From NCBI GenBank assembly GCA_016124575.1, contig WGNM01000044.1, positions 62,001-126,000 of the forward strand: a DNA stretch of 64,000 bases. Reading direction: 5' to 3'. Below, one piece after another: positions 1 through 64,000 of this stretch. This DNA is from Cryomorphaceae bacterium (GTDB lineage Bacteria > Bacteroidota > Bacteroidia > Flavobacteriales_D > Sanyastnellaceae). The notes beneath the pieces were generated by a model that saw only the letters and a list, made by a program, of their open reading frames with translations, was not told where the DNA came from and searched no databases. A program made the translations under genes and the position numbers. The stretch's first letter is position 1, and each line of letters opens with the position of its first letter.

Positions 1-31
1 CGTTAACAGCTTATTGCTTTATTTTTACGCT

Positions 32-673
32 ATGAAGATCAAATTGGCAATCGCAGAAGATAACCCGAACCTTATTCGCAGCGTTCTCGAAAAAATATCA
101 CTTTTCGATGAAGTTGAGGTGCTTTGGGTAGCCTGCAATGGCTTAGAAGTGTTGGAGAAAATAACGAACAAGCAGCCTGATGTAATCCTCATGGATATCA
201 ACATGCCGGAGATGAATGGTGTGGAGGCAACCAAGAAATTGAAAAGCCAGTATCCGCAAGTAAAGGTGATTATGTTAACTGTTTTCGATGAGAATGAAAA
301 GATCTTTAATTCGATTCTTGCTGGCGCTTCAGGATATTTGCTTAAAGATGAGAAGCCAGCTCGTTTGTTGACGGCTTTGCTAGAAGCAATGGATGGCGGT
401 GCTCCGATGTCTCCAATCATCGCTCAGAAATCGTTGCAGTTGATTCGCTCCATTGGAAGTGATCCACAACCAAGCATTGATTTTGGCTTGTCTCAAAGAG
501 AAATGGAGATTTTAGAGAAAATTTCTGAAGGCTCGAACTATCAGGAAATTGCAGAAAAACTGTTTATAGCTCCTAAAACAGTGCGGAAACACATAGAAAA
601 TATCTACAAAAAGTTGCAAGTTCACAACAAGGTTGAGGCAATCCAATTGGCGATGAAACACGGAATTATCTGA
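32..673 (+). CDS. NarL/FixJ-type response regulator (REC + LuxR HTH)
   Basis: A 213-residue two-component response regulator that should bind DNA when phosphorylated. The receiver domain covers about residues 1-120, with the acidic pocket at E9/D10 and the phospho-acceptor D55 in the MDINMP motif. A LuxR-type helix-turn-helix fills about 150-213 (LSQREMEILEKISEG, then the KTVRKHIENIYKKL recognition region). I start it at the ATG at 32, where the receiver fold begins, rather than at an upstream TTG. The last 8 bases overlap the end of the convergent sensor kinase gene, which by family type (HisKA_3) is its likely partner. The partnership is inferred from adjacency. Confidence 0.93.
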   Translation: MKIKLAIAEDNPNLIRSVLEKISLFDEVEVLWVACNGLEVLEKITNKQPDVILMDINMPEMNGVEATKKLKSQYPQVKVIMLTVFDENEKIFNSILAGASGYLLKDEKPARLLTALLEAMDGGAPMSPIIAQKSLQLIRSIGSDPQPSIDFGLSQREMEILEKISEGSNYQEIAEKLFIAPKTVRKHIENIYKKLQVHNKVEAIQLAMKHGII

Positions 674-3620
674 CAGGGATTTCGAGTTTTATATAGGTTC
701 GTCCCTTCCTGCTTTCAATTAAGAACTTGCCATTTAATTCTTTGACGCGTGCAGTTATGTTTTTCAAGCCATAGTGGTCTTGTGGTACTATGTTAACATC
801 AAATCCTTTCCCGTTGTCTTCGATTTCAATGATTAAATGTTCGTTTTCTTGTGAGAAATGGACTGAAAACGCAGATGCTTTGGCGTGCTTAAGTGCATTC
901 GTTGCAACTTCTTGCATGATGCGAAAAAGGTGAACCGTCGTTTCTGCCTTGAGCTGAATTTGTCTGTTAACAGCATTTACAACAGTTAAATGCAAGTTTT
1001 CGTGGTCTTGAAAAATACGTCGGTAGTAATCTTGTATGCGATCAATAAATTCTACTAAATAAACATCGTCTTTTTTCAATGTCCATATCGTATCGCGCAA
1101 TTGCTGCATGGTGCCGCGAGCGAAATCTCCCAATTCATCAATAGCAGGAGCAGGACTAACTTGCTGGCCGACTCCAATTTTGTAGCTCAAATTGTCTAAC
1201 GAGGTAATGACATGTGTTATCTGCGCTCCGATGTTGTCGTGCAAATCCATGCTTATTCTTTCTCGTTCTTCTTGTATTCTTCGCAGGGTTTCTTCTTTTC
1301 TCAGTTGTTCTTTAATTCGTCTTCGCGCAACAGCGCGGATGATGAAGGCGATGGTGACAATTGAAAAAAGTGCGACAATTATAGCAAACCATATTGTTTG
1401 CCAAAAGGGTGGGTGCACTTCGATTGGCAACTTCAACAATGAACTTTGAACTTGATTGTCGAAATCCATTGTTACAATTTCCAATGTGTGGTTACCACTT
1501 GGCAAAGTGGTATACTGAATGCGTTGCTTTTTATTGGTAACTGTAATCCATTCTTGGTCAACTCCTTCAAGCCGATAGGCCAATCGCTCTGTTCTTCCGC
1601 CAACAGTTAAGAGTGTAAAATCAAAAACCAAGCTATTATCTGCCGGATACAATGAAATTTTCTTTGGTTGAAAGCTTGTCCCTTCGAGGTGTTTGGAATT
1701 CTCTGCAATGGACTTGTTGTTGATTAGGATTTCGTTAATCAGCAGTCGATGCTCTGCATGTGGTAATTTGAAATCTCTATCTATAAAGTATATGCCGTTT
1801 ATGCCGCCAAACCACATGTGCTTATCGAAACTGCCAAATGAGTTTTGGCCATGTTCCGTAAATGGTGTCCCTTCTTGAATGCTGAAATTCGCAGAAATCC
1901 GGCCATTTGATAAAACACTTAGCCCATCATTGGTGCTGAACCAAAGGTCGCCCAAGTTGTTAGGCACAGCGCCATACACAACTTCATTTCTCAATCCGTT
2001 GTCTGCTGTCCAATGCATGAAATTTCCGTTTTCATCCTTTCTATCTATACCTCTCCCAAGGGTGCTGATGTACAGTTGTTCTCCCAGAGGTAAGGTAGAG
2101 GCTATTACAGCAAAACCCAATCCTTCGGCATTGGGATGGTAGGGGATGTTTTGAATGTCTTGCGTTTGTGGGTCAAGTATGATCAATCCGTTTGTTGTCG
2201 ACAAGATGCATCGATCTCTTTCATTGAGCGCGACATGTAAGAAGTAAGATTTTCTGAGTAATTCTGGATCTTTTGGATAAAAGGGGATGAATGAGGTATA
2301 ATCTACACTTTCAAACAACCCTCCAGATGAACTTGCTAAAAGTCGATCGGCATCTGATATCAATGAAAACACTTGCGGCAATCCTTGTGCTAGTGGCTTG
2401 TCTTGCAAGATCCATCCATCGTTTGTTTTTTTAAATTCCAAGATTCTACCATCTCGTGTGCCCGCATAAACTTGGTCGTTGCATGCATACAGACAAGCGG
2501 CATGAAATCCCTTCCAACTTTGCTTTTTTTCAAGTTGCTCAAGCGGGTCAAAAGCGTTCAAATGGGGATAGTTGTGCCAAGAATAGATCTCAACACCCGT
2601 TGTCGTTCCAATAAAAAGTGAGCTGTCAACCAAGGCCGCTGACCAAACAATTGGGTCTTCTAGGTTTTGACCGCTCAGGTGAATAAAATCTCCACTGTAT
2701 TTCGGTAATACAAATGCGCCATGGCGATTTGTGCCGAACCACAGTTGATTGAAAGAATCGATAACGAACGAATGGATATCGTCACCAGAAAACCGCAATG
2801 ATGGATTTTCGGTAATGTTTGGCGTTACATTCTCTAGCTTGCTGTTGTAGACAAAAAGTTCAGTTTCAGTGGCGATCCAAAATTGGTCTTTGTAGAAGAT
2901 GGCATCGCGAATCTTGCTTGGCACTTCAACTTGTGTGGTCGTTCCGTTTTTCAGTATTTGAAGGGTGTCGGTATTCCAAACCAACAAGAGTTGATCTTGA
3001 AAACGAGCGCCAACGGCTTCATGCAGCAGATTGTTGGGGTATTTCGTGTCGCTTTGGTTGTATACAACAGTGCCCAAGTTGTCGATGACTATCAATTCAC
3101 CTTTGTTTATGGCTGCTGCTGCGAAATCGGTATCTATGCGCTCGCTTTTTGAGTAATCATTATCTGCTTGCGGAATTAGATTGAGTTGACCTACTTCGTT
3201 AGAGAAAATTCTTCCATCATTTGAATAAAGCAATTGGTTTACTGAGCTATGAAAGGTTTGGAGGTTCATAGCAGGCAATCGAATACACTTTCCATTGGAC
3301 GGGTCAAGTCTATTTAGTCCGCTGCGCGTGCCTATCCACATAAAGCCATTGCCGTCTTCAGCAATTGCGGTGATGAAATTATCAGACAAACTACTGCTGT
3401 CGCTGTTGTTGCGATAAATTTTGAAATCACTTCCGTCGTACCTGTTCAGTCCGTCTTGCGTGCCGAACCACATGAAGCCTCTGCTATCTTCAAATATTGT
3501 TGTGACGGTGTTTTGTGACAATCCATCGGAAACGGAAATGTTCTTAAAACGATAACCGCTTTGTCCGAACAGACAACTGCCAGCCAACACAAAAATTGTA
3601 AATAGCAATAAACGGTACAT
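666..3620 (-). CDS. Two-component sensor histidine kinase with ligand-binding propeller, Y_Y_Y domain and HisKA_3/HATPase
   Basis: A 984-residue membrane sensor kinase. An N-terminal signal sequence (MYRLLLFTIFVLAGSCLFGQ) is followed by periplasmic two-component-regulator propeller repeats over about residues 25-640 (DGLSQNTVTTIFEDSRGFMW, then GTQDGLNRYDG and later copies such as DLWFSTNDGLSVL). A Y_Y_Y-type beta domain, one transmembrane helix near 735-757, a HisKA_3 dimerisation domain with phospho-acceptor H794 in LHDNIG, and a C-terminal ATPase (NALKHAKAS, EDNGKGFD) follow. There is no fused AraC or receiver domain, so it is a classical rather than hybrid kinase. It is convergent with the NarL-type regulator. 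The signal is unknown; related propeller kinases often sense glycans. Confidence 0.93.
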   Translation of the reverse strand: MYRLLLFTIFVLAGSCLFGQSGYRFKNISVSDGLSQNTVTTIFEDSRGFMWFGTQDGLNRYDGSDFKIYRNNSDSSSLSDNFITAIAEDGNGFMWIGTRSGLNRLDPSNGKCIRLPAMNLQTFHSSVNQLLYSNDGRIFSNEVGQLNLIPQADNDYSKSERIDTDFAAAAINKGELIVIDNLGTVVYNQSDTKYPNNLLHEAVGARFQDQLLLVWNTDTLQILKNGTTTQVEVPSKIRDAIFYKDQFWIATETELFVYNSKLENVTPNITENPSLRFSGDDIHSFVIDSFNQLWFGTNRHGAFVLPKYSGDFIHLSGQNLEDPIVWSAALVDSSLFIGTTTGVEIYSWHNYPHLNAFDPLEQLEKKQSWKGFHAACLYACNDQVYAGTRDGRILEFKKTNDGWILQDKPLAQGLPQVFSLISDADRLLASSSGGLFESVDYTSFIPFYPKDPELLRKSYFLHVALNERDRCILSTTNGLIILDPQTQDIQNIPYHPNAEGLGFAVIASTLPLGEQLYISTLGRGIDRKDENGNFMHWTADNGLRNEVVYGAVPNNLGDLWFSTNDGLSVLSNGRISANFSIQEGTPFTEHGQNSFGSFDKHMWFGGINGIYFIDRDFKLPHAEHRLLINEILINNKSIAENSKHLEGTSFQPKKISLYPADNSLVFDFTLLTVGGRTERLAYRLEGVDQEWITVTNKKQRIQYTTLPSGNHTLEIVTMDFDNQVQSSLLKLPIEVHPPFWQTIWFAIIVALFSIVTIAFIIRAVARRRIKEQLRKEETLRRIQEERERISMDLHDNIGAQITHVITSLDNLSYKIGVGQQVSPAPAIDELGDFARGTMQQLRDTIWTLKKDDVYLVEFIDRIQDYYRRIFQDHENLHLTVVNAVNRQIQLKAETTVHLFRIMQEVATNALKHAKASAFSVHFSQENEHLIIEIEDNGKGFDVNIVPQDHYGLKNITARVKELNGKFLIESRKGRTYIKLEIPVR

Positions 3621-3624
3621 GCGA

Positions 3625-3632
3625 CAAAGATA
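3625..3632 (-). promoter_or_regulatory. -7 box (TATCTTTG) of the sensor kinase gene
   Basis: TATCTTTG on the minus strand fits the Bacteroidota -7 consensus TANNTTTG. It ends five bases before the kinase ATG, so transcription would begin about one base from the start codon and give a nearly leaderless mRNA. No clear TTTG lies 19 bases upstream. Confidence 0.5.
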
Positions 3633-3639
3633 ATCGACA

Positions 3640-3647
3640 TACCTTTG
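3640..3647 (+). promoter_or_regulatory. -7 box (TACCTTTG) of the Sir2 gene
   Basis: TACCTTTG matches TANNTTTG and lies six bases before the Sir2 ATG, again implying a leader of only a few bases. It is back to back with the kinase -7 box, so the two divergent promoters share the same short intergenic region. Confidence 0.5.
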
Positions 3648-3652
3648 CTTTT

Positions 3653-4348
3653 ATGAAGAAATTGGTTGTTCTAACGGGTGCCGGCATGAGCGCCGAAAGT
3701 GGTATTCCCACTTTTCGCGGTGCGGATGGTTTGTGGGAAGGATATAGGATAGACGAAGTAGCTACGCCGTATGCTTGGGAGCAAGATTTCCGAAAGGTGC
3801 TTCAATTTTACAACGACCGAAGAAAGGGAGTTTTGCAGGCGAAACCGAATCGCGGACATGAGATTTTAGCTGAGTTGGAAGCTTTTGCAGACGTGCATAT
3901 CATTACACAAAACATAGACAATCTGCATGAGTGTGCTGGTAGTTCGAAGATTTTGCATTTACACGGAGAGATTACAAAATCGAGGAGTACTAAAAAATCG
4001 AGTTTGATATATGATATCGAAGGGGCAGAATTGAATGAGGGCGATTTATGTGCATTGGGTTCTCAACTGCGACCACACATTGTTTGGTTCCACGAGGAAG
4101 TACCAATGATGGAACCCGCTATTTCTATTGCTCAACAGGCAGATGTTTTTTTGATAGTAGGGACATCGCTTCAGGTTTATCCTGCTTCAGGGTTGGTGCA
4201 ATTTGTAAGACCTGGCACTCCGATATATATTGTAGATCCATCGGCGCCGGTTATACCGGGTGCCACGAATTATGAAGTCATTCAAGAAGGGGCAAGTGTT
4301 GGGATGGAGAAATTCCGGCAAATGTTTTTAGAAGAACACGGCTATTGA
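3653..4348 (+). CDS. Sir2 family NAD-dependent protein deacylase (CobB-like, class III)
   Basis: A 231-residue sirtuin that would remove acyl groups from lysine using NAD. Visible motifs are GAGMSAESGIPTFRG (residues 9-23), TQNIDNLHE (85-93), catalytic H104 in LHLHGE, LRPHIVWF (139-146) and the late VGTSLQVYPASG. Y53 and R56 in FYNDRR correspond to the pair that gives CobB/SIRT5 preference for succinyl and malonyl lysine. Of the four cysteines that normally hold the structural zinc only C133 is present, so the zinc module is absent or reshaped. The usual WFGE is WFHE here. The last 7 bases overlap the convergent DUF4294 gene. Confidence 0.9.
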   Translation: MKKLVVLTGAGMSAESGIPTFRGADGLWEGYRIDEVATPYAWEQDFRKVLQFYNDRRKGVLQAKPNRGHEILAELEAFADVHIITQNIDNLHECAGSSKILHLHGEITKSRSTKKSSLIYDIEGAELNEGDLCALGSQLRPHIVWFHEEVPMMEPAISIAQQADVFLIVGTSLQVYPASGLVQFVRPGTPIYIVDPSAPVIPGATNYEVIQEGASVGMEKFRQMFLEEHGY

Positions 4349-4995
4349 ACACGCTTCCGAATTTTCCGAGCTTTTGCTTTCGGGACTTCGGTTTTCTTTG
4401 GGTTGATTTCGATGATGCCCAGCTCAATTTCACGAACGATTTCTTCTATTGCCCAATCGTCGCCATAAGCGTCGTACTGATTTTTTAAATTTTGTCCGAA
4501 CAGTCGTGCAAGCGATTGCCACATGAAGGCGGAGAACGATCCTTTCAATTCTTGAATCAGTTCGTACGAAGTGTCGCCTGTTTCACGATCAATGAGTTTG
4601 ATCAAAATGACACCTTCTGTGATGGTCATATTTTTTATGTCACCTTCGAACTTTGCTTTGAGCTCATCTTCTGCATTGTCGAGGTATTTTCTTCGCTCTT
4701 TGTCTGTTTTCAAGGCTTTTAACTCAGCCTCGTAGGCGTGCATTAGTTCACCTGCTGCTTTCGCGTAAGGATATACTTTGATCACTCGGGTGCGCGTGCG
4801 GTTGTATTTTTTTTCAGCTCTTGCCGATTTAAAAACCTTTGGTCCGGCGATATATGCCGCACCTAGATTAACCACTGCAAGCGTATCACCATCAACAATT
4901 ACCGTTTCACACAGCTGCCCGTATGGCGTTGAGGTTTGCGCTTTAGCGACAAAGTGCAACAAAAAAAGTAATATGAAAATCAAAGGTATACGCAT
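4342..4995 (-). CDS. DUF4294 domain-containing secreted protein
   Basis: A 217-residue protein with a signal peptide (MRIPLIFILLFLLHFVAKAQ) and a single DUF4294 domain, a family largely confined to Bacteroidota and without a known function. Recognisable stretches are TRTRVIKVYPYAKAAGELM and FSAFMWQSLARLFGQNLK. I chose the ATG at 4995; a GTG two codons upstream is possible. The C-terminus is basic (KAKARKIRKRVQ). The 3' end overlaps the convergent Sir2 gene by 7 bases. Confidence 0.85.
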   Translation of the reverse strand: MRIPLIFILLFLLHFVAKAQTSTPYGQLCETVIVDGDTLAVVNLGAAYIAGPKVFKSARAEKKYNRTRTRVIKVYPYAKAAGELMHAYEAELKALKTDKERRKYLDNAEDELKAKFEGDIKNMTITEGVILIKLIDRETGDTSYELIQELKGSFSAFMWQSLARLFGQNLKNQYDAYGDDWAIEEIVREIELGIIEINPKKTEVPKAKARKIRKRVQ

Positions 4996-5065
4996 ATTCA
5001 CTCAACGTTAATTTACGCATTTTCGTGCAAACAGGTTGCGCAAATCAACGATTATGCCTAAAAAT

Positions 5066-6541
5066 TCAATTTCGGCGAGATCGCCATTCTGGATTGTGCT
5101 GATTCTCTACAGCGGTATTGGCTAATTTTGCATTTTCATAGAACAGACTAGCCGCTAGAGCAGCAATGCGCGCTTCATCGTCTACAAACACATCCAATAC
5201 TTCAGGGGAGAAGAAGTTTTTTACGAAGTGGGTATCAAAGTTCCCACTTTTGAAAGCTTCATGGTTGATTGCAAATTTGCCAAATGCGAGGGTTGTCTTT
5301 ACACCTGAAATGTGGAAATCGTTTATGGCACGCGTCATACGCGCTATGGCTTGTTCCCGATCACCCGCATGGGTCACCAATTTCGCAATCATTGGATCGT
5401 AGTAAATCGGAATGTCCATGCCTTCTTCAAAACCATCATCCACGCGAATTCCAGGTCCTTCTGGGCGTTTGTACGTTCTCAAGTTTCCGATGTCGGGAAG
5501 AAATCCATTTTGTGGGTCTTCAGCGTACACGCGGACTTCAATGGCATGTCCGTGAATTTTTAAATCATCTTGAGTAAATGATAGAGGCAATCCTTCGGCA
5601 ACTTTAATTTGTTCGCGAACGAGGTCTATACCGGTTATCATTTCTGTTACAGGGTGTTCTACTTGCAGGCGGGTATTCATTTCCAGGAAGTAGTAATTCA
5701 TGCGGTCATCGAGCAAAAACTCAACTGTACCTGCACCTACATAGTTGCAAGCGCGCGCTACATCGCATGCACTTTTGCCCATGGCATCTCTCATTTCAGG
5801 AGTCAAAACCGACGAAGGTGCCTCTTCAACTACCTTTTGATGTCGGCGTTGAATGCTGCATTCCCTTTCGAAAAGATGCACAACATTCCCGTGTTGATCA
5901 GCCAAGACCTGTATTTCGATATGACGTGGACCGCTAACATAGCGCTCAACGAAAACGGCGCCATCGCCAAACGCACTTTCTGCCTCAGAAATAGCACGCT
6001 TCATTTGACTTTCAAGTTCAGCAGCTTCTTCAACAATCCGCATTCCTTTTCCACCGCCTCCCGCAGAAGCTTTGATGAGTAGAGGGAAACCGATTTCCTT
6101 AGCTACATTAATTGCTTCATCTAAGTTTTCAATGGCAGAATCTGTCCCCGGTACCAAAGGAATGCCGTAGCTCTTGACAGCATTTTTTGCCGCCAGCTTG
6201 CTACCCATAACCTCCATCGCTTCAGGAGTAGGGCCAATGAAGATGATTCCAGCTTCAGCTACCTGACGTGCGAAGTTCGCATTTTCAGAAAGGAAGCCAT
6301 ACCCCGGGTGGATGGCATCCGCGCCGGTGGCGCGACAAGCATTAATAACGCGATCGCCTCTCAGGTAAGAGTCAGAAGAAGCAGGACCGCCGATGTGCAC
6401 CGCTTCATCAGCGAAACGGACAAAAGGAGCCAAACGGTCGGCGTCGGAATAAACCGCAACGGTGGCCAACCCCATTTCTCGAGCAGAGCGCATAATTCTC
6501 AACGCTATTTCTCCTCTGTTGGCGACTAGTATCTTCTTCAT
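5066..6541 (-). CDS. accC: Acetyl-CoA carboxylase biotin carboxylase subunit
   Basis: A 491-residue biotin carboxylase that carboxylates biotin on the carrier protein with ATP and bicarbonate, the first half-reaction of acyl-CoA carboxylase. The N-terminal domain begins KKILVANRGEIALRIMRSAR. The ATP-grasp domain has the glycine-rich KASAGGGGKGMRIV loop and the family signatures HIEIQVLADQHGN, RECSIQRRHQKVVEEAP and EMNTRLQVEHPVTE. Length matches the free-standing AccC type. No accB or carboxyltransferase gene is in the window, so a propionyl-CoA or other acyl-CoA carboxylase role cannot be excluded. It lies 34 bases downstream of the SDR gene and may be co-transcribed. Confidence 0.93.
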   Translation of the reverse strand: MKKILVANRGEIALRIMRSAREMGLATVAVYSDADRLAPFVRFADEAVHIGGPASSDSYLRGDRVINACRATGADAIHPGYGFLSENANFARQVAEAGIIFIGPTPEAMEVMGSKLAAKNAVKSYGIPLVPGTDSAIENLDEAINVAKEIGFPLLIKASAGGGGKGMRIVEEAAELESQMKRAISEAESAFGDGAVFVERYVSGPRHIEIQVLADQHGNVVHLFERECSIQRRHQKVVEEAPSSVLTPEMRDAMGKSACDVARACNYVGAGTVEFLLDDRMNYYFLEMNTRLQVEHPVTEMITGIDLVREQIKVAEGLPLSFTQDDLKIHGHAIEVRVYAEDPQNGFLPDIGNLRTYKRPEGPGIRVDDGFEEGMDIPIYYDPMIAKLVTHAGDREQAIARMTRAINDFHISGVKTTLAFGKFAINHEAFKSGNFDTHFVKNFFSPEVLDVFVDDEARIAALAASLFYENAKLANTAVENQHNPEWRSRRN

Positions 6542-6575
6542 TTCTTCAGTTTAAGGGTGCAAATTACGGAATCAA

Positions 6576-7376
6576 TCAGCGCAACTTGTAGTGATTCATG
6601 ATGAGTTTTTCAAACCACCTACCAGGCAGCAAACGGTATAGCCAAACGCTGAAATGTTGCGTAGCTGTGGCGACGCGATAACGCAAGTGAGGGTTTCTTT
6701 TTCGAAGAATGCGCTCTACTGCATGGGCAATGATGTCTGTTTCCATCGCTCCTGATACTTCTTGATTGATTTGTACAAGCGTGGCATCGAAAGTAGGGTA
6801 GTGCGTGTGGTCGACAGATGCTACTTTTTTGCGATTGGTATTGATGTTTGTTTTAAAATCTCCCGGTTCTACAATAGAAACCTTGATACCCATCGGAGCC
6901 AGCTCCATACTCAACGATTCAGAAATGCCTTCCACAGCAAATTTGCTAGAGCAATAGATCCCACGAAAAGGCAAGGCGAAAATTCCACCGATGCTGGTGA
7001 CATTTAAAATTCGCCCTTTTGAAATTCTCAACAGAGGAATACAGGCACGGCAGACATTCAAAACTCCGAAAACATTGGTGTCGAAGATTTCTTTCGCCTC
7101 GGTTTCAGTTGTGTTTTCGAGCGGTCCGGCCATTCCCAAGCCCGCGTTATTTATTAGAGCATCCAACAGTCCGTGATTGGCTTGAATGAAAGCAATAGCC
7201 GAGATGATCGATGACTCGTCGGTTACATCCATGCGAAGCATGCGTAAATTCCCATCGAATTGATTCACCACATTTCTACTAGCGGCATACACAATGTTGC
7301 CCTTATCCGCGAGCAAAGTAGCGATCGATTGTCCGATTCCAGACGAACCTCCAGTTACAAGTATTACTTTCGACAC
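6576..7376 (-). CDS. SDR family oxidoreductase
   Basis: A 266-residue classical short-chain dehydrogenase/reductase. The Rossmann cofactor motif is TGGSSGIG near residue 8, followed by NNAGLG, catalytic serine in NVTSIGG and the YCSSK (YxxxK) pair. The substrate cannot be told from sequence; the C-terminal part resembles the broad group annotated as 'SDR family NAD(P)-dependent oxidoreductase' acting on lipids or retinol-like substrates. It starts with GTG, chosen because VTGGSSGIG follows directly and a -7 promoter box sits five bases upstream. accC follows 34 bases downstream. Confidence 0.88.
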   Translation of the reverse strand: MSKVILVTGGSSGIGQSIATLLADKGNIVYAASRNVVNQFDGNLRMLRMDVTDESSIISAIAFIQANHGLLDALINNAGLGMAGPLENTTETEAKEIFDTNVFGVLNVCRACIPLLRISKGRILNVTSIGGIFALPFRGIYCSSKFAVEGISESLSMELAPMGIKVSIVEPGDFKTNINTNRKKVASVDHTHYPTFDATLVQINQEVSGAMETDIIAHAVERILRKRNPHLRYRVATATQHFSVWLYRLLPGRWFEKLIMNHYKLR

Positions 7377-7380
7377 AGTG

Positions 7381-7388
7381 CAAAGATA
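7381..7388 (-). promoter_or_regulatory. -7 box (TATCTTTG) of the SDR gene
   Basis: TATCTTTG on the minus strand ends five bases before the GTG start of the SDR gene, implying a leader of about one base. A clear -33 element is not seen. Confidence 0.45.
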
Positions 7389-7558
7389 GTAAGAGGAGGA
7401 GGATACAATAACCGTTCACCACAATTGCTTCTTCTTTGATAATGAAAGTTGGCAGAAGAGCGGAAGTGACTCATTCTTCAAAATCTGTTTTCAGTTCACT
7501 ACTTTCGCATCGTTGGATGGAGTGCGCGCGCCAGTTTCAAGATAACAAAGAAGCCTAG

Positions 7559-8980
7559 ATGGTATTTAGTAGTACATTTTTCTTACTTTATTTCTTGCCG
7601 GTATTTCTGTTGATTTATCACTTGGTTGGTCGGTCATGGAAGAATTGGGTAATACTTGCAGCAAGCATTTTCTTTTACAGTTGGGGTGCACCGAAGTTTA
7701 TTTTTGTCATCATCGCCTCTACTATCATCGATTTTTTCATCGTACGGAAGATGCACGAAAGCAATGATGAAAAAAAGCGCAGACAACTGCTAGCGCTATC
7801 GTTGATTTTGAATCTCGGATTACTCTTGTACTTCAAATACGCCAATTTTTTTGTCGAAAACGTTAACACCCTTCTTTCATCCCTTGGCATTTCGCCAATG
7901 CGCTGGCTTGAAGTGGCACTTCCAATAGGCATTTCGTTTTATACTTTTCAAACACTCACGTATGCAGTTGATGTCTACAGGAAGGTTCATGCACCCTTAA
8001 AAAAGGTCTCCGACTATTTGCTGTACATCATGTCGTTTCCACAAATGATTGCTGGTCCAATCGTGCGATTTAGTGCAGTAGCAGACGAGATAGAGAGCAG
8101 GACAGAGCGCGTTGAAGACAAACTACTTGGCGCATATCGTTTTGCTATAGGATTAGCGAAAAAAGTAATCATTGCCAATGCCATGGGCGAGCAAGCCGAT
8201 TATATATTCTCGAGTGATTTAAACGACATCAACGCGGGCATTGCTTGGGTGGGTATACTCGCCTATACTTTTCAGATATATTTTGATTTTTCGGGTTATT
8301 CAGACATGGCCATAGGATTAGGCAAGATCATGGGATTTCACTTTCCTGAGAACTTCAATTCGCCTTATATATCACGCAGCATAACAGAGTTTTGGCGGCG
8401 ATGGCATATAACACTAGGCGGTTTTATGCGCGACTACCTTTACATACCTCTTGGGGGGAATAAAGTGAGCACCAAAGGCAAGCTTTACCGCAATTTGATT
8501 ATCGTTTTCTTGTTGTCGGGTTTGTGGCATGGAGCCTCATGGAATTTCATACTTTGGGGCGCTTATCACGGCACTTTTTTAATTTTAGATCGTTTATTTT
8601 TAGCGAGGTTTATGGAGCGATTGTGGCAACCTATATCGATTCTTTTGACCTTTTTATTTGTCATGTTTGGGTGGGTAATATTCCGATTGGAGAGTTTGCA
8701 AGAAATCGGTCTATACTTTTCGAAATTATTCGACTTTAGAAGCGGTTGGTATTGCCGTCCGACGGTAGATTTTAAGTTCGTTTTATACTTTGCAATATTC
8801 TTCTCCTTTATTGGCGCTACGCGGATGGGAGCGCAGTTGACGGCATGGTTTTTTGAATCCAAGCAACATCGATTTTCTTCTCACCTTTTCCTTACTGCGA
8901 TGTCTGTAGGCTTGTTGATTGTCTCTGTAGCAATCGTCACCGCCTCCGATTTCAATCCATTCATATACTTCCGATTTTGA
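7559..8980 (+). CDS. MBOAT family O-acyltransferase (AlgI/DltB-like)
   Basis: A 473-residue polytopic membrane protein of the membrane-bound O-acyltransferase family, which moves acyl groups across the inner membrane for polysaccharide acetylation. The N-terminus (MVFSSTFFLLYFLPVFLLIY) is typical of AlgI-like members, as are YTFQIYFDFSGYSDMAIG, EFWRRWHITLG and the active-site region GLWHGASWNFILWG with catalytic H324. The stop codon overlaps the next gene's ATG as TGATG, so the two are translationally coupled. With the AlgX/AlgJ-like partner this suggests O-acetylation of an exopolysaccharide or cell-wall glycan; the acceptor is not indicated. Confidence 0.93.
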   Translation: MVFSSTFFLLYFLPVFLLIYHLVGRSWKNWVILAASIFFYSWGAPKFIFVIIASTIIDFFIVRKMHESNDEKKRRQLLALSLILNLGLLLYFKYANFFVENVNTLLSSLGISPMRWLEVALPIGISFYTFQTLTYAVDVYRKVHAPLKKVSDYLLYIMSFPQMIAGPIVRFSAVADEIESRTERVEDKLLGAYRFAIGLAKKVIIANAMGEQADYIFSSDLNDINAGIAWVGILAYTFQIYFDFSGYSDMAIGLGKIMGFHFPENFNSPYISRSITEFWRRWHITLGGFMRDYLYIPLGGNKVSTKGKLYRNLIIVFLLSGLWHGASWNFILWGAYHGTFLILDRLFLARFMERLWQPISILLTFLFVMFGWVIFRLESLQEIGLYFSKLFDFRSGWYCRPTVDFKFVLYFAIFFSFIGATRMGAQLTAWFFESKQHRFSSHLFLTAMSVGLLIVSVAIVTASDFNPFIYFRF

Positions 8981-10131
8981 TGAATAAGAGAATCGAACAT
9001 ATCGGAAAGCGTGCAATGCTGGGGACATTTTTTGTGGTTTTGTGTCTACCATTGCTGCAGCAGGTATTTGATATCTTCAACACAAAGTCATTGAATGGAT
9101 ATCAAAAAGAAGCAGAGTATCCTCACTTTGGGATGGAACAGTGGTTCGCGGGTGATTTTCAAAGTAAAACCGATGCCTATTTGAACGTCCATTTTGGCTT
9201 TCGAAACACCCTCGTCAGAGCTTACAACGAGTACTATTTCAAAGTATTTAATAGCTCGAAAACGCAAGGGATTGTAATTGGCAAAGACAACTATTTATTT
9301 GAACAGAACTACATCAATGCCCATTTAGGGAGAGATTATCTTGGTGAAGACACAATTGCTGAAAAAGTAGAGAAACTCTCCTACATCCGCGATGCACTCG
9401 CGAAAGAGAATGTAGAATTGGTGGTTGTTTTTGCGCCAGGCAAAGGGAGTTTTTGCTCCGAATTTATTCCAGATGAATATGAGCCAAGGGACAAGCGGAT
9501 CACCAATTACGAAGTTTATCGCGACAAATTGACGACATCGAAAATTCCGTTTGTGGATTTCCATAGTTGGTTTGACCAGATGAAAGACACCACCTCATAC
9601 CCACTTTTTTCGCCAACGGGCATACATTGGAGTCGGTATGGTGAATTACTTGCAGCCGATAGTTTGTTGAGTTACCTATCGGAATTGCGTAATGTGCAGA
9701 TGGTTGACCTTGAGTTTACTGGAATTCGCATATCGAAAGATTTAAAGTTTACCGACGACGACGCCGAACGCGGCATGAATTTATGGTTTGATATTCCCGA
9801 TTTAGAAATGGCTTATCCAGATATACAATGGAAAGCCGATTCAAACACCGTAAAGCCCAATGCCATCATTGTTGCCGATAGTTATTATTGGGGATTGTTT
9901 AATTCAGGGTTTTCACTGCATGCGTTTTCAGACGGACAGTTTTGGTACTACAACAAAGAAATTTGTAACAATTGGGAGCAAGGGAGTAAGTCGAAAAGCG
10001 ATATAGATGTTAGAAGCAGTTTGATCAATACAGACATCGTCATTTTACTTTGTACAGACGCCAATTTGTACAAATTTGCATTTGGATTTATAGATGAGAA
10101 CTATGCGATGTTTTCTGAAAAGAAGCATTGA
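8980..10131 (+). CDS. AlgX/AlgJ-like SGNH acetyltransferase-type protein
   Basis: A 383-residue protein with one N-terminal membrane anchor (MLGTFFVVLCLPLLQQVF) and an SGNH-type periplasmic domain like AlgJ/AlgX. Visible pieces are DAYLNVHFGFRNTLVRAYNEYYFKVF and GKDNYLF near the N-terminus, the GIHWSRYG block carrying the likely catalytic histidine, and VVADSYYWG carrying the likely nucleophile serine. I use the ATG that overlaps the stop of the MBOAT gene. The pair presumably forms an O-acetylation machine: MBOAT passes the acetyl group across the membrane and this protein transfers it to sugar. The family assignment is good; the substrate is unknown. Confidence 0.85.
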   Translation: MNKRIEHIGKRAMLGTFFVVLCLPLLQQVFDIFNTKSLNGYQKEAEYPHFGMEQWFAGDFQSKTDAYLNVHFGFRNTLVRAYNEYYFKVFNSSKTQGIVIGKDNYLFEQNYINAHLGRDYLGEDTIAEKVEKLSYIRDALAKENVELVVVFAPGKGSFCSEFIPDEYEPRDKRITNYEVYRDKLTTSKIPFVDFHSWFDQMKDTTSYPLFSPTGIHWSRYGELLAADSLLSYLSELRNVQMVDLEFTGIRISKDLKFTDDDAERGMNLWFDIPDLEMAYPDIQWKADSNTVKPNAIIVADSYYWGLFNSGFSLHAFSDGQFWYYNKEICNNWEQGSKSKSDIDVRSSLINTDIVILLCTDANLYKFAFGFIDENYAMFSEKKH

Positions 10132-10145
10132 ATCCAGCAAGAGAA

Positions 10146-10178
10146 AACGGGGTCGAACTGAGATGTCCCGACCCCGTT
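10146..10178 (-). terminator. Intrinsic terminator for the delta-60 repeat gene, possibly bidirectional
   Basis: A perfect 10-bp stem (AACGGGGTCG with CGACCCCGTT) around a 13-base loop lies between two convergent genes. Read on the minus strand it is followed by TTTTCTC. The plus-strand side lacks a U-tract, so termination of the MBOAT operon here is less certain. Confidence 0.7.
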
Positions 10179-10201
10179 GGAGAATGCTAGAAGAAGGCAT
10201 T

Positions 10202-11791
10202 TTAGTCAATAATCAATTTGCCTTGGAGGATAGTGTTTTCAGAAATAGCCTGAATAGCATAGAATCCAGCAGGTAATTCATTTAAGTCGAGCGGCTTATT
10301 TCCATTTGAGGAAGTTGACAGAACCAATGCCCCATGGAGGTCAAAAATGAGCACTTGAGAAGGGGCGTCCACGTTCAGGTTCACCAGCCCTGACGTTGGA
10401 TTTGGGTACATAACCAAAGACCTGTTTTTTTCGAATTCCCCGACGTTATCTGGCACACTATTGAAGCGAGCGACAAAGAAGTTAAACGACGGATTTGTTG
10501 TATGACCGCAAACCACGATTCTTCCGGCGTTATCGACATCTATTCTGGTTGGTTGGATTTGCATTGTAGGAATAAAGTAAGACTTCCCATCGATACCGAA
10601 ATCGGTATCCAGCGTACCATCATTTTTGCATTTAGCTATCACCATACCTTCGCCGATAGGCGCAAAGAGTGGAGGGTTGATCACCTTTTCGACCAAGAAA
10701 AAGCCATCACTTGTTGGCTTCAAATCATAAAATCGTGATGGAATAGAAGTACTATAGTCGAAGTAAAACAATTGGTATCCATTTTCACCGAAAGTATTGT
10801 CAATGAAGCCATTGGCGTCGAATTTATAAACCTTAGTTGGCGAACCAGCATAGCCAAAGTCACCTTCTGACGCCAGAAGCATTGAACCATCATCCAGAAG
10901 GTCGAACGAAGAGAGATCCGACCCCCATTCATCCGTATTCCATGCGACGCCATTGGTATTAAAGTTTGTATCCAATATTCCGAAGCTTGTAAACCTCACC
11001 ACTGAAACACCTAACAAACCATCACCGTTGTAGCATTGAGCGGCAATTAAGATATTACCAGCCTCGTCGAATTCAATAAATCGAGGTTTTTCGTCAAATG
11101 CTTGCGGAAGTTGATTGTAGACAATTTCGATCAACGATAGATCGACGAAGTTTTGGCTATAGCTGCCATCGTCTTTTATCTTCGCAATGAAATTCATCAA
11201 AGAATTGCTTGAGTTATCTTGAGTTACCACACCACAAATAACAAATTCACCTTGCTCATCCTCGGCGATATCGGTGATGTCAAAGTCTGTAACATTTTCC
11301 ATAGAATCGTCGATGAAAATCAATACCCCATTGTCTCCAAATTCCGTTACTGGAATTCCGTCATATGTTAGTTTAGCCACAACACCAAAAGCTTGATTGT
11401 CGTTAAATCCGGGTACTGGTTGAGTGCCATAACCCGTTAGGTAGATGTGGTTATCTGAGGAAACGATAATGGAATTTATGTAGTCATCAATTTCAGCCCA
11501 ATTGATATCTGATATCCCATTCACACCAAAAGACTCATCCAGCGAACCGTCTGCCTTAAATCGCATTACTACAGGAAAACCAGGAGTGCCGAGAGAAGAG
11601 CCTCTGCGACCAGCGACTAAAATGCGGTCATCAGGAAGCACTAACATGTCTGAAGTTAAATATACCCCATTGCTTAGCTCCACCAAATTATAGCCAGAAC
11701 CATTGAAAGTTAGGTCAATTGAACCGTATTGCGCATTAGTGTTGAAATCGAAGGAAATGAGTGCAATAGCGATTAAGAAAATAGTTTTCAT
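10202..11791 (-). CDS. Secreted delta-60 repeat protein with T9SS type A sorting domain
   Basis: A 529-residue exported protein. The signal peptide (MKTIFLIAIALISFDFNTNA) supports the ATG at 11791 over an upstream in-frame start. The body consists of delta-60 repeats of about 50-55 residues with the pattern 'DGRILVAG...V.RFxxDGSLDxSFGxNG' (for example VMRFKADGSLDESFGVNG and VAKLTYDGIPVTEFGDNG), likely a beta-propeller. The last 75 residues are a T9SS type A C-terminal domain (VMYPNPTSGLVNLNVD, then GFYAIQAISENTILQGKLIID), so it should be carried to the cell surface. The ligand or activity is unknown. Confidence 0.9.
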   Translation of the reverse strand: MKTIFLIAIALISFDFNTNAQYGSIDLTFNGSGYNLVELSNGVYLTSDMLVLPDDRILVAGRRGSSLGTPGFPVVMRFKADGSLDESFGVNGISDINWAEIDDYINSIIVSSDNHIYLTGYGTQPVPGFNDNQAFGVVAKLTYDGIPVTEFGDNGVLIFIDDSMENVTDFDITDIAEDEQGEFVICGVVTQDNSSNSLMNFIAKIKDDGSYSQNFVDLSLIEIVYNQLPQAFDEKPRFIEFDEAGNILIAAQCYNGDGLLGVSVVRFTSFGILDTNFNTNGVAWNTDEWGSDLSSFDLLDDGSMLLASEGDFGYAGSPTKVYKFDANGFIDNTFGENGYQLFYFDYSTSIPSRFYDLKPTSDGFFLVEKVINPPLFAPIGEGMVIAKCKNDGTLDTDFGIDGKSYFIPTMQIQPTRIDVDNAGRIVVCGHTTNPSFNFFVARFNSVPDNVGEFEKNRSLVMYPNPTSGLVNLNVDAPSQVLIFDLHGALVLSTSSNGNKPLDLNELPAGFYAIQAISENTILQGKLIID

Positions 11792-11904
11792 GTCGATTTG
11801 ATTTTGCAGCAAATTAATAGCGACAATCAGAATCGAGGCATGTCACTTAGTATTTGGTAAGCGACACGAAGTATTTGGTAAGTAGAGAGAGAAAACGGAC
11901 CACC

Positions 11905-12288
11905 TCACTTCTTTTTAGCCAGAAAGATAGCCTCATTTTCTTTCATACGGGCGCGTACTATTTTCTTAATTAGGTTAGCAGGGAGTGGGGTAGAGAGGGA
12001 GAATCGAATTGTAGCGGTAGCAGTTTCGTATCCGATTAGTAGGCTATCGAATTGTTGCATCACTTCGGGCGACATGACATAGAATCCGCAATGATTTTTG
12101 TGAGCGGCGAAGCCAACGAGAACGCCATTCCATTTAAAGGTTGGAATTTGGTAGGATATACATTCAACAGAGTCGGGCGCAGCAGATTGAATAGCGTGGC
12201 GCACTTTTTCGAGCGTATTCCGAGCAGGTTCTGGCAAGTTTGCGAGATATTCATCGACATCTGATGATTTACCTGGGAAAGGCTTCAT
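11905..12288 (-). CDS. DUF1801 domain-containing protein
   Basis: A 127-residue cytoplasmic protein with a DUF1801 fold (YdhG/YdeI-like), including YLANLPEPARNTLEKVRHAI, CISYQIPTFKWNGVLVGFAAHKNH and RFSLSTPLPANLIKKIVRARMKEN. Members have been annotated as iron chaperone-like or uncharacterised, and the sequence does not settle a role. The 103-bp repeat array begins 93 bases upstream of its start, so the promoter lies between gene and array. Confidence 0.85.
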   Translation of the reverse strand: MKPFPGKSSDVDEYLANLPEPARNTLEKVRHAIQSAAPDSVECISYQIPTFKWNGVLVGFAAHKNHCGFYVMSPEVMQQFDSLLIGYETATATIRFSLSTPLPANLIKKIVRARMKENEAIFLAKKK

Positions 12289-12381
12289 ATTGAGAAGGTT
12301 GATTGTTTAAAGGTAGGGTGAAAGAGTGGTGCTCGGAATGAGGCTTGCGTTATGTTGTTAACATTTCATTGGTTCATCGCG

Positions 12382-13150
12382 TTTTCCGCTTTTGTACATT
12401 TTTGAGTGATAATGTACAATTGCGGAAAAGGGAGAGGCAAGTTGAATGTGGCGCTTTTGCAAGAGGTTTTAGTTATTGTTGAGTTTTCCGCTTTTGTACA
12501 TTTTTGAGTGATAATGTACAATTGCGGAAAAGGGAAAAAGCAGGTTGAATGAGGTGCTTTTACAGGAAGGTTTAGCTACCGTTGAGTTTTCCGCTTTTGT
12601 ACATTTTTGTGTGTTAGTGTACAATTGCGGAAAAGGGAAAAAGCGGGTTGAATGGGGCGCTTGTACAGGAGGGTTTAGTCATTGCTGAGTTTTCCGCTTT
12701 TGTACATTTTTGCGTCTGAGTGTACAATTGCGGAAAAGGGAAAAAGCAGGTTGAATGAGGTGCTTTTACAGGAGGGTTTAGTCAACGTTGAGTTTTCCGC
12801 TTTTGTACATTTTTGTGTGTTAATGTACAATTGCGGAAAAGGGAAAAAGCAGGTTGAATGAGGTGCTTTTACAGGAGGGTTTAGTCATTGCTTAGTTTTC
12901 CGCTTTTGTACATTTTTGTGTGTTAATGTACAATTGCGGAAAAGGGAAAAAGCGGGTTGAATGAGGTGCTTTTACAGGAAGGTTTAGCTACCGTTGAGTT
13001 TTCCGCTTTTGTACATTTTTGCGTCTGAGTGTACAATTGCGGAAAAGAGAAAAAGCAGGTTGAATGGGGTGCTTTTACAGGTGGGTTTAGTCATTGCTGA
13101 GTTTTCCGCTTTTGTACATTTTTTGCGTCCAACTGTACAAAAGCGGAAAA
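12382..13150. repeat. Eight tandem copies of a 103-bp unit built on a 48-bp palindrome
   Basis: Palindromes start at 12382, 12484, 12587, 12690, 12793, 12896, 12999 and 13102, a spacing of 103 bases (102 for the first). Each has a left arm TTTTCCGCTTTTGTACA, a 14-base centre and a right arm TGTACAATTGCGGAAAA. The arms are reverse complements except that the inner tetranucleotide is TTTT in one and AATT in the other. The eighth copy differs: its right arm is TGTACAAAAGCGGAAAA, so both arms are of the TTTT type, and its centre is 15 bases. The roughly 55-base segments between palindromes are themselves conserved (AGGTTGAATGAGGTGCTTTT is a typical core); the first is the most diverged. No convincing reading frame lies within. 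Confidence 0.97.
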
Positions 13151-13206
13151 CACAGAAATAAATAGAATAAATCGAAGGGATATCGAAAAAAAAAGGCAAA
13201 AAAAAT

Positions 13207-13305
13207 GTGGCAAGCTACTCACATCGCACCGCTACAACCACATACCCTTGCTGTCTTCCGACCCTGGGGGAGTTCTGCAGGAGCTAGTCGTATGAGACTT
13301 GCCAC
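13207..13305 (-). ncRNA. ffs: Bacterial small SRP RNA (4.5S)
   Basis: On the minus strand the 99-base transcript has the SRP domain IV hairpin: GGGTC-GGAA-GAC with the asymmetric AGCA bulge (GGGTCGGAAGACAGCAAGGG). The Ffh-binding GGAA tetraloop is present. The ends pair as GTGGCAAG with CTTGCCAC, closing the long rod. Downstream on the same strand comes CATTTTTTTTGCC and a second T-run, a good intrinsic terminator tail. The mapped 5' end at 13305 falls four bases after a -7 box. The RNA acts with Ffh in co-translational targeting of membrane and exported proteins. Confidence 0.95.
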
Positions 13306-13308
13306 GTG

Positions 13309-13338
13309 CAAAAATACACACTTTTACAATAGCCGCAA
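13309..13338 (-). promoter_or_regulatory. Promoter of the SRP RNA
   Basis: On the minus strand TTG (13338-13336, within CTTGCGG) is followed after exactly 19 bases by TATTTTTG (13316-13309), fitting the Bacteroidota consensus TTTG-N19-TANNTTTG with one -33 base off. The predicted start site coincides with the paired 5' end of the RNA. Confidence 0.8.
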
Positions 13339-13379
13339 GGGGTAGGGGTGATTAATATTTTCTCTCTGTCCTTAAACCT

Positions 13380-13949
13380 TTGCTCTTTTATTCTGTCTAC
13401 TCAAAGCTCGCCATTACCGAAAAAGCCGCTTCTCGTTTGAATGCCAACGAACTAAAAGTATTTTACGATTTATATGGATCGATGGTCTTCAATCTCTGCT
13501 GCCATTATCTGCGTGATTATATGGATGCTGAAGAGGTGACGCAAGATGTGTTCTTAAGGGTGTTCGAAAAGGCGCCTAACTTTCGAGAAGAAGCTTCTTT
13601 CAAAACGTGGGTGTACCGCATAACCGTTAACCGATGCATCGACCGGTTGCGTCAAAAACGCCGAAGAGAAATCTTTTCGATCTTCATCCCAATCGATATT
13701 CCGACAGCTGATTACGCCTTTCATCCTGATTTGCAATTGGAATCGAATGAGGCGGTGCAAAGTCTGTTGAAAGCGATTGATAAGTTGTCTGATAGACAAA
13801 AATCGGCGCTGATTCTAAATAAAATAGAAGGAATGTCTGTGACTGAAGTGGCCGCGGTTCTGAACTTGGAATTGAAAGCTACAGAATCACTTATCTTTCG
13901 AGGGAAAGAGTCTTTGAGGAAAATTCTTGATATTCAATCGAATGATTGA
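13380..13949 (+). CDS. ECF-type RNA polymerase sigma factor
   Basis: A 189-residue extracytoplasmic-function sigma factor. Region 2 spans DYMDAEEVTQDVFLRVFEKA and FKTWVYRITVNRCIDRLRQK; region 4 is LSDRQKSALILNKIEGMSVT followed by EVAAVLNLE and ATESLIFRGKESLRKIL. No ATG precedes region 2, so translation must begin at a TTG; the one at 13380 is used, and another near 13437 is possible. It heads a six-gene run with small gaps or overlaps (small membrane protein, Spy-like sensor, MbnP, MbnH, YHYH protein), which suggests envelope metal stress as the signal. Confidence 0.9.
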   Translation: MLFYSVYSKLAITEKAASRLNANELKVFYDLYGSMVFNLCCHYLRDYMDAEEVTQDVFLRVFEKAPNFREEASFKTWVYRITVNRCIDRLRQKRRREIFSIFIPIDIPTADYAFHPDLQLESNEAVQSLLKAIDKLSDRQKSALILNKIEGMSVTEVAAVLNLELKATESLIFRGKESLRKILDIQSND

Positions 13950-13972
13950 TCCTTTTTAATCGTCTAAGAAAC

Positions 13973-14200
13973 ATGGGAGATATTTTTGAACCACTTAAAT
14001 CGTTGAAGCGAATCGAACCGCCTCAAAGGGTATGGAACAAAATCGAACATCAATTGTTGACCTCAATTCCTGAAAAGACAATTGCAGTTTTCGTTGCTTC
14101 GTCTATGATTTTTGCCTTGCTAGCCATTGGTGCGGCCGCAGAAAAATCAGAAAGTAACTACATTTCAGTCGGTAGTTTTATTTCTTACGATCATGAATAA
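13973..14200 (+). CDS. Small membrane protein, possible anti-sigma factor
   Basis: A 75-residue protein with a cytoplasmic N-terminal half (MGDIFEPLKSLKRIEPPQRV) and one transmembrane segment (about residues 36-55, IAVFVASSMIFALLAIGAAA). It matches no family I recognise. Position directly after an ECF sigma gene, the single membrane span and the short cytoplasmic domain fit a minimal anti-sigma factor; this is inference. Its end overlaps the next gene by 8 bases. Confidence 0.65.
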   Translation: MGDIFEPLKSLKRIEPPQRVWNKIEHQLLTSIPEKTIAVFVASSMIFALLAIGAAAEKSESNYISVGSFISYDHE

Positions 14201-14627
14201 AAAGTTCTGGATTTACTTGTCTTTCGCTTTTCTCATCGCAACTAATGTGGTTTTTATTTCGCTTTTTTTGCGTGCCCCCCATCGCCATATGATGCAGCCA
14301 AAACATGTAATTATTGATCGTTTGAAGCTCTCAAATGAACAGGTTGTCGTTTATGAATCACTTATTGATAAGCACAGGAGTGAAACATTGAAATTAAAGG
14401 AAGATATTATGGCGCAAGAAAAAATGCTGTTCTCATCTTTGGTGAATAATGATACTTCTTCTCAACAAGCTGCACTTGCGCAAATTGGTAAGCTAAACAG
14501 CGCTGCTGCTAATGTTAGTCTGATCCATTTTCAAAATATCCGTGACCTATGCACTCCGCCGCAAAAGGTGCTTTTTGATGGATTGACACCTCATTTGTCG
14601 GAGATTTTTTCCAATTCCTCGAAGTAA
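14193..14627 (+). CDS. Periplasmic heavy-metal sensor (Spy/CpxP/ZraP-like)
   Basis: A 144-residue protein with an N-terminal signal anchor (KKFWIYLSFAFLIATNVVFI) and a helical periplasmic domain of the 'periplasmic heavy metal sensor' type. The family hallmarks are RLKLSNEQVVVYESLIDKHR, a charged KLKEDIMAQE helix and the late CTPPQKVLFDGL, the counterpart of the LTxxQ repeat. N-terminal histidine and methionine residues (HRHMMQPKH) could bind metal. It overlaps the upstream small membrane protein and is followed after two bases by the MbnP gene, so these are probably translated from one message. Confidence 0.82.
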   Translation: MNKKFWIYLSFAFLIATNVVFISLFLRAPHRHMMQPKHVIIDRLKLSNEQVVVYESLIDKHRSETLKLKEDIMAQEKMLFSSLVNNDTSSQQAALAQIGKLNSAAANVSLIHFQNIRDLCTPPQKVLFDGLTPHLSEIFSNSSK

Positions 14628-14629
14628 TT

Positions 14630-15241
14630 GTGAAGCACCTATTATTCATAGCGTTTATATTTCTTTTCGGCTTGGGCAACGCCCAGGATGTGAAGATCAC
14701 TGCTGGTTTTGGTGATGCAGAGTTGAAGCTAAACCAAGCGTATTCGCTAAACTCTAATTCATCAGCCGATAGCTTGGAGTTTTCATCGGTGAAATTTTTT
14801 CTCTCGCTGGTCGCGGATGTGAATGAATATGTTCTTTTTGATGCGCATCGTTCGTCGATTTCTACTGTTCAAATGAATGAGTTGAGGTCTGTATACCTTG
14901 GAATCGACAGCACAACGAATGTGTCAGGCGCTTTGGGGGGAGTACTAGATCCTTCTTTGGGGATGTACTGGTCGTGGCAAAGTGGATACATCAATGCGAA
15001 ACTGGAAGGGGTTTTCTGGAAGGATGGCTTGAGGTCTGAATTTCAATTCCACCTGGGTGGATATGCGAATCCGTTTAATTCTTTTCGTGAAATAAAGCTC
15101 GTTGAAAGATTCTCTACAGTCATTTTGGATCTTGCTGTATTTTCTGAAATGGCAGATTTCTCAATTCCTAAGGTCATGAGGCCTTCTGAATTGGGTAACA
15201 ATTTGTCAGATTGTCTATCGTTGTCATTTCGCTCAGAATGA
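14630..15241 (+). CDS. MbnP family copper-binding-type protein
   Basis: A 203-residue exported protein with signal peptide MKHLLFIAFIFLFGLGNAQ and an MbnP-like beta domain. The best signature is DPSLGMYWSWQSGYINAKLE, which contains the tryptophans of the family; in characterised MbnP a tryptophan is converted to kynurenine by the di-heme partner MbnH to make a copper site. The next gene is an MbnH-like di-heme protein overlapping by four bases, which supports the call. It starts with GTG three bases after the previous stop. Copper as ligand here is inferred from family and context. Confidence 0.85.
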   Translation: MKHLLFIAFIFLFGLGNAQDVKITAGFGDAELKLNQAYSLNSNSSADSLEFSSVKFFLSLVADVNEYVLFDAHRSSISTVQMNELRSVYLGIDSTTNVSGALGGVLDPSLGMYWSWQSGYINAKLEGVFWKDGLRSEFQFHLGGYANPFNSFREIKLVERFSTVILDLAVFSEMADFSIPKVMRPSELGNNLSDCLSLSFRSE

Positions 15242-16233
15242 AGTGGTTGGCGCTGTTTCTCTTTTCTGCCGTTGCGGTCGTCCAATCGTCGCAAAGGATT
15301 CCGAAAAATTGGCCGACTCCTGTGTACGACATCTCTGATGATAATTTAAAGGTTGAGAAGATTCATTTGGGTAGACTTCTTTTTTATGATCCAATTCTTT
15401 CACGAGATGGCACTATTTCGTGCAGTTCATGTCATTCTCTCTACAATGCATTTGCGCATACCGACCATGCGTTGAGTCACGGTATCGACGATAGGATAGG
15501 AAGAAGAAATGCTCCCGCATTGATGAACTTGGCTTGGATGTCGTCTTTTATGTGGGATGGCGCAATTAACCACCTCGATATGCAAGCTTTGGCGCCTATC
15601 ACACATGTCGATGAAATGGGTAGTTCTTTGCCCGATTTGATCGATAAACTAAGAGGTCGGGGTTTTTACCGCAAGAAGTTTTTTGAAGCTTTTGGAGATT
15701 CAACAATCACTGGTCAACACTTGCTTATCGCGATTGCCCAATTCTCATCTACGCTCATAAGTGCGGACTCGAAATATGATAAGGTGATGCAGGGCAGTGA
15801 TGCGTTCTCAGATGCTGAGGAGAGGGGTTTTGCTCTTTTTTCTAGGCTATGCGCCGACTGCCACATTCCTCCGCTTTTTACTTCGAACGATTTTGCTTCG
15901 AACGGTATTCCGATAGATTCTTCTCTTATGGATATGGGTAAAATGGAGGTGACCACCAATCCTGCCGATTCACTCTTGTTCAAAATCCCTACGTTGCGCA
16001 ATGTGGAATTCACGTATCCTTACATGCACGACGGTAGGTTCAAATCTCTATATGATGTCCTCGATCATTACAATGATTTAAAAAAACCAAAAGACAAGCG
16101 TTTAGAAAAAATACAACTTGCAGAAAATGAGCGGGTTGAATTGGTTGCTTTTATGCTAACTCTCACAGATCGTGAATTCCTTTTTAACCAAAAATTCGCT
16201 TTTCCGAAAGAATTATTGCAGCCTCGCGAATGA
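15238..16233 (+). CDS. Di-heme cytochrome c peroxidase/MauG family protein (MbnH-like)
   Basis: A 331-residue exported di-heme protein (signal MKWLALFLFSAVAVVQS). The two c-type heme motifs are CSSCH near residue 62 and CADCH near 204, and family segments include LGRLLFYDPILSRDGTISCS, NAPALMNLAW and TLRNVEFTYPYMHDGRF. It belongs to the bacterial cytochrome c peroxidase/MauG superfamily. Because it overlaps the MbnP-like gene (ATGA), the most likely job is oxidative modification of that protein rather than peroxide removal. The ATG inside the previous stop is chosen because the signal peptide begins there. Confidence 0.88.
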   Translation: MKWLALFLFSAVAVVQSSQRIPKNWPTPVYDISDDNLKVEKIHLGRLLFYDPILSRDGTISCSSCHSLYNAFAHTDHALSHGIDDRIGRRNAPALMNLAWMSSFMWDGAINHLDMQALAPITHVDEMGSSLPDLIDKLRGRGFYRKKFFEAFGDSTITGQHLLIAIAQFSSTLISADSKYDKVMQGSDAFSDAEERGFALFSRLCADCHIPPLFTSNDFASNGIPIDSSLMDMGKMEVTTNPADSLLFKIPTLRNVEFTYPYMHDGRFKSLYDVLDHYNDLKKPKDKRLEKIQLAENERVELVAFMLTLTDREFLFNQKFAFPKELLQPRE

Positions 16234-16271
16234 TTCTGCTGATACAATCGTCTAACAGAAAAACCAGAAAT

Positions 16272-17633
16272 ATGAAAATCTTCTTCTCGGCTTTAGCTAT
16301 TTTGTTTATTGCCAATGCCAATGCTCAAACAGATCCTGTAATTACTTCATGGCTAATCAATACTACGGGCGAAACGGGGCGTCATTACATCGCCGGAAAT
16401 AGCACGCCAATTGACGATGATTTTGAAGTGAATGTGTCTCAAGTCCAATATTCAGACGCGAATGTGTATATATCTTCTTCGGGTATCCCGAGCTATATTA
16501 TTGGACCTTATTTGGATGGGAACCCATCTTTAGCGAGCGACAATCAGTGGTTGTTTAAAATTCCGCGCATACCAGTTGTGAATGCTGGCAACCAAACGGC
16601 AACTCCTCTAGGACCTATAGCTGTTTTGATTAATGGCGTTCCTGTATACGATTACAAGGATGGGATGTCTTTTAATAATGAGGGTGTGTGGAACCGTGAT
16701 GCAATATTGAATGAACGAGATGGTTTTGATTGTGCGAAGGGACATCCATCGCCGATTTTTCAAGGTCCTCCGGGAATGGGACAATTGGTAGGGGGGTCGT
16801 ATCACCATCATCAAAATCCTTCGGCTTTCAATTTGGATATAGTTGAGATTTCTGATGTTTGCGACCTGTACCTTGCCGATGGATTGTATGTGATTGATCC
16901 GACGCAACATTCGCCGCTCTTGGGTTATGCTTTCGATGGTTATCCAATCTACGGGGCTTATGGATTCGCGAATGAAGATGGTTCAGGCGGAATAACCCGT
17001 ATGATATCTTCTTTCAAATACCGAGACATAACTGTGCGCACTCATTATGCTGATGGAACGGACGTAACAGACGGCCCAGCGGTTAATAATCAATACCCAA
17101 TTGGCACGTACCGCGAAGATTTCGAATTTGTTGAAGGCTTTGGTACGTTAGACATTCACAATGGCAGAATGTGTGTTACGCCTGAATACCCAGAGGGGAC
17201 TTACGCATATTTCACGACTGTCGACGAATCACACAATTCATTTTTCCCGTACGTCGTTGGTCCAACTTATTACGGTGTGGTTGAAGAATCGAACTTCGCT
17301 GGTCCTCAAGGAAACAATGTTGTCATCTCCGAGGGGGTAACTACCTATAATCCTGCTGATTTTGTGTCAGACAAGGTGGCTTCAGAATTGAAAGTAACCG
17401 TTTTCCCAAATCCAAGCAGCGATTTTATTGCTGTTCAGTTGAATGGCTTCGCAAAGGAGAATATCTCTGTGGAATTGTATGACTCAGAAGGCCGGTTGAA
17501 AAAGTCGACATCAATCAATAAGGGAAGCACAATTGCACATATTGATGTCCGTAATTTATACAACGGCACCTACTCAATCGTTTTTGTTTCAGGAAACAAC
17601 AGCATAACAAAGCAGGCTATTATTGTCCACTAA
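16272..17633 (+). CDS. YHYH domain protein with T9SS type A sorting domain
   Basis: A 453-residue exported protein. The signal peptide begins at MKIFFSALAILFIANANAQ, although an ATG at 16230 overlapping the MbnH stop could give a 14-residue extension. The central YHYH domain shows NDGVW-like EGVWNRDAILNERDGFDCAK, GHPSPIFQGPPG and GGSYHHHQNPSAF, then LLGYAFDGYPIYGAYG. The last 75 residues form a T9SS type A domain (VFPNPSSDFIAVQLNG, then GTYSIVFVSGNNSITKQAIIVH). The family has no established reaction. The histidine cluster and operon position suggest a surface protein connected with the same metal response. Confidence 0.88.
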   Translation: MKIFFSALAILFIANANAQTDPVITSWLINTTGETGRHYIAGNSTPIDDDFEVNVSQVQYSDANVYISSSGIPSYIIGPYLDGNPSLASDNQWLFKIPRIPVVNAGNQTATPLGPIAVLINGVPVYDYKDGMSFNNEGVWNRDAILNERDGFDCAKGHPSPIFQGPPGMGQLVGGSYHHHQNPSAFNLDIVEISDVCDLYLADGLYVIDPTQHSPLLGYAFDGYPIYGAYGFANEDGSGGITRMISSFKYRDITVRTHYADGTDVTDGPAVNNQYPIGTYREDFEFVEGFGTLDIHNGRMCVTPEYPEGTYAYFTTVDESHNSFFPYVVGPTYYGVVEESNFAGPQGNNVVISEGVTTYNPADFVSDKVASELKVTVFPNPSSDFIAVQLNGFAKENISVELYDSEGRLKKSTSINKGSTIAHIDVRNLYNGTYSIVFVSGNNSITKQAIIVH

Positions 17634-17784
17634 CAATAATTCGGGTGTGGTTTTGAAGGGGGAGGTGGTGAAAATCGTTTGCCGCTTCCTACCTTTGGCA
17701 GCAGGTTAGTAGCCATTCATCCTAAAATATTTCACGTATTTTGGTTTTGAATACTATCTTCACCTCAACCAAGAAACAAAAACC

Positions 17785-18321
17785 ATGAACAAAAAAGCCA
17801 TTATTTATGGAGTCGCAGCCGGATTGGTTGTCTCTGTTATTACCCTCCTCGCTTACCTCATAGACAAAAGCTTACTCGCCAATTGGTGGTTCGGAATGAT
17901 CATGCTTCCGATACCTGTTGTTGCTATGGTGATGGCAGGAATAGCAATCAGAAAGGAAAAGGGATCGCTGCCTTTTGGCGAAGCTTTCTTGAATACCTTC
18001 ATCACGGGAATCGTTTTTTCTGCTATTTCAGTGGTTTTTCAAATATTGCTATATCATGCCATTGATCCTGAGTTGCCTGCTTATTTGATGGAGAAAGCCA
18101 TGGAAAACACGGCTGCCATGATGGAGAAGTTTGGTGTTCCAGAGTCGCAAATGGACGTTGCGATGGAAGAAGCAGCTAAATCTATAGGCGACGCTTTCAC
18201 AGTAGGAAATCAACTTATGTCTATTATTTGGTCAGGGTTTATTTGGGGTATTGTCGCTTTGATCATTGCTGCAATTATCAAACGCAATCCTGAAACCAAC
18301 ACCACTACTTTAGACAGCTAA
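17785..18321 (+). CDS. DUF4199 domain-containing membrane protein
   Basis: A 178-residue integral membrane protein with four predicted helices (about 7-25, 33-53, 69-92 and 148-167) and a charged loop between helices 3 and 4 rich in methionine and glutamate. The opening MNKKAIIYGVAAGLVVSVIT and the GSLPFGEAFLNTFITGIVF segment match DUF4199, a Bacteroidota family of unknown function that commonly sits before a family 2 glycosyltransferase, as it does here one base before the next start. Confidence 0.85.
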   Translation: MNKKAIIYGVAAGLVVSVITLLAYLIDKSLLANWWFGMIMLPIPVVAMVMAGIAIRKEKGSLPFGEAFLNTFITGIVFSAISVVFQILLYHAIDPELPAYLMEKAMENTAAMMEKFGVPESQMDVAMEEAAKSIGDAFTVGNQLMSIIWSGFIWGIVALIIAAIIKRNPETNTTTLDS

Positions 18322-18322
18322 A

Positions 18323-19288
18323 ATGGATAAACCAGAGGTTAGCATTGTTATTCCTCTTCTCAATGAATCGGAATCCCTGCGCGAATTGTATCGGTGGATA
18401 GCATCTACCTTACAAGCGCAGGGATTGCGCTTTGAAGTCGTTTTTGTAGACGATGGAAGTACCGACGATTCATGGGAAGTCATTAAAGAGTTAAAGGCCG
18501 CAAGTCCTGATTCTGTAATCGGTATTCGCTTTATGCGTAACTATGGGAAAAGCGCTGCCCTCAATACCGCTTTCCAGCGAGTGCGCGGTCAGTTTGTAGT
18601 GACCATGGATGCTGATCTGCAAGATTCTCCAGAAGAGATCTTACCAATGCTTACCCAACTGAAGGAGGAGAATTTAGATATCGTTTCTGGTTGGAAAAAG
18701 AAACGCTATGACCCCATCTCGAAGACGGTGCCGACAAAGTTGTACAACGGCGTGACACGCATGATGTCGGGAATAAAATTGCACGATTTCAATTGCGGAC
18801 TAAAGCTCTACCGAGCTGATGTTGTTAAAAACATAGAGGTTTATGGAGAAATGCATCGCTACATACCCGTGATAGCAAAACGCAGTGGTTTTGGAAGAAT
18901 AGGAGAGCGGGTAGTTCAACACAGAGCTAGGAAATACGGTACTTCGAAGTTTGGAATCGAACGTTTCATGAATGGATTTCTAGATTTACTCACCATCACT
19001 TTTGTATCCATCTTTGGTAAACGTCCGATGCATTTGTTCGGAACCCTTGGAACCTTAATGTTTATTTGCGGCTTTTTTCTATTCGCATGGATTGGTGGGG
19101 AGAAACTTTACCATATGTACCTTGATCGCCCAGCGAAAAACATTACCGAAATTTCTGGGTTTTACATCGCTTTGACCACAATGATCATCGGTACGCAAAT
19201 GTTCTTGGCAGGCTTTGTTGCTGAGTTGGTTGCGCGGTCGGCTGTGAATAGAAACCAATATTTGATAGCAGAAGAGATCGGACTTTAA
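18323..19288 (+). CDS. Family 2 glycosyltransferase (DPM1/GtrB-like)
   Basis: A 321-residue membrane glycosyltransferase. The GT-A domain shows [39 protein letters not shown] and [13 protein letters not shown]; two transmembrane helices follow (about 232-255 and 276-300). Enzymes of this type move a sugar from a nucleotide sugar to polyprenyl phosphate. It follows the DUF4199 gene by one base and its end overlaps the convergent mnmA gene by four bases. Confidence 0.92.
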
Positions 19289-20460
19289 TTCATTACTCCG
19301 CTGCCCAATAGCTCTTCACCATCGTACCAAGCAACAAATTGACCTGCTGCTATTCCGCGCTGTGGCTCATCGAAAACGATGTACAGTCCGTCTGCTTTTT
19401 GCTCTAGCGTGCACCATTCCAATGGCTGCCGATACCGAATCCTAGCAAGGAAACGTTTCGATTCGCTGGCTACAAGTTTGAGGTCTTCTCGAATCCAATG
19501 CACATCGTCGTTAACCACAAAAATACCTAGTCGGTAAAGCCCTGGGTGGTCTTCTCCTTGTCCGACAAAAACGATGTTGTTTACCACGTCGGTTCCTAAA
19601 ACGAAAAGTGGTTTTTCTTTTCCACCAACGTGCAATCCCCGACGTTGACCGACGGTATAAAAGTGGGCTCCTGTATGTTCTCCAACTATTTCACCGTCTT
19701 TTTCAGTATACACAAACGCGGTAAAGCGCACAGCATCCACATCCCTGCCGCTGGCAGGAGCTGAAAATAGTTGATTGTCAGGTGCAATCTCAATAATTTT
19801 CCCTCGCTTCGGAGCGAGCTGTTGTTGCAAGAACACCGGCAATTTCACCTTGCCTATAAAACACAATCCTTGCGAATCTTTTTTGTCTGCCGTAACCACA
19901 CCAGCCTCATGAGCCAGAGCTCGCACTTGCGGTTTCGTTAGTTCACCTATCGGGAAGAGGGCTTTCGAAAGCTGCTTTTGGGTAAGTTGACAAAGGAAAT
20001 AGCTTTGATCTTTGTTGTTGTCGATACCTGCAAGCAGGCTATGTACCTCGGTTCCACCTTTCACAACAGTTGCTTTTCGGCAATAATGTCCGGTTGCCAC
20101 ATAGTCTGCCCCTAGCTTCATCGCGGCATCCAAAAAGATGTCGAACTTTATTTCACGGTTGCACAGCACATCGGGATTGGGCGTGCGACCTGTTTCGTAT
20201 TCGCTGAACATGTAGTCGACGATGCGCGACTTGTATTCAGCGCTGAGGTCGAGGACTTGAAAAGGGATTCCGAGTTGTTCGGCTACAAGCATGGCATCGT
20301 TGCTATCGTCAATCCACGGACATTCATTGTTAATCGTAACCGACTCATCGTGCCAGTTACGCATGAAAATGCCAACTACATCATACCCTTGTTGAAGCAA
20401 TAGGTAAGCTGCAACGCTTGAATCTACACCGCCTGAAAGTCCGAGGACAACCCGTTTCAT
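19285..20460 (-). CDS. mnmA: tRNA 2-thiouridine(34) synthase
   Basis: A 391-residue tRNA-specific 2-thiouridylase acting on the wobble uridine of tRNA-Lys, -Glu and -Gln. It has the PP-loop [10 protein letters not shown] near residue 9, catalytic C100 in [12 protein letters not shown] and C200 in DSQGLCFIG, plus the YTVGQRRGL block. I start at the ATG at 20460, directly before the PP-loop, rather than an upstream alternative. Confidence 0.96.
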
Positions 20461-20464
20461 ACTG

Positions 20465-20472
20465 CAAAGGTA
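20465..20472 (-). promoter_or_regulatory. -7 box (TACCTTTG) of mnmA
   Basis: TACCTTTG on the minus strand ends five bases before the mnmA ATG, giving a predicted leader of about one base. This supports the shorter start of mnmA, because an upstream start would lie before the promoter. Confidence 0.5.
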
Positions 20473-20570
20473 GCATGAAAGAGCAGAATATTTCACTGTC
20501 AGAAAGTTCCTACAATGCTTATGACGTTAAAACTTACAAAATCTGAATCGGTCGCATGTAATTTCACCTT

Positions 20571-20993
20571 ATGACAGAATCAGCAGTTTCTGGACGTGTT
20601 AATTATGTGCAATCGATATTGTTGATCGACGACAATCCGAGTTGTAATTTCATTATGCGTGAGTTTATAAAGCTAGCTGATGCGGGTATTTTAGTGCATG
20701 AAGCTGAAAGCGTTGATGAGGCCTTGAATATATTGGGACAGACTGAGCTATTCCCTGAAGTTGTATATGTAGATCTCAATATGCCCGTCAAAAATGGGTT
20801 CGATTTTATCGAAGAATTTGAAGCGATGTTCGCCACAAGTCACCCAGAAACCAAATTGTATATGTTGAGCAGCTCACTGCGCAGTGAAGACATAGATGCT
20901 GCCATGATGTACGCCAGCGTTGTTGATTTCGTTAATAAGAACGAGATTGATAGCTTCTTGCAGGCGACTCTCCTACGGGTGCATGAAGGATAA
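20571..20993 (+). CDS. Single-domain response regulator (receiver only)
   Basis: A 140-residue CheY-like receiver. It has LLIDDNPSCNFIM with the acidic pair, phospho-acceptor aspartate in VVYVDLNMPVKNGFDFIEEF, the switch region YMLSSSLRSED and the lysine in VDFVNKNEIDSF. There is no output domain, so it must signal through a protein partner or phosphorelay. No kinase gene adjoins it. Similar RcpA-like receivers are common as stand-alone genes in Bacteroidota. Confidence 0.9.
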   Translation: MTESAVSGRVNYVQSILLIDDNPSCNFIMREFIKLADAGILVHEAESVDEALNILGQTELFPEVVYVDLNMPVKNGFDFIEEFEAMFATSHPETKLYMLSSSLRSEDIDAAMMYASVVDFVNKNEIDSFLQATLLRVHEG

Positions 20994-21038
20994 TCAGAAG
21001 TATTTCCGTATTTTTCCGAATGATATTGTTCTTTAAAC

Positions 21039-21059
21039 AATGCTTTAAAAAGCATTTTT
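21039..21059 (+). terminator. Probable intrinsic terminator after the receiver gene
   Basis: AATGCTTT pairs with AAAGCATT around a very short A-rich loop, followed by TTT. The stem is AT-rich and only seven to eight bases, so confidence is moderate. Confidence 0.45.
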
Positions 21060-21136
21060 GAGAAAAAAATCGTAATTACGCATCCAACGACGAGGCAACC
21101 GTTTTATTTTGTCTACGTCTAAAGAATGTCAAGTAC

Positions 21137-21703
21137 ATGGCAGATGAACATCTTCAATCGCTGATAAAGGACTGTTCCCTTGGGAATAGGCGTGCTCAGC
21201 AAGAGATTCATAAGCGCCTTTACGGGACTATGATGGCTGTATGCCTGCGTTACACGAAAGATGCCGACCAAGCGCAAGATATTTTGCAGGAAGGGTTTAT
21301 TAAAGTATTCGCGAGCATAGAAAAATTCAACTTCGAAGGTTCTTTTGAGGGCTGGGTGAGGAGGATTGTTGTGAATACAGCTATAGATTTTTTCAGGAAG
21401 AAAAAAACAGATTTTTTACTTCTTGGAGAAAACCAATCGGTGGAGGAGTTCACCGATGTTGAAGATGAAATTGACGAAGAAGAAGGGCGGGATTTTACGC
21501 CGGATCAAATATTAGCAGCAATGCAACTATTGACCCCAGCTTACCGCACTATTTTTAACTTGTATGTGTTTGAGAATCTTACACATAACGATATTGCTGA
21601 GAAGCTTGGTATTAGTTCGGGAACGTCTAAATCTAACTTCGCAAAGGCAAAAAGAAACTTGAAACGAATTTTACTAAACGACTCGAAAGATCGAAATGAG
21701 TAA
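21137..21703 (+). CDS. ECF-type RNA polymerase sigma factor
   Basis: A 188-residue ECF sigma factor. Region 2 is DADQAQDILQEGFIKVFASI followed by FEGWVRRIVVNTAIDFFRKKK; an acidic linker (about residues 97-118, DVEDEIDEEEGRDF) precedes region 4 (LTPAYRTIFNLYVFENLTHN, then DIAEKLGISSGTSKSNFAKAK). Its last 8 bases overlap the next gene, whose product has a short cytoplasmic domain and one membrane helix, the expected arrangement for a sigma/anti-sigma pair. Confidence 0.93.
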   Translation: MADEHLQSLIKDCSLGNRRAQQEIHKRLYGTMMAVCLRYTKDADQAQDILQEGFIKVFASIEKFNFEGSFEGWVRRIVVNTAIDFFRKKKTDFLLLGENQSVEEFTDVEDEIDEEEGRDFTPDQILAAMQLLTPAYRTIFNLYVFENLTHNDIAEKLGISSGTSKSNFAKAKRNLKRILLNDSKDRNE

Positions 21704-23006
21704 TAAATTAACGGGATTTGAATCGGGATTGAAGAAGGCACTGGAGAACCACGAGGTGCCATACAATCCTGAAAGCTGGGACAGCTTGAATAGTAAACTA
21801 AACAGTGGGTCGTCGAAAAGCGATAGCTCCTCTTTGGTAGCGGCTGCTATGACTTTATTGGTGATTGCTGGTAGCTCATTTTGGTATTTCTTTGCGAGTG
21901 ATGCGGCGACGTCTGCTCATCGTGCAACATTGTCTGAATTGGTGGTTTACAAAGACAGTTTTGCATCCATCCGCATGAAAGCTATGGAAGCGCGTGAATG
22001 GCACGAAATGATTGATGAATCAGCAATTGAAGAGCGCAATGTGTCGTCTGCAAGTGGCTCGGAGAACAATGACAGTGCTGTGAGCAGTGCATCTTCAACC
22101 GTTGTTAGACAAGATTCCAACCAAAACAGAAATAGTATTGCTCCGCGAAACAATCAGGTTGCAACAGCCACTGAGGTGTCAACCGATCCTGTGATGAACA
22201 TTGCTGAATTGCCAGCATCAGGAGGTTACCCAGCGATTCCAATTTCAGTGAGCGCACGTGAAGCTTGCGCAGGAACCTCTGTAGACTTCAGCATTTCTTC
22301 AGAACTAGTGAATGCTAGCTACCTTTGGAACTTTGGAGATGGTAGTTTTTCAAACAAACCAAATCCAGTTCATACCTACATCAAGCCAGGTACTTACGAC
22401 ATTACCCTTTCTGTGACTTCAAAGGATGACGGATTTATTCGGACAACTACCATTGACAACATGATCGTTGTGAACCCTTCACCAGAAGCCTCTTTCACCT
22501 GGGAATTTGTAGAACTTGATGGTGATAACCCAGTTGTCAAATTGAGCAATGAATCTCAACGTGCAGAGAAATGCGAGTGGGTAATCACTGAATCGAACTA
22601 CCGTACTGAAATTAATCCTGTGCATACTTTCAATGAGAATGGCTTGAACATCATTGAGCTTGTCGTAAGTAATGAGTTTGGATGTCAAGACAAGAAAGTA
22701 AAGGCTCTCGCAGTAAATGAGGATTATTCTTTGCAGGCCAATGAAACGTTCTCTCCAAATGGAGATGGCAACTATGATAACTTCATGCCTCGCGGATTGA
22801 TGGATGGTAGAATGATGTTCGAAATGATCATATACCAAAATGATGAGCAGGTTTTCCGGACAACGAGTCCGAAAAAAGCATGGGATGGCACCCTGCCAAA
22901 CGGCACAGTTGCACAAATTGGAAATTCATTCAATTGGGTAGTAATCGTCTACCAAAAGAACGGAGATCAAAAGTTTTACAGCGGTGACCTGTCTGTCACA
23001 CCTTAA
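21696..23006 (+). CDS. Membrane anti-sigma-like protein with periplasmic PKD and gliding-type C-terminal domain
   Basis: A 436-residue single-pass protein. Residues 1-45 are cytoplasmic (GFESGLKKALENHEVPYNPE and SWDSLNSKLN), a pattern seen at the N-termini of Bacteroidota anti-sigma-like proteins. One helix at about 47-67 (LVAAAMTLLVIAGSSFWYFF) is followed by a low-complexity serine/asparagine linker. A PKD domain (SYLWNFGDGSFSNKPNPVHT, then YIKPGTYDITLSV), a second PKD-like repeat (NPVHTFNENGLNIIELVVSN) and a C-terminal gliding-motility-associated type module (FSPNGDGNYDNFMP, AWDGTLPNG) complete it. The start overlaps the sigma gene by 8 bases. Confidence 0.85.
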   Translation: MSNKLTGFESGLKKALENHEVPYNPESWDSLNSKLNSGSSKSDSSSLVAAAMTLLVIAGSSFWYFFASDAATSAHRATLSELVVYKDSFASIRMKAMEAREWHEMIDESAIEERNVSSASGSENNDSAVSSASSTVVRQDSNQNRNSIAPRNNQVATATEVSTDPVMNIAELPASGGYPAIPISVSAREACAGTSVDFSISSELVNASYLWNFGDGSFSNKPNPVHTYIKPGTYDITLSVTSKDDGFIRTTTIDNMIVVNPSPEASFTWEFVELDGDNPVVKLSNESQRAEKCEWVITESNYRTEINPVHTFNENGLNIIELVVSNEFGCQDKKVKALAVNEDYSLQANETFSPNGDGNYDNFMPRGLMDGRMMFEMIIYQNDEQVFRTTSPKKAWDGTLPNGTVAQIGNSFNWVVIVYQKNGDQKFYSGDLSVTP

Positions 23007-23034
23007 CCAAAACAAGCTATATTTTTGTAGGATG

Positions 23035-23063
23035 AGGCCGGAAAGTAACTTTCCGGCCTTTTT
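23035..23063 (+). terminator. Strong intrinsic terminator
   Basis: An 11-bp perfect stem (AGGCCGGAAAG with CTTTCCGGCCT) around TAA is followed by TTTTTC. It closes the sigma/anti-sigma unit and separates it from the giant secreted protein genes. Confidence 0.9.
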
Positions 23064-23067
23064 CTCG

Positions 23068-23075
23068 TATTTTTG
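23068..23075 (+). promoter_or_regulatory. -7 box (TATTTTTG) upstream of the 1149-residue protein
   Basis: TATTTTTG matches TANNTTTG and lies 21 bases before the ATG at 23097, directly after the terminator. The expected -33 position falls inside the terminator stem and does not match, so this is tentative. Confidence 0.35.
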
Positions 23076-23096
23076 CTGAACCCTCAACTACTAAGA

Positions 23097-26000
23097 ATGA
23101 CCAGCACCAACCTTAAACGTGTTTGGCTTGGATATTTTTTAACTCCCGTTTTAGCCCTAATAGGCCTAATTGCGAGTACAACTTTATCTGCAAATGTGAT
23201 CACATCACTTAGTGCTGATTGTGTGTCATGCGATGGTACAGCGTCTTTGGCAGTTGCGCTTTCTGGAAATGTGCAGTATGAATGGTACGATGAATCAGGA
23301 AGCTTAGTATTTGTCGATTCGAACAACTTTGGTTCTTCTCAAGTTTCAAACCTTTGCCCAGGCTTATATCAAGTGCAATACACAGATGGTGTTAATAACG
23401 GACAATCTTGGTTTACAATCAACACCCAAAGTTTGAATGCAGGGCAACCCATTCAAGACACCATTTGCACAAGCACAGGGAATGTAAACCTGTTCAATTT
23501 GCTAAGCAGCAGTCCTTCAAATGGTGGACAATGGTACAACCCTTCGCTTTCACCAATTTCCAACATCCTGAATTCAAATAATGCCGTAAATGGTTTCTAT
23601 AGTTATGTGCTTACCGATGGTGTTTGTACAACAACGTCTGGCGTACATGTAACAGCTATTCAAAACGCCAATCCTGGTTTATCTACCACTTACTTGATTT
23701 GTGAAAACTACACTCCTTTTAACTTGACATCGGTGATGGCTGGAAACCCAGATGGTGGAGGCACTTGGTTTGATGTTATGGGAAATGTTACATCAGGTAT
23801 GTACGACCCTGCTGTTGATGTTACAGGTTTGTTCTCCTATCACGTTGATTTCGTTGTTGGATGTCCAGCAGCGGTTAGCACGTTATACGTTATTGAAAAC
23901 CAATTGCCTGATCCAGGCATCGATGCTATAGTAAGTGTTTGTCCTTCGGGTTTTGCCTTTGAAATGACGAGTATGCTTGGCGGCACACCTGTTACAAATG
24001 GTTTTTGGTCCAACGATCAAGGCGATGTTGTTTCATCTACTTTCGACCCTTTGGTTATGCCTCAAGGTGAGTATACTTATTCTGTGGCTGGTGCTACTCC
24101 TTGTCCAAATGCTGAGGCACACCTCGTAGTGAACTTCACAGGTGGCATCAATCCGGGAATCGGCCAAAACATAGAAGTTTGCAGCAACGAACCAGTTTTC
24201 GATTTGTTCAGCGTGATAACAAACTCACCAGATGCCGGCGGAGAATGGACCTTTCAAGGAAATGTTGTTTCAAGCAACTTTGATCCGCAAAACTCTACCG
24301 CAGGTACTTATAGGTATACAGTGAGTGGGGTGGGGTGTCAACCCTTGTTTTCGGAAGTGCAAGTAAACGTGGAACAACTTCTAAATGCAGGGCCTGATTT
24401 TTCTACTACAATATGTTACGATGAAAATGGACTAAACCTTCAGTCTTTGCTCGACCCTTCGGCAGACAATGGTGGCCAATGGCGCCAAGGCGGAATGGTT
24501 GTATCGCCATTAATTACTCCTGCTTCGGGAACCATTTCGGTGTATGAATACTTTGTAGGAGGCAATGTTTGTCCGGCGCAGAGCGCAATCTATACCATTC
24601 AAACAGACTCACCAGTTTCCGCCGGGGAGGATCAAACTATACCCTTGTGTTCTTCAGGCCCAGCATATGACCTGAACGGACTGGTTGCAGGTCCGGGTGT
24701 GAGTTGGGAGGATCAGTCAGGAAATTCAATTTCAAATTTGATTGATCCTGCCAATGGCGATGCAGTTGTTGTGTGCATTGTAAGTTCTGGAAATGTTTGC
24801 CCGAATGATCAGGCGACTTATACTTTCCAAGTGCAAGAAACTTCATTTGAAAGCTCGTCTACCTCCAGTGAAATCTGCACTACGAATGCTGTTATCGATT
24901 TAGATGATTACGCTCCAGTGCCTGGTGGTACATGGTTTATAGGTTCGCTAGAGATCAACAGTATCATCCCCGCTTCGCCTGTTTCGTCTGGAATATATAC
25001 GTATTCCTACAATAACGAAGGTGTCTGCGGCGTGTCGGCTTTAAATATCAACTTGCAAATCGGCAATCCAGCGAGCGCAGGAGCCGATAGCTTTGTTTCT
25101 GTTTGTAGCGACGCATCCCTGTTTTCTTTAGGTGATTTCATTGTTGATGGCTCAGCCGCGGGGACATGGTTTGTTGGGAATTCAGCAGTCATTGACGAAA
25201 CGGTGGATCCTGCAACGTCGAACTCGGAAGTTTACACGTACGTTGTCAACTCAAATAATTTTTGTCCGGCTGATTCAGCAACCATCGAGGTAACTATCAT
25301 CAATGCAATTTCTTTATCGCCTTTGGCGGATGTTTCAGTCTGTGTAGGCGATGATCTGATTGCAGGCGTTATTGCAGAAAACGGAATCACATATTCTTGG
25401 TCACCGAGCAATTTGGTGTCCGACGATGAGTTGTCTGAAACACTGATTAACACATCGGCAGCGGTGTCGGAACAGCTCACATTAACGGCTACCAATGGCG
25501 TTTGTTATACGAGTCAAAGTTTTAGCGTCGTTGTAAACGCTTTACCAACCATTCAGTTAAATGCACCAACCGAATTGTGTTATGGGTACGAACTACTTGC
25601 TGAAGCATCGGGCGCAACAGACTATGCATGGTTTGTGAATGGCGCAGAGAACGCAAGCACGAACCCTTCGTTATCGATGCAGATGAATGCGGATGTTGAG
25701 CTTTCAGTAGTTGGTACCAATCAATTTGGGTGTCAAACAACCGAAACAGTGAATGTAGGAGTTTTGATTGCGCCAGAAACGATGTTCGACATCCCTGCTG
25801 TTGCAGGATGCTCGCCTGTAACATTCAACCTCTACCACGACAACGGAAGCGACGCCAGTTACACATGGTTGATCAACGATGTCCCTTATTTCGGAAATGG
25901 TTTGACCATAAATGAAGCTGGGATTTACGACGTGACACTGTCGGCTTTGGGCGATAACGGATGTGTAAGTTCGTTTACATTAGATGGCATAGTAGAAGTA

Positions 26001-26546
26001 TATCCGCTGCCTGTAGCGGCATTCACCACTGTCAACTCAGAGGTGAATATCTTGAATCCTATCGTGCGATTTGTAAACCAGAGCCAAGGAGCTGTAGATT
26101 ATTTCTGGCAATTTGCAGGAGAAGGTATTTCAACCGAAGAGTCGCCCGACTATGAGTTTCCAGCCATTGCCGAAACAGGTTATGAGGTCTGTTTGGAAGC
26201 TGTAAGTCAGTTTGGATGTTCAGATGTAACGTGCCATGATGTTTATATCCAAGGCGACTGGTTTGTGTATGTGCCCTCTGCATTTTCTCCTGATAATGAT
26301 GGATTAAATGAAGTATTTCAGCCTGTGGTAACAGGAATAGACCCAGATTCATATAAGTTTAGTGTCTACGACAGATGGGGAATTCTGGTTTTCGAAACCA
26401 CAGATCCTGAAGGTTATTGGGTTGGTAATGTGGAGAATGGTGAGTATTACACACCTCTTGATGTTTACGTGTGGGTTGTGGAAGTGAAAGATCTTTACAC
26501 GGCAAATTCCCATCGCTTTGAAGGACAAGTGACATTGCTTCGCTAG
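23097..26546 (+). CDS. Giant secreted multi-repeat protein with gliding motility-associated C-terminal domain
   Basis: A 1149-residue exported protein. An N-terminal signal/hydrophobic segment (GYFLTPVLALIGLIASTTLS) is followed by about seven modules of 80-90 residues with the pattern 'C...P.fdL..ll...pd.GGtW.........dP......YtY.....CP...a.v.V', each holding a cysteine pair. PKD/Ig-like modules follow (for example FTTVNSEVNILNPIVRFVNQ). The C-terminus is a CHU_C/gliding-motility domain (VPSAFSPDNDGLNEVFQPV, YDRWGILVFET, then a terminal VTLLR), which directs T9SS export. The repeats look adhesive; no catalytic motif is visible. Confidence 0.9.
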   Translation: MTSTNLKRVWLGYFLTPVLALIGLIASTTLSANVITSLSADCVSCDGTASLAVALSGNVQYEWYDESGSLVFVDSNNFGSSQVSNLCPGLYQVQYTDGVNNGQSWFTINTQSLNAGQPIQDTICTSTGNVNLFNLLSSSPSNGGQWYNPSLSPISNILNSNNAVNGFYSYVLTDGVCTTTSGVHVTAIQNANPGLSTTYLICENYTPFNLTSVMAGNPDGGGTWFDVMGNVTSGMYDPAVDVTGLFSYHVDFVVGCPAAVSTLYVIENQLPDPGIDAIVSVCPSGFAFEMTSMLGGTPVTNGFWSNDQGDVVSSTFDPLVMPQGEYTYSVAGATPCPNAEAHLVVNFTGGINPGIGQNIEVCSNEPVFDLFSVITNSPDAGGEWTFQGNVVSSNFDPQNSTAGTYRYTVSGVGCQPLFSEVQVNVEQLLNAGPDFSTTICYDENGLNLQSLLDPSADNGGQWRQGGMVVSPLITPASGTISVYEYFVGGNVCPAQSAIYTIQTDSPVSAGEDQTIPLCSSGPAYDLNGLVAGPGVSWEDQSGNSISNLIDPANGDAVVVCIVSSGNVCPNDQATYTFQVQETSFESSSTSSEICTTNAVIDLDDYAPVPGGTWFIGSLEINSIIPASPVSSGIYTYSYNNEGVCGVSALNINLQIGNPASAGADSFVSVCSDASLFSLGDFIVDGSAAGTWFVGNSAVIDETVDPATSNSEVYTYVVNSNNFCPADSATIEVTIINAISLSPLADVSVCVGDDLIAGVIAENGITYSWSPSNLVSDDELSETLINTSAAVSEQLTLTATNGVCYTSQSFSVVVNALPTIQLNAPTELCYGYELLAEASGATDYAWFVNGAENASTNPSLSMQMNADVELSVVGTNQFGCQTTETVNVGVLIAPETMFDIPAVAGCSPVTFNLYHDNGSDASYTWLINDVPYFGNGLTINEAGIYDVTLSALGDNGCVSSFTLDGIVEVYPLPVAAFTTVNSEVNILNPIVRFVNQSQGAVDYFWQFAGEGISTEESPDYEFPAIAETGYEVCLEAVSQFGCSDVTCHDVYIQGDWFVYVPSAFSPDNDGLNEVFQPVVTGIDPDSYKFSVYDRWGILVFETTDPEGYWVGNVENGEYYTPLDVYVWVVEVKDLYTANSHRFEGQVTLLR

Positions 26547-26652
26547 GAGTCCAACATGCAACCATTCATTCAGACATTCAGTCTGATTTATAGATGCCCA
26601 TTGTTTCGGGTATTTGTAACTTAGCGACGTTTAACAGCGCACAGACATTCGC

Positions 26653-29600
26653 ATGTACAGATTTCTATTCATTCTTATTGCTTCGTTGAGCTTAACTCAA
26701 TTGAAAGCCCAGATTACTATTGCAAACGGACTATTTGAAACCTGTGGCGGTGCTTTTTTTGATACGGGCGGACAAGGTGGGCCTGGGTATTCGAATGGGG
26801 AGTACATCGTATGTACCATTTGTCCGGATGTGCCAGGTGACATCATCACCATGGATTTCATCACCTTTAGTCTTGATCAATCGGGGCCACAGAACTCATG
26901 GGATAATATGGCGATTTACGATGGAGACAACGTAAACGAAGGGTCGCTCGGGGTGTATGTAGGAAATGAACTAGAAGGTTTTTTGGTAAGTGCTACAAGC
27001 ATGAATACCAGCGGTTGTTTGACCATTGTTTTCCAATCCAATAACCTTGGTACTGGAAATTTTGCTGCAAGTTTAACGTGTGGGACACCATGTCAGCGAC
27101 CAGAAGCCAATGCCACCTATGATGCGCCGGCCAACCGCAGAATCTGTGTAGGAGACGTTATCAATTTCGATGGTACAGGATCTTTTGCGGCGCCCGGCTT
27201 TGTGATTGACGAGTATATTTGGGATTTCGCTGATGGTGTTACCGATAACAGCGGACCTACAGTTTCGCACAGCTGGGATGAGCCAGGAGAATATGTGATT
27301 GAGCTTTATTTGACAGATGATAATGGCTGTGCATCAACGAACCGTGTGAGTTTGCAAGTATTGGTGTCAACCTACCCAGCCTTTATTGATTTTCCGGGAG
27401 ATCAGTTTTTGTGTCTCGGACAAGAATTAACGCTTAGTGTAGACCCGAATCAGCAAGAGGTAACGTGGTCGGGACCTGAACAAGTGTATGCCAATACGCA
27501 AGAGTTTGAATTGCCTGACGAAGTAGGCACCACAAATGATATTCCGATCAACGTAAGTGGTTTTGGTCCGGGTCAAGTGCTGAATAATATCAATGATCTG
27601 CTTGATTTTACCATTACGATCGAGCACTCTTGGCTTTTTGACCTTGTAATTGAACTAACCTGTCCGTCAGGACAATCCGTTGTCCTTCACCAACAAATGC
27701 TGCAGGCGGATGGCTCTAATGTCAACGCAAATGGCACTGATTTCGGTGTGGCAAACACAACTGCTTGGGATTACAGTTGGGCAGCCAATGCTACCTTAGG
27801 TACCATTGCTCAGGAAGCTTCTGCAGGTGGGGGAGGTTCGTTACCATCAGATACTTATACGTCTCTTGAGCCAATGAATCAATTGGTTGGATGCGATTTG
27901 AACGGCACATGGACCTTATCGATTTCGGATTTGTGGGGAGGTGATGATGGTACCATTTTCAATGCAGCGCTTAATTTTAATCCAGCTATTTTACCTGATG
28001 TAACCGAGTTTACGCCACAAATTGGTGTATCGCTTGACAGCTCTTACTGGGTGCTTCCTGTTCCAGGTCCGCCCGTGTTAAACTATTCAGCCGATGGGAA
28101 TACAGTTTCTATTTTGCCTGACCAAACAGGCAGCTGGGCGTTTTCGTACGAAATGATCAACAACCACGGTTGTGCTTTCGATTCTAGCTTCACAGTAAAT
28201 GTGACCCAAACATTGGCGAGTGCAGGTGAAGATTTGGTTTGGTGCGGTCCGGGTACAATTCTTACGGGCGGTGTTGGCGGATTGCCTACACCAGTTTGTT
28301 CGGATGACGCAGGAGATTATTCATATTGCTACGGCGACAACGACAATTCTGTTTTTACGTACTGTCAAGATAACCCAGGCGACGGCTATACTTCAATGGG
28401 CGTCTTATTCACCAGCGGATTCATTGAGGTGTTTTTCGACGATATCACCATTTACGATGGAGATAACACAGGAGCGCCAGTTTTGGCTGGGCCTTTGGAT
28501 GGTGACATTTCAGGACTACAATTCATAGCAACCAACCCTGAAGGCTGTATTACATTCCGAATCACTAGCGACGGATTGTTTTCATGCTCATCTGGTGCTT
28601 TTGCACCCATGAACTACACAGTTGGTTGTAATTTTGGCGGGCCAGATATGGTTTATTCGTGGTCGCCAGCAACGGGTTTAAGTGATGCCAATGTCCAGTA
28701 TCCAGAGGTAAGTGACCCTGCAGTGCCGACTACCTATACTTTGACAGTTTATCCTCCTGGACGTCCTGAATGTGCAGAAACAGATGAGGTTGTTGTTTCA
28801 CCGGGGTACGTATACTCTGTCGACTTCCTACAACCCGAATGTTTCGAACCGGTAGGTGAAATTTATGTTGAAATTGATCCCGCAACGGGCACTGCTCCTT
28901 GGGAGATCATCATCCAGCAAGGAAGCAGCATTTTGCAGTCGGCAACATCTTATGGAGGTACGACAACTTTTGTTGGTTTGATGCCTGACGTGTATGAGGT
29001 GTTTATTGATAATGGAGTATGTCAACGCACAGAGATTGTAGACATGGCTGTGCCACCAGTGGTTACTGTGACGGCTTCGCCGGATGTCACCATTTGCGTT
29101 GACGGAACAGCTGATTTATCGGTGGTGGCTAGTTCACAACCCGCAGGAATTGTCTTCAATTGGAGCAACAATCAGCAAGGAGCAACTATAAATGTCGGAC
29201 CATTGCAAGATACCGAGTACTTTGTTTACGGAACCTTCGGTACGTGCTTTACCGATACTTCGTATGTTACTGTTAGTGTCCGCGACTCATTGAGTTTGTC
29301 TATTTCCTCCGGTGAAACCATCTGCCAGGGAGATAGCTTGTTTTTAGGAGCTACCCTAGCTGAGGGAGGTCTAGAGCCGTATACTTTTACTTGGCAGGGA
29401 GACGGAATTTCGTTTTCTGCTCAATCATTCTATGCCGCTCCGAATAGCACTACCACCTATTGTTGCACAATTACAGACGCTTGTGAGACTCCTGCCATAG
29501 AACTTTGCTCCGAGGTTGTTATTTCACCTTTGGTGGATCCAACATTTGCAGTAGATACCTTGGGAGGTTGCAGACCTGTTTTGGTTGATTTTCAGGGCTT

Positions 29601-30327
29601 GGCCATCAATCCAGAAATCATAGAAACCGCCATGTGGGATTTTGGTGACGGGGCTACATCATCTTTAATTCATACCGCATCACACACCTACACGACCCAA
29701 GGATTGTACGATATAACGTATTCCATAGTGACCATTGATGGTTGTTTTTACGAGTCTACGCAAACTGATTTAATCTCCATCTACAACTGGCCAATTGCAG
29801 GGTTCCAACTTGAACCCCAAACTGCTGTAATGCCCCACACCGATATTACCTTTGAAAACGCTTCTTTTGGAGCTACAGAACTGCAGTGGATCGTCAGCGA
29901 GTTGGATACATTGTACGGGGTAGATCCAATCTATACCTTTCCGAACAACACCATTGGAAGTTACCCTGTGCAATTGGTGGCTTCTAACGAATGGGGGTGC
30001 ACCGATACCACGTTGCGTTACGCTGTTGTTATAGACGAGTTTGTAATGTACATCCCAAACGCTTTCACGCCTGATCAAGATGGTGTAAATGATGTTTTCC
30101 GCTTTGAAGGAATCGATGTCGATAAGGAGGATTTCACCTTCCAAGTCTTCAACAGGTGGGGAGAGGTTGTTTTCGAAACCAAAATTTTTGAACAAGGCTG
30201 GGATGGCTCTTTTCAAGGCGGCGACTACTATGTGCCCGACGGTATGTACGTTTACCGTGTTGAAACGAAGTCGATAACTTCACAAGAGCGAAAAGAAATC
30301 ATCGGCACGGTATTAATTGTTCGATAA
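26653..30327 (+). CDS. Giant secreted protein with CUB-like, PKD and P-type domains and gliding C-terminal domain
   Basis: A 1224-residue exported protein (signal MYRFLFILIASLSLTQLKAQ). Residues about 20-145 are CUB-like (CGGAFFDTGGQGGPGYSNGE and WDNMAIYDGDN). A PKD domain follows (YIWDFADGVTDNSGPTVSHS), then a proprotein-convertase P-like domain (about 295-455, HSWLFDLVIELTCPSGQSVV and GCDLNGTWTLSISDLWGGDD). A second CUB-like domain is at about 550-660 (GFIEVFFDDITIYDGDN), with further PKD/Ig modules and a CHU_C domain (IPNAFTPDQDGVNDVFRFEG, FNRWGEVVFET, terminal VLIVR). It is a clear paralogue of the gene at 30840. Function is probably adhesion or surface scaffolding. Confidence 0.9.
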   Translation: MYRFLFILIASLSLTQLKAQITIANGLFETCGGAFFDTGGQGGPGYSNGEYIVCTICPDVPGDIITMDFITFSLDQSGPQNSWDNMAIYDGDNVNEGSLGVYVGNELEGFLVSATSMNTSGCLTIVFQSNNLGTGNFAASLTCGTPCQRPEANATYDAPANRRICVGDVINFDGTGSFAAPGFVIDEYIWDFADGVTDNSGPTVSHSWDEPGEYVIELYLTDDNGCASTNRVSLQVLVSTYPAFIDFPGDQFLCLGQELTLSVDPNQQEVTWSGPEQVYANTQEFELPDEVGTTNDIPINVSGFGPGQVLNNINDLLDFTITIEHSWLFDLVIELTCPSGQSVVLHQQMLQADGSNVNANGTDFGVANTTAWDYSWAANATLGTIAQEASAGGGGSLPSDTYTSLEPMNQLVGCDLNGTWTLSISDLWGGDDGTIFNAALNFNPAILPDVTEFTPQIGVSLDSSYWVLPVPGPPVLNYSADGNTVSILPDQTGSWAFSYEMINNHGCAFDSSFTVNVTQTLASAGEDLVWCGPGTILTGGVGGLPTPVCSDDAGDYSYCYGDNDNSVFTYCQDNPGDGYTSMGVLFTSGFIEVFFDDITIYDGDNTGAPVLAGPLDGDISGLQFIATNPEGCITFRITSDGLFSCSSGAFAPMNYTVGCNFGGPDMVYSWSPATGLSDANVQYPEVSDPAVPTTYTLTVYPPGRPECAETDEVVVSPGYVYSVDFLQPECFEPVGEIYVEIDPATGTAPWEIIIQQGSSILQSATSYGGTTTFVGLMPDVYEVFIDNGVCQRTEIVDMAVPPVVTVTASPDVTICVDGTADLSVVASSQPAGIVFNWSNNQQGATINVGPLQDTEYFVYGTFGTCFTDTSYVTVSVRDSLSLSISSGETICQGDSLFLGATLAEGGLEPYTFTWQGDGISFSAQSFYAAPNSTTTYCCTITDACETPAIELCSEVVISPLVDPTFAVDTLGGCRPVLVDFQGLAINPEIIETAMWDFGDGATSSLIHTASHTYTTQGLYDITYSIVTIDGCFYESTQTDLISIYNWPIAGFQLEPQTAVMPHTDITFENASFGATELQWIVSELDTLYGVDPIYTFPNNTIGSYPVQLVASNEWGCTDTTLRYAVVIDEFVMYIPNAFTPDQDGVNDVFRFEGIDVDKEDFTFQVFNRWGEVVFETKIFEQGWDGSFQGGDYYVPDGMYVYRVETKSITSQERKEIIGTVLIVR

Positions 30328-30390
30328 GTTAAGCAACCCTTTTCGTTAATAAACGGTCTTTTATACATGCACGCTTGCGTGTATATTGGT

Positions 30391-30398
30391 TATTTTTG
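30391..30398 (+). promoter_or_regulatory. -7 box (TATTTTTG) of the 30416/30840 pair
   Basis: TATTTTTG fits TANNTTTG and lies 17 bases before the ATG at 30416. No TTTG is found 19 bases upstream, so this rests on the -7 element alone. Confidence 0.4.
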
Positions 30399-30415
30399 GA
30401 ATCAAAGACCTTAAA

Positions 30416-30838
30416 ATGAAAAGATTTATACTTGCACTTACAGCTTTTATCGCCTCATTTTCCATTTCTGCTCAAACGCAGGATGCTGATTATCAGTTTC
30501 TTGAGGTGGTTTTTGGGACAGAAGAGTTCGCCCAGATTTCAGTAAATACCGCCAAGTTAGATTGGTATGTCTTTCTCGATAGTCAAGGTTACTTCATTCA
30601 AGATGTGGCCCCAAAAGACATAAGTGAAATGCCGGATGCGCTGTTGGTGCCTCCTGTTAAACAAGATATCCCTGCGTTAACTGAAGAGATTATTCAGAGC
30701 GAAAGTTTTCATTCTATGTATTATCATTTTTCGAGGTTGAACGACGAAAATTTGTATTACCGAATTGGAGATTCGTCAAAAATGATGATCATCTATTCGT
30801 CAAATTCTTTGAAAAAGAAATATTCTGAATCGCATTAA
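30416..30838 (+). CDS. Small secreted protein of unknown function
   Basis: A 140-residue protein with a signal peptide (MKRFILALTAFIASFSISAQ). I do not recognise the family. The mature part is acidic in its first half (YQFLEVVFGTEEFAQISVNT), contains aromatic residues near YYHFSRLNDENLYYRI, and ends with a basic KKKY segment. It lies one base before the ATG of the 1235-residue paralogue, so the two are almost certainly one transcription unit, and it may assist export, folding or anchoring of that protein. Confidence 0.75.
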   Translation: MKRFILALTAFIASFSISAQTQDADYQFLEVVFGTEEFAQISVNTAKLDWYVFLDSQGYFIQDVAPKDISEMPDALLVPPVKQDIPALTEEIIQSESFHSMYYHFSRLNDENLYYRIGDSSKMMIIYSSNSLKKKYSESH

Positions 30839-30839
30839 A

Positions 30840-33800
30840 ATGAAGCAGATCTATACTTTTATCCTCGGTGTATTGATGGTTTCGGCGGGTTACGGACAAA
30901 CGAACGTAACCATGTCGAACGGAACCTTCAACTCTTGTGGAGGGGCTTTTTTAGACAGCGGTGGACAAGGTGGTGCGGGATATTCGAACAACGAAAATTT
31001 CACCTGTACCATTTGTCCGGATACCCCTGGAGATGTAGTTACTGTCGATTTCATCACCTTCAATTTGGCTGCTGTGGGTCCACAAAACACGTGGGACAAC
31101 ATGTCTATATACGACGGCGATAACACCCAAGCAGGTACGCTAGGAAACTATACAGGCACGGGGCTGCAAGGGTTGTTTGTAACAGCAACACCCTTAAATA
31201 CTTCGGGTTGTTTGACCTTTGTTTTTCAGTCGTATGCAGCGAATACTGGTGGTTTTGGTGGTACAATAACGTGTGATACACCTTGTGATCGTCCGACAGC
31301 AGTTGCAACCTATGACGCACCTGCTTCTCACAGAATTTGTGTAGGCGATGTAATCAACTTCGACGGTTCAGCATCTTATCCAGGGGCAGGTTTTAACATA
31401 ACAGAGTGGTTGTGGGATTTTGCAGATGGAACGACGGATAGCAGTGGCCCTGTTGTGTCGCACTCGTGGGACATACCTGGGGAGTATGTTGTAGAGCTTT
31501 ACCTCGTTGACGACAATGGATGTGCCTCTACAAACCGTGTGAGCTTGCAAGTCTTGGTAGCTACATATCCTTCGTGGAGTCCTTTTCCAGGCAATTTGGA
31601 TTTGTGTATGGGTGAGCAAGTGTGCCTAGAAGCTTTTCCTGATGATTATGAAATTACCTGGGCTGGTCCAGATATTTCTTATGAAAACCCTTTTGACTTT
31701 GATCTTTTGGATAACGTTGGAGAATGTTTCCCATCTGAGATTGAAGTTGCAGGATTTTCGCCAGGGCAGACATTGACCAACATCAACGACTTGATCAGTA
31801 TTGATGCTGCCATTGAGCACAGTTGGCTTTTTGACTTGGTAATTTCTATTGAATGTCCGAGCGGACAATCAGCCATTCTTCACCAGCAAATGTCGTTACC
31901 TGGTGGTGGAGCTACCACCGCTTCGGGTACGAATTTGGGTATTCCAGATACAGATTGGTGGGATTATTCTTGGGCGAGTAATGCACCGAATGGTACTTTT
32001 TCTGAAGTAGCCGGTGGGGGAGCTGCTGGAAATGAGCTGCCCGCGGGGACGTATTCATCGTTGGAACCTTTGACCCAGCTGGTAGGTTGTGATTTAAATG
32101 GAACATGGACCATTAGTTTTTGTGACTTGTGGGGTGGAGATAACGGATCGGTGAGCAGCTGGGGTTTGAATTTTAACCCTGCAATCTTGCCTGATGTCAC
32201 TCAGTTTACTCCAGATATCGGAGCAAATGCAGACAGTTCATTCTGGTCGTTTCCTGCCGCAGGGTTGGATGTTTTAAGTCAAGCGGCAGATGGGAATTCG
32301 GTTTGTATCCAACCCATTCAAGAAGGCAACTGGCCTTTTACGTACTCAGTGACAAACAACCACGGTTGCACGACAGATAGTACATTGTTTATCACTGCAA
32401 CGCTAGCCGGACAAGCAGACGCAGGTCCGGATATTACTTTTTGCGGAGGCGCAACGCCTTTGCAAGGTGGTATAAGTGGCGAGCCAACTCCTCTTTGTAG
32501 CCAAGATGCGGGAGATTACTCATATTGTTATGGCAATGGTGAGAATTCAACGTTCACTTATTGTCCGGATAATCAGGGAGATGGAGCTACTTTTATGGAC
32601 ATGACCTTCACCGGTGGTTTCATGGAGGTGTTTTTTGACGACATCACCATTTATGATGGACCAACAACGGCTTCGCCAGTGCTGGCTGGGCCTATTGAAG
32701 GTGATTTAACTGGACTTCAGTTTATCGCAACCAATCCTTCAGGTTGTTTGACCATGCAGGTGTTTTCAGATGGTTCTGTTTCGTGTACTTCCGGTGCTTT
32801 TGGTCCAATTGAATATTCAGTTGGTTGCACACAAGGAGGTCCGCAATACGTTTGGGAGTGGACCCCATCTGAGGGATTGTCTGACCCAACCATTCCGAAT
32901 CCGGATGTTGTGTCGTTGAATGGACAAACCACGTATACCTTGGCGACATATCCAGTCGGACATCCTGATTGTGTTTCATACGATGACGTTGAAGTGTTCC
33001 CCGCTTTTGATTTTAATATTACATCTCAAGACCCAAGTTGCTATGGCAACGACGGATTGATTTCTTTGACCATTGACGGAGCAACGGGAACACCACCGTG
33101 GACAGTAGAGTTTTACGAAAATGGTGCAATGCAAAGTAGCCAAGTTTCGAATGGAGGTTTGACGGCGTTTCAGAATCTATTTCCGAACGACTACACGTTG
33201 CAAGTAAGCGATATGTTTGGATGTCAGTACGACAATGATATTGTCATAAACTCACCACCAGTGCTGGTTTTCACCTTGTCGAACGATACCACAGTATGTG
33301 TTGATGGAGCGGCATTGTTGCAAACAGCTTCCTTGATGGACAATGATAACTCATGGGGTTATACATGGTCAGGAGGTCTGGGTTCTGGAAATGCAGTTTA
33401 TGCCGGACCGATTCAAACAACCACCTATTCTGTTTTTGCTACTGATGATGCCGGTTGTGACTCAGAACCTTTGGAAGTGACTGTAACTGTGCGTGATAGC
33501 TTATCGGTTCAAATCAGCGGTACTCCTTTGATTTGTGGCGGTACGCTGGCAACTTTGCAAGTAGATGATTCTCAAGGAGGTTTGGCGCCGTACTCGTACA
33601 CCTGGAGTTTCAATGGGAATAACATTGACACTGGAGACAATATAGACAACCAGCAGTTTATTTCAGGAACGTATTGTGCCTTCATTAGTGATGCTTGCGA
33701 GACACCAGTTGTATCGAGCTGCTTCGACGTTGTTGTTGAGACACCGATTGATGTCCAGTTCGTTGCAGACACCACACGGGGTTGTTTTCCTGCACCAATA

Positions 33801-34547
33801 AACTTCGAAATATTGGTTGATCCGGCGTTGTTTTCATTTAGCCAATGGAATTTTGGCGATGGTTCTTTTGACATCGTTCCTGCACCAGCACATTTGTTCG
33901 AGAACCCAGGTTTTTACGACATCGCATTAACGCTTACCTCGCCAATAGGGTGTGTTTATGACAATGAGTACAACAACTACATCACTGTATACGATAACCC
34001 TACAGCGGGCTTTACAGCAACGCCACAGCCTACTACCATGCCTGATACAGAAATTAGTTTTTTCGACTATTCGCTGGGCAGTGTAATTGATTGGTACTGG
34101 GTGTTCGATACATTGAACTATCAAGGAACATCGACCTTGCAAGATCCTGTATTTAAGTTTCCAATGTCTCATGGTGGCTATTATCCTGTGACATTGGTTG
34201 TAACGGATGTTAACGGTTGTAAGGATCAGGTGACCCGTTGGGTGGAGATCAACGATATTTTGAACGTCTTCGTCCCGAATGCTTTCACGCCAAACAACGA
34301 TGGCGTGAACGATATATTCTTTGTTTCTGGGACTGATATAGATCCAGATCGATTTGAAATTCGCGTTTTCGACCGCTGGGGAGCCAAGGTTTATGAATCC
34401 ACTGACCCAACCGAGATTTGGGATGGATCGGTAAACAATGGTGCTTATTACACCCCGAATGATGTTTATATCTGGCAGATCGATTTGTATTCTCTAAGCA
34501 CAGCCGAGCGAAAAGAACTAACGGGGACAGTTATTCTTCTCAGATAA
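30840..34547 (+). CDS. Giant secreted protein with CUB-like, PKD and P-type domains and gliding C-terminal domain (paralogue)
   Basis: A 1235-residue exported protein (signal MKQIYTFILGVLMVSAGYGQ) with the same domain order as the product at 26653: CUB-like (CGGAFLDSGGQGGAGYSNNE), PKD (WLWDFADGTTDSSGPVVSHS), P-like domain (HSWLFDLVISIECPSGQSAI, GCDLNGTWTISFCDLWGGDN), second CUB-like domain (GFMEVFFDDITIYDGP), PKD/Ig modules and a CHU_C domain (VPNAFTPNNDGVNDIFFVSG, FDRWGAKVYES, terminal VILLR). Relative to its paralogue the N-terminal third is more similar than the region after the second CUB-like domain. Ligands are unknown. Confidence 0.9.
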   Translation: MKQIYTFILGVLMVSAGYGQTNVTMSNGTFNSCGGAFLDSGGQGGAGYSNNENFTCTICPDTPGDVVTVDFITFNLAAVGPQNTWDNMSIYDGDNTQAGTLGNYTGTGLQGLFVTATPLNTSGCLTFVFQSYAANTGGFGGTITCDTPCDRPTAVATYDAPASHRICVGDVINFDGSASYPGAGFNITEWLWDFADGTTDSSGPVVSHSWDIPGEYVVELYLVDDNGCASTNRVSLQVLVATYPSWSPFPGNLDLCMGEQVCLEAFPDDYEITWAGPDISYENPFDFDLLDNVGECFPSEIEVAGFSPGQTLTNINDLISIDAAIEHSWLFDLVISIECPSGQSAILHQQMSLPGGGATTASGTNLGIPDTDWWDYSWASNAPNGTFSEVAGGGAAGNELPAGTYSSLEPLTQLVGCDLNGTWTISFCDLWGGDNGSVSSWGLNFNPAILPDVTQFTPDIGANADSSFWSFPAAGLDVLSQAADGNSVCIQPIQEGNWPFTYSVTNNHGCTTDSTLFITATLAGQADAGPDITFCGGATPLQGGISGEPTPLCSQDAGDYSYCYGNGENSTFTYCPDNQGDGATFMDMTFTGGFMEVFFDDITIYDGPTTASPVLAGPIEGDLTGLQFIATNPSGCLTMQVFSDGSVSCTSGAFGPIEYSVGCTQGGPQYVWEWTPSEGLSDPTIPNPDVVSLNGQTTYTLATYPVGHPDCVSYDDVEVFPAFDFNITSQDPSCYGNDGLISLTIDGATGTPPWTVEFYENGAMQSSQVSNGGLTAFQNLFPNDYTLQVSDMFGCQYDNDIVINSPPVLVFTLSNDTTVCVDGAALLQTASLMDNDNSWGYTWSGGLGSGNAVYAGPIQTTTYSVFATDDAGCDSEPLEVTVTVRDSLSVQISGTPLICGGTLATLQVDDSQGGLAPYSYTWSFNGNNIDTGDNIDNQQFISGTYCAFISDACETPVVSSCFDVVVETPIDVQFVADTTRGCFPAPINFEILVDPALFSFSQWNFGDGSFDIVPAPAHLFENPGFYDIALTLTSPIGCVYDNEYNNYITVYDNPTAGFTATPQPTTMPDTEISFFDYSLGSVIDWYWVFDTLNYQGTSTLQDPVFKFPMSHGGYYPVTLVVTDVNGCKDQVTRWVEINDILNVFVPNAFTPNNDGVNDIFFVSGTDIDPDRFEIRVFDRWGAKVYESTDPTEIWDGSVNNGAYYTPNDVYIWQIDLYSLSTAERKELTGTVILLR

Positions 34548-34567
34548 GACAATTGAGAAATGAGATT

Positions 34568-34605
34568 AAAAAAAGGAGAGACCAAATGGACTCTCCTTTT
34601 TTTTT
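34568..34605. terminator. Bidirectional intrinsic terminator
   Basis: An A-rich arm AAAAAAAGGAGAG pairs with CTCTCCTTTTTTT around a 10-base loop, with T-runs at both 3' ends depending on strand. It sits between the convergent giant protein and M1 peptidase genes and can serve both. Confidence 0.88.
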
Positions 34606-34620
34606 GACAGTTTGAATAGA

Positions 34621-36483
34621 TTATTCAGCATAACCCAGTAGCTCATCCATTGTTACCACAGCAACAGAGTGGTAGTTTTGACGGGCTTTTGAATAAATGG
34701 CATCAGCCATTTCTTTCTGATTCGTTTCTTTCATTTTCGCGTACAACGGAGTCAAGAATTTACGTCTACCGACATTTACCAAGAAGTTCTCTAGTCGCGC
34801 ATAAGCAGGAGTGTAGTTGTTTGAAATGGCATTGCGCAACCAAACAAATAGAACCTCATTGTTGCCAGTACCCGTAATGTTGAAAGCCTTATCCATAGCT
34901 ACCATGTTCTTATAGCCAATAAAATCAGGAAGGTTGTCGAGGAAGTAGTAACGCTCTTGATAAACCCAATCTTTCCAAGGAATGTCGGAAGGAGCCGCTT
35001 CACCAGCAACAAATCGCTTCAAATTCATTTCTACACTGTCGAGTCGGCTTGAATGAACAGTTGGGCAGTTGTCGGGCAATCCCGGACCGTAAATCCACGC
35101 ATCGAGGTTAACCTTTTCAACAAGCGTGCTATCCAATAGATTGGATTGTAGGTAATCAACGAATTGCTCTGTATCCATCACTTTGAATGAATTCGATGAG
35201 AAATAGCTGTTCAAGAATACATCGAACTTATCGCGACCCACAGTTTCTTCGAGCAAACGCAAGAAAAAGTAACCCTTGTCGTAAGCGATTGCGGTCATAC
35301 CTTCATCTGGGTCACGGCCTTGCAAATGCAGTTTCAAGTGCGTATCATTCGGGTTCAGATCCATAATTTCAGAGACTTCTTTTTCAAGTCCTTGATACGT
35401 CAGCACCGCCAACATTTCCGATACTTCTCTGCCATAAACGGCCTCCATGATGCGTTGTTCGAAGTACACCGTAAATCCTTCATTCAACCAGAAATCATCC
35501 CATGTAGAGTTTGTTACAAGGTTTCCAGACCAGCTGTGGGCCAACTCGTGAGCCACCAAAGCTACAAGCGATCTATCGCCAGCAATAATGGTAGGCGTAG
35601 CAAAAGTCAGACGTGGATTTTCCATTCCACCAAAAGGGAAAGCGGCAGGTAAGACGAGCAAATCGTATCGTTCCCAAACATATTTGCCATAAAGGCTTTC
35701 GGCAGCTACCAGCAGGTCTTCCATTTCAGCAAATTCCCAAGCTGCTTTTTCTATCAAGTCAGGAGTGGCATAGACGGCAGTGTGAGGCCCAATTTCGCGG
35801 TATGCAATATCTCCCACAGCGAGCGCCATCAAGTACGACGGGATAGGTTGTTGCATGTCGAACTCATAAATGCCATCAGGTGAGACTGCTGTTGGGTTGT
35901 TTGCCGACATCAGAGCCAACAATCCTTCAGGCACTTTTACCCGAGCATGGTAGGTGAAGCGGATACCTGGACTATCTTGACAAGGGATCCAAGTGCGCGC
36001 TAAAATTGCTTGTGATTGAGTGAATAGGAAAGGATTCTCACCTTCTACCCACAGGAGAGCAGCGGCGCTGGCCGGACATTCATAAAAAATTGAAACCGTT
36101 TTGGTAGCACCTGTTATAGGAACCTCTAGAGGTTGTCCCATGAAATCACGCGACTCACCAATGCTAAAGCTTACCAATCCACCATCATCGGTCGAAACGC
36201 TATCGATTTTGAGGTCGCGCATATCGAAATAAATTTGCTTGGCTGAACCGTTAGATTCAATATTGTACGTGGCAACGCCACGGATGGTGCGCGTTTCGAA
36301 GTCTACTTCAGCATCCCAATTCAAATGGGTTACTTTGGCTTCATTCGGACGTGCATACGAGTGATGGTCAGTTGCTAATTTCATTTGTGCAATGCGTTCT
36401 TTGGTTTGCTCGCTGCGTTCAGCAGGTTGGTCGCATCCCCAAAGGGCAACCACCGCAAACAGTAATATTAAATTGTATTTCAT
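34621..36483 (-). CDS. M1 family metallopeptidase lipoprotein (leukotriene A4 hydrolase/aminopeptidase B-like)
   Basis: A 620-residue zinc aminopeptidase. The N-terminus ends in a lipobox-like ALWGC with a cysteine at 16, so it is probably a lipoprotein. The catalytic motif is HELAH (H312, E313, H316) with the third ligand E335 in NEGF; the exopeptidase loop is GGMENPRLTFATP. The C-terminal third (from about 480) resembles the helical ARM domain of LTA4H-type enzymes. It probably degrades peptides in the periplasm or at the surface. A terminator follows immediately downstream. Confidence 0.92.
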   Translation of the reverse strand: MKYNLILLFAVVALWGCDQPAERSEQTKERIAQMKLATDHHSYARPNEAKVTHLNWDAEVDFETRTIRGVATYNIESNGSAKQIYFDMRDLKIDSVSTDDGGLVSFSIGESRDFMGQPLEVPITGATKTVSIFYECPASAAALLWVEGENPFLFTQSQAILARTWIPCQDSPGIRFTYHARVKVPEGLLALMSANNPTAVSPDGIYEFDMQQPIPSYLMALAVGDIAYREIGPHTAVYATPDLIEKAAWEFAEMEDLLVAAESLYGKYVWERYDLLVLPAAFPFGGMENPRLTFATPTIIAGDRSLVALVAHELAHSWSGNLVTNSTWDDFWLNEGFTVYFEQRIMEAVYGREVSEMLAVLTYQGLEKEVSEIMDLNPNDTHLKLHLQGRDPDEGMTAIAYDKGYFFLRLLEETVGRDKFDVFLNSYFSSNSFKVMDTEQFVDYLQSNLLDSTLVEKVNLDAWIYGPGLPDNCPTVHSSRLDSVEMNLKRFVAGEAAPSDIPWKDWVYQERYYFLDNLPDFIGYKNMVAMDKAFNITGTGNNEVLFVWLRNAISNNYTPAYARLENFLVNVGRRKFLTPLYAKMKETNQKEMADAIYSKARQNYHSVAVVTMDELLGYAE

Positions 36484-36499
36484 AGGATTATATTCTGTG

Positions 36500-36507
36500 C
36501 AAAGCTA
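36500..36507 (-). promoter_or_regulatory. -7 box (TAGCTTTG) of the M1 lipoprotein gene
   Basis: TAGCTTTG on the minus strand fits TANNTTTG and lies 16 bases before the ATG. It implies a leader of about 12 bases. Confidence 0.45.
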
Positions 36508-36547
36508 CAAATACCAATCAGGAGTATGCAGGCGATACAGGATAAGA

Positions 36548-37123
36548 TTAAATTTCAGAAGCTGATTTGATTTCCATCCGCGCAGCGATGCGTCGTAAAA
36601 TGATGTAGATAATCAATCCCAATGCAGATTTGATTAAAATTCCCGGCGCAAATCCTTTCAATTGATTCACCCAATCTACCGATTCGTTCATCAGGTTGAG
36701 CATCCAATACAACCCTAAAAGGAGAATCAAGAGTTGTCCGAGCAGCAACAACAACGCAGCCGACAGCGAAGGAATGCGATGATTTTGTTCACCAACATAC
36801 CCTATTAAAAGTGCAGAGATCGGGAAGGCTAGGAGGAATCCGCCACTTAACCCGGTGAAGCGATCCCAACCAGAAGAATAACCCGAAAAAACAGGTAGGC
36901 CTAGTCCGCCAAGCAACAAATAACTCACAACAGCCGCAATACCAATCTTCCATCCGAATAATAGCGGGATAAGCACTACGAGCAAAGACTGAGGAGTGAA
37001 TGCCACCTGCAAGCCACTGCTGATTTCGATGGGTGAGAGCAGACACAAAGCAATGAGTCCAACCGCATATTTTATCGCAAAATCGATGGTTGTGCTAGGA
37101 GAGAAACGCAAATTTTTTAGCAT
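36548..37123 (-). CDS. bioY: Biotin transporter BioY (ECF-type S component)
   Basis: A 191-residue membrane protein with about six helices. Family marks are FTPQSLLVVLIPLLFGWKIG, LLGGLGLPVFSGYSSGWDRF and GLSGGFLLAFPISALLIGY. BioY is the substrate-binding subunit of the energy-coupling-factor biotin transporter; no EcfA or EcfT gene adjoins, so it either uses a shared module or works alone. Its ATG overlaps the stop of the upstream M1 peptidase gene (ATGA), giving a two-gene unit. Confidence 0.9.
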   Translation of the reverse strand: MLKNLRFSPSTTIDFAIKYAVGLIALCLLSPIEISSGLQVAFTPQSLLVVLIPLLFGWKIGIAAVVSYLLLGGLGLPVFSGYSSGWDRFTGLSGGFLLAFPISALLIGYVGEQNHRIPSLSAALLLLLGQLLILLLGLYWMLNLMNESVDWVNQLKGFAPGILIKSALGLIIYIILRRIAARMEIKSASEI

Positions 37124-38979
37124 CAGTTTCTAAAAATAAAGTTTGTATTGGCGCTCAAATCTAGGCGGTTGTTATCGCGATCAATGTCGGCCATGTGAAA
37201 ACCGGGATCAATTTCAATAGACAAGATATCGGAGATTGGGATATCGATTTCAAGGGCGTAATAAGGGTTTGTCCATGCCCAATCTGGTGCCAATTCAAAT
37301 TGCATTCCGTCAACATCCAATGGTTTGTTGCCGCGCATGCTCACAAGGGGAATGTTGATTGGCAGCGAGTTGCCATTGCGCAAAGTCACAACAACATCAA
37401 CAGGCATTGGCATTTCACCAACTCTTTCGAGAATTATAGTCGCATTTGAGGCCGATCCTTCCACTTGCTTGATACCATAGTCGATGGTGTGTTTTGAATT
37501 CACGAAGTAGTCAAAATACCAATCGAGTTCGATGCCACTAACATCTTCCATGACACGCTTGAATGTTGTAGGAGTGGGGTGTTTGAACTTCCATTTTTCG
37601 AAGTATGCTAGCAAAGCAGCATCTCTTACCTCTTCGCCAATTACATACCCAAGTTGTTCGAGCAGCACCTCACCTTTGCTGTAGGCTGCAACGCCGTATG
37701 CTTTATTTGTCATGTAGCCATCGGCAGGAGTAATGAGTGCTTCATCTTCGCCATCGCGAGCCAACGACAAATAGCTTTGGTATGCCGATTGGTGCGGGTT
37801 TTTCTTCATCGGGTCGGTGAAAAGATGCGCCAACGTGCGAGAAGTTGCGAAAGAGCAGAAACCTTCATCCATCCACTCGTAGAGTGTTTCATTGGTTGCT
37901 AGCAAGCCATGATACCACGAATGTGCCGCTTCATGAATGGTCACACCAACTAGGCTTCTTAGGTTGCGTTCGCCAGTGATGAGTGTAGCCATGGGATACT
38001 CCATACCGCCATCTCCACCTTGAATGATGGAATATTGCGGGTAGGGGTAGTTGCCATAATTTTTGCTCATAAATTCAAATCCCTCAACTGCGTAGTGCTT
38101 CAACTCTTCCCAATTGGCGTCGTACAGCTCATTGCTTTGATAGAAGAAATGCAACATAGGTCCGTTCGGCACCTGAGCTGTTTGGTGGATGTAATCGGGG
38201 TCGGCAGCCCACACAAAGTCGTGGACATTTTTTGCGACGAAATGCCACGTCAGTTTGCCATTTACAGGCTTGCGGGCGACAATTCTCGTGGTGTAACCGT
38301 ATCCAATTTCTTGCGGATTTTTCAATTCTCCTGTCCCCCCAATGATGTATTTCTCATCAATTGAAATGTGGATATCGAAATCACCCCATACACCATGAAA
38401 TTCACGTCCGACGTAAGGTGTAGCATGCCAACCTTCATGGTCGTACTCGCAAATTTTCGGGTACCACTGCGCCATCGACAGCTCGATGCCTTCTTTGTTC
38501 ATCCAACCTGAACGGCGGATTTGTAGGGGTACTTGTGCGTCAAAAGTCATTTCAAACGTTGTCTTACTGCCTGGGGCAATAACTTTTGGCAGGTCGACTT
38601 CCAGAATGGTTCCAACTTCAGTGAACGATACAGGTTTTCCATTCATGGTCAAAGTGCTAACCCTGAGCCAACCAATTTCATTTTCTGCAAGCGCCGCAAT
38701 GCGGTCGCCAACACGCGGGTCTGGATCTGAAATTGTCCGCGAACGAACATCCATCATGCTGCCGGGTTGAAAAGCATTGAAATACAGATGGAAAAACACC
38801 CTCTTCAGCTCGTCTGGACTGTTGTTCGTATAAACCAGTTTTTGTTTACCTGTAAATTGGTGATTTTGGACATCTACATCTATGTCCATTGAATAAGCAA
38901 CATGCTGTTGCCAGTACGTTTCACCCGCAAACATAGCCGTAGCGAAAAGTAGAGAAAGAGCTGTAAGAATGTTTTTCAT
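37123..38979 (-). CDS. M1 family metallopeptidase, exported
   Basis: A 618-residue exported zinc peptidase (signal MKNILTALSLLFATAMFAGE). I use the ATG at 38979 because the signal peptide begins there. The active site is HEAAHSWYHG with the third zinc ligand E of MDEGF 19 residues after the second histidine, preceded by GGDGGMEYPMATLI. An N-terminal saddle domain (about 25-230) begins with a peptidase M1-like YSMDIDVDVQNHQFTGKQKL segment. The C-terminal domain is shorter than in aminopeptidase N. It overlaps bioY by one codon; the functional link is unclear. Confidence 0.92.
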   Translation of the reverse strand: MKNILTALSLLFATAMFAGETYWQQHVAYSMDIDVDVQNHQFTGKQKLVYTNNSPDELKRVFFHLYFNAFQPGSMMDVRSRTISDPDPRVGDRIAALAENEIGWLRVSTLTMNGKPVSFTEVGTILEVDLPKVIAPGSKTTFEMTFDAQVPLQIRRSGWMNKEGIELSMAQWYPKICEYDHEGWHATPYVGREFHGVWGDFDIHISIDEKYIIGGTGELKNPQEIGYGYTTRIVARKPVNGKLTWHFVAKNVHDFVWAADPDYIHQTAQVPNGPMLHFFYQSNELYDANWEELKHYAVEGFEFMSKNYGNYPYPQYSIIQGGDGGMEYPMATLITGERNLRSLVGVTIHEAAHSWYHGLLATNETLYEWMDEGFCSFATSRTLAHLFTDPMKKNPHQSAYQSYLSLARDGEDEALITPADGYMTNKAYGVAAYSKGEVLLEQLGYVIGEEVRDAALLAYFEKWKFKHPTPTTFKRVMEDVSGIELDWYFDYFVNSKHTIDYGIKQVEGSASNATIILERVGEMPMPVDVVVTLRNGNSLPINIPLVSMRGNKPLDVDGMQFELAPDWAWTNPYYALEIDIPISDILSIEIDPGFHMADIDRDNNRLDLSANTNFIFRN

Positions 38980-38996
38980 GCAAAAAATAAAAAAAG

Positions 38997-39004
38997 CAAA
39001 GTTA
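38997..39004 (-). promoter_or_regulatory. -7 box (TAACTTTG) of the M1 peptidase-bioY unit
   Basis: TAACTTTG on the minus strand fits TANNTTTG, with a TTG twenty bases upstream (39027-39025), one base off the usual spacing. The ATG lies 17 bases downstream. Confidence 0.5.
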
Positions 39005-39068
39005 GGTATTGAAGAGGGGGCATGCAATCCGACCATCCTTTGAGACAACCGTTTGAACCTTAGCTATG

Positions 39069-39740
39069 TTACCCTCTTAGAATGGCTTCGGTCAGAAATT
39101 GTTGCATACCCAGGGAAGCATTTCTGTAGTCCATGATCGTAGTTAAAAGCTTATCGCTGATCAACTCCTTCGCAGGAAGTTCAGCCATGTAGTAGAACTG
39201 CTTGTTGAAGATATCTGGAATATCGGCAGCAATTTCGCGGAATTCAGGAGCTAGAATCTTGTTTTTCTCACCCTTTATTTCACCATAATGCTTAATGAAG
39301 TTTTTATCTGAAATCAGCTTTTTGTAGCGCTCAGGGTTCAACTTAATGAATTCACGAACCATGTACAGATTCTCTTTTTCAAGAGCATATGCACCACCAC
39401 CGAGCCAGATTGAATTCGCTGATGCTTGAATATAAAAACCGGGCACCTCTTTGTCTTTTCGGCCTTCGGGAGATATAATGGCAGCGACATTTGTCTTGTA
39501 CGGCGCCTTGTTTTTTGAAAACCGCACATCCCTGTTTATACGGAAAATAGCGTCTTTAGGCTCGATGTTCAGCGGTTCGCCCGCCTCTTTGAAGCTCTTA
39601 ATTACATCGCCAATTAGCTTTTGAAAAGGGACTTTCACACTTTTTTCGTAGCGTGATTTCGAAAGTTGAAACCAATCGCGGTTGTTGTTTTCTTCCAGCT
39701 CTTTGAAGAAATCTATGAAGTCGTTGGTTAGATAAGTCAT
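39069..39740 (-). CDS. DUF2461 domain-containing protein
   Basis: A 223-residue cytoplasmic protein of the DUF2461 family, seen in FIDFFKELEENNNRDWFQLS, the RINRDVRFSKNKAPYKTNV block and GFYIQASANSIWLGGGAYAL. No biochemical role is established. The ATG at 39740 overlaps the stop of the mannosyltransferase gene as ATGA; an ATG four codons upstream is also possible. It is the last gene of the minus-strand run beginning at the TPR protein. Confidence 0.88.
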   Translation of the reverse strand: MTYLTNDFIDFFKELEENNNRDWFQLSKSRYEKSVKVPFQKLIGDVIKSFKEAGEPLNIEPKDAIFRINRDVRFSKNKAPYKTNVAAIISPEGRKDKEVPGFYIQASANSIWLGGGAYALEKENLYMVREFIKLNPERYKKLISDKNFIKHYGEIKGEKNKILAPEFREIAADIPDIFNKQFYYMAELPAKELISDKLLTTIMDYRNASLGMQQFLTEAILRG

Positions 39741-41260
39741 TGTTGCGGACATTCAATTTGTTGATCCATAGAGTAAATATGCACCGTTTCGAGCGTATTT
39801 TTCGGATTTAGGTAGTGCAATAGTCGGTCGAAATAACCAGGTTGAATTGTAGTTTGGAAAGAAAGAGAGCTGTATTCAGCTTTGAACTTATCGGCTATTG
39901 AAGCAACATTTTCACCATAGAACAAGATGTAATTTGGGAAATCCTGATACGACAGTCGGTCGCAGATATCGCCATGTTGCACATCAAGCTTCGTTTCTCC
40001 AGGCACAAACCAATAATAGCGTTCCCACTTGCCACTGTAAAATTGCGGAGGTTGCGCAGCGCTATCAACATACACAGCCAAGAAGTTTTTGTATTCAGGC
40101 TGGTTGTACAAGTAATACATCGCTTCAACCCTGCTTTTTTTGACGTAAGAGAGAGAGACAACAGCAAAACCCATCATGTTAAGCACCCAGAAAGTATTCC
40201 ATAGTCGGCGACTCAGTTTTTTGTGGTTTTGCCACCACATCGATTTTTGCTGCCACATTTCCCAACAGATCGTTCCTGCAACGATCATGAAGATAAGGAC
40301 AGGAATGATGAAACGCTCCTGTTTGTTCGGGTAAATACTGTGGAAAATAAGAAACAGAAAACTTGGGACAATGAGTAAGGCATACTTGCGCACGGCAAGG
40401 ATGCTGCCAAATATCAATGCCAGACTCAACGGTGGAAGCAGGAATCCTAAAATCGTCAATCCGTATTGATACCAAGGTCCTTCAGGATAATCGCCTGCAT
40501 GGGTGCTATTGTAATCGATGTAGGTGCGTAGCTGCACAAACGGCTCACCCCAGAGAAACACATCCGGAAGTTGCATCAAGAAAAAAGCGAAAATTGCACT
40601 CAATCCCGTCCCTAATGCCCGTAACCAATCTTTTTGAAAGAGCAGAACCAAACCGATTCCCACACCATATATTCCACATTGATAGCGAATTCCAGTAGCG
40701 ATACCGATGCCGATACCTGCTACGAGGGCAGATTTCAAGTTGCGTTCGCCTTTCAGCAGTATATACGTAGACCACATAAGAGGTGGCACGCATACCATTT
40801 CAACGAGGTTGCGGACAGAGAAATTGGGCATAAAAGCAAAGAGCGCCAGCAGCATACCCACCGTAAAAGCAGTCTTTTTATCTGAAAGGTATTCGGCTAT
40901 GCGATAACCAAAGTAAACGATCGGCAAACTGTAGAGAGCGTGGAGCAACCTGACCACGAACATCACGTTTTTTGGGTCATCAAATCCCAGCGATTTCAGA
41001 GTGCTAAGGACGACATATTGGCTACCCACATAGGCGAAATTCACCACACTCGGTATGTCGCCCTCGTTCTTGTTCCAAGGCAACCAATTGTTATAATCAT
41101 CGCCATCAATCCAGCTTCCTGCGGCTTCGATAACCAAGAAATGGTCATCGATCATGAGATAGCCGGGAGAAAAAACCACACTCAACATCCGCGCTGCTAG
41201 CGCGATAAGCAAAACAAACCGAAGTGGCTGAGTAAGGCGTAAGTTGTTTAGAAACTTCAT
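39737..41260 (-). CDS. GT22 (ALG9/PIG-B-like) mannosyltransferase-type membrane protein
   Basis: A 507-residue polytopic glycosyltransferase of the GT-C fold with about ten helices. The first loop has an acidic YLMIDDHFLVIEAAGSW motif, and YPNKQERFIIPVLIF corresponds to the HKEERFxxP signature of GT22 lipid-linked mannosyltransferases. Enzymes of this type use dolichol- or polyprenyl-phosphate sugars in the periplasm. The sugar and acceptor are unknown; the family call rests mainly on the HKERF-like block. It lies 7 bases downstream of asnB. Confidence 0.75.
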   Translation of the reverse strand: MKFLNNLRLTQPLRFVLLIALAARMLSVVFSPGYLMIDDHFLVIEAAGSWIDGDDYNNWLPWNKNEGDIPSVVNFAYVGSQYVVLSTLKSLGFDDPKNVMFVVRLLHALYSLPIVYFGYRIAEYLSDKKTAFTVGMLLALFAFMPNFSVRNLVEMVCVPPLMWSTYILLKGERNLKSALVAGIGIGIATGIRYQCGIYGVGIGLVLLFQKDWLRALGTGLSAIFAFFLMQLPDVFLWGEPFVQLRTYIDYNSTHAGDYPEGPWYQYGLTILGFLLPPLSLALIFGSILAVRKYALLIVPSFLFLIFHSIYPNKQERFIIPVLIFMIVAGTICWEMWQQKSMWWQNHKKLSRRLWNTFWVLNMMGFAVVSLSYVKKSRVEAMYYLYNQPEYKNFLAVYVDSAAQPPQFYSGKWERYYWFVPGETKLDVQHGDICDRLSYQDFPNYILFYGENVASIADKFKAEYSSLSFQTTIQPGYFDRLLHYLNPKNTLETVHIYSMDQQIECPQQ

Positions 41261-41267
41261 GTTGCGA

Positions 41268-43076
41268 TCAGCGATTCTTAAAACGTGCTTCTTCTGCGGC
41301 TAGCCAATGGTGTAGAACCAGCAGATGCCATGACAATTGAACGTCGGGCTTCGAAGTTATTTGTTTTACCCGAGTCATGTCTAACCCGAGTGCCATAAGT
41401 TGCGCTGAATTTTGAAGATTGGCGATCTCAGCTCCGAAATCATTGTTAAGGACATCGGCCAGAGGGATTTCAAAACCCTTCTTAGCCCGCTTAAAAACCG
41501 ATTTTGGCAACAAGTCGGCGAAGATGTTCCGCAACGGTATTTTACCTATTTCGCTGTTGAATTTTTCATCGCCCCGCATCCCATTGGCGATACGAACCAC
41601 ATTTTTATCGAGAAAAGGGACGCGCACTTCGAGACTGTGGCGCATGCTCATGAGATCGACCTTGTGCAGCATATCGTTTGGAAGAACCAGTTTCTGATCA
41701 TTGAACAGCACCTGATTCAGATTATCGGACTGAATTTTTTGAGTGTCGTAGTCGCATTTTAGTACTAAACTTTCAGCAGGATCAGCGAAAGCAGCCCATT
41801 TTAAATAGCGATCATTCGGATCAAGTGCCAATCCATCGAGCAATTTTTTTGCTTTGCGAAGACGGTCTTGCCATTTCGATTCACGCGAACCCTTATCAGA
41901 AATGAGACGAGTCAAAAATCCGAATTTCGATAACAACCGAGCTTGATTTGAAAAAGAGAAAGCCAGGGCGCGGTGTTTTCTGTATCCACCAAACAGTTCA
42001 TCGGCTCCATCGCCGCTTAAGGCAACTTTGACAAATTTTCGTGTTTCGTGCGAAAGAATTCCCGCAACTACAGCAGAGCTATCGGCGAAAGGCTCATCGA
42101 GCGCGTTTAAAAAATCGTTGATTCCGTTTTTCAAGTCATTGTTCGACAACTTGAAGCTATGGTGTTCACTTTGAATGTGTTGTGCCACTATTTCAGCAGC
42201 TTCACTTTCATCAAGATAGGGATGATCTGAATACCCAATACTGAACGTATGGATACCGGGGTGAGCTTTTGATGCCAGCGCAGCGATGATCGAAGAATCG
42301 ATACCACCACTTAGGAAACAACCCACAGCGACATCAGCCACCAATCTTGATTTTACCGCATTGTCGAGAGCCAGTCGCAGATCACCTGCAGACGGATGTT
42401 CGAAAGTAGCTTCTAAATTAAACCACGCTTCTTGCGTGAAACTGTTTTTCGAGTCTATGAGATGTCCGGGTTTTAGTTTGAAAACCCCTTTATAAATGGC
42501 ACGTTCATCAGGACAGAATCCGAATTTCAGGAAATTCGCGACAACATCCATGTCGATTTCTGGTTGAGATTGAATTGGCAGACCTTTCAGCTCAGAAGCG
42601 AATACCAGATTTCCATTGGCAGAGGAAAACCAAAGAGGATTGATACCCATTTGGTCACGAGCAGCAAGAATTCTGTTTTCAAGAGCGTCATAAAAAACAA
42701 AAGCGAAGCATCCATTCAGCATAGGAATCGCCTCACGATCGAATTTAATCAGCAGTTGGAGTAGGACTTCAGTATCAGAAGCAGTGGAGAACGAAGCACC
42801 ACCTTCGATGAGGGAAGAGCGCAAATCAGCGTAATTGTAGATCTCACCGTTGAAGGCCAAAACATACCGTTTTGATGCATCTGCCATGGGTTGGTTGGAT
42901 CTTGCATCTAGGTCTACAATCGCTAATCTAGCGTGCGATAGCGCTAGGTGTTCATCAATAAACAAGCCCAGCGCATCGGGTCCACGATGTACAATGTTTT
43001 TAATGCAAGACTGCACCAATTCCGCAGTATCACCGGTGATAGGGGAGATGGACCAGCTTCCGGCAAAGCCACACAT
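41268..43076 (-). CDS. asnB: Asparagine synthase (glutamine-hydrolysing)
   Basis: A 602-residue class B asparagine synthetase-like amidotransferase. The N-terminal glutaminase begins MCGFAG with nucleophile C2 and contains IVHRGPDALG and LAFNGEIYNY. The synthetase domain has the PP-loop FLSGGIDSSIIAAL and LSGDGADELFGGY. Overall length fits AsnB. Because it stands among a lumazine synthase and a glycosyltransferase, amidation of another carboxylate (as in surface polysaccharide) cannot be excluded, but primary asparagine synthesis is the simplest reading. Confidence 0.9.
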   Translation of the reverse strand: MCGFAGSWSISPITGDTAELVQSCIKNIVHRGPDALGLFIDEHLALSHARLAIVDLDARSNQPMADASKRYVLAFNGEIYNYADLRSSLIEGGASFSTASDTEVLLQLLIKFDREAIPMLNGCFAFVFYDALENRILAARDQMGINPLWFSSANGNLVFASELKGLPIQSQPEIDMDVVANFLKFGFCPDERAIYKGVFKLKPGHLIDSKNSFTQEAWFNLEATFEHPSAGDLRLALDNAVKSRLVADVAVGCFLSGGIDSSIIAALASKAHPGIHTFSIGYSDHPYLDESEAAEIVAQHIQSEHHSFKLSNNDLKNGINDFLNALDEPFADSSAVVAGILSHETRKFVKVALSGDGADELFGGYRKHRALAFSFSNQARLLSKFGFLTRLISDKGSRESKWQDRLRKAKKLLDGLALDPNDRYLKWAAFADPAESLVLKCDYDTQKIQSDNLNQVLFNDQKLVLPNDMLHKVDLMSMRHSLEVRVPFLDKNVVRIANGMRGDEKFNSEIGKIPLRNIFADLLPKSVFKRAKKGFEIPLADVLNNDFGAEIANLQNSAQLMALGLDMTRVKQITSKPDVQLSWHLLVLHHWLAAEEARFKNR

Positions 43077-43082
43077 AGCTAA

Positions 43083-43601
43083 TTAAATTGTGAAGCCAGG
43101 ACCCCAACTTGAGCGCATCGATTGTTGCAGAGCGATCATTTTAAGGCAAGTGACAGCGGCTTCAGTACCTTTGTTGCCATGTTTTCCGCCTGATCTGTCG
43201 ATCGACTGTTGACGGTTATCGTCGGTAAGCACGCCGAATATTACAGGGCGAATGAATTTGAGGCTAACATCTTTTACTCCTTGTGCCACTGCTTGGCAAA
43301 CGAAATCGAAGTGGGCTGTTTCACCGCGAATCACTGAGCCAAGAGTTATAACACCTTGAACATCGTAGTACTCAAGCATGAAAGCAGCAGCGGTAGGCAG
43401 TTCAAAGCTACCAGGGACCTTGATAATGCGCAGGTTATGTTCAAGGATTCCGCTTTTAAAAAGCACCTCTTTGGCGCCATCTAGCAGGGCGAAAGTGATG
43501 TCGTTGTTCCATTCAGAAACAACAATCCCGATGCGCATATTCGACGCATCGGGAAGTTCATTTTCGTTATATGAAGAAAGATTGTGTTCTGAAGTTGCCA
43601 T
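43083..43601 (-). CDS. ribH: 6,7-dimethyl-8-ribityllumazine synthase
   Basis: A 172-residue lumazine synthase, the penultimate enzyme of riboflavin synthesis. Signatures are GIVVSEWNNDITFALLDGA, VPGSFELPTAAAFML, VITLGSVIRGETAHFDFVC and the end of the active site GNKGTEAAVTCLKMIAL. The ATG at 43601 is used; a longer frame would overlap the TPR gene. It follows the TPR gene by one base. No other riboflavin genes are in the window. Confidence 0.95.
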   Translation of the reverse strand: MATSEHNLSSYNENELPDASNMRIGIVVSEWNNDITFALLDGAKEVLFKSGILEHNLRIIKVPGSFELPTAAAFMLEYYDVQGVITLGSVIRGETAHFDFVCQAVAQGVKDVSLKFIRPVIFGVLTDDNRQQSIDRSGGKHGNKGTEAAVTCLKMIALQQSMRSSWGPGFTI

Positions 43602-43602
43602 A

Positions 43603-44295
43603 TCAGAGTTTGTGACCAAGATAAGCAGCATAACGCTCAGCGCGAGGTTTCACTTGAGCGTCAGGGTAATTTTCTACAATTTTCTCAAAGTATTTAGCAG
43701 CTTTATCTTTCTGATCAAGGTCCATGTAAGCGATAGCCGCTTTGAACATCACCATCGGCGCAGTGAAAGATTCAGCATCAGTACCTTTCGATTTTGATAT
43801 AGCTTTTTCGAAATGTTTTACAGCTTCTTCAGTGTTTCCGAGTTCAACGTAACAATCGCCGATGTTTGTGATAGACAAAACACTAACCACATCATCATCG
43901 AGGTCAGCTTGTTCAAAGTAAGCGATTGCCTCTTCGAAATTACCACGATCGCGGCTAATGATGCCCAGTTCGTAGTTCGCACGATCAGCAGCTTTGGTTC
44001 CTGAGTAGTCAGAAACGATGTCTTCAAGACCTGGGTACAACCCATCACCTACAAGAGCAAGGTCAAGAGAGTCTATCTCGAAATATTGCTCCGCTTTCCA
44101 GATTTCTTCTGTTGCTTTATCTTCTTTCGGTTTTACCACGAGTAGGCGGTAAGCATAGAATCCAATCAATATAACAGCAGCAACACCGATAACGATGGTT
44201 AGCGTTTTACGATTGCGATCAACGAACATTTCGGTTTTGGTGTAAACCTCTTTTACGTCAACGATTACTTCTTCTTGGTCGTTTTTCTTGGCCAT
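43603..44295 (-). CDS. Tetratricopeptide repeat membrane protein (YfgM-like arrangement)
   Basis: A 230-residue protein with a short cytoplasmic N-terminus, one transmembrane helix at about 35-52 (TLTIVIGVAAVILIGFYAYR) and periplasmic TPR repeats (for example ADRANYELGIISRDRGNFEE, SITNIGDCYVELGNTEEAVK, FKAAIAYMDLDQKDKAAKYF). The layout matches the YfgM/DUF2133-like ancillary proteins that bind envelope partners. It heads the minus-strand run TPR-ribH-asnB-GT22-DUF2461, whose gaps are all a few bases or overlaps. Confidence 0.85.
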   Translation of the reverse strand: MAKKNDQEEVIVDVKEVYTKTEMFVDRNRKTLTIVIGVAAVILIGFYAYRLLVVKPKEDKATEEIWKAEQYFEIDSLDLALVGDGLYPGLEDIVSDYSGTKAADRANYELGIISRDRGNFEEAIAYFEQADLDDDVVSVLSITNIGDCYVELGNTEEAVKHFEKAISKSKGTDAESFTAPMVMFKAAIAYMDLDQKDKAAKYFEKIVENYPDAQVKPRAERYAAYLGHKL

Positions 44296-44315
44296 GGTTT
44301 TTTCTTTACGAGGTG

Positions 44316-44323
44316 CAAAAATA
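44316..44323 (-). promoter_or_regulatory. -7 box (TATTTTTG) of the TPR-ribH-asnB run
   Basis: TATTTTTG on the minus strand fits TANNTTTG and lies 20 bases before the TPR start. The region between this gene and recF holds divergent promoters. Confidence 0.45.
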
Positions 44324-44369
44324 ATCTTTTTTCGGTTACTTATACCTGTTAGTTAAAAGGAGAACTGAC

Positions 44370-44377
44370 TACCTTTG
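44370..44377 (+). promoter_or_regulatory. -7 box (TACCTTTG) of recF
   Basis: TACCTTTG matches TANNTTTG, 19 bases before the recF GTG start. No TTTG occurs at the expected -33 position. Confidence 0.45.
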
Positions 44378-44396
44378 GGAGATTAAGAGTTGAGTA

Positions 44397-45512
44397 GTGA
44401 AATTGGAATCTCTTTCGTTGGTAAATTTTCGCAATTATGAAGACGCAGAATTGCAGTTTTCATCGGGTGTGAATTGTCTGGTAGGCGAGAATGGCGCGGG
44501 AAAGACCACAGTGTTGGACGCTATTTATTACCTCTCTTTTTGCAAGAGTTATTTCAATGCCATCGACAGCCAGAACATACGTTATGGCGAAGGATATTTT
44601 TTGTTGCAAGGCAGGATAGAGCGAAACGGCGAGAACGACAAGTTATCTTGCGGAGTAAAAAGTGGTCAGAAGAAACAATTTCGTCGCAACGATAAAGAGT
44701 ACACGCGATTGGCTGATCACATAGGCCTGTATCCCTCCGTAATCATGACACCCAACGATATTGATTTGATCAAAGAAGGGAGTGAGTATCGGCGAAAATT
44801 CATTGATAGTATCATTTCGCAATATAACCGCACCTATTTGGATCGGTTGATTGACTACAATCGCGTTTTGTTGCAGCGCAATAATTTGTTGCGGTATTTT
44901 TCTGAGAACCGCACATGGGATGAAGAGAGTTTAGACATTTGGGATCAGCAGATGATAGAATTAGGGAGCTTTTTGCACCAAGAGCGGAAGTCATTTGTCG
45001 ATGCGTTTATTCCCACCTTCAGTTCCTTTTACAAACGCATCTCGGGCAACGCCGAGGATGTATCGCTGGTTTATCAAAGTGAGCTTTCTGATGGCGGATA
45101 TAGAGAAAAGCTGAAACGCCATCAAGAAAGAGATCGTCAACTGCGGAGAAGCAATTGTGGCATTCATAAAGACGATTTAGATTTTTTGATAGACGAACAT
45201 CCGATTAGACGATTCGGGTCTCAAGGACAGCAAAAAACCTATTTGATAGCCTTGAAGTTGGCTCAATTCGCATTTATAGAGAAAGCTACCGGAGTAAAAC
45301 CCCTGTTATTGTTGGATGATATCTTTGATAAGATTGATGACAAACGCGTATCGGCATTGTTGCAACTTGTGAGCGAACGCACCTTCGGACAGATATTCAT
45401 TTCAGATACGCATGAAGACCGTGTTCCTAGGATGTTTGAAGAAATCACAGCCGACGTCCGCATATTCAGAATCTCGAAAGAGGCAATTGACGTAATTGGA
45501 GAAACCGCTTAA
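44397..45512 (+). CDS. recF: DNA replication/repair protein RecF
   Basis: A 371-residue SMC-like ATPase that helps load RecA at gaps. It begins MKLESLSLVNFRNYEDAELQ with Walker A GENGAGKTT (30-38), the characteristic FCKSYFNA region, the signature-like GSQGQQKTYLIALKLAQFAF and Walker B LLLLDDIFDKIDD. It starts with GTG, supported by the promoter box upstream and by the conserved N-terminus. DUF721 follows after two bases, a common pairing. Confidence 0.96.
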   Translation: MKLESLSLVNFRNYEDAELQFSSGVNCLVGENGAGKTTVLDAIYYLSFCKSYFNAIDSQNIRYGEGYFLLQGRIERNGENDKLSCGVKSGQKKQFRRNDKEYTRLADHIGLYPSVIMTPNDIDLIKEGSEYRRKFIDSIISQYNRTYLDRLIDYNRVLLQRNNLLRYFSENRTWDEESLDIWDQQMIELGSFLHQERKSFVDAFIPTFSSFYKRISGNAEDVSLVYQSELSDGGYREKLKRHQERDRQLRRSNCGIHKDDLDFLIDEHPIRRFGSQGQQKTYLIALKLAQFAFIEKATGVKPLLLLDDIFDKIDDKRVSALLQLVSERTFGQIFISDTHEDRVPRMFEEITADVRIFRISKEAIDVIGETA

Positions 45513-45514
45513 TC

Positions 45515-45808
45515 ATGGCAAGGAGAAGCAACGAGCAAACATTGGAAGAAGTGATCAACGATTTGTTGCGCGTTTACCGCTTGGAAGGCAGGATGGTGGA
45601 GTTGGACGTAGTTGAAGCGTGGCGAGATGTGATGGGGCCGAGTGTTGTAAAGCGCACAACAGAAGTCAGGCTGCGCGATGGCGTTTTGAGTATCTATTTA
45701 AATTCAGCCGTTTTGAAAGAAGAGTTTTCATACCAGAAGCAGCGGATAGTTGATTTATTGAACAATCACATGAAGCGAGAGGTTATAAAACACGTTGAAA
45801 TTTATTGA
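45515..45808 (+). CDS. DUF721 domain-containing protein
   Basis: A 97-residue protein of the DUF721 (DciA-like) family: VINDLLRVYRLEGRMVELDV, EAWRDVMGPSVVKRTTEVRL, then an SAVLKEEFSYQKQRIVDLLN helix. The family includes the helicase-loading factor DciA, and the gene's place directly after recF agrees with a role in DNA replication. It is a short, single-domain version. Confidence 0.88.
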   Translation: MARRSNEQTLEEVINDLLRVYRLEGRMVELDVVEAWRDVMGPSVVKRTTEVRLRDGVLSIYLNSAVLKEEFSYQKQRIVDLLNNHMKREVIKHVEIY

Positions 45809-45901
45809 AAGACTTTAACATCCGCCGAGTAAGGCGTAGGGTTTAAGCGAACAGCTTTGTATTTTGCAATATCTTAGATCAGGAAATTTTAAACCGAGAG
45901 G

Positions 45902-47860
45902 ATGAAGACAACATTACGCATCACAACTGTCCTAGTAACCGTATTTGCAGCATTGTTTTTTGTAGGCTGGCGTGATAAGAAAGTTGAGACCTTTCATTCT
46001 TATCAAGAGATACAAGAGTTTCAGATGATGCAAGAGATACTTCCAGATTGGGAGAACGAATTGTTTGCTGGATCGGGGAAGTGCAACGGTTGTCACGGAC
46101 ATGATGTCCAAGGAATAGGAAGTATCACCGAGAGCGGGTGGGACGTCAACGTTGTTAATCATTGGAGATCAACCATAATGGCCAATTCGGCGAAAGATCC
46201 ATTTTGGAGGGCCAAAGTCACCCATGAGGTTGCCGTTAATCCATCTCACCAATTGGAATTGGAAGATAAGTGTACCTCATGTCATGCCCCGTTCGGACAT
46301 TTCAATGCCAAACTTTTGGGAGCAGAGCACTACAGTTTTGCTGAGATGTTAGAAGACCCCTTGGCTATGGATGGAGTTTCCTGCGGAGCTTGTCACCAGC
46401 AAGATCCTGACAGTGCTGGCAATTTCTTTTCGGGGGAGTTGCATTTCGTTATGGACACCATTTTTGGACCTTATGGCGGCGGGAAAGACGAGCCCGTAAT
46501 TGTTGGACAACCGATGACCAGTTTTGTAGGTTTTGAGCCTGTTTATGGCGAGCATATAACCAAAAGTGAAACCTGTGCAGGCTGTCACACCTTGATTACC
46601 AACACAGCCGATCTTGAAGGGAATGCAACAGGCGACACCTTTGTGGAGCAAGCAACATATCACGAATGGTTGAACAGCGTGTATGCTATAGAAGGCGGTA
46701 ATGAAGCACAAGAATGTCAGGGCTGTCACTTCCCACGCATCAGCGACCCTGTTATCATTTCGGCCAACTATTCATGGTTGGAGCTGCGCACACCATTTGG
46801 GTTGCACTACATGGTGGGAGGAAACACCTTTATGTTGCAGATGTTTAAAGAGAACATAGACTTGTTGGGATTGAGTGCTACGGAAGCACAGTTTGACACC
46901 ACGATAGCTCATTCAATGCAAATATTGCAGCAGCAGACAGCAGAATTGACAGTAGTGAATGAAGGCCAAGAAGGAGATATAATGCCCTTCAAAGTTCATA
47001 TTTTGAACAAAGCAGGTCACAAATTTCCTTCGGGGTATCCAGCACGTCGCGCTTTTGTCGAATTTATAGCCACCGATGCTTCAGGCAATGAATTATTTAG
47101 GTCGGGAGAGTTGCAATCTGATTATGAAGTAAATGGGCAAGATGCAACATATGAGCCGCACTATGATGTAATAACATCTGAAGATCAGGTTCAGATTTAC
47201 GAACAAGTGTTGGGTGACGTGAATGGGAACGTAACGACAGTATTAGAGCGAGCCCATCATCACTTAAAGGACAACCGATTGGTACCGAAAGGATTTACGA
47301 GTACCCATTTTGCTTATGACACCACCGAAGTAGCAGGATTGGCCTTAGGCGATTTGAATTTTAACATAGAAGAAGGCGAAGAGGGCAGTGGGACAGATGA
47401 GATAACCTACATGGTGCCCTTGAACGGTTATGAAGGAGAGGTGAATGTTGAGGTGAAGTTATGGTATCAGTCGTCGCCACCGAAGTGGAATGAAGAGATG
47501 TTTTCTTTCAGCACCCCGCAAATAGATTTGTTCAAAGAATTGTATTTAGCTCAAGGAGCGGCTCCTGTTTTGATCAAGGAGGCAGAGGCGACAGCGACAG
47601 CAGTTGGAGTTGAAGAGATTTTGGCAACGAAATGGGAGGTTTATCCGAATCCATTGATAGGAAATACACTGAGATTGAGTCGAAATAATTCGAAAGGAGA
47701 TGCTTCGGTGACCTTGTATGATATGAATGGGAGATTGGTGAGTGAGCAGATTATGCGTGGAGAGAGAGGGAAAGTTATGGTGATGGGTGTTGGGGCGTAT
47801 GTTTTGGTGGTGAAGGAAGGTGATGATACTCAGATTTTCAAGGTTCTTCGCATTGAGTAG
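45902..47860 (+). CDS. Secreted pentaheme cytochrome c with T9SS type A sorting domain
   Basis: A 652-residue exported protein. After a signal sequence (ITTVLVTVFAALFFVGW) come five CxxCH heme motifs: CNGCH, CTSCH, CGACH, CAGCH and CQGCH, all within about the first 280 residues, as in the cytochrome c554-like families. A beta-rich middle region (about 330-560) follows, with a possible metal or heme axial segment LERAHHHLKDNRLVP. The last 75 residues are a T9SS type A domain (WEVYPNPLIGNTLRLSRNN, then TQIFKVLRIE), so it should be exported to the surface. The electron partner is unknown. Confidence 0.9.
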   Translation: MKTTLRITTVLVTVFAALFFVGWRDKKVETFHSYQEIQEFQMMQEILPDWENELFAGSGKCNGCHGHDVQGIGSITESGWDVNVVNHWRSTIMANSAKDPFWRAKVTHEVAVNPSHQLELEDKCTSCHAPFGHFNAKLLGAEHYSFAEMLEDPLAMDGVSCGACHQQDPDSAGNFFSGELHFVMDTIFGPYGGGKDEPVIVGQPMTSFVGFEPVYGEHITKSETCAGCHTLITNTADLEGNATGDTFVEQATYHEWLNSVYAIEGGNEAQECQGCHFPRISDPVIISANYSWLELRTPFGLHYMVGGNTFMLQMFKENIDLLGLSATEAQFDTTIAHSMQILQQQTAELTVVNEGQEGDIMPFKVHILNKAGHKFPSGYPARRAFVEFIATDASGNELFRSGELQSDYEVNGQDATYEPHYDVITSEDQVQIYEQVLGDVNGNVTTVLERAHHHLKDNRLVPKGFTSTHFAYDTTEVAGLALGDLNFNIEEGEEGSGTDEITYMVPLNGYEGEVNVEVKLWYQSSPPKWNEEMFSFSTPQIDLFKELYLAQGAAPVLIKEAEATATAVGVEEILATKWEVYPNPLIGNTLRLSRNNSKGDASVTLYDMNGRLVSEQIMRGERGKVMVMGVGAYVLVVKEGDDTQIFKVLRIE

Positions 47861-47875
47861 TCAAGTTTTCCGCAA

Positions 47876-47892
47876 TTGTACATTTTTAAGTT
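47876..47892. repeat. Solitary half-site of the palindrome family (AATT type)
   Basis: TTTTCCGCAATTGTACA, 15 bases after the stop of the cytochrome gene and 8 bases before the end of the transposase-like gene. No matching right arm follows, so it is a half-element. It forms the left end of the candidate mobile element. Confidence 0.85.
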
Positions 47893-47900
47893 AACTGCTG

Positions 47901-48758
47901 CTAAGAAGCAGAGCCCCATGAAAGCTTGAGGATTTTCCCAAATAGCTCTTCAAACGCTTCTTGAAAGGAATCGAAAATTGAGTTATATGAAAATTCATCG
48001 AGATATTTCTGCAGGTATCGAAGAGAAATTCCGCGATGTATTTTATACAATTTTGACTTCACTTTCGTGAAAACTTCTTTCAGGTGAGGAGTAAGTTCCG
48101 CTGATAGACCGCGTATTGTAGGTTTGCGCAGTGACCGGAATCGGTTTAGTCTTTTCAAGCAGTATTTTCTCCGAAGGCACTTTAAATCTTTGGCATTTAG
48201 TTCTTTGGTCCAACGATATCCCGGTTTAGCTTGGACAAGAATTTCTTTTGCGTTAATTCCATGTTGGTCATTCAGTTGGAATGGCACTACAGGCGATTCT
48301 GTTGAGGGATCTGATTTTTTAAGTTCTTTGTCGCATTGAACAACTTCAAACATTCTACAAGTCCAATCAAATTTCTGCGACTTTTGAAGTTCCAAAATAC
48401 TCTGACCCATTGCTGTCCGTATTTTATGAATCATGTACCAAATTGGTTCATTTCTTTTGAAGTTGAGACGTCTCTTTATCTCTAGAGAAGAAATGGATCC
48501 TTTTGATTCAATCATGAACTTTATAGCTTTGAACCAAATAGATAGAGGTAAGTTGCTGTGCATAAGGATTGTACCACTTCGAAGAGTCTTCGGAGCTCCG
48601 CATGTTTTACATTGCCACTGCCATTTCTTTTCGATCCATAAATGATCAACTGGCCCACATTTATGGCAGGTTATGCCGTGGGTTTCACGCAGGGTTTTGA
48701 ACATTAATCTACAAGATAGCTCATCATCTAGAATGGCTTCAAAGGCAGCTTTTTCCAT
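47901..48758 (-). CDS. IS1595/ISXO2-like transposase homologue with degenerate catalytic region
   Basis: A 285-residue protein with an N-terminal zinc ribbon (C31, C34, C50, C53: CHKCG, CKTCG), then LRSGTILMHSNLPLSIWFKA and KRNEPIWYMIHKIRTAMGQS, both typical of the Zn-ribbon IS1595 transposases. The C-terminal LYKIHRGISLRYLQKYLDEF block matches the end of the ISXO2 domain. Where the family has IE[IV]D[ED] with the first catalytic aspartate, this protein reads FEVVQC (137-142), and no convincing second aspartate block follows. The reading frame is otherwise intact. The ATG at 48758 is preferred to a GTG or other start further upstream. It may now act as a DNA-binding protein. Confidence 0.8.
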   Translation of the reverse strand: MEKAAFEAILDDELSCRLMFKTLRETHGITCHKCGPVDHLWIEKKWQWQCKTCGAPKTLRSGTILMHSNLPLSIWFKAIKFMIESKGSISSLEIKRRLNFKRNEPIWYMIHKIRTAMGQSILELQKSQKFDWTCRMFEVVQCDKELKKSDPSTESPVVPFQLNDQHGINAKEILVQAKPGYRWTKELNAKDLKCLRRKYCLKRLNRFRSLRKPTIRGLSAELTPHLKEVFTKVKSKLYKIHRGISLRYLQKYLDEFSYNSIFDSFQEAFEELFGKILKLSWGSAS

Positions 48759-48868
48759 GGTTGGCAAGTTTAATGACTGCCAAAGTAGGAAATGGAAATG
48801 TAGGGCTGACAACGACTTTGTGAGCGACTATTAAAACTTTGTGGATGTTTAAAATGAAGTTGAAAAGC

Positions 48869-48913
48869 TTTCCGCAATTGTACATTTTAAGGCTACTGTA
48901 CAATTGCGGAAAA
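48869..48913. repeat. Palindrome-family element, both arms AATT type
   Basis: Left arm TTTCCGCAATTGTACA (the first base of the usual TTTT is C), 12-base centre TTTTAAGGCTAC, right arm TGTACAATTGCGGAAAA. It lies between the start of the transposase-like gene and the end of phoH, eight bases from the phoH stop codon. Unlike the array copies both arms are of the AATT type. Confidence 0.9.
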
Positions 48914-48921
48914 TAAAAAAA

Positions 48922-50259
48922 TCACAGAAACTCATTCGCCAAATTCGCCAGCTCCGACCGCTCCCCCTTATCCAAAGTAACATGACAAAACAAATCCCGA
49001 CCCTTCAACCGATCGATTACATAACTCAATCCATTCGACTGCTCATCCAAATAAGGTGTGTCTATCTGACGAATGTCGCCCGTCAATATCACCTTTGTAT
49101 TCTCCCCAGCACGCGTAATGATGGTCTTTACCTCATGTGGTGTGAGGTTCTGGGCCTCATCTACAATGAAAATGGAGTTGGTCAGACTGCGACCACGTAT
49201 GTATGCTAACGGACAAATCTCAATCTTCCCAGCTTGGCGAAGTTCTTCGATGATTTTATGCTTCTTCTCGTTCTCTCCAAACTGACTCTTGATGAAATTC
49301 AAATTGTCCCACAAGGGCTGCATATACGGATTAACTTTTTCCTCAGCATCCCCCGGTAAAAATCCTAAATCACGGTTGCTCAATGCAACTATCGGTCGTG
49401 CCAATATGATCTTATCGTACCGACTCTTTTGCTCCAACGATCCTGCCAAGGCCAACAAGGTTTTCCCTGTCCCTGCAACTCCCGTTATGGTAAGTAACTT
49501 AATGTCAGGATTCAATATGGCATGCATTGCAAAGGCCTGCTCTGCATTTTTAGGCTTTATGCCATATGCATAAACTTTATCTACTCGCTCGATGATCTTC
49601 CGGTCTTCGTTGAAGAAGGCCAATGCCGACGACTGACAGTTCTTTAAAATGTAAAAGTGATTGTTCGTACGATTCTCTCCCAATAAGGATATCTTCCGAC
49701 TCTGCCCTGCTGTATAAAGCTTGCGAATGTCTTCTCCGTCTATGTCTTCAATGAGGGTTTTCCCTGTGTACAAATGCCGCTTGTCTGTTACCTTGCCTGT
49801 CTTATAATCTTCCGCAGGTAGCTTCAAGGCTTTGGCTTTCAATCTTAAATTGATGTCTTTAGAAACGAGTATGACCTTGGCTTTCTTTTCTGTTTGCTGC
49901 AATTCGATGGCGGCATTCAGAATCTTATGGTCGTTGGATTTTTTGTCGAATACGCGCTCGGCATTTGTAACTCCTTCACTTACATCATTCAAGATGATCT
50001 TGAACCGTCCAGAAGCCTCATTGTCAATCGGAATCCATTCTTGTAAACTGACATCAGATGCCAACCGATCAATTATCCGGATACATTCACGGGCTTCAAA
50101 ATTCTTGGTGTCATTTCCGACTTTGAAGGTGTCAAGCTCTTCCAACACCGTTATCGGTATGGCGATGTCGTGCTCCTCGAAGTTCAAAATAGCGTTGTGA
50201 TCGTGTAACAATACACTGGTGTCAATAACGAATATTTTTCGTTGCCCCTGCTTGGCCAT
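48922..50259 (-). CDS. PhoH family protein with N-terminal PIN domain
   Basis: A 445-residue protein of the PIN-PhoH (YlaK-like) type. The PIN ribonuclease-like domain occupies about 1-145 (KIFVIDTSVLLHDHNAILNF, and later VILVSKDINLRLKAKAL) with acidic residues suitable for metal binding. The PhoH ATPase domain has Walker A TGVAGTGKTLLALAGS, Walker B IFIVDEAQNLTPHE and the conserved ILTGDIRQIDTPYLDEQSNG. Such proteins are thought to be RNA helicase/nucleases. It stands alone, 177 bases downstream of rimM. Confidence 0.93.
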   Translation of the reverse strand: MAKQGQRKIFVIDTSVLLHDHNAILNFEEHDIAIPITVLEELDTFKVGNDTKNFEARECIRIIDRLASDVSLQEWIPIDNEASGRFKIILNDVSEGVTNAERVFDKKSNDHKILNAAIELQQTEKKAKVILVSKDINLRLKAKALKLPAEDYKTGKVTDKRHLYTGKTLIEDIDGEDIRKLYTAGQSRKISLLGENRTNNHFYILKNCQSSALAFFNEDRKIIERVDKVYAYGIKPKNAEQAFAMHAILNPDIKLLTITGVAGTGKTLLALAGSLEQKSRYDKIILARPIVALSNRDLGFLPGDAEEKVNPYMQPLWDNLNFIKSQFGENEKKHKIIEELRQAGKIEICPLAYIRGRSLTNSIFIVDEAQNLTPHEVKTIITRAGENTKVILTGDIRQIDTPYLDEQSNGLSYVIDRLKGRDLFCHVTLDKGERSELANLANEFL

Positions 50260-50436
50260 AAGTGTGAAAATTGTGGAAGCGCGTCTTCTCAGACGATTCC
50301 TGATTCATTGCTCATTTGCTTTAGGTCCGTTGACCTGTTCGAAGTTAACGTCGGAGAATGAAATTCTTTTTCTTACTTGGCGAGAGTTATTCACTTTTGG
50401 TGGAAGGAAACTTTTTATTGTCGAGTTAACATCGAC

Positions 50437-50994
50437 TTAATCTTCTTGCTGTTCCTTGCTATCCCCAGAATACAATTCTAAAAGTCCCTCAGGTAAATCG
50501 AGGGTAATTATTTTTTTGGCACGATCAACTTTTCTCAATACGTGATCGTGAAATGGCAAAAGTGCTTCTGTGCCTCTGTAGTCACATATGAATAATGGGT
50601 TGGCGCTATGCTCCATAATGGCTTTGATTTCACCAATCATACCATGTTTCTCATCTTCAACAGTGTAACCTATGACTTCGTGAAAATAGAATTGGTTGCC
50701 TTTCAACTTCGGAAGAAGCTCCAATGGCAAGTAAGCTTCTTTGCCGCGTAAATTCTCAGCTTCCTCTTCGTTTGTAACACCTTCCAGTTGAAGTATTAGC
50801 TGTTTTCCTTTTACATCCGATTTGGTTATAAAAAACGGTACGAGGCTTTCTCCAACCTTAAGAAACAATGCATCGATGTTCCTGTATTCTGATGAGTCAT
50901 CAACATCCAAGAACAATACTACGCTCCCTTTATAACCATGAGGCTTGGTGATGTGGCCTAATTGAAAGCACTTGTCTATTGTCATGTTTTTCAA
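50437..50994 (-). CDS. rimM: Ribosome maturation factor RimM
   Basis: A 185-residue protein needed for 16S rRNA processing and 30S head assembly. The N-terminal beta-barrel begins FQLGHITKPHGYKGSVVLFL; the C-terminal PRC-barrel contains FYFHEVIGYTVEDEKHGMIG and ALLPFHDHVLRKVDRAKKII, LDLPEGLLEL. It follows rpsP, which is the usual neighbour, but an intrinsic hairpin lies between them. A second ATG three codons in is an alternative start. Confidence 0.94.
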   Translation of the reverse strand: MKNMTIDKCFQLGHITKPHGYKGSVVLFLDVDDSSEYRNIDALFLKVGESLVPFFITKSDVKGKQLILQLEGVTNEEEAENLRGKEAYLPLELLPKLKGNQFYFHEVIGYTVEDEKHGMIGEIKAIMEHSANPLFICDYRGTEALLPFHDHVLRKVDRAKKIITLDLPEGLLELYSGDSKEQQED

Positions 50995-51001
50995 GCAAAA
51001 A

Positions 51002-51027
51002 AAGACCGTCTGTGCAGACGGTCTTTA
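51002..51027 (-). terminator. Intrinsic terminator or attenuator between rpsP and rimM
   Basis: A perfect stem AAAGACCGTCT with AGACGGTCTTT around GTGC is followed on the minus strand by TTTTTTGCTTG. It sits just upstream of the rimM start, so part of the rpsP transcripts should end before rimM. Confidence 0.82.
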
Positions 51028-51048
51028 AAATTTATCTTTTCAAGAAAC

Positions 51049-51762
51049 TTATGCTTCTTTTTCTTCTTCTGATCCTTCTTCAGCAGCAGGAGCCTCTTCA
51101 GCAACTGGAGCATCTTCAACAGCAGGAGCTTCTTCAGCAACTGTAGCCTCTTCAACAGCAGGAGCCTCTTCAGCAACTGGAGCCTCTTCAACAGCAGGAA
51201 CTTCTTCAGCAACTGGAGCCTCTTCAACAGCAGTAGCTTCTTCGGCAACTGGAGCCTCTTCAACGGCAGTAGCTTCTTCTTCAACAACTACTTCCTCAGC
51301 AACTGGTGCATTAGCAGCAGCTATCTCAGCAGCACGCTTGTCACTAACTTCTTTCTCACGTGCCATGCGCTCAGAAGCCTCTTTCTGGCTAGCTGTCGAC
51401 AATCCGTCTTTCTTAGCTTGAACTTGGTTCGCTTTTTCAGCAATCCATTGCTCAAAACGAGCATCAGCCGTTTCTTGGGTGAACGCACCTTTCGCAACTC
51501 CTTTTGCAAGGTGATTGCGGTACAATACTCCTTTGTATGAAAGAATTGCACGCGCAGTGTCAGTAGGTTCAGCACCGTTCTGCAACCAGTACAAAGCACG
51601 ATCTACATCGAGTAAAATGGTTGCAGGGTTTGTGTTTGGGTTGTATGTACCTAGCTTTTCGATGAATTTACCGTCGCGTTTTGCGCGGACATCAGCTGAT
51701 ACGATGTGGAAGAATGGTTTTCCTTTCTTTCCGTGACGTTGTAGGCGAATCTTTACTGCCAT
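51049..51762 (-). CDS. rpsP: 30S ribosomal protein S16 with long repetitive acidic C-terminal tail
   Basis: A 237-residue protein. Residues 1-80 are a normal S16 (AVKIRLQRHGKKGKPFFHIV, KFIEKLGTYNPNTNP, ALYWLQNGAEPTDTARAILS). Residues about 85-150 are an alpha-helical charged segment found in many Bacteroidota S16 proteins. From about 152 to the end it is a 12-residue repeat of the type EEAPVAEEAPAV, repeated about seven times with small changes. The DNA also repeats with a 36-base period. The tail is far longer than in E. coli S16, which has about 82 residues, and its role is not known. Confidence 0.95.
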   Translation of the reverse strand: MAVKIRLQRHGKKGKPFFHIVSADVRAKRDGKFIEKLGTYNPNTNPATILLDVDRALYWLQNGAEPTDTARAILSYKGVLYRNHLAKGVAKGAFTQETADARFEQWIAEKANQVQAKKDGLSTASQKEASERMAREKEVSDKRAAEIAAANAPVAEEVVVEEEATAVEEAPVAEEATAVEEAPVAEEVPAVEEAPVAEEAPAVEEATVAEEAPAVEDAPVAEEAPAAEEGSEEEKEA

Positions 51763-51889
51763 AATTAATTGTTTTACAAGGGTCCGAAACCCGGTTAATT
51801 AATGTATTTATTAATTTGAGGGTGCAAATGTCGCGTTTTCTTTTGAATTGACAACAGTTAACCGCAACTTTATCGCTCAATTTTTTCCT

Positions 51890-52555
51890 ATGACCGAGCT
51901 AATCTCTATCTGCGAAGCTGAAATGATGGCGAAATTCTCTGATGAGGGTTCAGGCCACGATTGGTTTCACATCTTGCGAGTCCGGAATTCTGCCGAGAAA
52001 ATTGCCATGGCCGAAGGTGCAAATGTAGAAATTACAATCCTCGCTGCGCTGCTTCACGACATCGATGACCATAAATTCAACGGTGGAGATGTCTATGCCG
52101 GGCCAATCGCAGCTCACAATTTTCTCATTTCCATTGGCGCTAAAGCGGATGTTGCTCAATCCGTTGCTGATATTGTTAATCAAGTGACCTTCAAAGGTGC
52201 AGGTGTCGATACTCCCGTTTCTTCAATCGAAGCGGCATGTGTCCAAGATGCCGATCGCCTCGATGCCATAGGTGCCATCGGAGTAGCAAGGGCTTTTGCC
52301 TACGGTGGATCGAAAGGGAGGTTGCTTTTCAATCCTGAAGATGCGCCTGGACTGCACGCCGACTTCGAAAGCTATAAGTCGAACCAAGGTGCAACGATTA
52401 ATCACTTTTTCGAGAAGTTGTTGCTTCTAAAAGATCGCATGCAGACCGCCACTGGCAGGGCCTTGGCTGCTGACAGACATGATTTTATGCAGCAGTTTCT
52501 TTTTGCGTTTTTCGAGGAATGGGGTATAAGCAGGATGTGGGGAAGTGAAAAGTAG
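51890..52555 (+). CDS. HD domain-containing protein (YedJ-like phosphohydrolase)
   Basis: A 221-residue HD-superfamily hydrolase. Metal ligands are visible in GSGHDWFHILRVRNSA, LAALLHDIDDHKF and VQDADRLDAIGAIGVARAFA. The layout is that of the YedJ/YpgQ family, which has been linked to nucleotide hydrolysis. The ATG at 51890 is preferred because the helix MTELISICEAEMMAKF starts there, while a longer frame begins in the rpsP promoter region. Confidence 0.88.
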   Translation: MTELISICEAEMMAKFSDEGSGHDWFHILRVRNSAEKIAMAEGANVEITILAALLHDIDDHKFNGGDVYAGPIAAHNFLISIGAKADVAQSVADIVNQVTFKGAGVDTPVSSIEAACVQDADRLDAIGAIGVARAFAYGGSKGRLLFNPEDAPGLHADFESYKSNQGATINHFFEKLLLLKDRMQTATGRALAADRHDFMQQFLFAFFEEWGISRMWGSEK

Positions 52556-52601
52556 TTTTCCAAAATTACGAACAGTAGGAAATTAACCCCTGAGAAGATC
52601 A

Positions 52602-52609
52602 TATTTTTG
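52602..52609 (+). promoter_or_regulatory. -7 box (TATTTTTG) of dnaE
   Basis: TATTTTTG matches TANNTTTG, 41 bases before the dnaE ATG. No -33 TTTG is seen at the usual spacing. Confidence 0.4.
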
Positions 52610-52650
52610 GAGGTTCACTGTTTCGTCTAATCAGACGTTTATTCTGTACT

Positions 52651-55600
52651 ATGTTTTTAATTTTCGATACCGAAACAACAGGTCTTCCGCGTAATTGGAA
52701 TGCGCCGCTCTCTGATGGTGATAACTGGCCACGATTGGTTCAACTTGCTTGGCAATTGCACGATATCAACGGCGCTCTTTTATCGAGAGGAAATCTAATC
52801 GTTCGGCCTGAGGGATTCACGATTCCGTTCAATGCGGCGAAAATTCACGGTATTTCGACAGACAAAGCCATGAGCGAAGGTATCGCTCTGATTGATGTCA
52901 TTAGCCAATTTCTAGGCGATCTCGAAAAAGCGAAATACGCGGTTGGTCATAACGTATCGTTCGACGTAAACATCGTCGGTGCTGAAATGATCCGTCTGGG
53001 TCTGGATGAGGAGATTCTTACAAAATTTGCATCCATCGATTCAAAAGATGAAGCCACTGATTTTTGCGCAATTCCTGGTGGGAAAGGTGGTAAGTTCAAA
53101 TGGCCAAACCTTACAGAGCTGCACGAGAAACTCTTCGGTGTCGCTTTTGACGAGGCCCACGACGCGGCATATGATGTTGATGCAACGGCGAAGTGCTTTT
53201 TCGGTCTGATCAACCACGGTGTCATTAAACGACCTGAGCTTGAGGGCTTGGGGAAAATCCACTATGAAGCCCCCATATTAGAAGCTCCGAACTTTGAAGA
53301 GGCTGAGAAGCCTGAAGCATTGCCGGTTATAGAAGTCGCTCCTGTCGTTCCCGAAGCAGTTGAAAATGTTGAAATCAGCACAGCAGATTTTTGTCACCTC
53401 CACGTCCACTCACAGTATTCAATTCTGCAAGCGGTCTCCGAAGTGAGCGATATCGTAGCTACTGCGAAGAAAATGAACATGCCGGCTGTTGCAATCACTG
53501 ACCATGGCAACATGATGTCGGCGTTCAATTTTGTAAAAGAAGCAGCTAAAGCGGATGTGAAAGCAATCGTGGGCTGTGAATTCAATGTGTGCCGAGATCG
53601 TCACGATAAATCACAAAAAGATGATGGCTTTCAAACGGTAGTGTTCGCGAAAAACAAGGTGGGCTATCATAACCTGACGAAGCTGGCCTCGATGGCATAC
53701 ACGGAGGGGTTCTATTACCTCCCTCGTATCGATAAGGAAGCGCTGGTGCGTTTTAAGGAAGAGCTAATCGTTACAACGGGGGGTATTTGGGGTGAGATTC
53801 CTTACTTGATACTGAATGTGGGTGAAACGCACGCTGAAGAGGCTTTTCTGTGGTACAAGGAGCATTTTGGTGATGATTTTTATGCTGAGTTAAACAGGCA
53901 CGGTATTGAAGAGGAATCGGTTGTAAATGAGGTCCTTCTGCGTTTCTGCCACAAGCACAATGTGAAATACTTCGCGGCAAACTCTAGCTACTACACTAGG
54001 AAGGAACAGGCCAACGCCCATGATATTCTTCTTTGCGTGAAGGATGCTGAGAATGTCAGCAAACCCAAGAAATTTATAGGTAAAAGAGGAAGAGAGTTCA
54101 GATTCGGTTTTCCGAATGATGAATACTATATGAAGTCGCCTGAAGAAATGAAGGCTCTCTTTTCTGATCTTCCAGAAGCAATCGCTGAAACGGCTCAGAT
54201 AGCCGCGAAATGTGAGGCCTACAAGCTCGAAAGGGACGTCCTTCTTCCTAAGTTTGATATCCCTGCTGAGTTCATCGATCCGCTCGATGACCAAGATGGT
54301 GGCAAAAGGGGAGAGAATGCATACCTCCGCCATTTAACCTACGAAGGTGCGGCGAAACGCTACCCAGAAATTACAGATGAGATACGTGAGCGTCTCGATT
54401 TTGAACTTGCGACGATTGCGAAGACTGGTTATCCAGGTTATTTCTTGATTGTCCAAGATTTTACATCCGCTGCGCGAAAAATGGGGGTCTCTGTTGGCCC
54501 AGGTCGAGGCTCTGCCGCAGGTTCAGCAGTGGCTTACTGCGTGGCTATTACGAACGTTGATCCAATAAAGTACGATCTGCTTTTTGAGCGTTTCCTAAAT
54601 CCTGACCGTGTGTCGATGCCGGATATCGATATCGATTTTGATGATGAAGGTCGTCAAAGTGTTATCGATTATGTGATCCAAAAGTACGGCTCAAACCAGG
54701 TGGCTCAAATCATTACCTACGGCACAATGGCTGCCAAATCTTCGCTGCGCGATACTGCTCGGGTTCTCGAACTCCCGCTTATCGATGCCGATCGTTTGGC
54801 GAAGCTGATGCCTGATATCAGCTTGAGTAAGCTGTTCTCATTGGATGATAAGGGGTTGCGCGAAAAACTTCGCGGAAGCGATGAGGTCGACAATGCAAAG
54901 GCTCTCAAAGAAATTGCAAGTCAGAAAAACTTAGAGGGACGAACGATCTCAACGGCGAGAGAACTTGAAGGGTCTGTTCGTAACACTGGTATCCACGCCT
55001 GTGGTGTGATCATCACTCCTGACGACATTACGAACTTCGTTCCTATCGCGACAGCTAAGGATTCAGATATGTTCTGCACCCAATTCGATAACGCTGTTGC
55101 TGAATCGGCTGGGTTGTTGAAAATGGACTTTCTCGGACTTAAAACACTGACAATCATAAAAGATGCAGTGAGAAACGTCAAAGAAGGTCATAGGGTAGAC
55201 TTAGATCCCGATGAATTCCCACTTGATGATACAAATACGTATGAACTCTTCCAACGCGGTGAAACGGTCGGTATATTCCAATACGAATCTGCCGGGATGC
55301 AAAAGTATTTGAAGGAGCTCAAACCTACTGTATTTGCCGATTTGATCGCAATGAACGCGCTGTATCGTCCAGGGCCTTTGGAGTATATTCCTTCGTTTAT
55401 CAAGCGCAAGCACGGACATGAACCGATTGTCTATGAGATTGAAGCGAGCAAAGAGTATCTTGAAGAAACATACGGCATTACGGTCTACCAAGAGCAAGTA
55501 ATGTTGCTTTCGCAGAAGTTGGCAAACTTTACAAAAGGTCAGGCTGATACGCTGCGAAAAGCGATGGGTAAGAAGAATATCAAACTCCTCGCTGAATTGA

Positions 55601-56934
55601 AGCCTATGTTCCTCGAAAATGGGGTTGCAAATGGTCACAATGCTACTGTACTAGAAAAGGTTTGGAAAGACTGGGAGGCGTTTGCATCGTATGCGTTCAA
55701 TAAATCTCACTCTACATGTTACGCTTGGGTGGCATACCAAACTGCTTATTTGAAAGCAAATTATCCTGCCGAATACATGGCGTCTGTGCTTTCAAACAAC
55801 ATGAACGATATCAAACAAGTAACCTTGTTCATGGAAGAGTGTCGTCGCATGGGCTTGGCTGTTCTCGGCCCTGATGTCAATGAATCGGCATACAAATTCA
55901 GAGTGAACAATGCAGGGGCTATCCGCTTCGGCTTGGGTGCGATGAAAGGAGTAGGGGGTGCGGCTGTAAATAGCATCGTTGAGAATCGAGCGGAAGGTCC
56001 TTATTTATCTCTTTTTGATATGTCTCGGCGGATTTCTCTGAAAGACTGCAATAAAAGGGTTTTTGAAAGTCTCGCCTTAGGCGGCGGATTCGATAGCTTT
56101 CTAGGATTGCATCGCGCGCAGTATTTTGCTATCGATGATAAGGGGAGAAGCACGTTGGAAAACGCTTTGCGATATGGAAATGCGTGGCAAGACGGTGAAA
56201 ACTCATCGCAAGTTAGTCTGTTCGGAGAGGCAGATACATCTGATATTCCAGAGCCAAACATCCCCGAAGCGGAAGAATGGAATATCCTCGATAAATTGAA
56301 TAAAGAGAAGGAAGTAGTTGGGATATACATTTCAGGACATCCTTTAGACGACTTTAAGGTCGACATGGATACTTTCTGCACAAAAGAGGGATTGAAAGTG
56401 CTGCAAGATCTAGAACGTTTGAAAGGACGTCAGCTAAGCTTTGGTGGCATGGTAACAGCTTCTGAGGAACGAATCGCTAAAAACGGGAACAGGTACGGAA
56501 ATTTTACGGTCGAAGACTACGAGCATTCTGAGCGTTTTTTCGTTTTCGGTGAAGACTATGTTAAGTTCCGAGAATACATGGTTCCTGGATTCTTTATTTT
56601 CATGAAAGGTGTCGTAAGAGAGCGCAAAAGAGGAGAACTGGTTGAGCTCGAATTCAAGATAAATACAATATCGCTGCTCGAAGAATTGAGGGCGAAAATG
56701 ACCGGTGAGCTAAAAGTTAGTCTGAATTTAGAACATTTAACAGATGCTTTAATCGACGATTTTGTGGAACTTATCAACCGTTTTCCGGGCAGTGTGCCGT
56801 TGACGATGAGTTTGTATGACACCGAAACAAAAATTGACATGCCAGCCCGAAATGCGCGTGTAACGGTTGATTCGGATTTATTAAACGCGCTCACAGCCAT
56901 TGAAGGAATGGAATTCGAGATCGTTTCTCGATAA
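52651..56934 (+). CDS. dnaE: DNA polymerase III alpha subunit with N-terminal DnaQ-like exonuclease domain
   Basis: A 1427-residue replicative polymerase. Residues 1-185 form a DEDDh-type 3'-5' exonuclease: ExoI FDTETTG (5-11), ExoII GHNVSFDVNIVGAE, ExoIII HDAAYDVDATAKC. After a linker the PHP domain begins near 248 (FCHLHVHSQYSILQAVSEVS). The palm has GPGRGSAAGSAVAYCVAITN and the catalytic aspartates in MPDIDIDFDDEGRQ near 655-662. Fingers, helix-hairpin-helix and OB domains complete it. The exonuclease fusion is a known Bacteroidota arrangement that removes the need for a separate epsilon proofreader, although one may exist elsewhere. Confidence 0.95.
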   Translation: MFLIFDTETTGLPRNWNAPLSDGDNWPRLVQLAWQLHDINGALLSRGNLIVRPEGFTIPFNAAKIHGISTDKAMSEGIALIDVISQFLGDLEKAKYAVGHNVSFDVNIVGAEMIRLGLDEEILTKFASIDSKDEATDFCAIPGGKGGKFKWPNLTELHEKLFGVAFDEAHDAAYDVDATAKCFFGLINHGVIKRPELEGLGKIHYEAPILEAPNFEEAEKPEALPVIEVAPVVPEAVENVEISTADFCHLHVHSQYSILQAVSEVSDIVATAKKMNMPAVAITDHGNMMSAFNFVKEAAKADVKAIVGCEFNVCRDRHDKSQKDDGFQTVVFAKNKVGYHNLTKLASMAYTEGFYYLPRIDKEALVRFKEELIVTTGGIWGEIPYLILNVGETHAEEAFLWYKEHFGDDFYAELNRHGIEEESVVNEVLLRFCHKHNVKYFAANSSYYTRKEQANAHDILLCVKDAENVSKPKKFIGKRGREFRFGFPNDEYYMKSPEEMKALFSDLPEAIAETAQIAAKCEAYKLERDVLLPKFDIPAEFIDPLDDQDGGKRGENAYLRHLTYEGAAKRYPEITDEIRERLDFELATIAKTGYPGYFLIVQDFTSAARKMGVSVGPGRGSAAGSAVAYCVAITNVDPIKYDLLFERFLNPDRVSMPDIDIDFDDEGRQSVIDYVIQKYGSNQVAQIITYGTMAAKSSLRDTARVLELPLIDADRLAKLMPDISLSKLFSLDDKGLREKLRGSDEVDNAKALKEIASQKNLEGRTISTARELEGSVRNTGIHACGVIITPDDITNFVPIATAKDSDMFCTQFDNAVAESAGLLKMDFLGLKTLTIIKDAVRNVKEGHRVDLDPDEFPLDDTNTYELFQRGETVGIFQYESAGMQKYLKELKPTVFADLIAMNALYRPGPLEYIPSFIKRKHGHEPIVYEIEASKEYLEETYGITVYQEQVMLLSQKLANFTKGQADTLRKAMGKKNIKLLAELKPMFLENGVANGHNATVLEKVWKDWEAFASYAFNKSHSTCYAWVAYQTAYLKANYPAEYMASVLSNNMNDIKQVTLFMEECRRMGLAVLGPDVNESAYKFRVNNAGAIRFGLGAMKGVGGAAVNSIVENRAEGPYLSLFDMSRRISLKDCNKRVFESLALGGGFDSFLGLHRAQYFAIDDKGRSTLENALRYGNAWQDGENSSQVSLFGEADTSDIPEPNIPEAEEWNILDKLNKEKEVVGIYISGHPLDDFKVDMDTFCTKEGLKVLQDLERLKGRQLSFGGMVTASEERIAKNGNRYGNFTVEDYEHSERFFVFGEDYVKFREYMVPGFFIFMKGVVRERKRGELVELEFKINTISLLEELRAKMTGELKVSLNLEHLTDALIDDFVELINRFPGSVPLTMSLYDTETKIDMPARNARVTVDSDLLNALTAIEGMEFEIVSR

Positions 56935-56985
56935 TAATGCTGACAAACGGTGTCAAATTGACACAGTAATTCGAGTGGTAGAATT

Positions 56986-57016
56986 TTTGACTATTGTCAG
57001 AAGTCCTTTACTTTTG
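56986..57016 (+). promoter_or_regulatory. Promoter of trxA (TTTG-N19-TACTTTTG)
   Basis: TTTG at 56986-56989 is followed after exactly 19 bases by TACTTTTG at 57009-57016, a full match to the Bacteroidota consensus. The thioredoxin ATG is 23 bases downstream. Confidence 0.8.
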
Positions 57017-57039
57017 GAATCTTCAATAAGAAAAATATT

Positions 57040-57357
57040 ATGGCTGTAGAATTAACAGATGCGAACTTCGAGGAGCTCGCAATGCAATCAGATAAGCCCG
57101 TTATGATCGACTTCTGGGCAGAATGGTGTGGACCTTGTCGCATGGTTGCTCCGATCGTCGAAGAAATGTCTGGTGAATACCAAGACAGGGCTATTATCGG
57201 AAAAGTTAACGTGGATGAGAATCCGGGCATCTCTATGAAGTTCGGTATCCGCAACATTCCTACTATCGTGTTCATTAAGAATGGCGAGCTAGTAGATAAG
57301 TCAGTAGGCGCAGTTCCTAAACTTGTGCTGACTGAGAAAATGGATAATCTCCTGTAA
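57040..57357 (+). CDS. trxA: Thioredoxin
   Basis: A 105-residue classical thioredoxin, a general disulfide reductant. It has the WAEWCGPCRMVAPIVEE active site with C30 and C33, the cis-proline region IRNIPTIVFIKNG and the closing VDKSVGAVPKL. It has its own promoter and terminator, so it is monocistronic. Confidence 0.97.
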   Translation: MAVELTDANFEELAMQSDKPVMIDFWAEWCGPCRMVAPIVEEMSGEYQDRAIIGKVNVDENPGISMKFGIRNIPTIVFIKNGELVDKSVGAVPKLVLTEKMDNLL

Positions 57358-57375
57358 TCTGGATATGATGATTTG

Positions 57376-57410
57376 AAAATCCCTCCCTATCTTCGGAGGG
57401 ATTTTTTTTT
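57376..57410 (+). terminator. Intrinsic terminator after trxA
   Basis: AAAATCCCTCC pairs with GGAGGGATTTT around an 8-base loop and runs into a nine-base T-tract. It lies 15 bases before the DUF58 gene. Confidence 0.9.
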
Positions 57411-57424
57411 CCAATTAGTCGACC

Positions 57425-58360
57425 ATGGCAATTAATATCGATCGTCGAAAGTTTCAACAGCTTAGCAACCTCGAGTTCCTAGCTATTCAAGCTGTGGAAG
57501 GGTTTATTACCGGACTTCATAAAAGTCCGTACCATGGCTTTTCAGTCGAATTTGCTGAACACCGTCTATACAATGCTGGTGAATCGACCCGACATATCGA
57601 TTGGAAGCTTTATGGGCGCACCGAAAAACTATTCACCAAGAGGTACGAAGAAGAAACAAATTTGCGCTGTCAGTTGGTGATCGATGCGTCGTCTTCAATG
57701 TATTATCCCAAACCGGTGGATGCAGTAGGGGATGAGTTTAACAAGATCAAGTTCTCGGTATACGCTGCAGCTGCTTTGATCGAACTTTTTCGCCGTCAAC
57801 GTGATGCTGCAGGTTTGAGTGTTTTCTCTGAGAACCTAGATCTTCATACACCCTCTCGTTCTAACGCAGCGCACAACCGCTTTCTGTTCTCTCATCTTGA
57901 AGAATTACTGAATTCTGAAGCAGAGAAAACCAAGAAACAAACGCACGCCGTCGACGCTCTTCATGAAATTGCTGAAAGCATTCATAAACGCTCATTGGTT
58001 CTGCTTTTTACCGATATGTTCGATAACAGTGAGAAGGTCGATGAACTTTTTTCTGCCTTGCAACATTTGCGTCATAACAAACACGAAGTTGTTTTATTTC
58101 ATGTCGTAGACAAGAAAACAGAGATCAATTTCGATCTCGACAATCGACCATACACCTTTGTTGACCTCGAAAGCGGAGAAGAAATCAAAGCCAACCCTGT
58201 CGATGTCCGTGAAAATTACCTAAAACACATGACCCACTTCGTTACCGATCTCAAAAATCGATGTGGACAATACGGTATCGATTTCGTCGAATCAGACGTC
58301 CATGAAGGGGTAAATCCTGTTTTATTGGCATATCTCATCAAGCGACAAAAACTTCATTGA
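57425..58360 (+). CDS. DUF58 domain-containing protein (vWA-like)
   Basis: A 311-residue cytoplasmic protein. The DUF58 signature is VEFAEHRLYNAGESTRHIDW, and a von Willebrand A-like fold follows with a MIDAS-type motif LVIDASSSMYYP. Such proteins usually accompany a MoxR AAA ATPase as an adaptor, but no moxR gene is within the window on this side. Here it stands between trxA and tRNA-Asp, so the partner is presumably encoded elsewhere. Confidence 0.88.
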   Translation: MAINIDRRKFQQLSNLEFLAIQAVEGFITGLHKSPYHGFSVEFAEHRLYNAGESTRHIDWKLYGRTEKLFTKRYEEETNLRCQLVIDASSSMYYPKPVDAVGDEFNKIKFSVYAAAALIELFRRQRDAAGLSVFSENLDLHTPSRSNAAHNRFLFSHLEELLNSEAEKTKKQTHAVDALHEIAESIHKRSLVLLFTDMFDNSEKVDELFSALQHLRHNKHEVVLFHVVDKKTEINFDLDNRPYTFVDLESGEEIKANPVDVRENYLKHMTHFVTDLKNRCGQYGIDFVESDVHEGVNPVLLAYLIKRQKLH

Positions 58361-58411
58361 TGCTGATTATCAGTAGTATGTCTAAATACACTGAAAATTG
58401 GTGGTGAAATA

Positions 58412-58442
58412 TTTGTAGACAATCAATTTTACGCTATCTTTG
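58412..58442 (+). promoter_or_regulatory. Promoter of tRNA-Asp (TTTG-N19-TATCTTTG)
   Basis: TTTG at 58412-58415 and TATCTTTG at 58435-58442 are separated by exactly 19 bases, a perfect match to the Bacteroidota promoter consensus. Transcription would start near 58446, about 78 bases before the mature tRNA. Confidence 0.85.
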
Positions 58443-58468
58443 CCACCGCTTTGGAAGCAAAGCTTGTT

Positions 58469-58519
58469 GTGACACTTTATAACTTCGCGGCTTACACTTC
58501 GGAAACTGTTGTCACAAAT
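58469..58519 (+). other. Inverted repeat in the tRNA-Asp precursor leader
   Basis: TTGTGACA near 58469 is matched by TGTCACAA just before the tRNA. The pair can fold in the 5' leader of the precursor tRNA and may be a processing or regulatory hairpin. Confidence 0.4.
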
Positions 58520-58523
58520 TTAT

Positions 58524-58597
58524 GGTCTGGTAGTTCAGTTGGTTAGAATACCTGCCTGTCACGCAGGGGGTCGCGAGTTCGAGTCTCGTCCAGACCG
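58524..58597 (+). tRNA. tRNA-Asp (anticodon GTC)
   Basis: A 74-base cloverleaf: acceptor stem GGTCTGG with CCAGACC, D-loop AGTTCAGTTGGTTAGA, anticodon loop CTGTCAC giving GTC, variable loop and T-arm GCGAG-TTCGAGT-CTCGT. The discriminator base is G, the aspartate identity base. CCA is not encoded. A perfect consensus promoter lies upstream and a strong terminator 12 bases downstream. Confidence 0.97.
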
Positions 58598-58609
58598 CTG
58601 AATGAATTT

Positions 58610-58638
58610 AAGCCCCAACCTCACGGTTGGGGCTTTTT
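58610..58638 (+). terminator. Intrinsic terminator of tRNA-Asp, first copy
   Basis: AAGCCCCAACC pairs with GGTTGGGGCTT around TCAC and is followed by TTT. It is the functional terminator of the tRNA. Confidence 0.9.
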
Positions 58639-58734
58639 CAATATTAATCGTTTCCGTTTTTTGTTTTAGGCGACTGTCTAAGCACGTTTCGCGAGTTTCC
58701 CGAAGTTTCGGGATCCAGACCGCTGAATGAATTT

Positions 58735-58763
58735 AAGCCCCAACCCCACGGTTGGGGCTTTTT
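58735..58763 (+). terminator. Terminator copy 2 in the tRNA-Asp 3' repeats
   Basis: AAGCCCCAACC pairs with GGTTGGGGCTT around CCAC, followed by a T-run. It is a perfect copy of the first terminator apart from the loop. Confidence 0.8.
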
Positions 58764-58860
58764 CAATATTAAGCGTTTCCGTTTTTGGTTTTAAGGCGAC
58801 TGTCTGAGCACGTTTCGCGAGATTCCCGAAGTTTCGGGATCCAGACCGCTGAATGAATTT

Positions 58861-58889
58861 AAGCCTCAACCTTACGGTTTAGGCTTTTT
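58861..58889 (+). terminator. Terminator copy 3 in the tRNA-Asp 3' repeats
   Basis: AAGCCTCAACC and GGTTTAGGCTT pair with a single mismatch around TTAC, followed by TTT. The compensating T-A change in the stem (CCC to CCT with GGG to AGG) shows the hairpin has been partly kept. Confidence 0.7.
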
Positions 58890-58936
58890 CAATCGTAAGT
58901 GTTTCCGTTTTTAGGTCGTATCGATAGGCTTTGGAG

Positions 58937-58986
58937 TTTTCCGCTTTTGTACATTCGGGTTTGTTCAAATGTACAATTGCGGAAAA
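58937..58986. repeat. Solitary palindrome-family element (TTTT/AATT arms)
   Basis: TTTTCCGCTTTTGTACA, 16-base centre, TGTACAATTGCGGAAAA. Same arm types and orientation as the units of the eight-copy array, but with a different centre and without the conserved 55-base spacer on either side. The following bases to 59094 show nothing recognisable. Confidence 0.92.
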
Positions 58987-59094
58987 CGATGAAGAAACAT
59001 ATTAAAGTCTCAAAGGGTGCTTTAAGGCCCACATTTCAAGGCATTCCAGACACGATTCATCCGCCGCACAGGCGCCTAAAACATTAAAAAAAGC

Positions 59095-60453
59095 TTAAGC
59101 GAAAATCCAACAATCGCCTAAATATGAATTGAACATCCAGGCCGTCCAAACGACATTCAAGCCGAAGGTAATGGACAATTGGAGTCTGAACCAAGTCTTG
59201 GCATTTGCATCTGAATTGATGAGCAAAAACATGCTGGAGACTAAAATAAAGAAGCCTAAGTCGGAGAAGTTCCATCCACGGCCATATTCTACGAATGTTA
59301 AAGTCAAAAGTGCGAGTAAACTAAACATACCTGCACCCCAGTTCAACCGCTTGTTTGAAAGCTTAAATGAAGGAAGGGTGAATAAGAGGATGTAAGCAAA
59401 TGGTGAGCACAAAACAAAGCGAAACATACAATGTAAACTGCCGCCTCTGAAAAAGACAACAAACAAGACGGTTCCTAAAATGTAGATCATTGAAAGGTTT
59501 CTCAAGTAAACAGCCCTATCTGAAATAGGCTCTGCTATCGTTACTGACCGCAGATTATTGATAAGTAGCTTCATGAGGTAAAGCGCAATAGGGATGAATA
59601 GAAGAAACAGAATGGCAACATTCAAATCAAAACCCTGATGCGACCAATCAGTCAATTTACTTGGCCATCCCAATTTATGCCCCCAATATTCTTGCACGCG
59701 CATAAAAGCAAACAATTCACCACTCCCTTGAAAATATTGGATAAGTCCAACTAGAAATGTCCCCAACAACAATGGAGAAACCATTTTAAAACTGGCAAAT
59801 AAAAATTGTCTTGTGTTTTTATGTCCTGTTAAATTAAGAAACTCGTTGCAAATCAACGCGATACCAAGAATGGTAAATGACGGTCGGGTGAGAGCTGCTA
59901 GGAGCATGGCTATGAAATACACGAGGTATTTTTGCTTCATAAAGCCGAATATTCCGATGGCTATCAGGATGAAAAAGAGTGCTTCTGTGTAGGGAATGAG
60001 AAAAATTATAATACTTGGAAGCGACATGCTTATCCATATCCCTGTAGCTTGCAATCGCGAACCAAAAAGATTGTAAAGAATGGCCAGACCGATGATGTAA
60101 AGCAAGAAGTTAACCACAGGCATCCACTGTGCCGAAAGACCGGTTATTTTCCAAAACGTGGGAAACGCTGGGAAGAAGGCATAAATGAAGTCACTTCCCG
60201 CTTTTGATACATCGTAGCCGTGCTCTTTGAGAAGCAGGTAATGTTCAGCGTCCCACCTGACAACGGTGCTGTCATTGATGCTGTGAAATGGTATGCTTTG
60301 AAGTGTTTTTTGTCCGTCAACTACCGTCCAGTTCTTGGTCAGTCTACCAAGTGTCTGATGATTGATCATTTCGTTTGTCTGCGAAAAGAAAAACAATGCA
60401 GTCAAGGTGAAAAAAATGAATGGTATGGCGTAAGACGGGGTGTTGATTCTCAT
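59095..60453 (-). CDS. Polytopic membrane glycosyltransferase-like protein (PIG-V/GT76-like)
   Basis: A 452-residue membrane protein with about ten helices. The N-terminal loop has VVRWDAEHYLLLKEHGYD followed by FIYAFFPAFPTFWKITG, which matches the 'WDxxHY...GY...FFPxxP' pattern of the PIG-V/GT76 mannosyltransferases. Nothing else gives the sugar or acceptor. It is distinct from the GT22-like protein at 39737. The assignment rests on that one motif and the topology. Confidence 0.65.
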   Translation of the reverse strand: MRINTPSYAIPFIFFTLTALFFFSQTNEMINHQTLGRLTKNWTVVDGQKTLQSIPFHSINDSTVVRWDAEHYLLLKEHGYDVSKAGSDFIYAFFPAFPTFWKITGLSAQWMPVVNFLLYIIGLAILYNLFGSRLQATGIWISMSLPSIIIFLIPYTEALFFILIAIGIFGFMKQKYLVYFIAMLLAALTRPSFTILGIALICNEFLNLTGHKNTRQFLFASFKMVSPLLLGTFLVGLIQYFQGSGELFAFMRVQEYWGHKLGWPSKLTDWSHQGFDLNVAILFLLFIPIALYLMKLLINNLRSVTIAEPISDRAVYLRNLSMIYILGTVLFVVFFRGGSLHCMFRFVLCSPFAYILLFTLPSFKLSNKRLNWGAGMFSLLALLTLTFVEYGRGWNFSDLGFFILVSSMFLLINSDANAKTWFRLQLSITFGLNVVWTAWMFNSYLGDCWIFA

Positions 60454-60496
60454 AATTTCTATGGACGGAAAGTTAAGGTTTCTTGAAATTCATCTT

Positions 60497-61186
60497 TCAG
60501 AAATCCGAAAAGTTATACAAAGCTTCGGTGAAATTATATGCTCTGAATTTTATTGAATATCCCGCAAAATCTGTCGCTAGGTATTGAGAATGTATGCTAC
60601 GAATCCCTTTATTTCCACCAAAATCAGCATGATACCAGTAAAACAATCGACTAACCTTAAGGATTTTTATTTCATGATCAATCAGACTGTCCATTTCTAA
60701 AAATGAGGCTGTCGCAAGGTCAAGCTGCTGGTTGATATTATGGGGGGTGTAAAATGCAATTGGCGGACATCCTTTCACGCCGCAATTCAATGCGAAATGT
60801 ATTCTATAGTCTGGCTTTTGCAACATGTATTGTTTGAACTTTCTCTTCCCAAATGGATCACTTAAATAACCAAAACTGATCTTGATTTTGTTCTTTCTAA
60901 GTATACCGTGCTCAATTTCATCCAATGTCCACGGTATGCCAGCAACATGAATAGCTCTCTCTCTGAAAAGGTCTTTTCGTGAAATTCCTTGCTTTGCGAG
61001 AAGAAGAAAGTATGAGTTGTAGATGTTTATCCAAAAGGCCTTTTTTAATTCGTCAGTTTCTAATGACACCAACGTATCAGCTTTCAACGCTGCAAGCATT
61101 GCAACCTCTTTCTTAGTTTCCTCTTGTAGTTTGGTTCGCATTAAGATTGTTTCCGATAAGCGAAGTAGTTCAGAAGCTTTGTCCAT
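60497..61186 (-). CDS. DUF547 domain-containing protein
   Basis: A 229-residue protein with a DUF547 domain: KKAFWINIYNSYFLLLAKQG, IPWTLDEIEHGILRKNK and ALNCGVKGCPPIAFYTPHNI. A GTG at 61237 could extend it by 17 residues; the ATG at 61186 is preferred by codon type only. No signal peptide is obvious. The family is uncharacterised. Confidence 0.85.
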   Translation of the reverse strand: MDKASELLRLSETILMRTKLQEETKKEVAMLAALKADTLVSLETDELKKAFWINIYNSYFLLLAKQGISRKDLFRERAIHVAGIPWTLDEIEHGILRKNKIKISFGYLSDPFGKRKFKQYMLQKPDYRIHFALNCGVKGCPPIAFYTPHNINQQLDLATASFLEMDSLIDHEIKILKVSRLFYWYHADFGGNKGIRSIHSQYLATDFAGYSIKFRAYNFTEALYNFSDF

Positions 61187-61282
61187 CTGTTGTTGAATCG
61201 ATTTGGTAAAGATGGAGAATTGACACTTTTGAAACACAGTATTCTCAATTTTGTGGATTGTAAGATAGCTTCAAAACCGAAA

Positions 61283-61301
61283 AATGTACAATTGCGGAAA
61301 A
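61283..61301. repeat. Half-site of the palindrome family (AATT type)
   Basis: AATGTACAATTGCGGAAAA, the right arm of an element whose left arm is missing. The next element starts 54 bases later, almost the spacing between palindromes in the eight-copy array. Confidence 0.85.
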
Positions 61302-61355
61302 CAGAATGGTCTTGATTTATGCTGGGAAACTGCTGAAAAACGACCCCAAAAACAA

Positions 61356-61402
61356 TTTTCCGCAATTGTACACTAAGGCAAAAAATGTACAAAAGCGGAA
61401 AA
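61356..61402. repeat. Palindrome-family element (AATT/TTTT arms, opposite orientation)
   Basis: TTTTCCGCAATTGTACA, 13-base centre, TGTACAAAAGCGGAAAA. The arm types are reversed relative to the array and the 58.9-kb copy. It lies immediately beside the terminator at 61404. Confidence 0.92.
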
Positions 61403-61403
61403 C

Positions 61404-61429
61404 GAAAACAGCCCGAATATATCGGGCTG
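61404..61429 (-). terminator. Intrinsic terminator, minus strand
   Basis: CAGCCCGA pairs with TCGGGCTG around a 5-base AT loop. On the minus strand it is followed by TTTTCGTTTTCC. It should end transcripts of the surface-protein gene at 61577. Confidence 0.75.
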
Positions 61430-61551
61430 AAATCGGTTAAGTTAAGCGCAATCGCTAGCTCAGTTCTCTCCAACGAATAACCTCAAATATGTTCCGCTGA
61501 AACCCAAGCATGTTGCGTTCGTCGCAAATGTCATGATATGTCGCGGTTCCT

Positions 61552-61575
61552 GAAATGGGGCATTTGCCCTATTTC
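61552..61575. other. Hairpin directly after the 61577 stop codon
   Basis: GAAATGGGGCA pairs with TGCCCTATTTC around TT with one G-T pair, one base beyond the stop. No T-run follows on either strand, so it may stabilise the mRNA 3' end rather than terminate. Between 61430 and 61551 I see no gene. Confidence 0.5.
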
Positions 61576-61576
61576 A

Positions 61577-64000
61577 TTATCTGATTACCGTTATCGTTCC
61601 TTTTTTCACAATTGCGTCTTGGCGTATGCCAACGGCCTCAACTATGTAGGTGTAAATTTCGTTTTGGACAAAATAATCACTACCTGAATTGTCACCAACC
61701 CAAGGCTCATCTAAGTCGTTGCTGTGAAATACAATGTCTCCCCATCGGTTGAAAATGGTAATCTCAAAATATCGAATGTCATGCCCTCTCGCTAAAAAGT
61801 AATCATTCACTCCGTCGTTGTCGGGTGTGAAAGCAGTTGGGACATACAGGTCAATAAATGGATAAAAGGTGTGACCTATAGAATCAACACAGCCACCGGG
61901 CGAAACAGCATACAGAGTTATATTGTGAGCATAATTGTCTGAGAATATGTGCACAGGCTCGAATTCGTTTGAAATTTCTCCGTCATCAAAATCCCAAACG
62001 AAATAAGAATCACTCGGCTCCGATGCATTGTACGTCTCTACTCCCCAAGCATATGTGTAGTCAAAGTCAAATTTCGCTTGTACCCATTCGACATGAACTA
62101 CTGAATTCGCAGTGCTTGAATTCCCACATTGATCTTCAACATAAACAGTATATGATGTGGTCTCATTCGGTGAAACTGTTAGTGCCTGTGCACCTGAATA
62201 TCCCGGCAACCAAATGATGTCGTAACTGCCAATAGGGTCAACTATCTCCAATTGCAAGGTTCTGCTCATTCCTAAACAAATGGTGGTGTCGTTGGAAACA
62301 ATCAGCTGCGGTGGGGTAGTAGGGATGGAAATAAACAAATCACCACTGCCTGTATTGCCGCATTGATCTTCGATATTCAATATAACAGGTATGAAACCAT
62401 TGGCAATCAACGACAAAGTTGATTCGTTGCCCGCGTCCAATTGATTCGATGTCCATGCATATTCGAATGGACCAACGCCTCCATTAATTATCGGGTCTAT
62501 CAAGATGTTCTCCTGACATGGGACAAATAAATCTGGACCGAGGTCAATAGTTATGATCTCAGGTATCAAGTTCACTTGGGTTTGATCGGTGGCTGCGTTT
62601 CCACATCCGTCTTCAACAGTTAAGGTGTAAAGGGTGTTTTCTGAAGTCGTTGTCGCTAAATTTTGTGTGCTCGCAACAGTACCTCCATTCGCTTCCCAGA
62701 TGTAAGTATACGTGCCAACCCCTCCTTGCAATGTGGTTGGTGAAACGACAAACGGACCAAGGCAGTTGACGTCCATTACCGATGGTAAAACTAAATTCAC
62801 AGGTGTGGCTGTCATTTCTATCGTGACGTTATCCATCCCTACATTCCCACACTGGTCCTCTACTGTCAACTCAACAAAAACGTCACCTCCAATTGTAACC
62901 GACTCCTGTGGTAAAAATCCAGCCGGCAATCCGCCAACTTCCCAAGAATAAGAATACGTGCCAATTCCTCCTGAGACCTCCGTTGGCACAACGTTTAACA
63001 CGTCCAAACATGGCGCTTCCAATGAGTTTGGTAGATCTACGATAAGTGGGATGTCATAAAAGGTGTATTCTAAATATTCAGTTGCTGAAACGCCACAACC
63101 ATCAAACACTGTCAATGGTATGCTTCCTTCTACATCGGGATCATATTGAACTACGGCTGCGGTCGATAACTCGTTTCCTTGGGTGTCTTGCCATGAATAA
63201 AAATATTCACCGTTTCCACCGCTAACATCTGCTGTGGTGCTTACAATCTCAAGGCAGTTAATCTCAATCGGTCCTCCAGTATTTATCGCCAATGGCGGAT
63301 AGACAGGTACATCGGCTGTTACCAAACCATTGAATGGGGAAACACTGCATGTGTCTGATACGATGTAATCGTAGGTAGTCGTAATGCCTGGTGAAACATC
63401 TATACTGATGTCTGTACTTCCATTAAACCATTCGATTGAATACACTCCGTATCCTCCTGATATTGTTGGACTTAGTGTCGCGGTTTCGCCACAATCTATG
63501 GGTACATCTTCTAACTCAACCACGAGGGGCTCAGGTTCGCCAATGTAAAAAGTAACTGTCTGTTCCTCCGATTCACCACATCCATCTTGTCCTGTATAAG
63601 AAATAATCACAGATTCTAAGCCCTCCGTGAGTGCGTCAGTAAAAGCGCTGAAAGGGACTTGTACAGAAGGAATGCCAATTGGGAAGACAATCTCGGTAGG
63701 AAGTGCAGGGTAATCTACATCCGGCAAAGCCGTTCCTGAAACTTCAAGCATGAATGATTGCTCGCTAAAAATGTTACTCAACCGAGTGAATTGGAAATAA
63801 GAAACACCACAACCTTCATATATGGTGGAATCATTCAATCCTATCTGAGGAATTATCAATTCTACTTCCAATCCATCAAGATAAAAACTACTTTCTTCAA
63901 AAAATACTGCGGAGTCAAAAGAGGTATCGCCAGCATCGGCTATCGCTATGCGGATGTGATATGTCTCACCGCAAATAAGCTGATTGTAGCTGGCAACCAA
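61577..64000 (-). CDS. Secreted multi-repeat protein with choice-of-anchor L and gliding C-terminal domains (5' end outside the window)
   Basis: At least 807 residues, truncated at the window edge. The first visible part (CGETYHIRIAIADAGDTSFD and SAVFFEESSFYLDGLEVEL) is the end of a choice-of-anchor L domain. A Calx-beta-like segment and at least seven PKD/SprB-like modules follow (ISGGYGVYSIEWFNGS, VSGGNGEYFYSWQD, LQGGVGTYTYIWEANG, INGGVGPFEYAWTS), each ending near a 'DxCGN' motif. The final CHU_C domain (VPTAFTPDNDGVNDYFLARG, FNRWGDIVFHS, terminal ITVIR) marks T9SS export. Likely an adhesin or surface-layer protein. Confidence 0.9.
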   Translation of the reverse strand: MVASYNQLICGETYHIRIAIADAGDTSFDSAVFFEESSFYLDGLEVELIIPQIGLNDSTIYEGCGVSYFQFTRLSNIFSEQSFMLEVSGTALPDVDYPALPTEIVFPIGIPSVQVPFSAFTDALTEGLESVIISYTGQDGCGESEEQTVTFYIGEPEPLVVELEDVPIDCGETATLSPTISGGYGVYSIEWFNGSTDISIDVSPGITTTYDYIVSDTCSVSPFNGLVTADVPVYPPLAINTGGPIEINCLEIVSTTADVSGGNGEYFYSWQDTQGNELSTAAVVQYDPDVEGSIPLTVFDGCGVSATEYLEYTFYDIPLIVDLPNSLEAPCLDVLNVVPTEVSGGIGTYSYSWEVGGLPAGFLPQESVTIGGDVFVELTVEDQCGNVGMDNVTIEMTATPVNLVLPSVMDVNCLGPFVVSPTTLQGGVGTYTYIWEANGGTVASTQNLATTTSENTLYTLTVEDGCGNAATDQTQVNLIPEIITIDLGPDLFVPCQENILIDPIINGGVGPFEYAWTSNQLDAGNESTLSLIANGFIPVILNIEDQCGNTGSGDLFISIPTTPPQLIVSNDTTICLGMSRTLQLEIVDPIGSYDIIWLPGYSGAQALTVSPNETTSYTVYVEDQCGNSSTANSVVHVEWVQAKFDFDYTYAWGVETYNASEPSDSYFVWDFDDGEISNEFEPVHIFSDNYAHNITLYAVSPGGCVDSIGHTFYPFIDLYVPTAFTPDNDGVNDYFLARGHDIRYFEITIFNRWGDIVFHSNDLDEPWVGDNSGSDYFVQNEIYTYIVEAVGIRQDAIVKKGTITVIR

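Follow-up and report, generated by a model that had tools for sequence, protein, structure and literature searches.

P1, a 285-amino-acid IS1595-derived protein, is encoded on the minus strand (47901-48758) of the window (the whole 64,000-nucleotide stretch of DNA analyzed here) by a gene enclosed by inverted copies of TTTTCCGCAATTGTACA. With a probability of roughly 0.6, we read P1 and its paralogues as domesticated, probably catalytically dead DNA-binding proteins with conserved cognate sites, rather than as proteins that are still dispersing those sites.

The P1 gene and its element

P1 combines a zinc ribbon (C31, C34, C50, and C53) and HTH-like N-terminus with an eroded catalytic core and a conserved C-terminal tail (YLQKYLDEF). 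Its matches to NF033547 (E = 4e-19; 69 of 75 bits) and to the Pfam zinc ribbon PF12760 (E = 0.001) bear out the initial annotation of an IS1595-like zinc-ribbon protein, with the qualification that both fall below curated cut-offs and that, of the DDE domain, no more than the final part is recognized. No relatives of P1 were found in the PDB. The gene does lie between exact inverted copies of the arm, as originally described, at 47866-47882 (+), starting 6 bp beyond the upstream gene's stop codon, and at 48897-48913 (−). However, the left arm already begins some 10 bases before the element start first given (47876); the true start is 47866, and the element extends over 47866-48913 (1048 bp). 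A third arm with one mismatch (CTTTCCGCAATTGTACA) lies at 48868-48884 (+), so that the right end of the element is a complete palindrome (48868-48913). This palindrome lies 5′ of where P1 starts, and 9 bp separate it from the stop codon of a convergent PhoH-like gene. In the sister species the left arm is identical, the arms of the right-end palindrome are identical at 32/32 bases, and the locus has the same surroundings (a cytochrome-like gene before, the PhoH-like gene after). A conserved (A)CTTTGTGGATG box also occurs upstream of several P1-P5 genes (e.g., window ∼48835-48860) and is perhaps a promoter or second recognition site.

No near-identical copy of P1 was found in its own genome, where the next best match is 40% identical. 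Together with the orthologue in the sister species, this agrees with the earlier suggestion of a transposase-like gene outside the HUH family that has not multiplied and occupies the same locus in a relative. An ordinary multicopy insertion sequence was rejected because there is no second near-identical copy of the 1.04-kb element.

Family-A arms in the window and the genome

Within the window, 24 arm matches (≤3 mismatches) were found against 0.36 expected, with a maximum of 3 in 100 shuffles. All are intact except for one base and for alternation between two versions of the arm, CCGC-AA-TTG and CCGC-TT-TTG. In nine of the 11 window palindromes one arm is CCGC-AA and the other CCGC-TT, which would leave a two-base mismatch on folding; one of the remainder is AA/AA and one TT/TT. 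The arm that flanks P1 builds both the array and the solitary elements, as had been reported: a tandem array of eight palindromes (seven TT/AA, the last TT/TT; period ∼102-103 bp) at 12382-13150, a solitary TT/AA palindrome between convergent genes at 58937-58986, and an AA/TT palindrome at 61356-61402 that is orthologous in the sister species, where its unit is amplified. A lone arm lies at 61285-61301 (−). The orthologous array in the sister species differs in copy number or has an assembly gap. A Bacteroidales small SRP RNA gene (13204-13311, minus strand; Rfam RF04183, 97 bits) adjoins the array end at 13150, and a ribosomal protein S16-like open reading frame with a long, repetitive Glu/Ala/Pro-rich C-terminal extension occupies 51049-51762 (−).

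Across the 3.68-Mb genome (G000), a count recommended in the initial annotation gave 37 exact TTTTCCGCWWTTGTACA arms at about nine loci and a single P1 gene among seven divergent paralogues. The sister species holds 24 exact arms; reversed-pattern controls gave 0 in both genomes, and no exact arms were found in 98 other relatives.

Paralogues and their cognate palindromes

Besides P1, the genome encodes six paralogues (P2-P7) as full-length open frames, 29 to 40% identical over aligned parts, and carries three paralogue fragments at contig edges. The one congeneric species compared (G001; record JANRAA01, a Flavobacteriales MAG) yielded eleven matches, including an orthologue of every one of P1-P7 and three paralogues (P8-P10) without an assembled counterpart in G000. 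Both genomes are draft assemblies, the sister being ∼85% complete; orthologous regions are ∼83 to 89% identical in DNA sequence and have matching surroundings.

Flanking each of the seven genes is a palindrome or inverted repeat particular to that gene, in every case a variant of a TWTCCGC-like core: TTTTCCGCAATTGTACA (P1), TATCCGCAATCGTATA (P2), ATTATCCGTGAAGTTGCAA (P3), TATCCGCAATTGRAC (P4), ATTATCCGCAATGGTGCCC (P5), GATTATTCGTAATCGTACCA (P6), and GATTATCCGCGAAAGCACCT (P7). P1-P4, which form one clade (support 100/100), have a short palindrome 5′ of the gene; P5-P7 have terminal repeats only. Three dispersed families, A, B, and C, pair with P1, P2, and P4, respectively, with 37, 10, and 19 exact arms in G000 and control counts of 0. 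A search for TATCCGC...GCGGATA palindromes returned 23 in G000 and 10 in G001 (0 control matches), all of family B (P2-like) or C (P4-like). Arrays of the families share a period of ∼100-107 bp (up to 117 bp at C32), with unrelated spacers. No dispersed short palindromes were found for P5-P7, so a single function may not suit every paralogue.

Erosion of the catalytic core

In an alignment with intact relatives, two catalytic residues were missing from all of P1-P10, namely the Asp of VE(V/I/L)DE and the second one, that of (T/S)D; both are present in ordinary relatives. P1-P4 are the most eroded. In P1 and its paralogues, Pfam recognized only about the last third of the DDE domain (PF12762), and about two thirds of the P1 domain is unrecognizable; an ordinary, intact relative (L213) matches PF12762 over positions 2-153. 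AlphaFold models from equally shallow alignments (six sequences each) include the N-terminal domain in both P1 and the intact relative. In P1, pLDDT is about 60-80 over the N-terminal ∼120 residues and <50 over residues 127-230, and three long beta-strands modeled in the core of the intact relative are missing from the low-confidence core of P1. The RNase H fold has thus apparently been lost in P1, a prediction that is supportive only, given the low confidence in the core. No 8-bp target duplication was found at P1 or P5-P7 at the boundaries used. The ends of intact IS1595 relatives from other genomes are ordinary, and two of these relatives have target duplications (L052, 8 bp; L050, 9 bp).

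Selection and conservation between the two species

All seven ortholog pairs are under purifying selection (dN/dS 0.10-0.20). By domain (P2-P7), dN/dS was lowest over the first 125 residues, the zinc-ribbon/HTH half (0.035-0.10), compared with 0.13-0.36 in the eroded middle and 0.12-0.27 in the tail. Values of dS among the paralogues (0.4-1.3) mostly resemble those of host genes (∼0.7 in neighboring genes), consistent with vertical descent. The palindromes are conserved as well: over 19 orthologous comparisons, partly ascertained in that the sister contigs had been selected for carrying an element or gene, arms were 95.4% identical (519/544), loops 74.8% (157/210), and 50-bp flanks 70.3% (1225/1743; arms versus loops and flanks, Fisher P = 7e-41).

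Orthologous palindrome sites that could be compared were occupied in both species. The flanks of the sites at window position 58937, C9, C24, C43:166k, and C44:12.9k had no match in the ∼85%-complete sister assembly, and those of the C16 site matched only a repeat on the left side. Searching the sister genome with flanks of most unmatched G000 sites (copies on C28, C55:8981, and C59 were left out) found no empty site, because the searched flanks are missing from the sister assembly, repeat matches apart. Beside the lone family-A arm on C16 is a repeat beginning AGGACGGGTCATT (G000:C16:9740-10035; L139 ∼6740-7035), of which the sister genome holds many partial copies.

Sites of families A to C are regionally clustered (P about 3e-4 to 6e-6), subject, for family B, to the region having been chosen after the fact and to contigs having been joined through the sister genome with adjacency assumed. 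Four of the eight non-gene loci of family A lie on the 140-kb contig that carries P1 (P = 1.3e-4).

Origin and possible role of the palindromes

Our favored reading begins with an ancestral transposase whose zinc-ribbon/HTH half would have recognized its terminal inverted repeats. P1 appears to have kept that half and most likely still binds the repeats, as double-stranded DNA; the palindromes would then be pairs of terminal repeats serving as putative binding sites. The palindrome beside each of the P1-P4 genes is probably an operator for self-control, and P1, P2, and P4 would have further sites elsewhere, over-represented around each gene. The sites may first have spread, in the form of repeat-pair mini-elements, while catalysis was still intact; transposition has presumably been lost. 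Later change would have come mainly by tandem duplication of ∼100-bp units and by point mutation, with selection now maintaining the arms. On the best reading, most of the spread of the palindromes is ancestral and due to tandem duplication or to point mutation.

The P1 family may have a regulatory or chromosome-organizing role. By analogy with MatP/matS and ParB/parS, each of the paralogous dead transposases might mark its own stretch of chromosome by binding private palindromes that cluster around its gene, or they might control local regulons, a specific form of the proposal that we regard as doubtful.

The initial annotation had suggested a REP/RAYT-like system of a different family, and here the anatomy stands, being repeated by P2 and P4, whereas active dispersal by the protein is not supported. 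Neither outcome named there as refuting the idea, several near-identical copies of the whole element or absence of the arm elsewhere, was observed. In a rival reading, P1, P2, and P4 would still move or copy their palindromes, using unrecognized residues or a partner enzyme. A single-copy gene with cognate palindromes, doublets, tandem arrays that include flanks, and a genome with several families and one gene for each match the description of REPINs and RAYTs (PMC3116915) and fit this alternative, as do array copy numbers that differ between the species (three versus one at C32, and the window array) and two palindromes found only in G001 (C69:504 and C280:11650). Both of the latter lie at larger rearrangements. 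At C69 the palindrome is part of a 3.1-kb segment (L106, 476-3620) that carries it together with a large secreted-protein-like gene and is missing at the orthologous window point 60497. The main change between the species is in tandem copy number; the others are AA/TT flips and, at C32:70.5k, loss of part of a palindrome in G000 that the sister retains whole. Set against dispersal by the protein are the absence of both catalytic Asp residues, the eroded core, the comparable sites common to both species, P1 ends that lack an 8-bp target duplication, and the mismatched arms of most window palindromes. Some arms in coding sequence, moreover, do not appear to be insertions: one within ligA (C5) is kept in both species, and the protein aligns gap-free through it to Escherichia coli LigA; a glycosyltransferase-like gene contains a whole family-C palindrome plus another arm, with no obvious extra segment, in an alignment that is weak. 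Continuing movement of the palindromes by these proteins is thus rather unlikely.

An improbable reading is that the palindromes form RNA or DNA hairpins that work without the protein, as terminators or transcript stabilizers, and that their link to it is historical. Most are intergenic and some directly follow stop codons, as such a role would lead one to expect, but they are also found in divergent and tandem settings, and the sequence of each family tracks the paralogue that it flanks. Because many palindromes consist of an AA arm and a TT arm, perfect pairing is not the conserved property. The intrinsic terminator was rejected specifically, since the U run lies 5′ and the A run 3′ of the stem, the reverse of the orientation required.

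Least probable of all is that these are functionless, decaying relics of an ordinary IS1595 insertion sequence and its MITE-like repeat pairs: the repeats do resemble the IS1595 ends of intact relatives (e.g., L049, L050, and L052), and two P5-like fragments are 94.5% identical, but the reading had already been weakened by purifying selection in all seven ortholog pairs and by arms far better conserved than their surroundings, and window arms intact save for one base and the AA/TT alternation, with no near-identical P1 copy, weaken it further. P5-like IS1595-derived fragments lie at contig edges in G000 (C22:1-276, C38:1-270, and C51:1-270; L135, L136, and L137). The two that are 94.5% identical have different flanks and an unassembled gene middle; a P5-like paralogue may have duplicated recently, even though its group lacks the catalytic Asp, and the wider group may accordingly have moved recently.

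Comparison with known systems

P1 resembles the REP/RAYT anatomy, also described in PMC8266576: the transposase-related gene is present once, is inherited vertically at a conserved locus, and has private palindromes on its borders. Cognate doublets are dispersed, and tandem arrays include flanks; the palindromes are found elsewhere in the genome, and one genome contains several families with a protein for each. The differences are as marked. RAYTs are HUH/Y1 transposases, whereas P1 matches only IS1595 zinc-ribbon and transposase models; REPs usually exceed 100 copies per genome, compared with tens of arms per family here; and the arms (TTTTCCGCWWTTGTACA, TATCCGCAATTGTATA, and TATCCGCWWTTGAAC) do not carry a GTAG/CGTC end tag. 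P1 has also lost its catalytic Asp residues, and its sites are regionally clustered. We know of no description of REPs as regionally clustered. The 2-bp arm mismatch in most window palindromes makes RAYT-type recognition of a single-stranded DNA hairpin unlikely and argues for double-stranded recognition.

With IS1595 insertion sequences, P1 shares a zinc-ribbon N-terminus, a C-terminal DDE part, and a unit of ∼1 kb with terminal inverted repeats. It differs from them in lacking the first and second catalytic Asp, target duplications, and near-identical copies, and in its vertical inheritance, purifying selection, palindromic right end, and dispersed repeat pairs. Like the repeat pairs of the P1 system, MITEs (RUP of pneumococcus, for example) are pairs of short inverted repeats akin to transposase gene ends, but here orthologous positions are conserved and arms are under constraint. 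Solitary palindrome copies, read by eye, showed no 8-bp duplication. No active IS1595 parent was found in the G000 assembly, in which the P5-like repeat is incompletely assembled. In eukaryotic transposase-derived DNA-binding proteins and InsA-type self-repressors of IS1, catalysis is lost or absent and recognition of terminal repeats is kept; the present case differs in that a single bacterial genome encodes several paralogues, and each of them has its own conserved set of sites.

RAYTs confound persistence by moving DNA with persistence by binding DNA, and a P1-type system would separate the two. It would represent a second, unrelated chassis that converged on a single-copy transposase relative with private palindromes, its catalytic residues gone, and offers an example, open to direct testing, of transposon ends that a bacterium has made into conserved sites. 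The four paralogues with four distinct sites could serve as a natural code for DNA reading by the IS1595 zinc-ribbon/HTH half. In the literature searched, no paper combined RAYT and IS1595 and no published equivalent was found; the top IS1595 papers dealt with mobile copies or Merlin.

Wider distribution

A profile of P1-P4 matched 61/399 genomes of the order. The genus of the window was the only one in which dispersed palindromes were seen; a search of a species-representative genome collection returned the sister species only, and viral contigs yielded only ordinary IS1595 proteins. Six divergent matches were found in each of two Flavobacteriaceae-like genomes (G182 and G269; family f9). The Asp motif is missing from those of their proteins that were read, and most of the loci have 21- to 32-nt terminal repeats and no target duplications. 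Loss of catalysis with retention of the ends may thus be widespread in this order.

A further genome (G037) was considered as an independent case and rejected, as its arms lie only around the gene and are not dispersed; the ATCCCCGCTTTTATACC-like arm has no close match elsewhere in that genome. At this locus (L209, G037:C23; 2040-2406 and 3730-4242), a degenerate IS1595-like gene lies between arm arrays, with five direct ATCCCCGCTTTTATACC-like arms 77-90 bp apart on the left and four inverted copies on the right.
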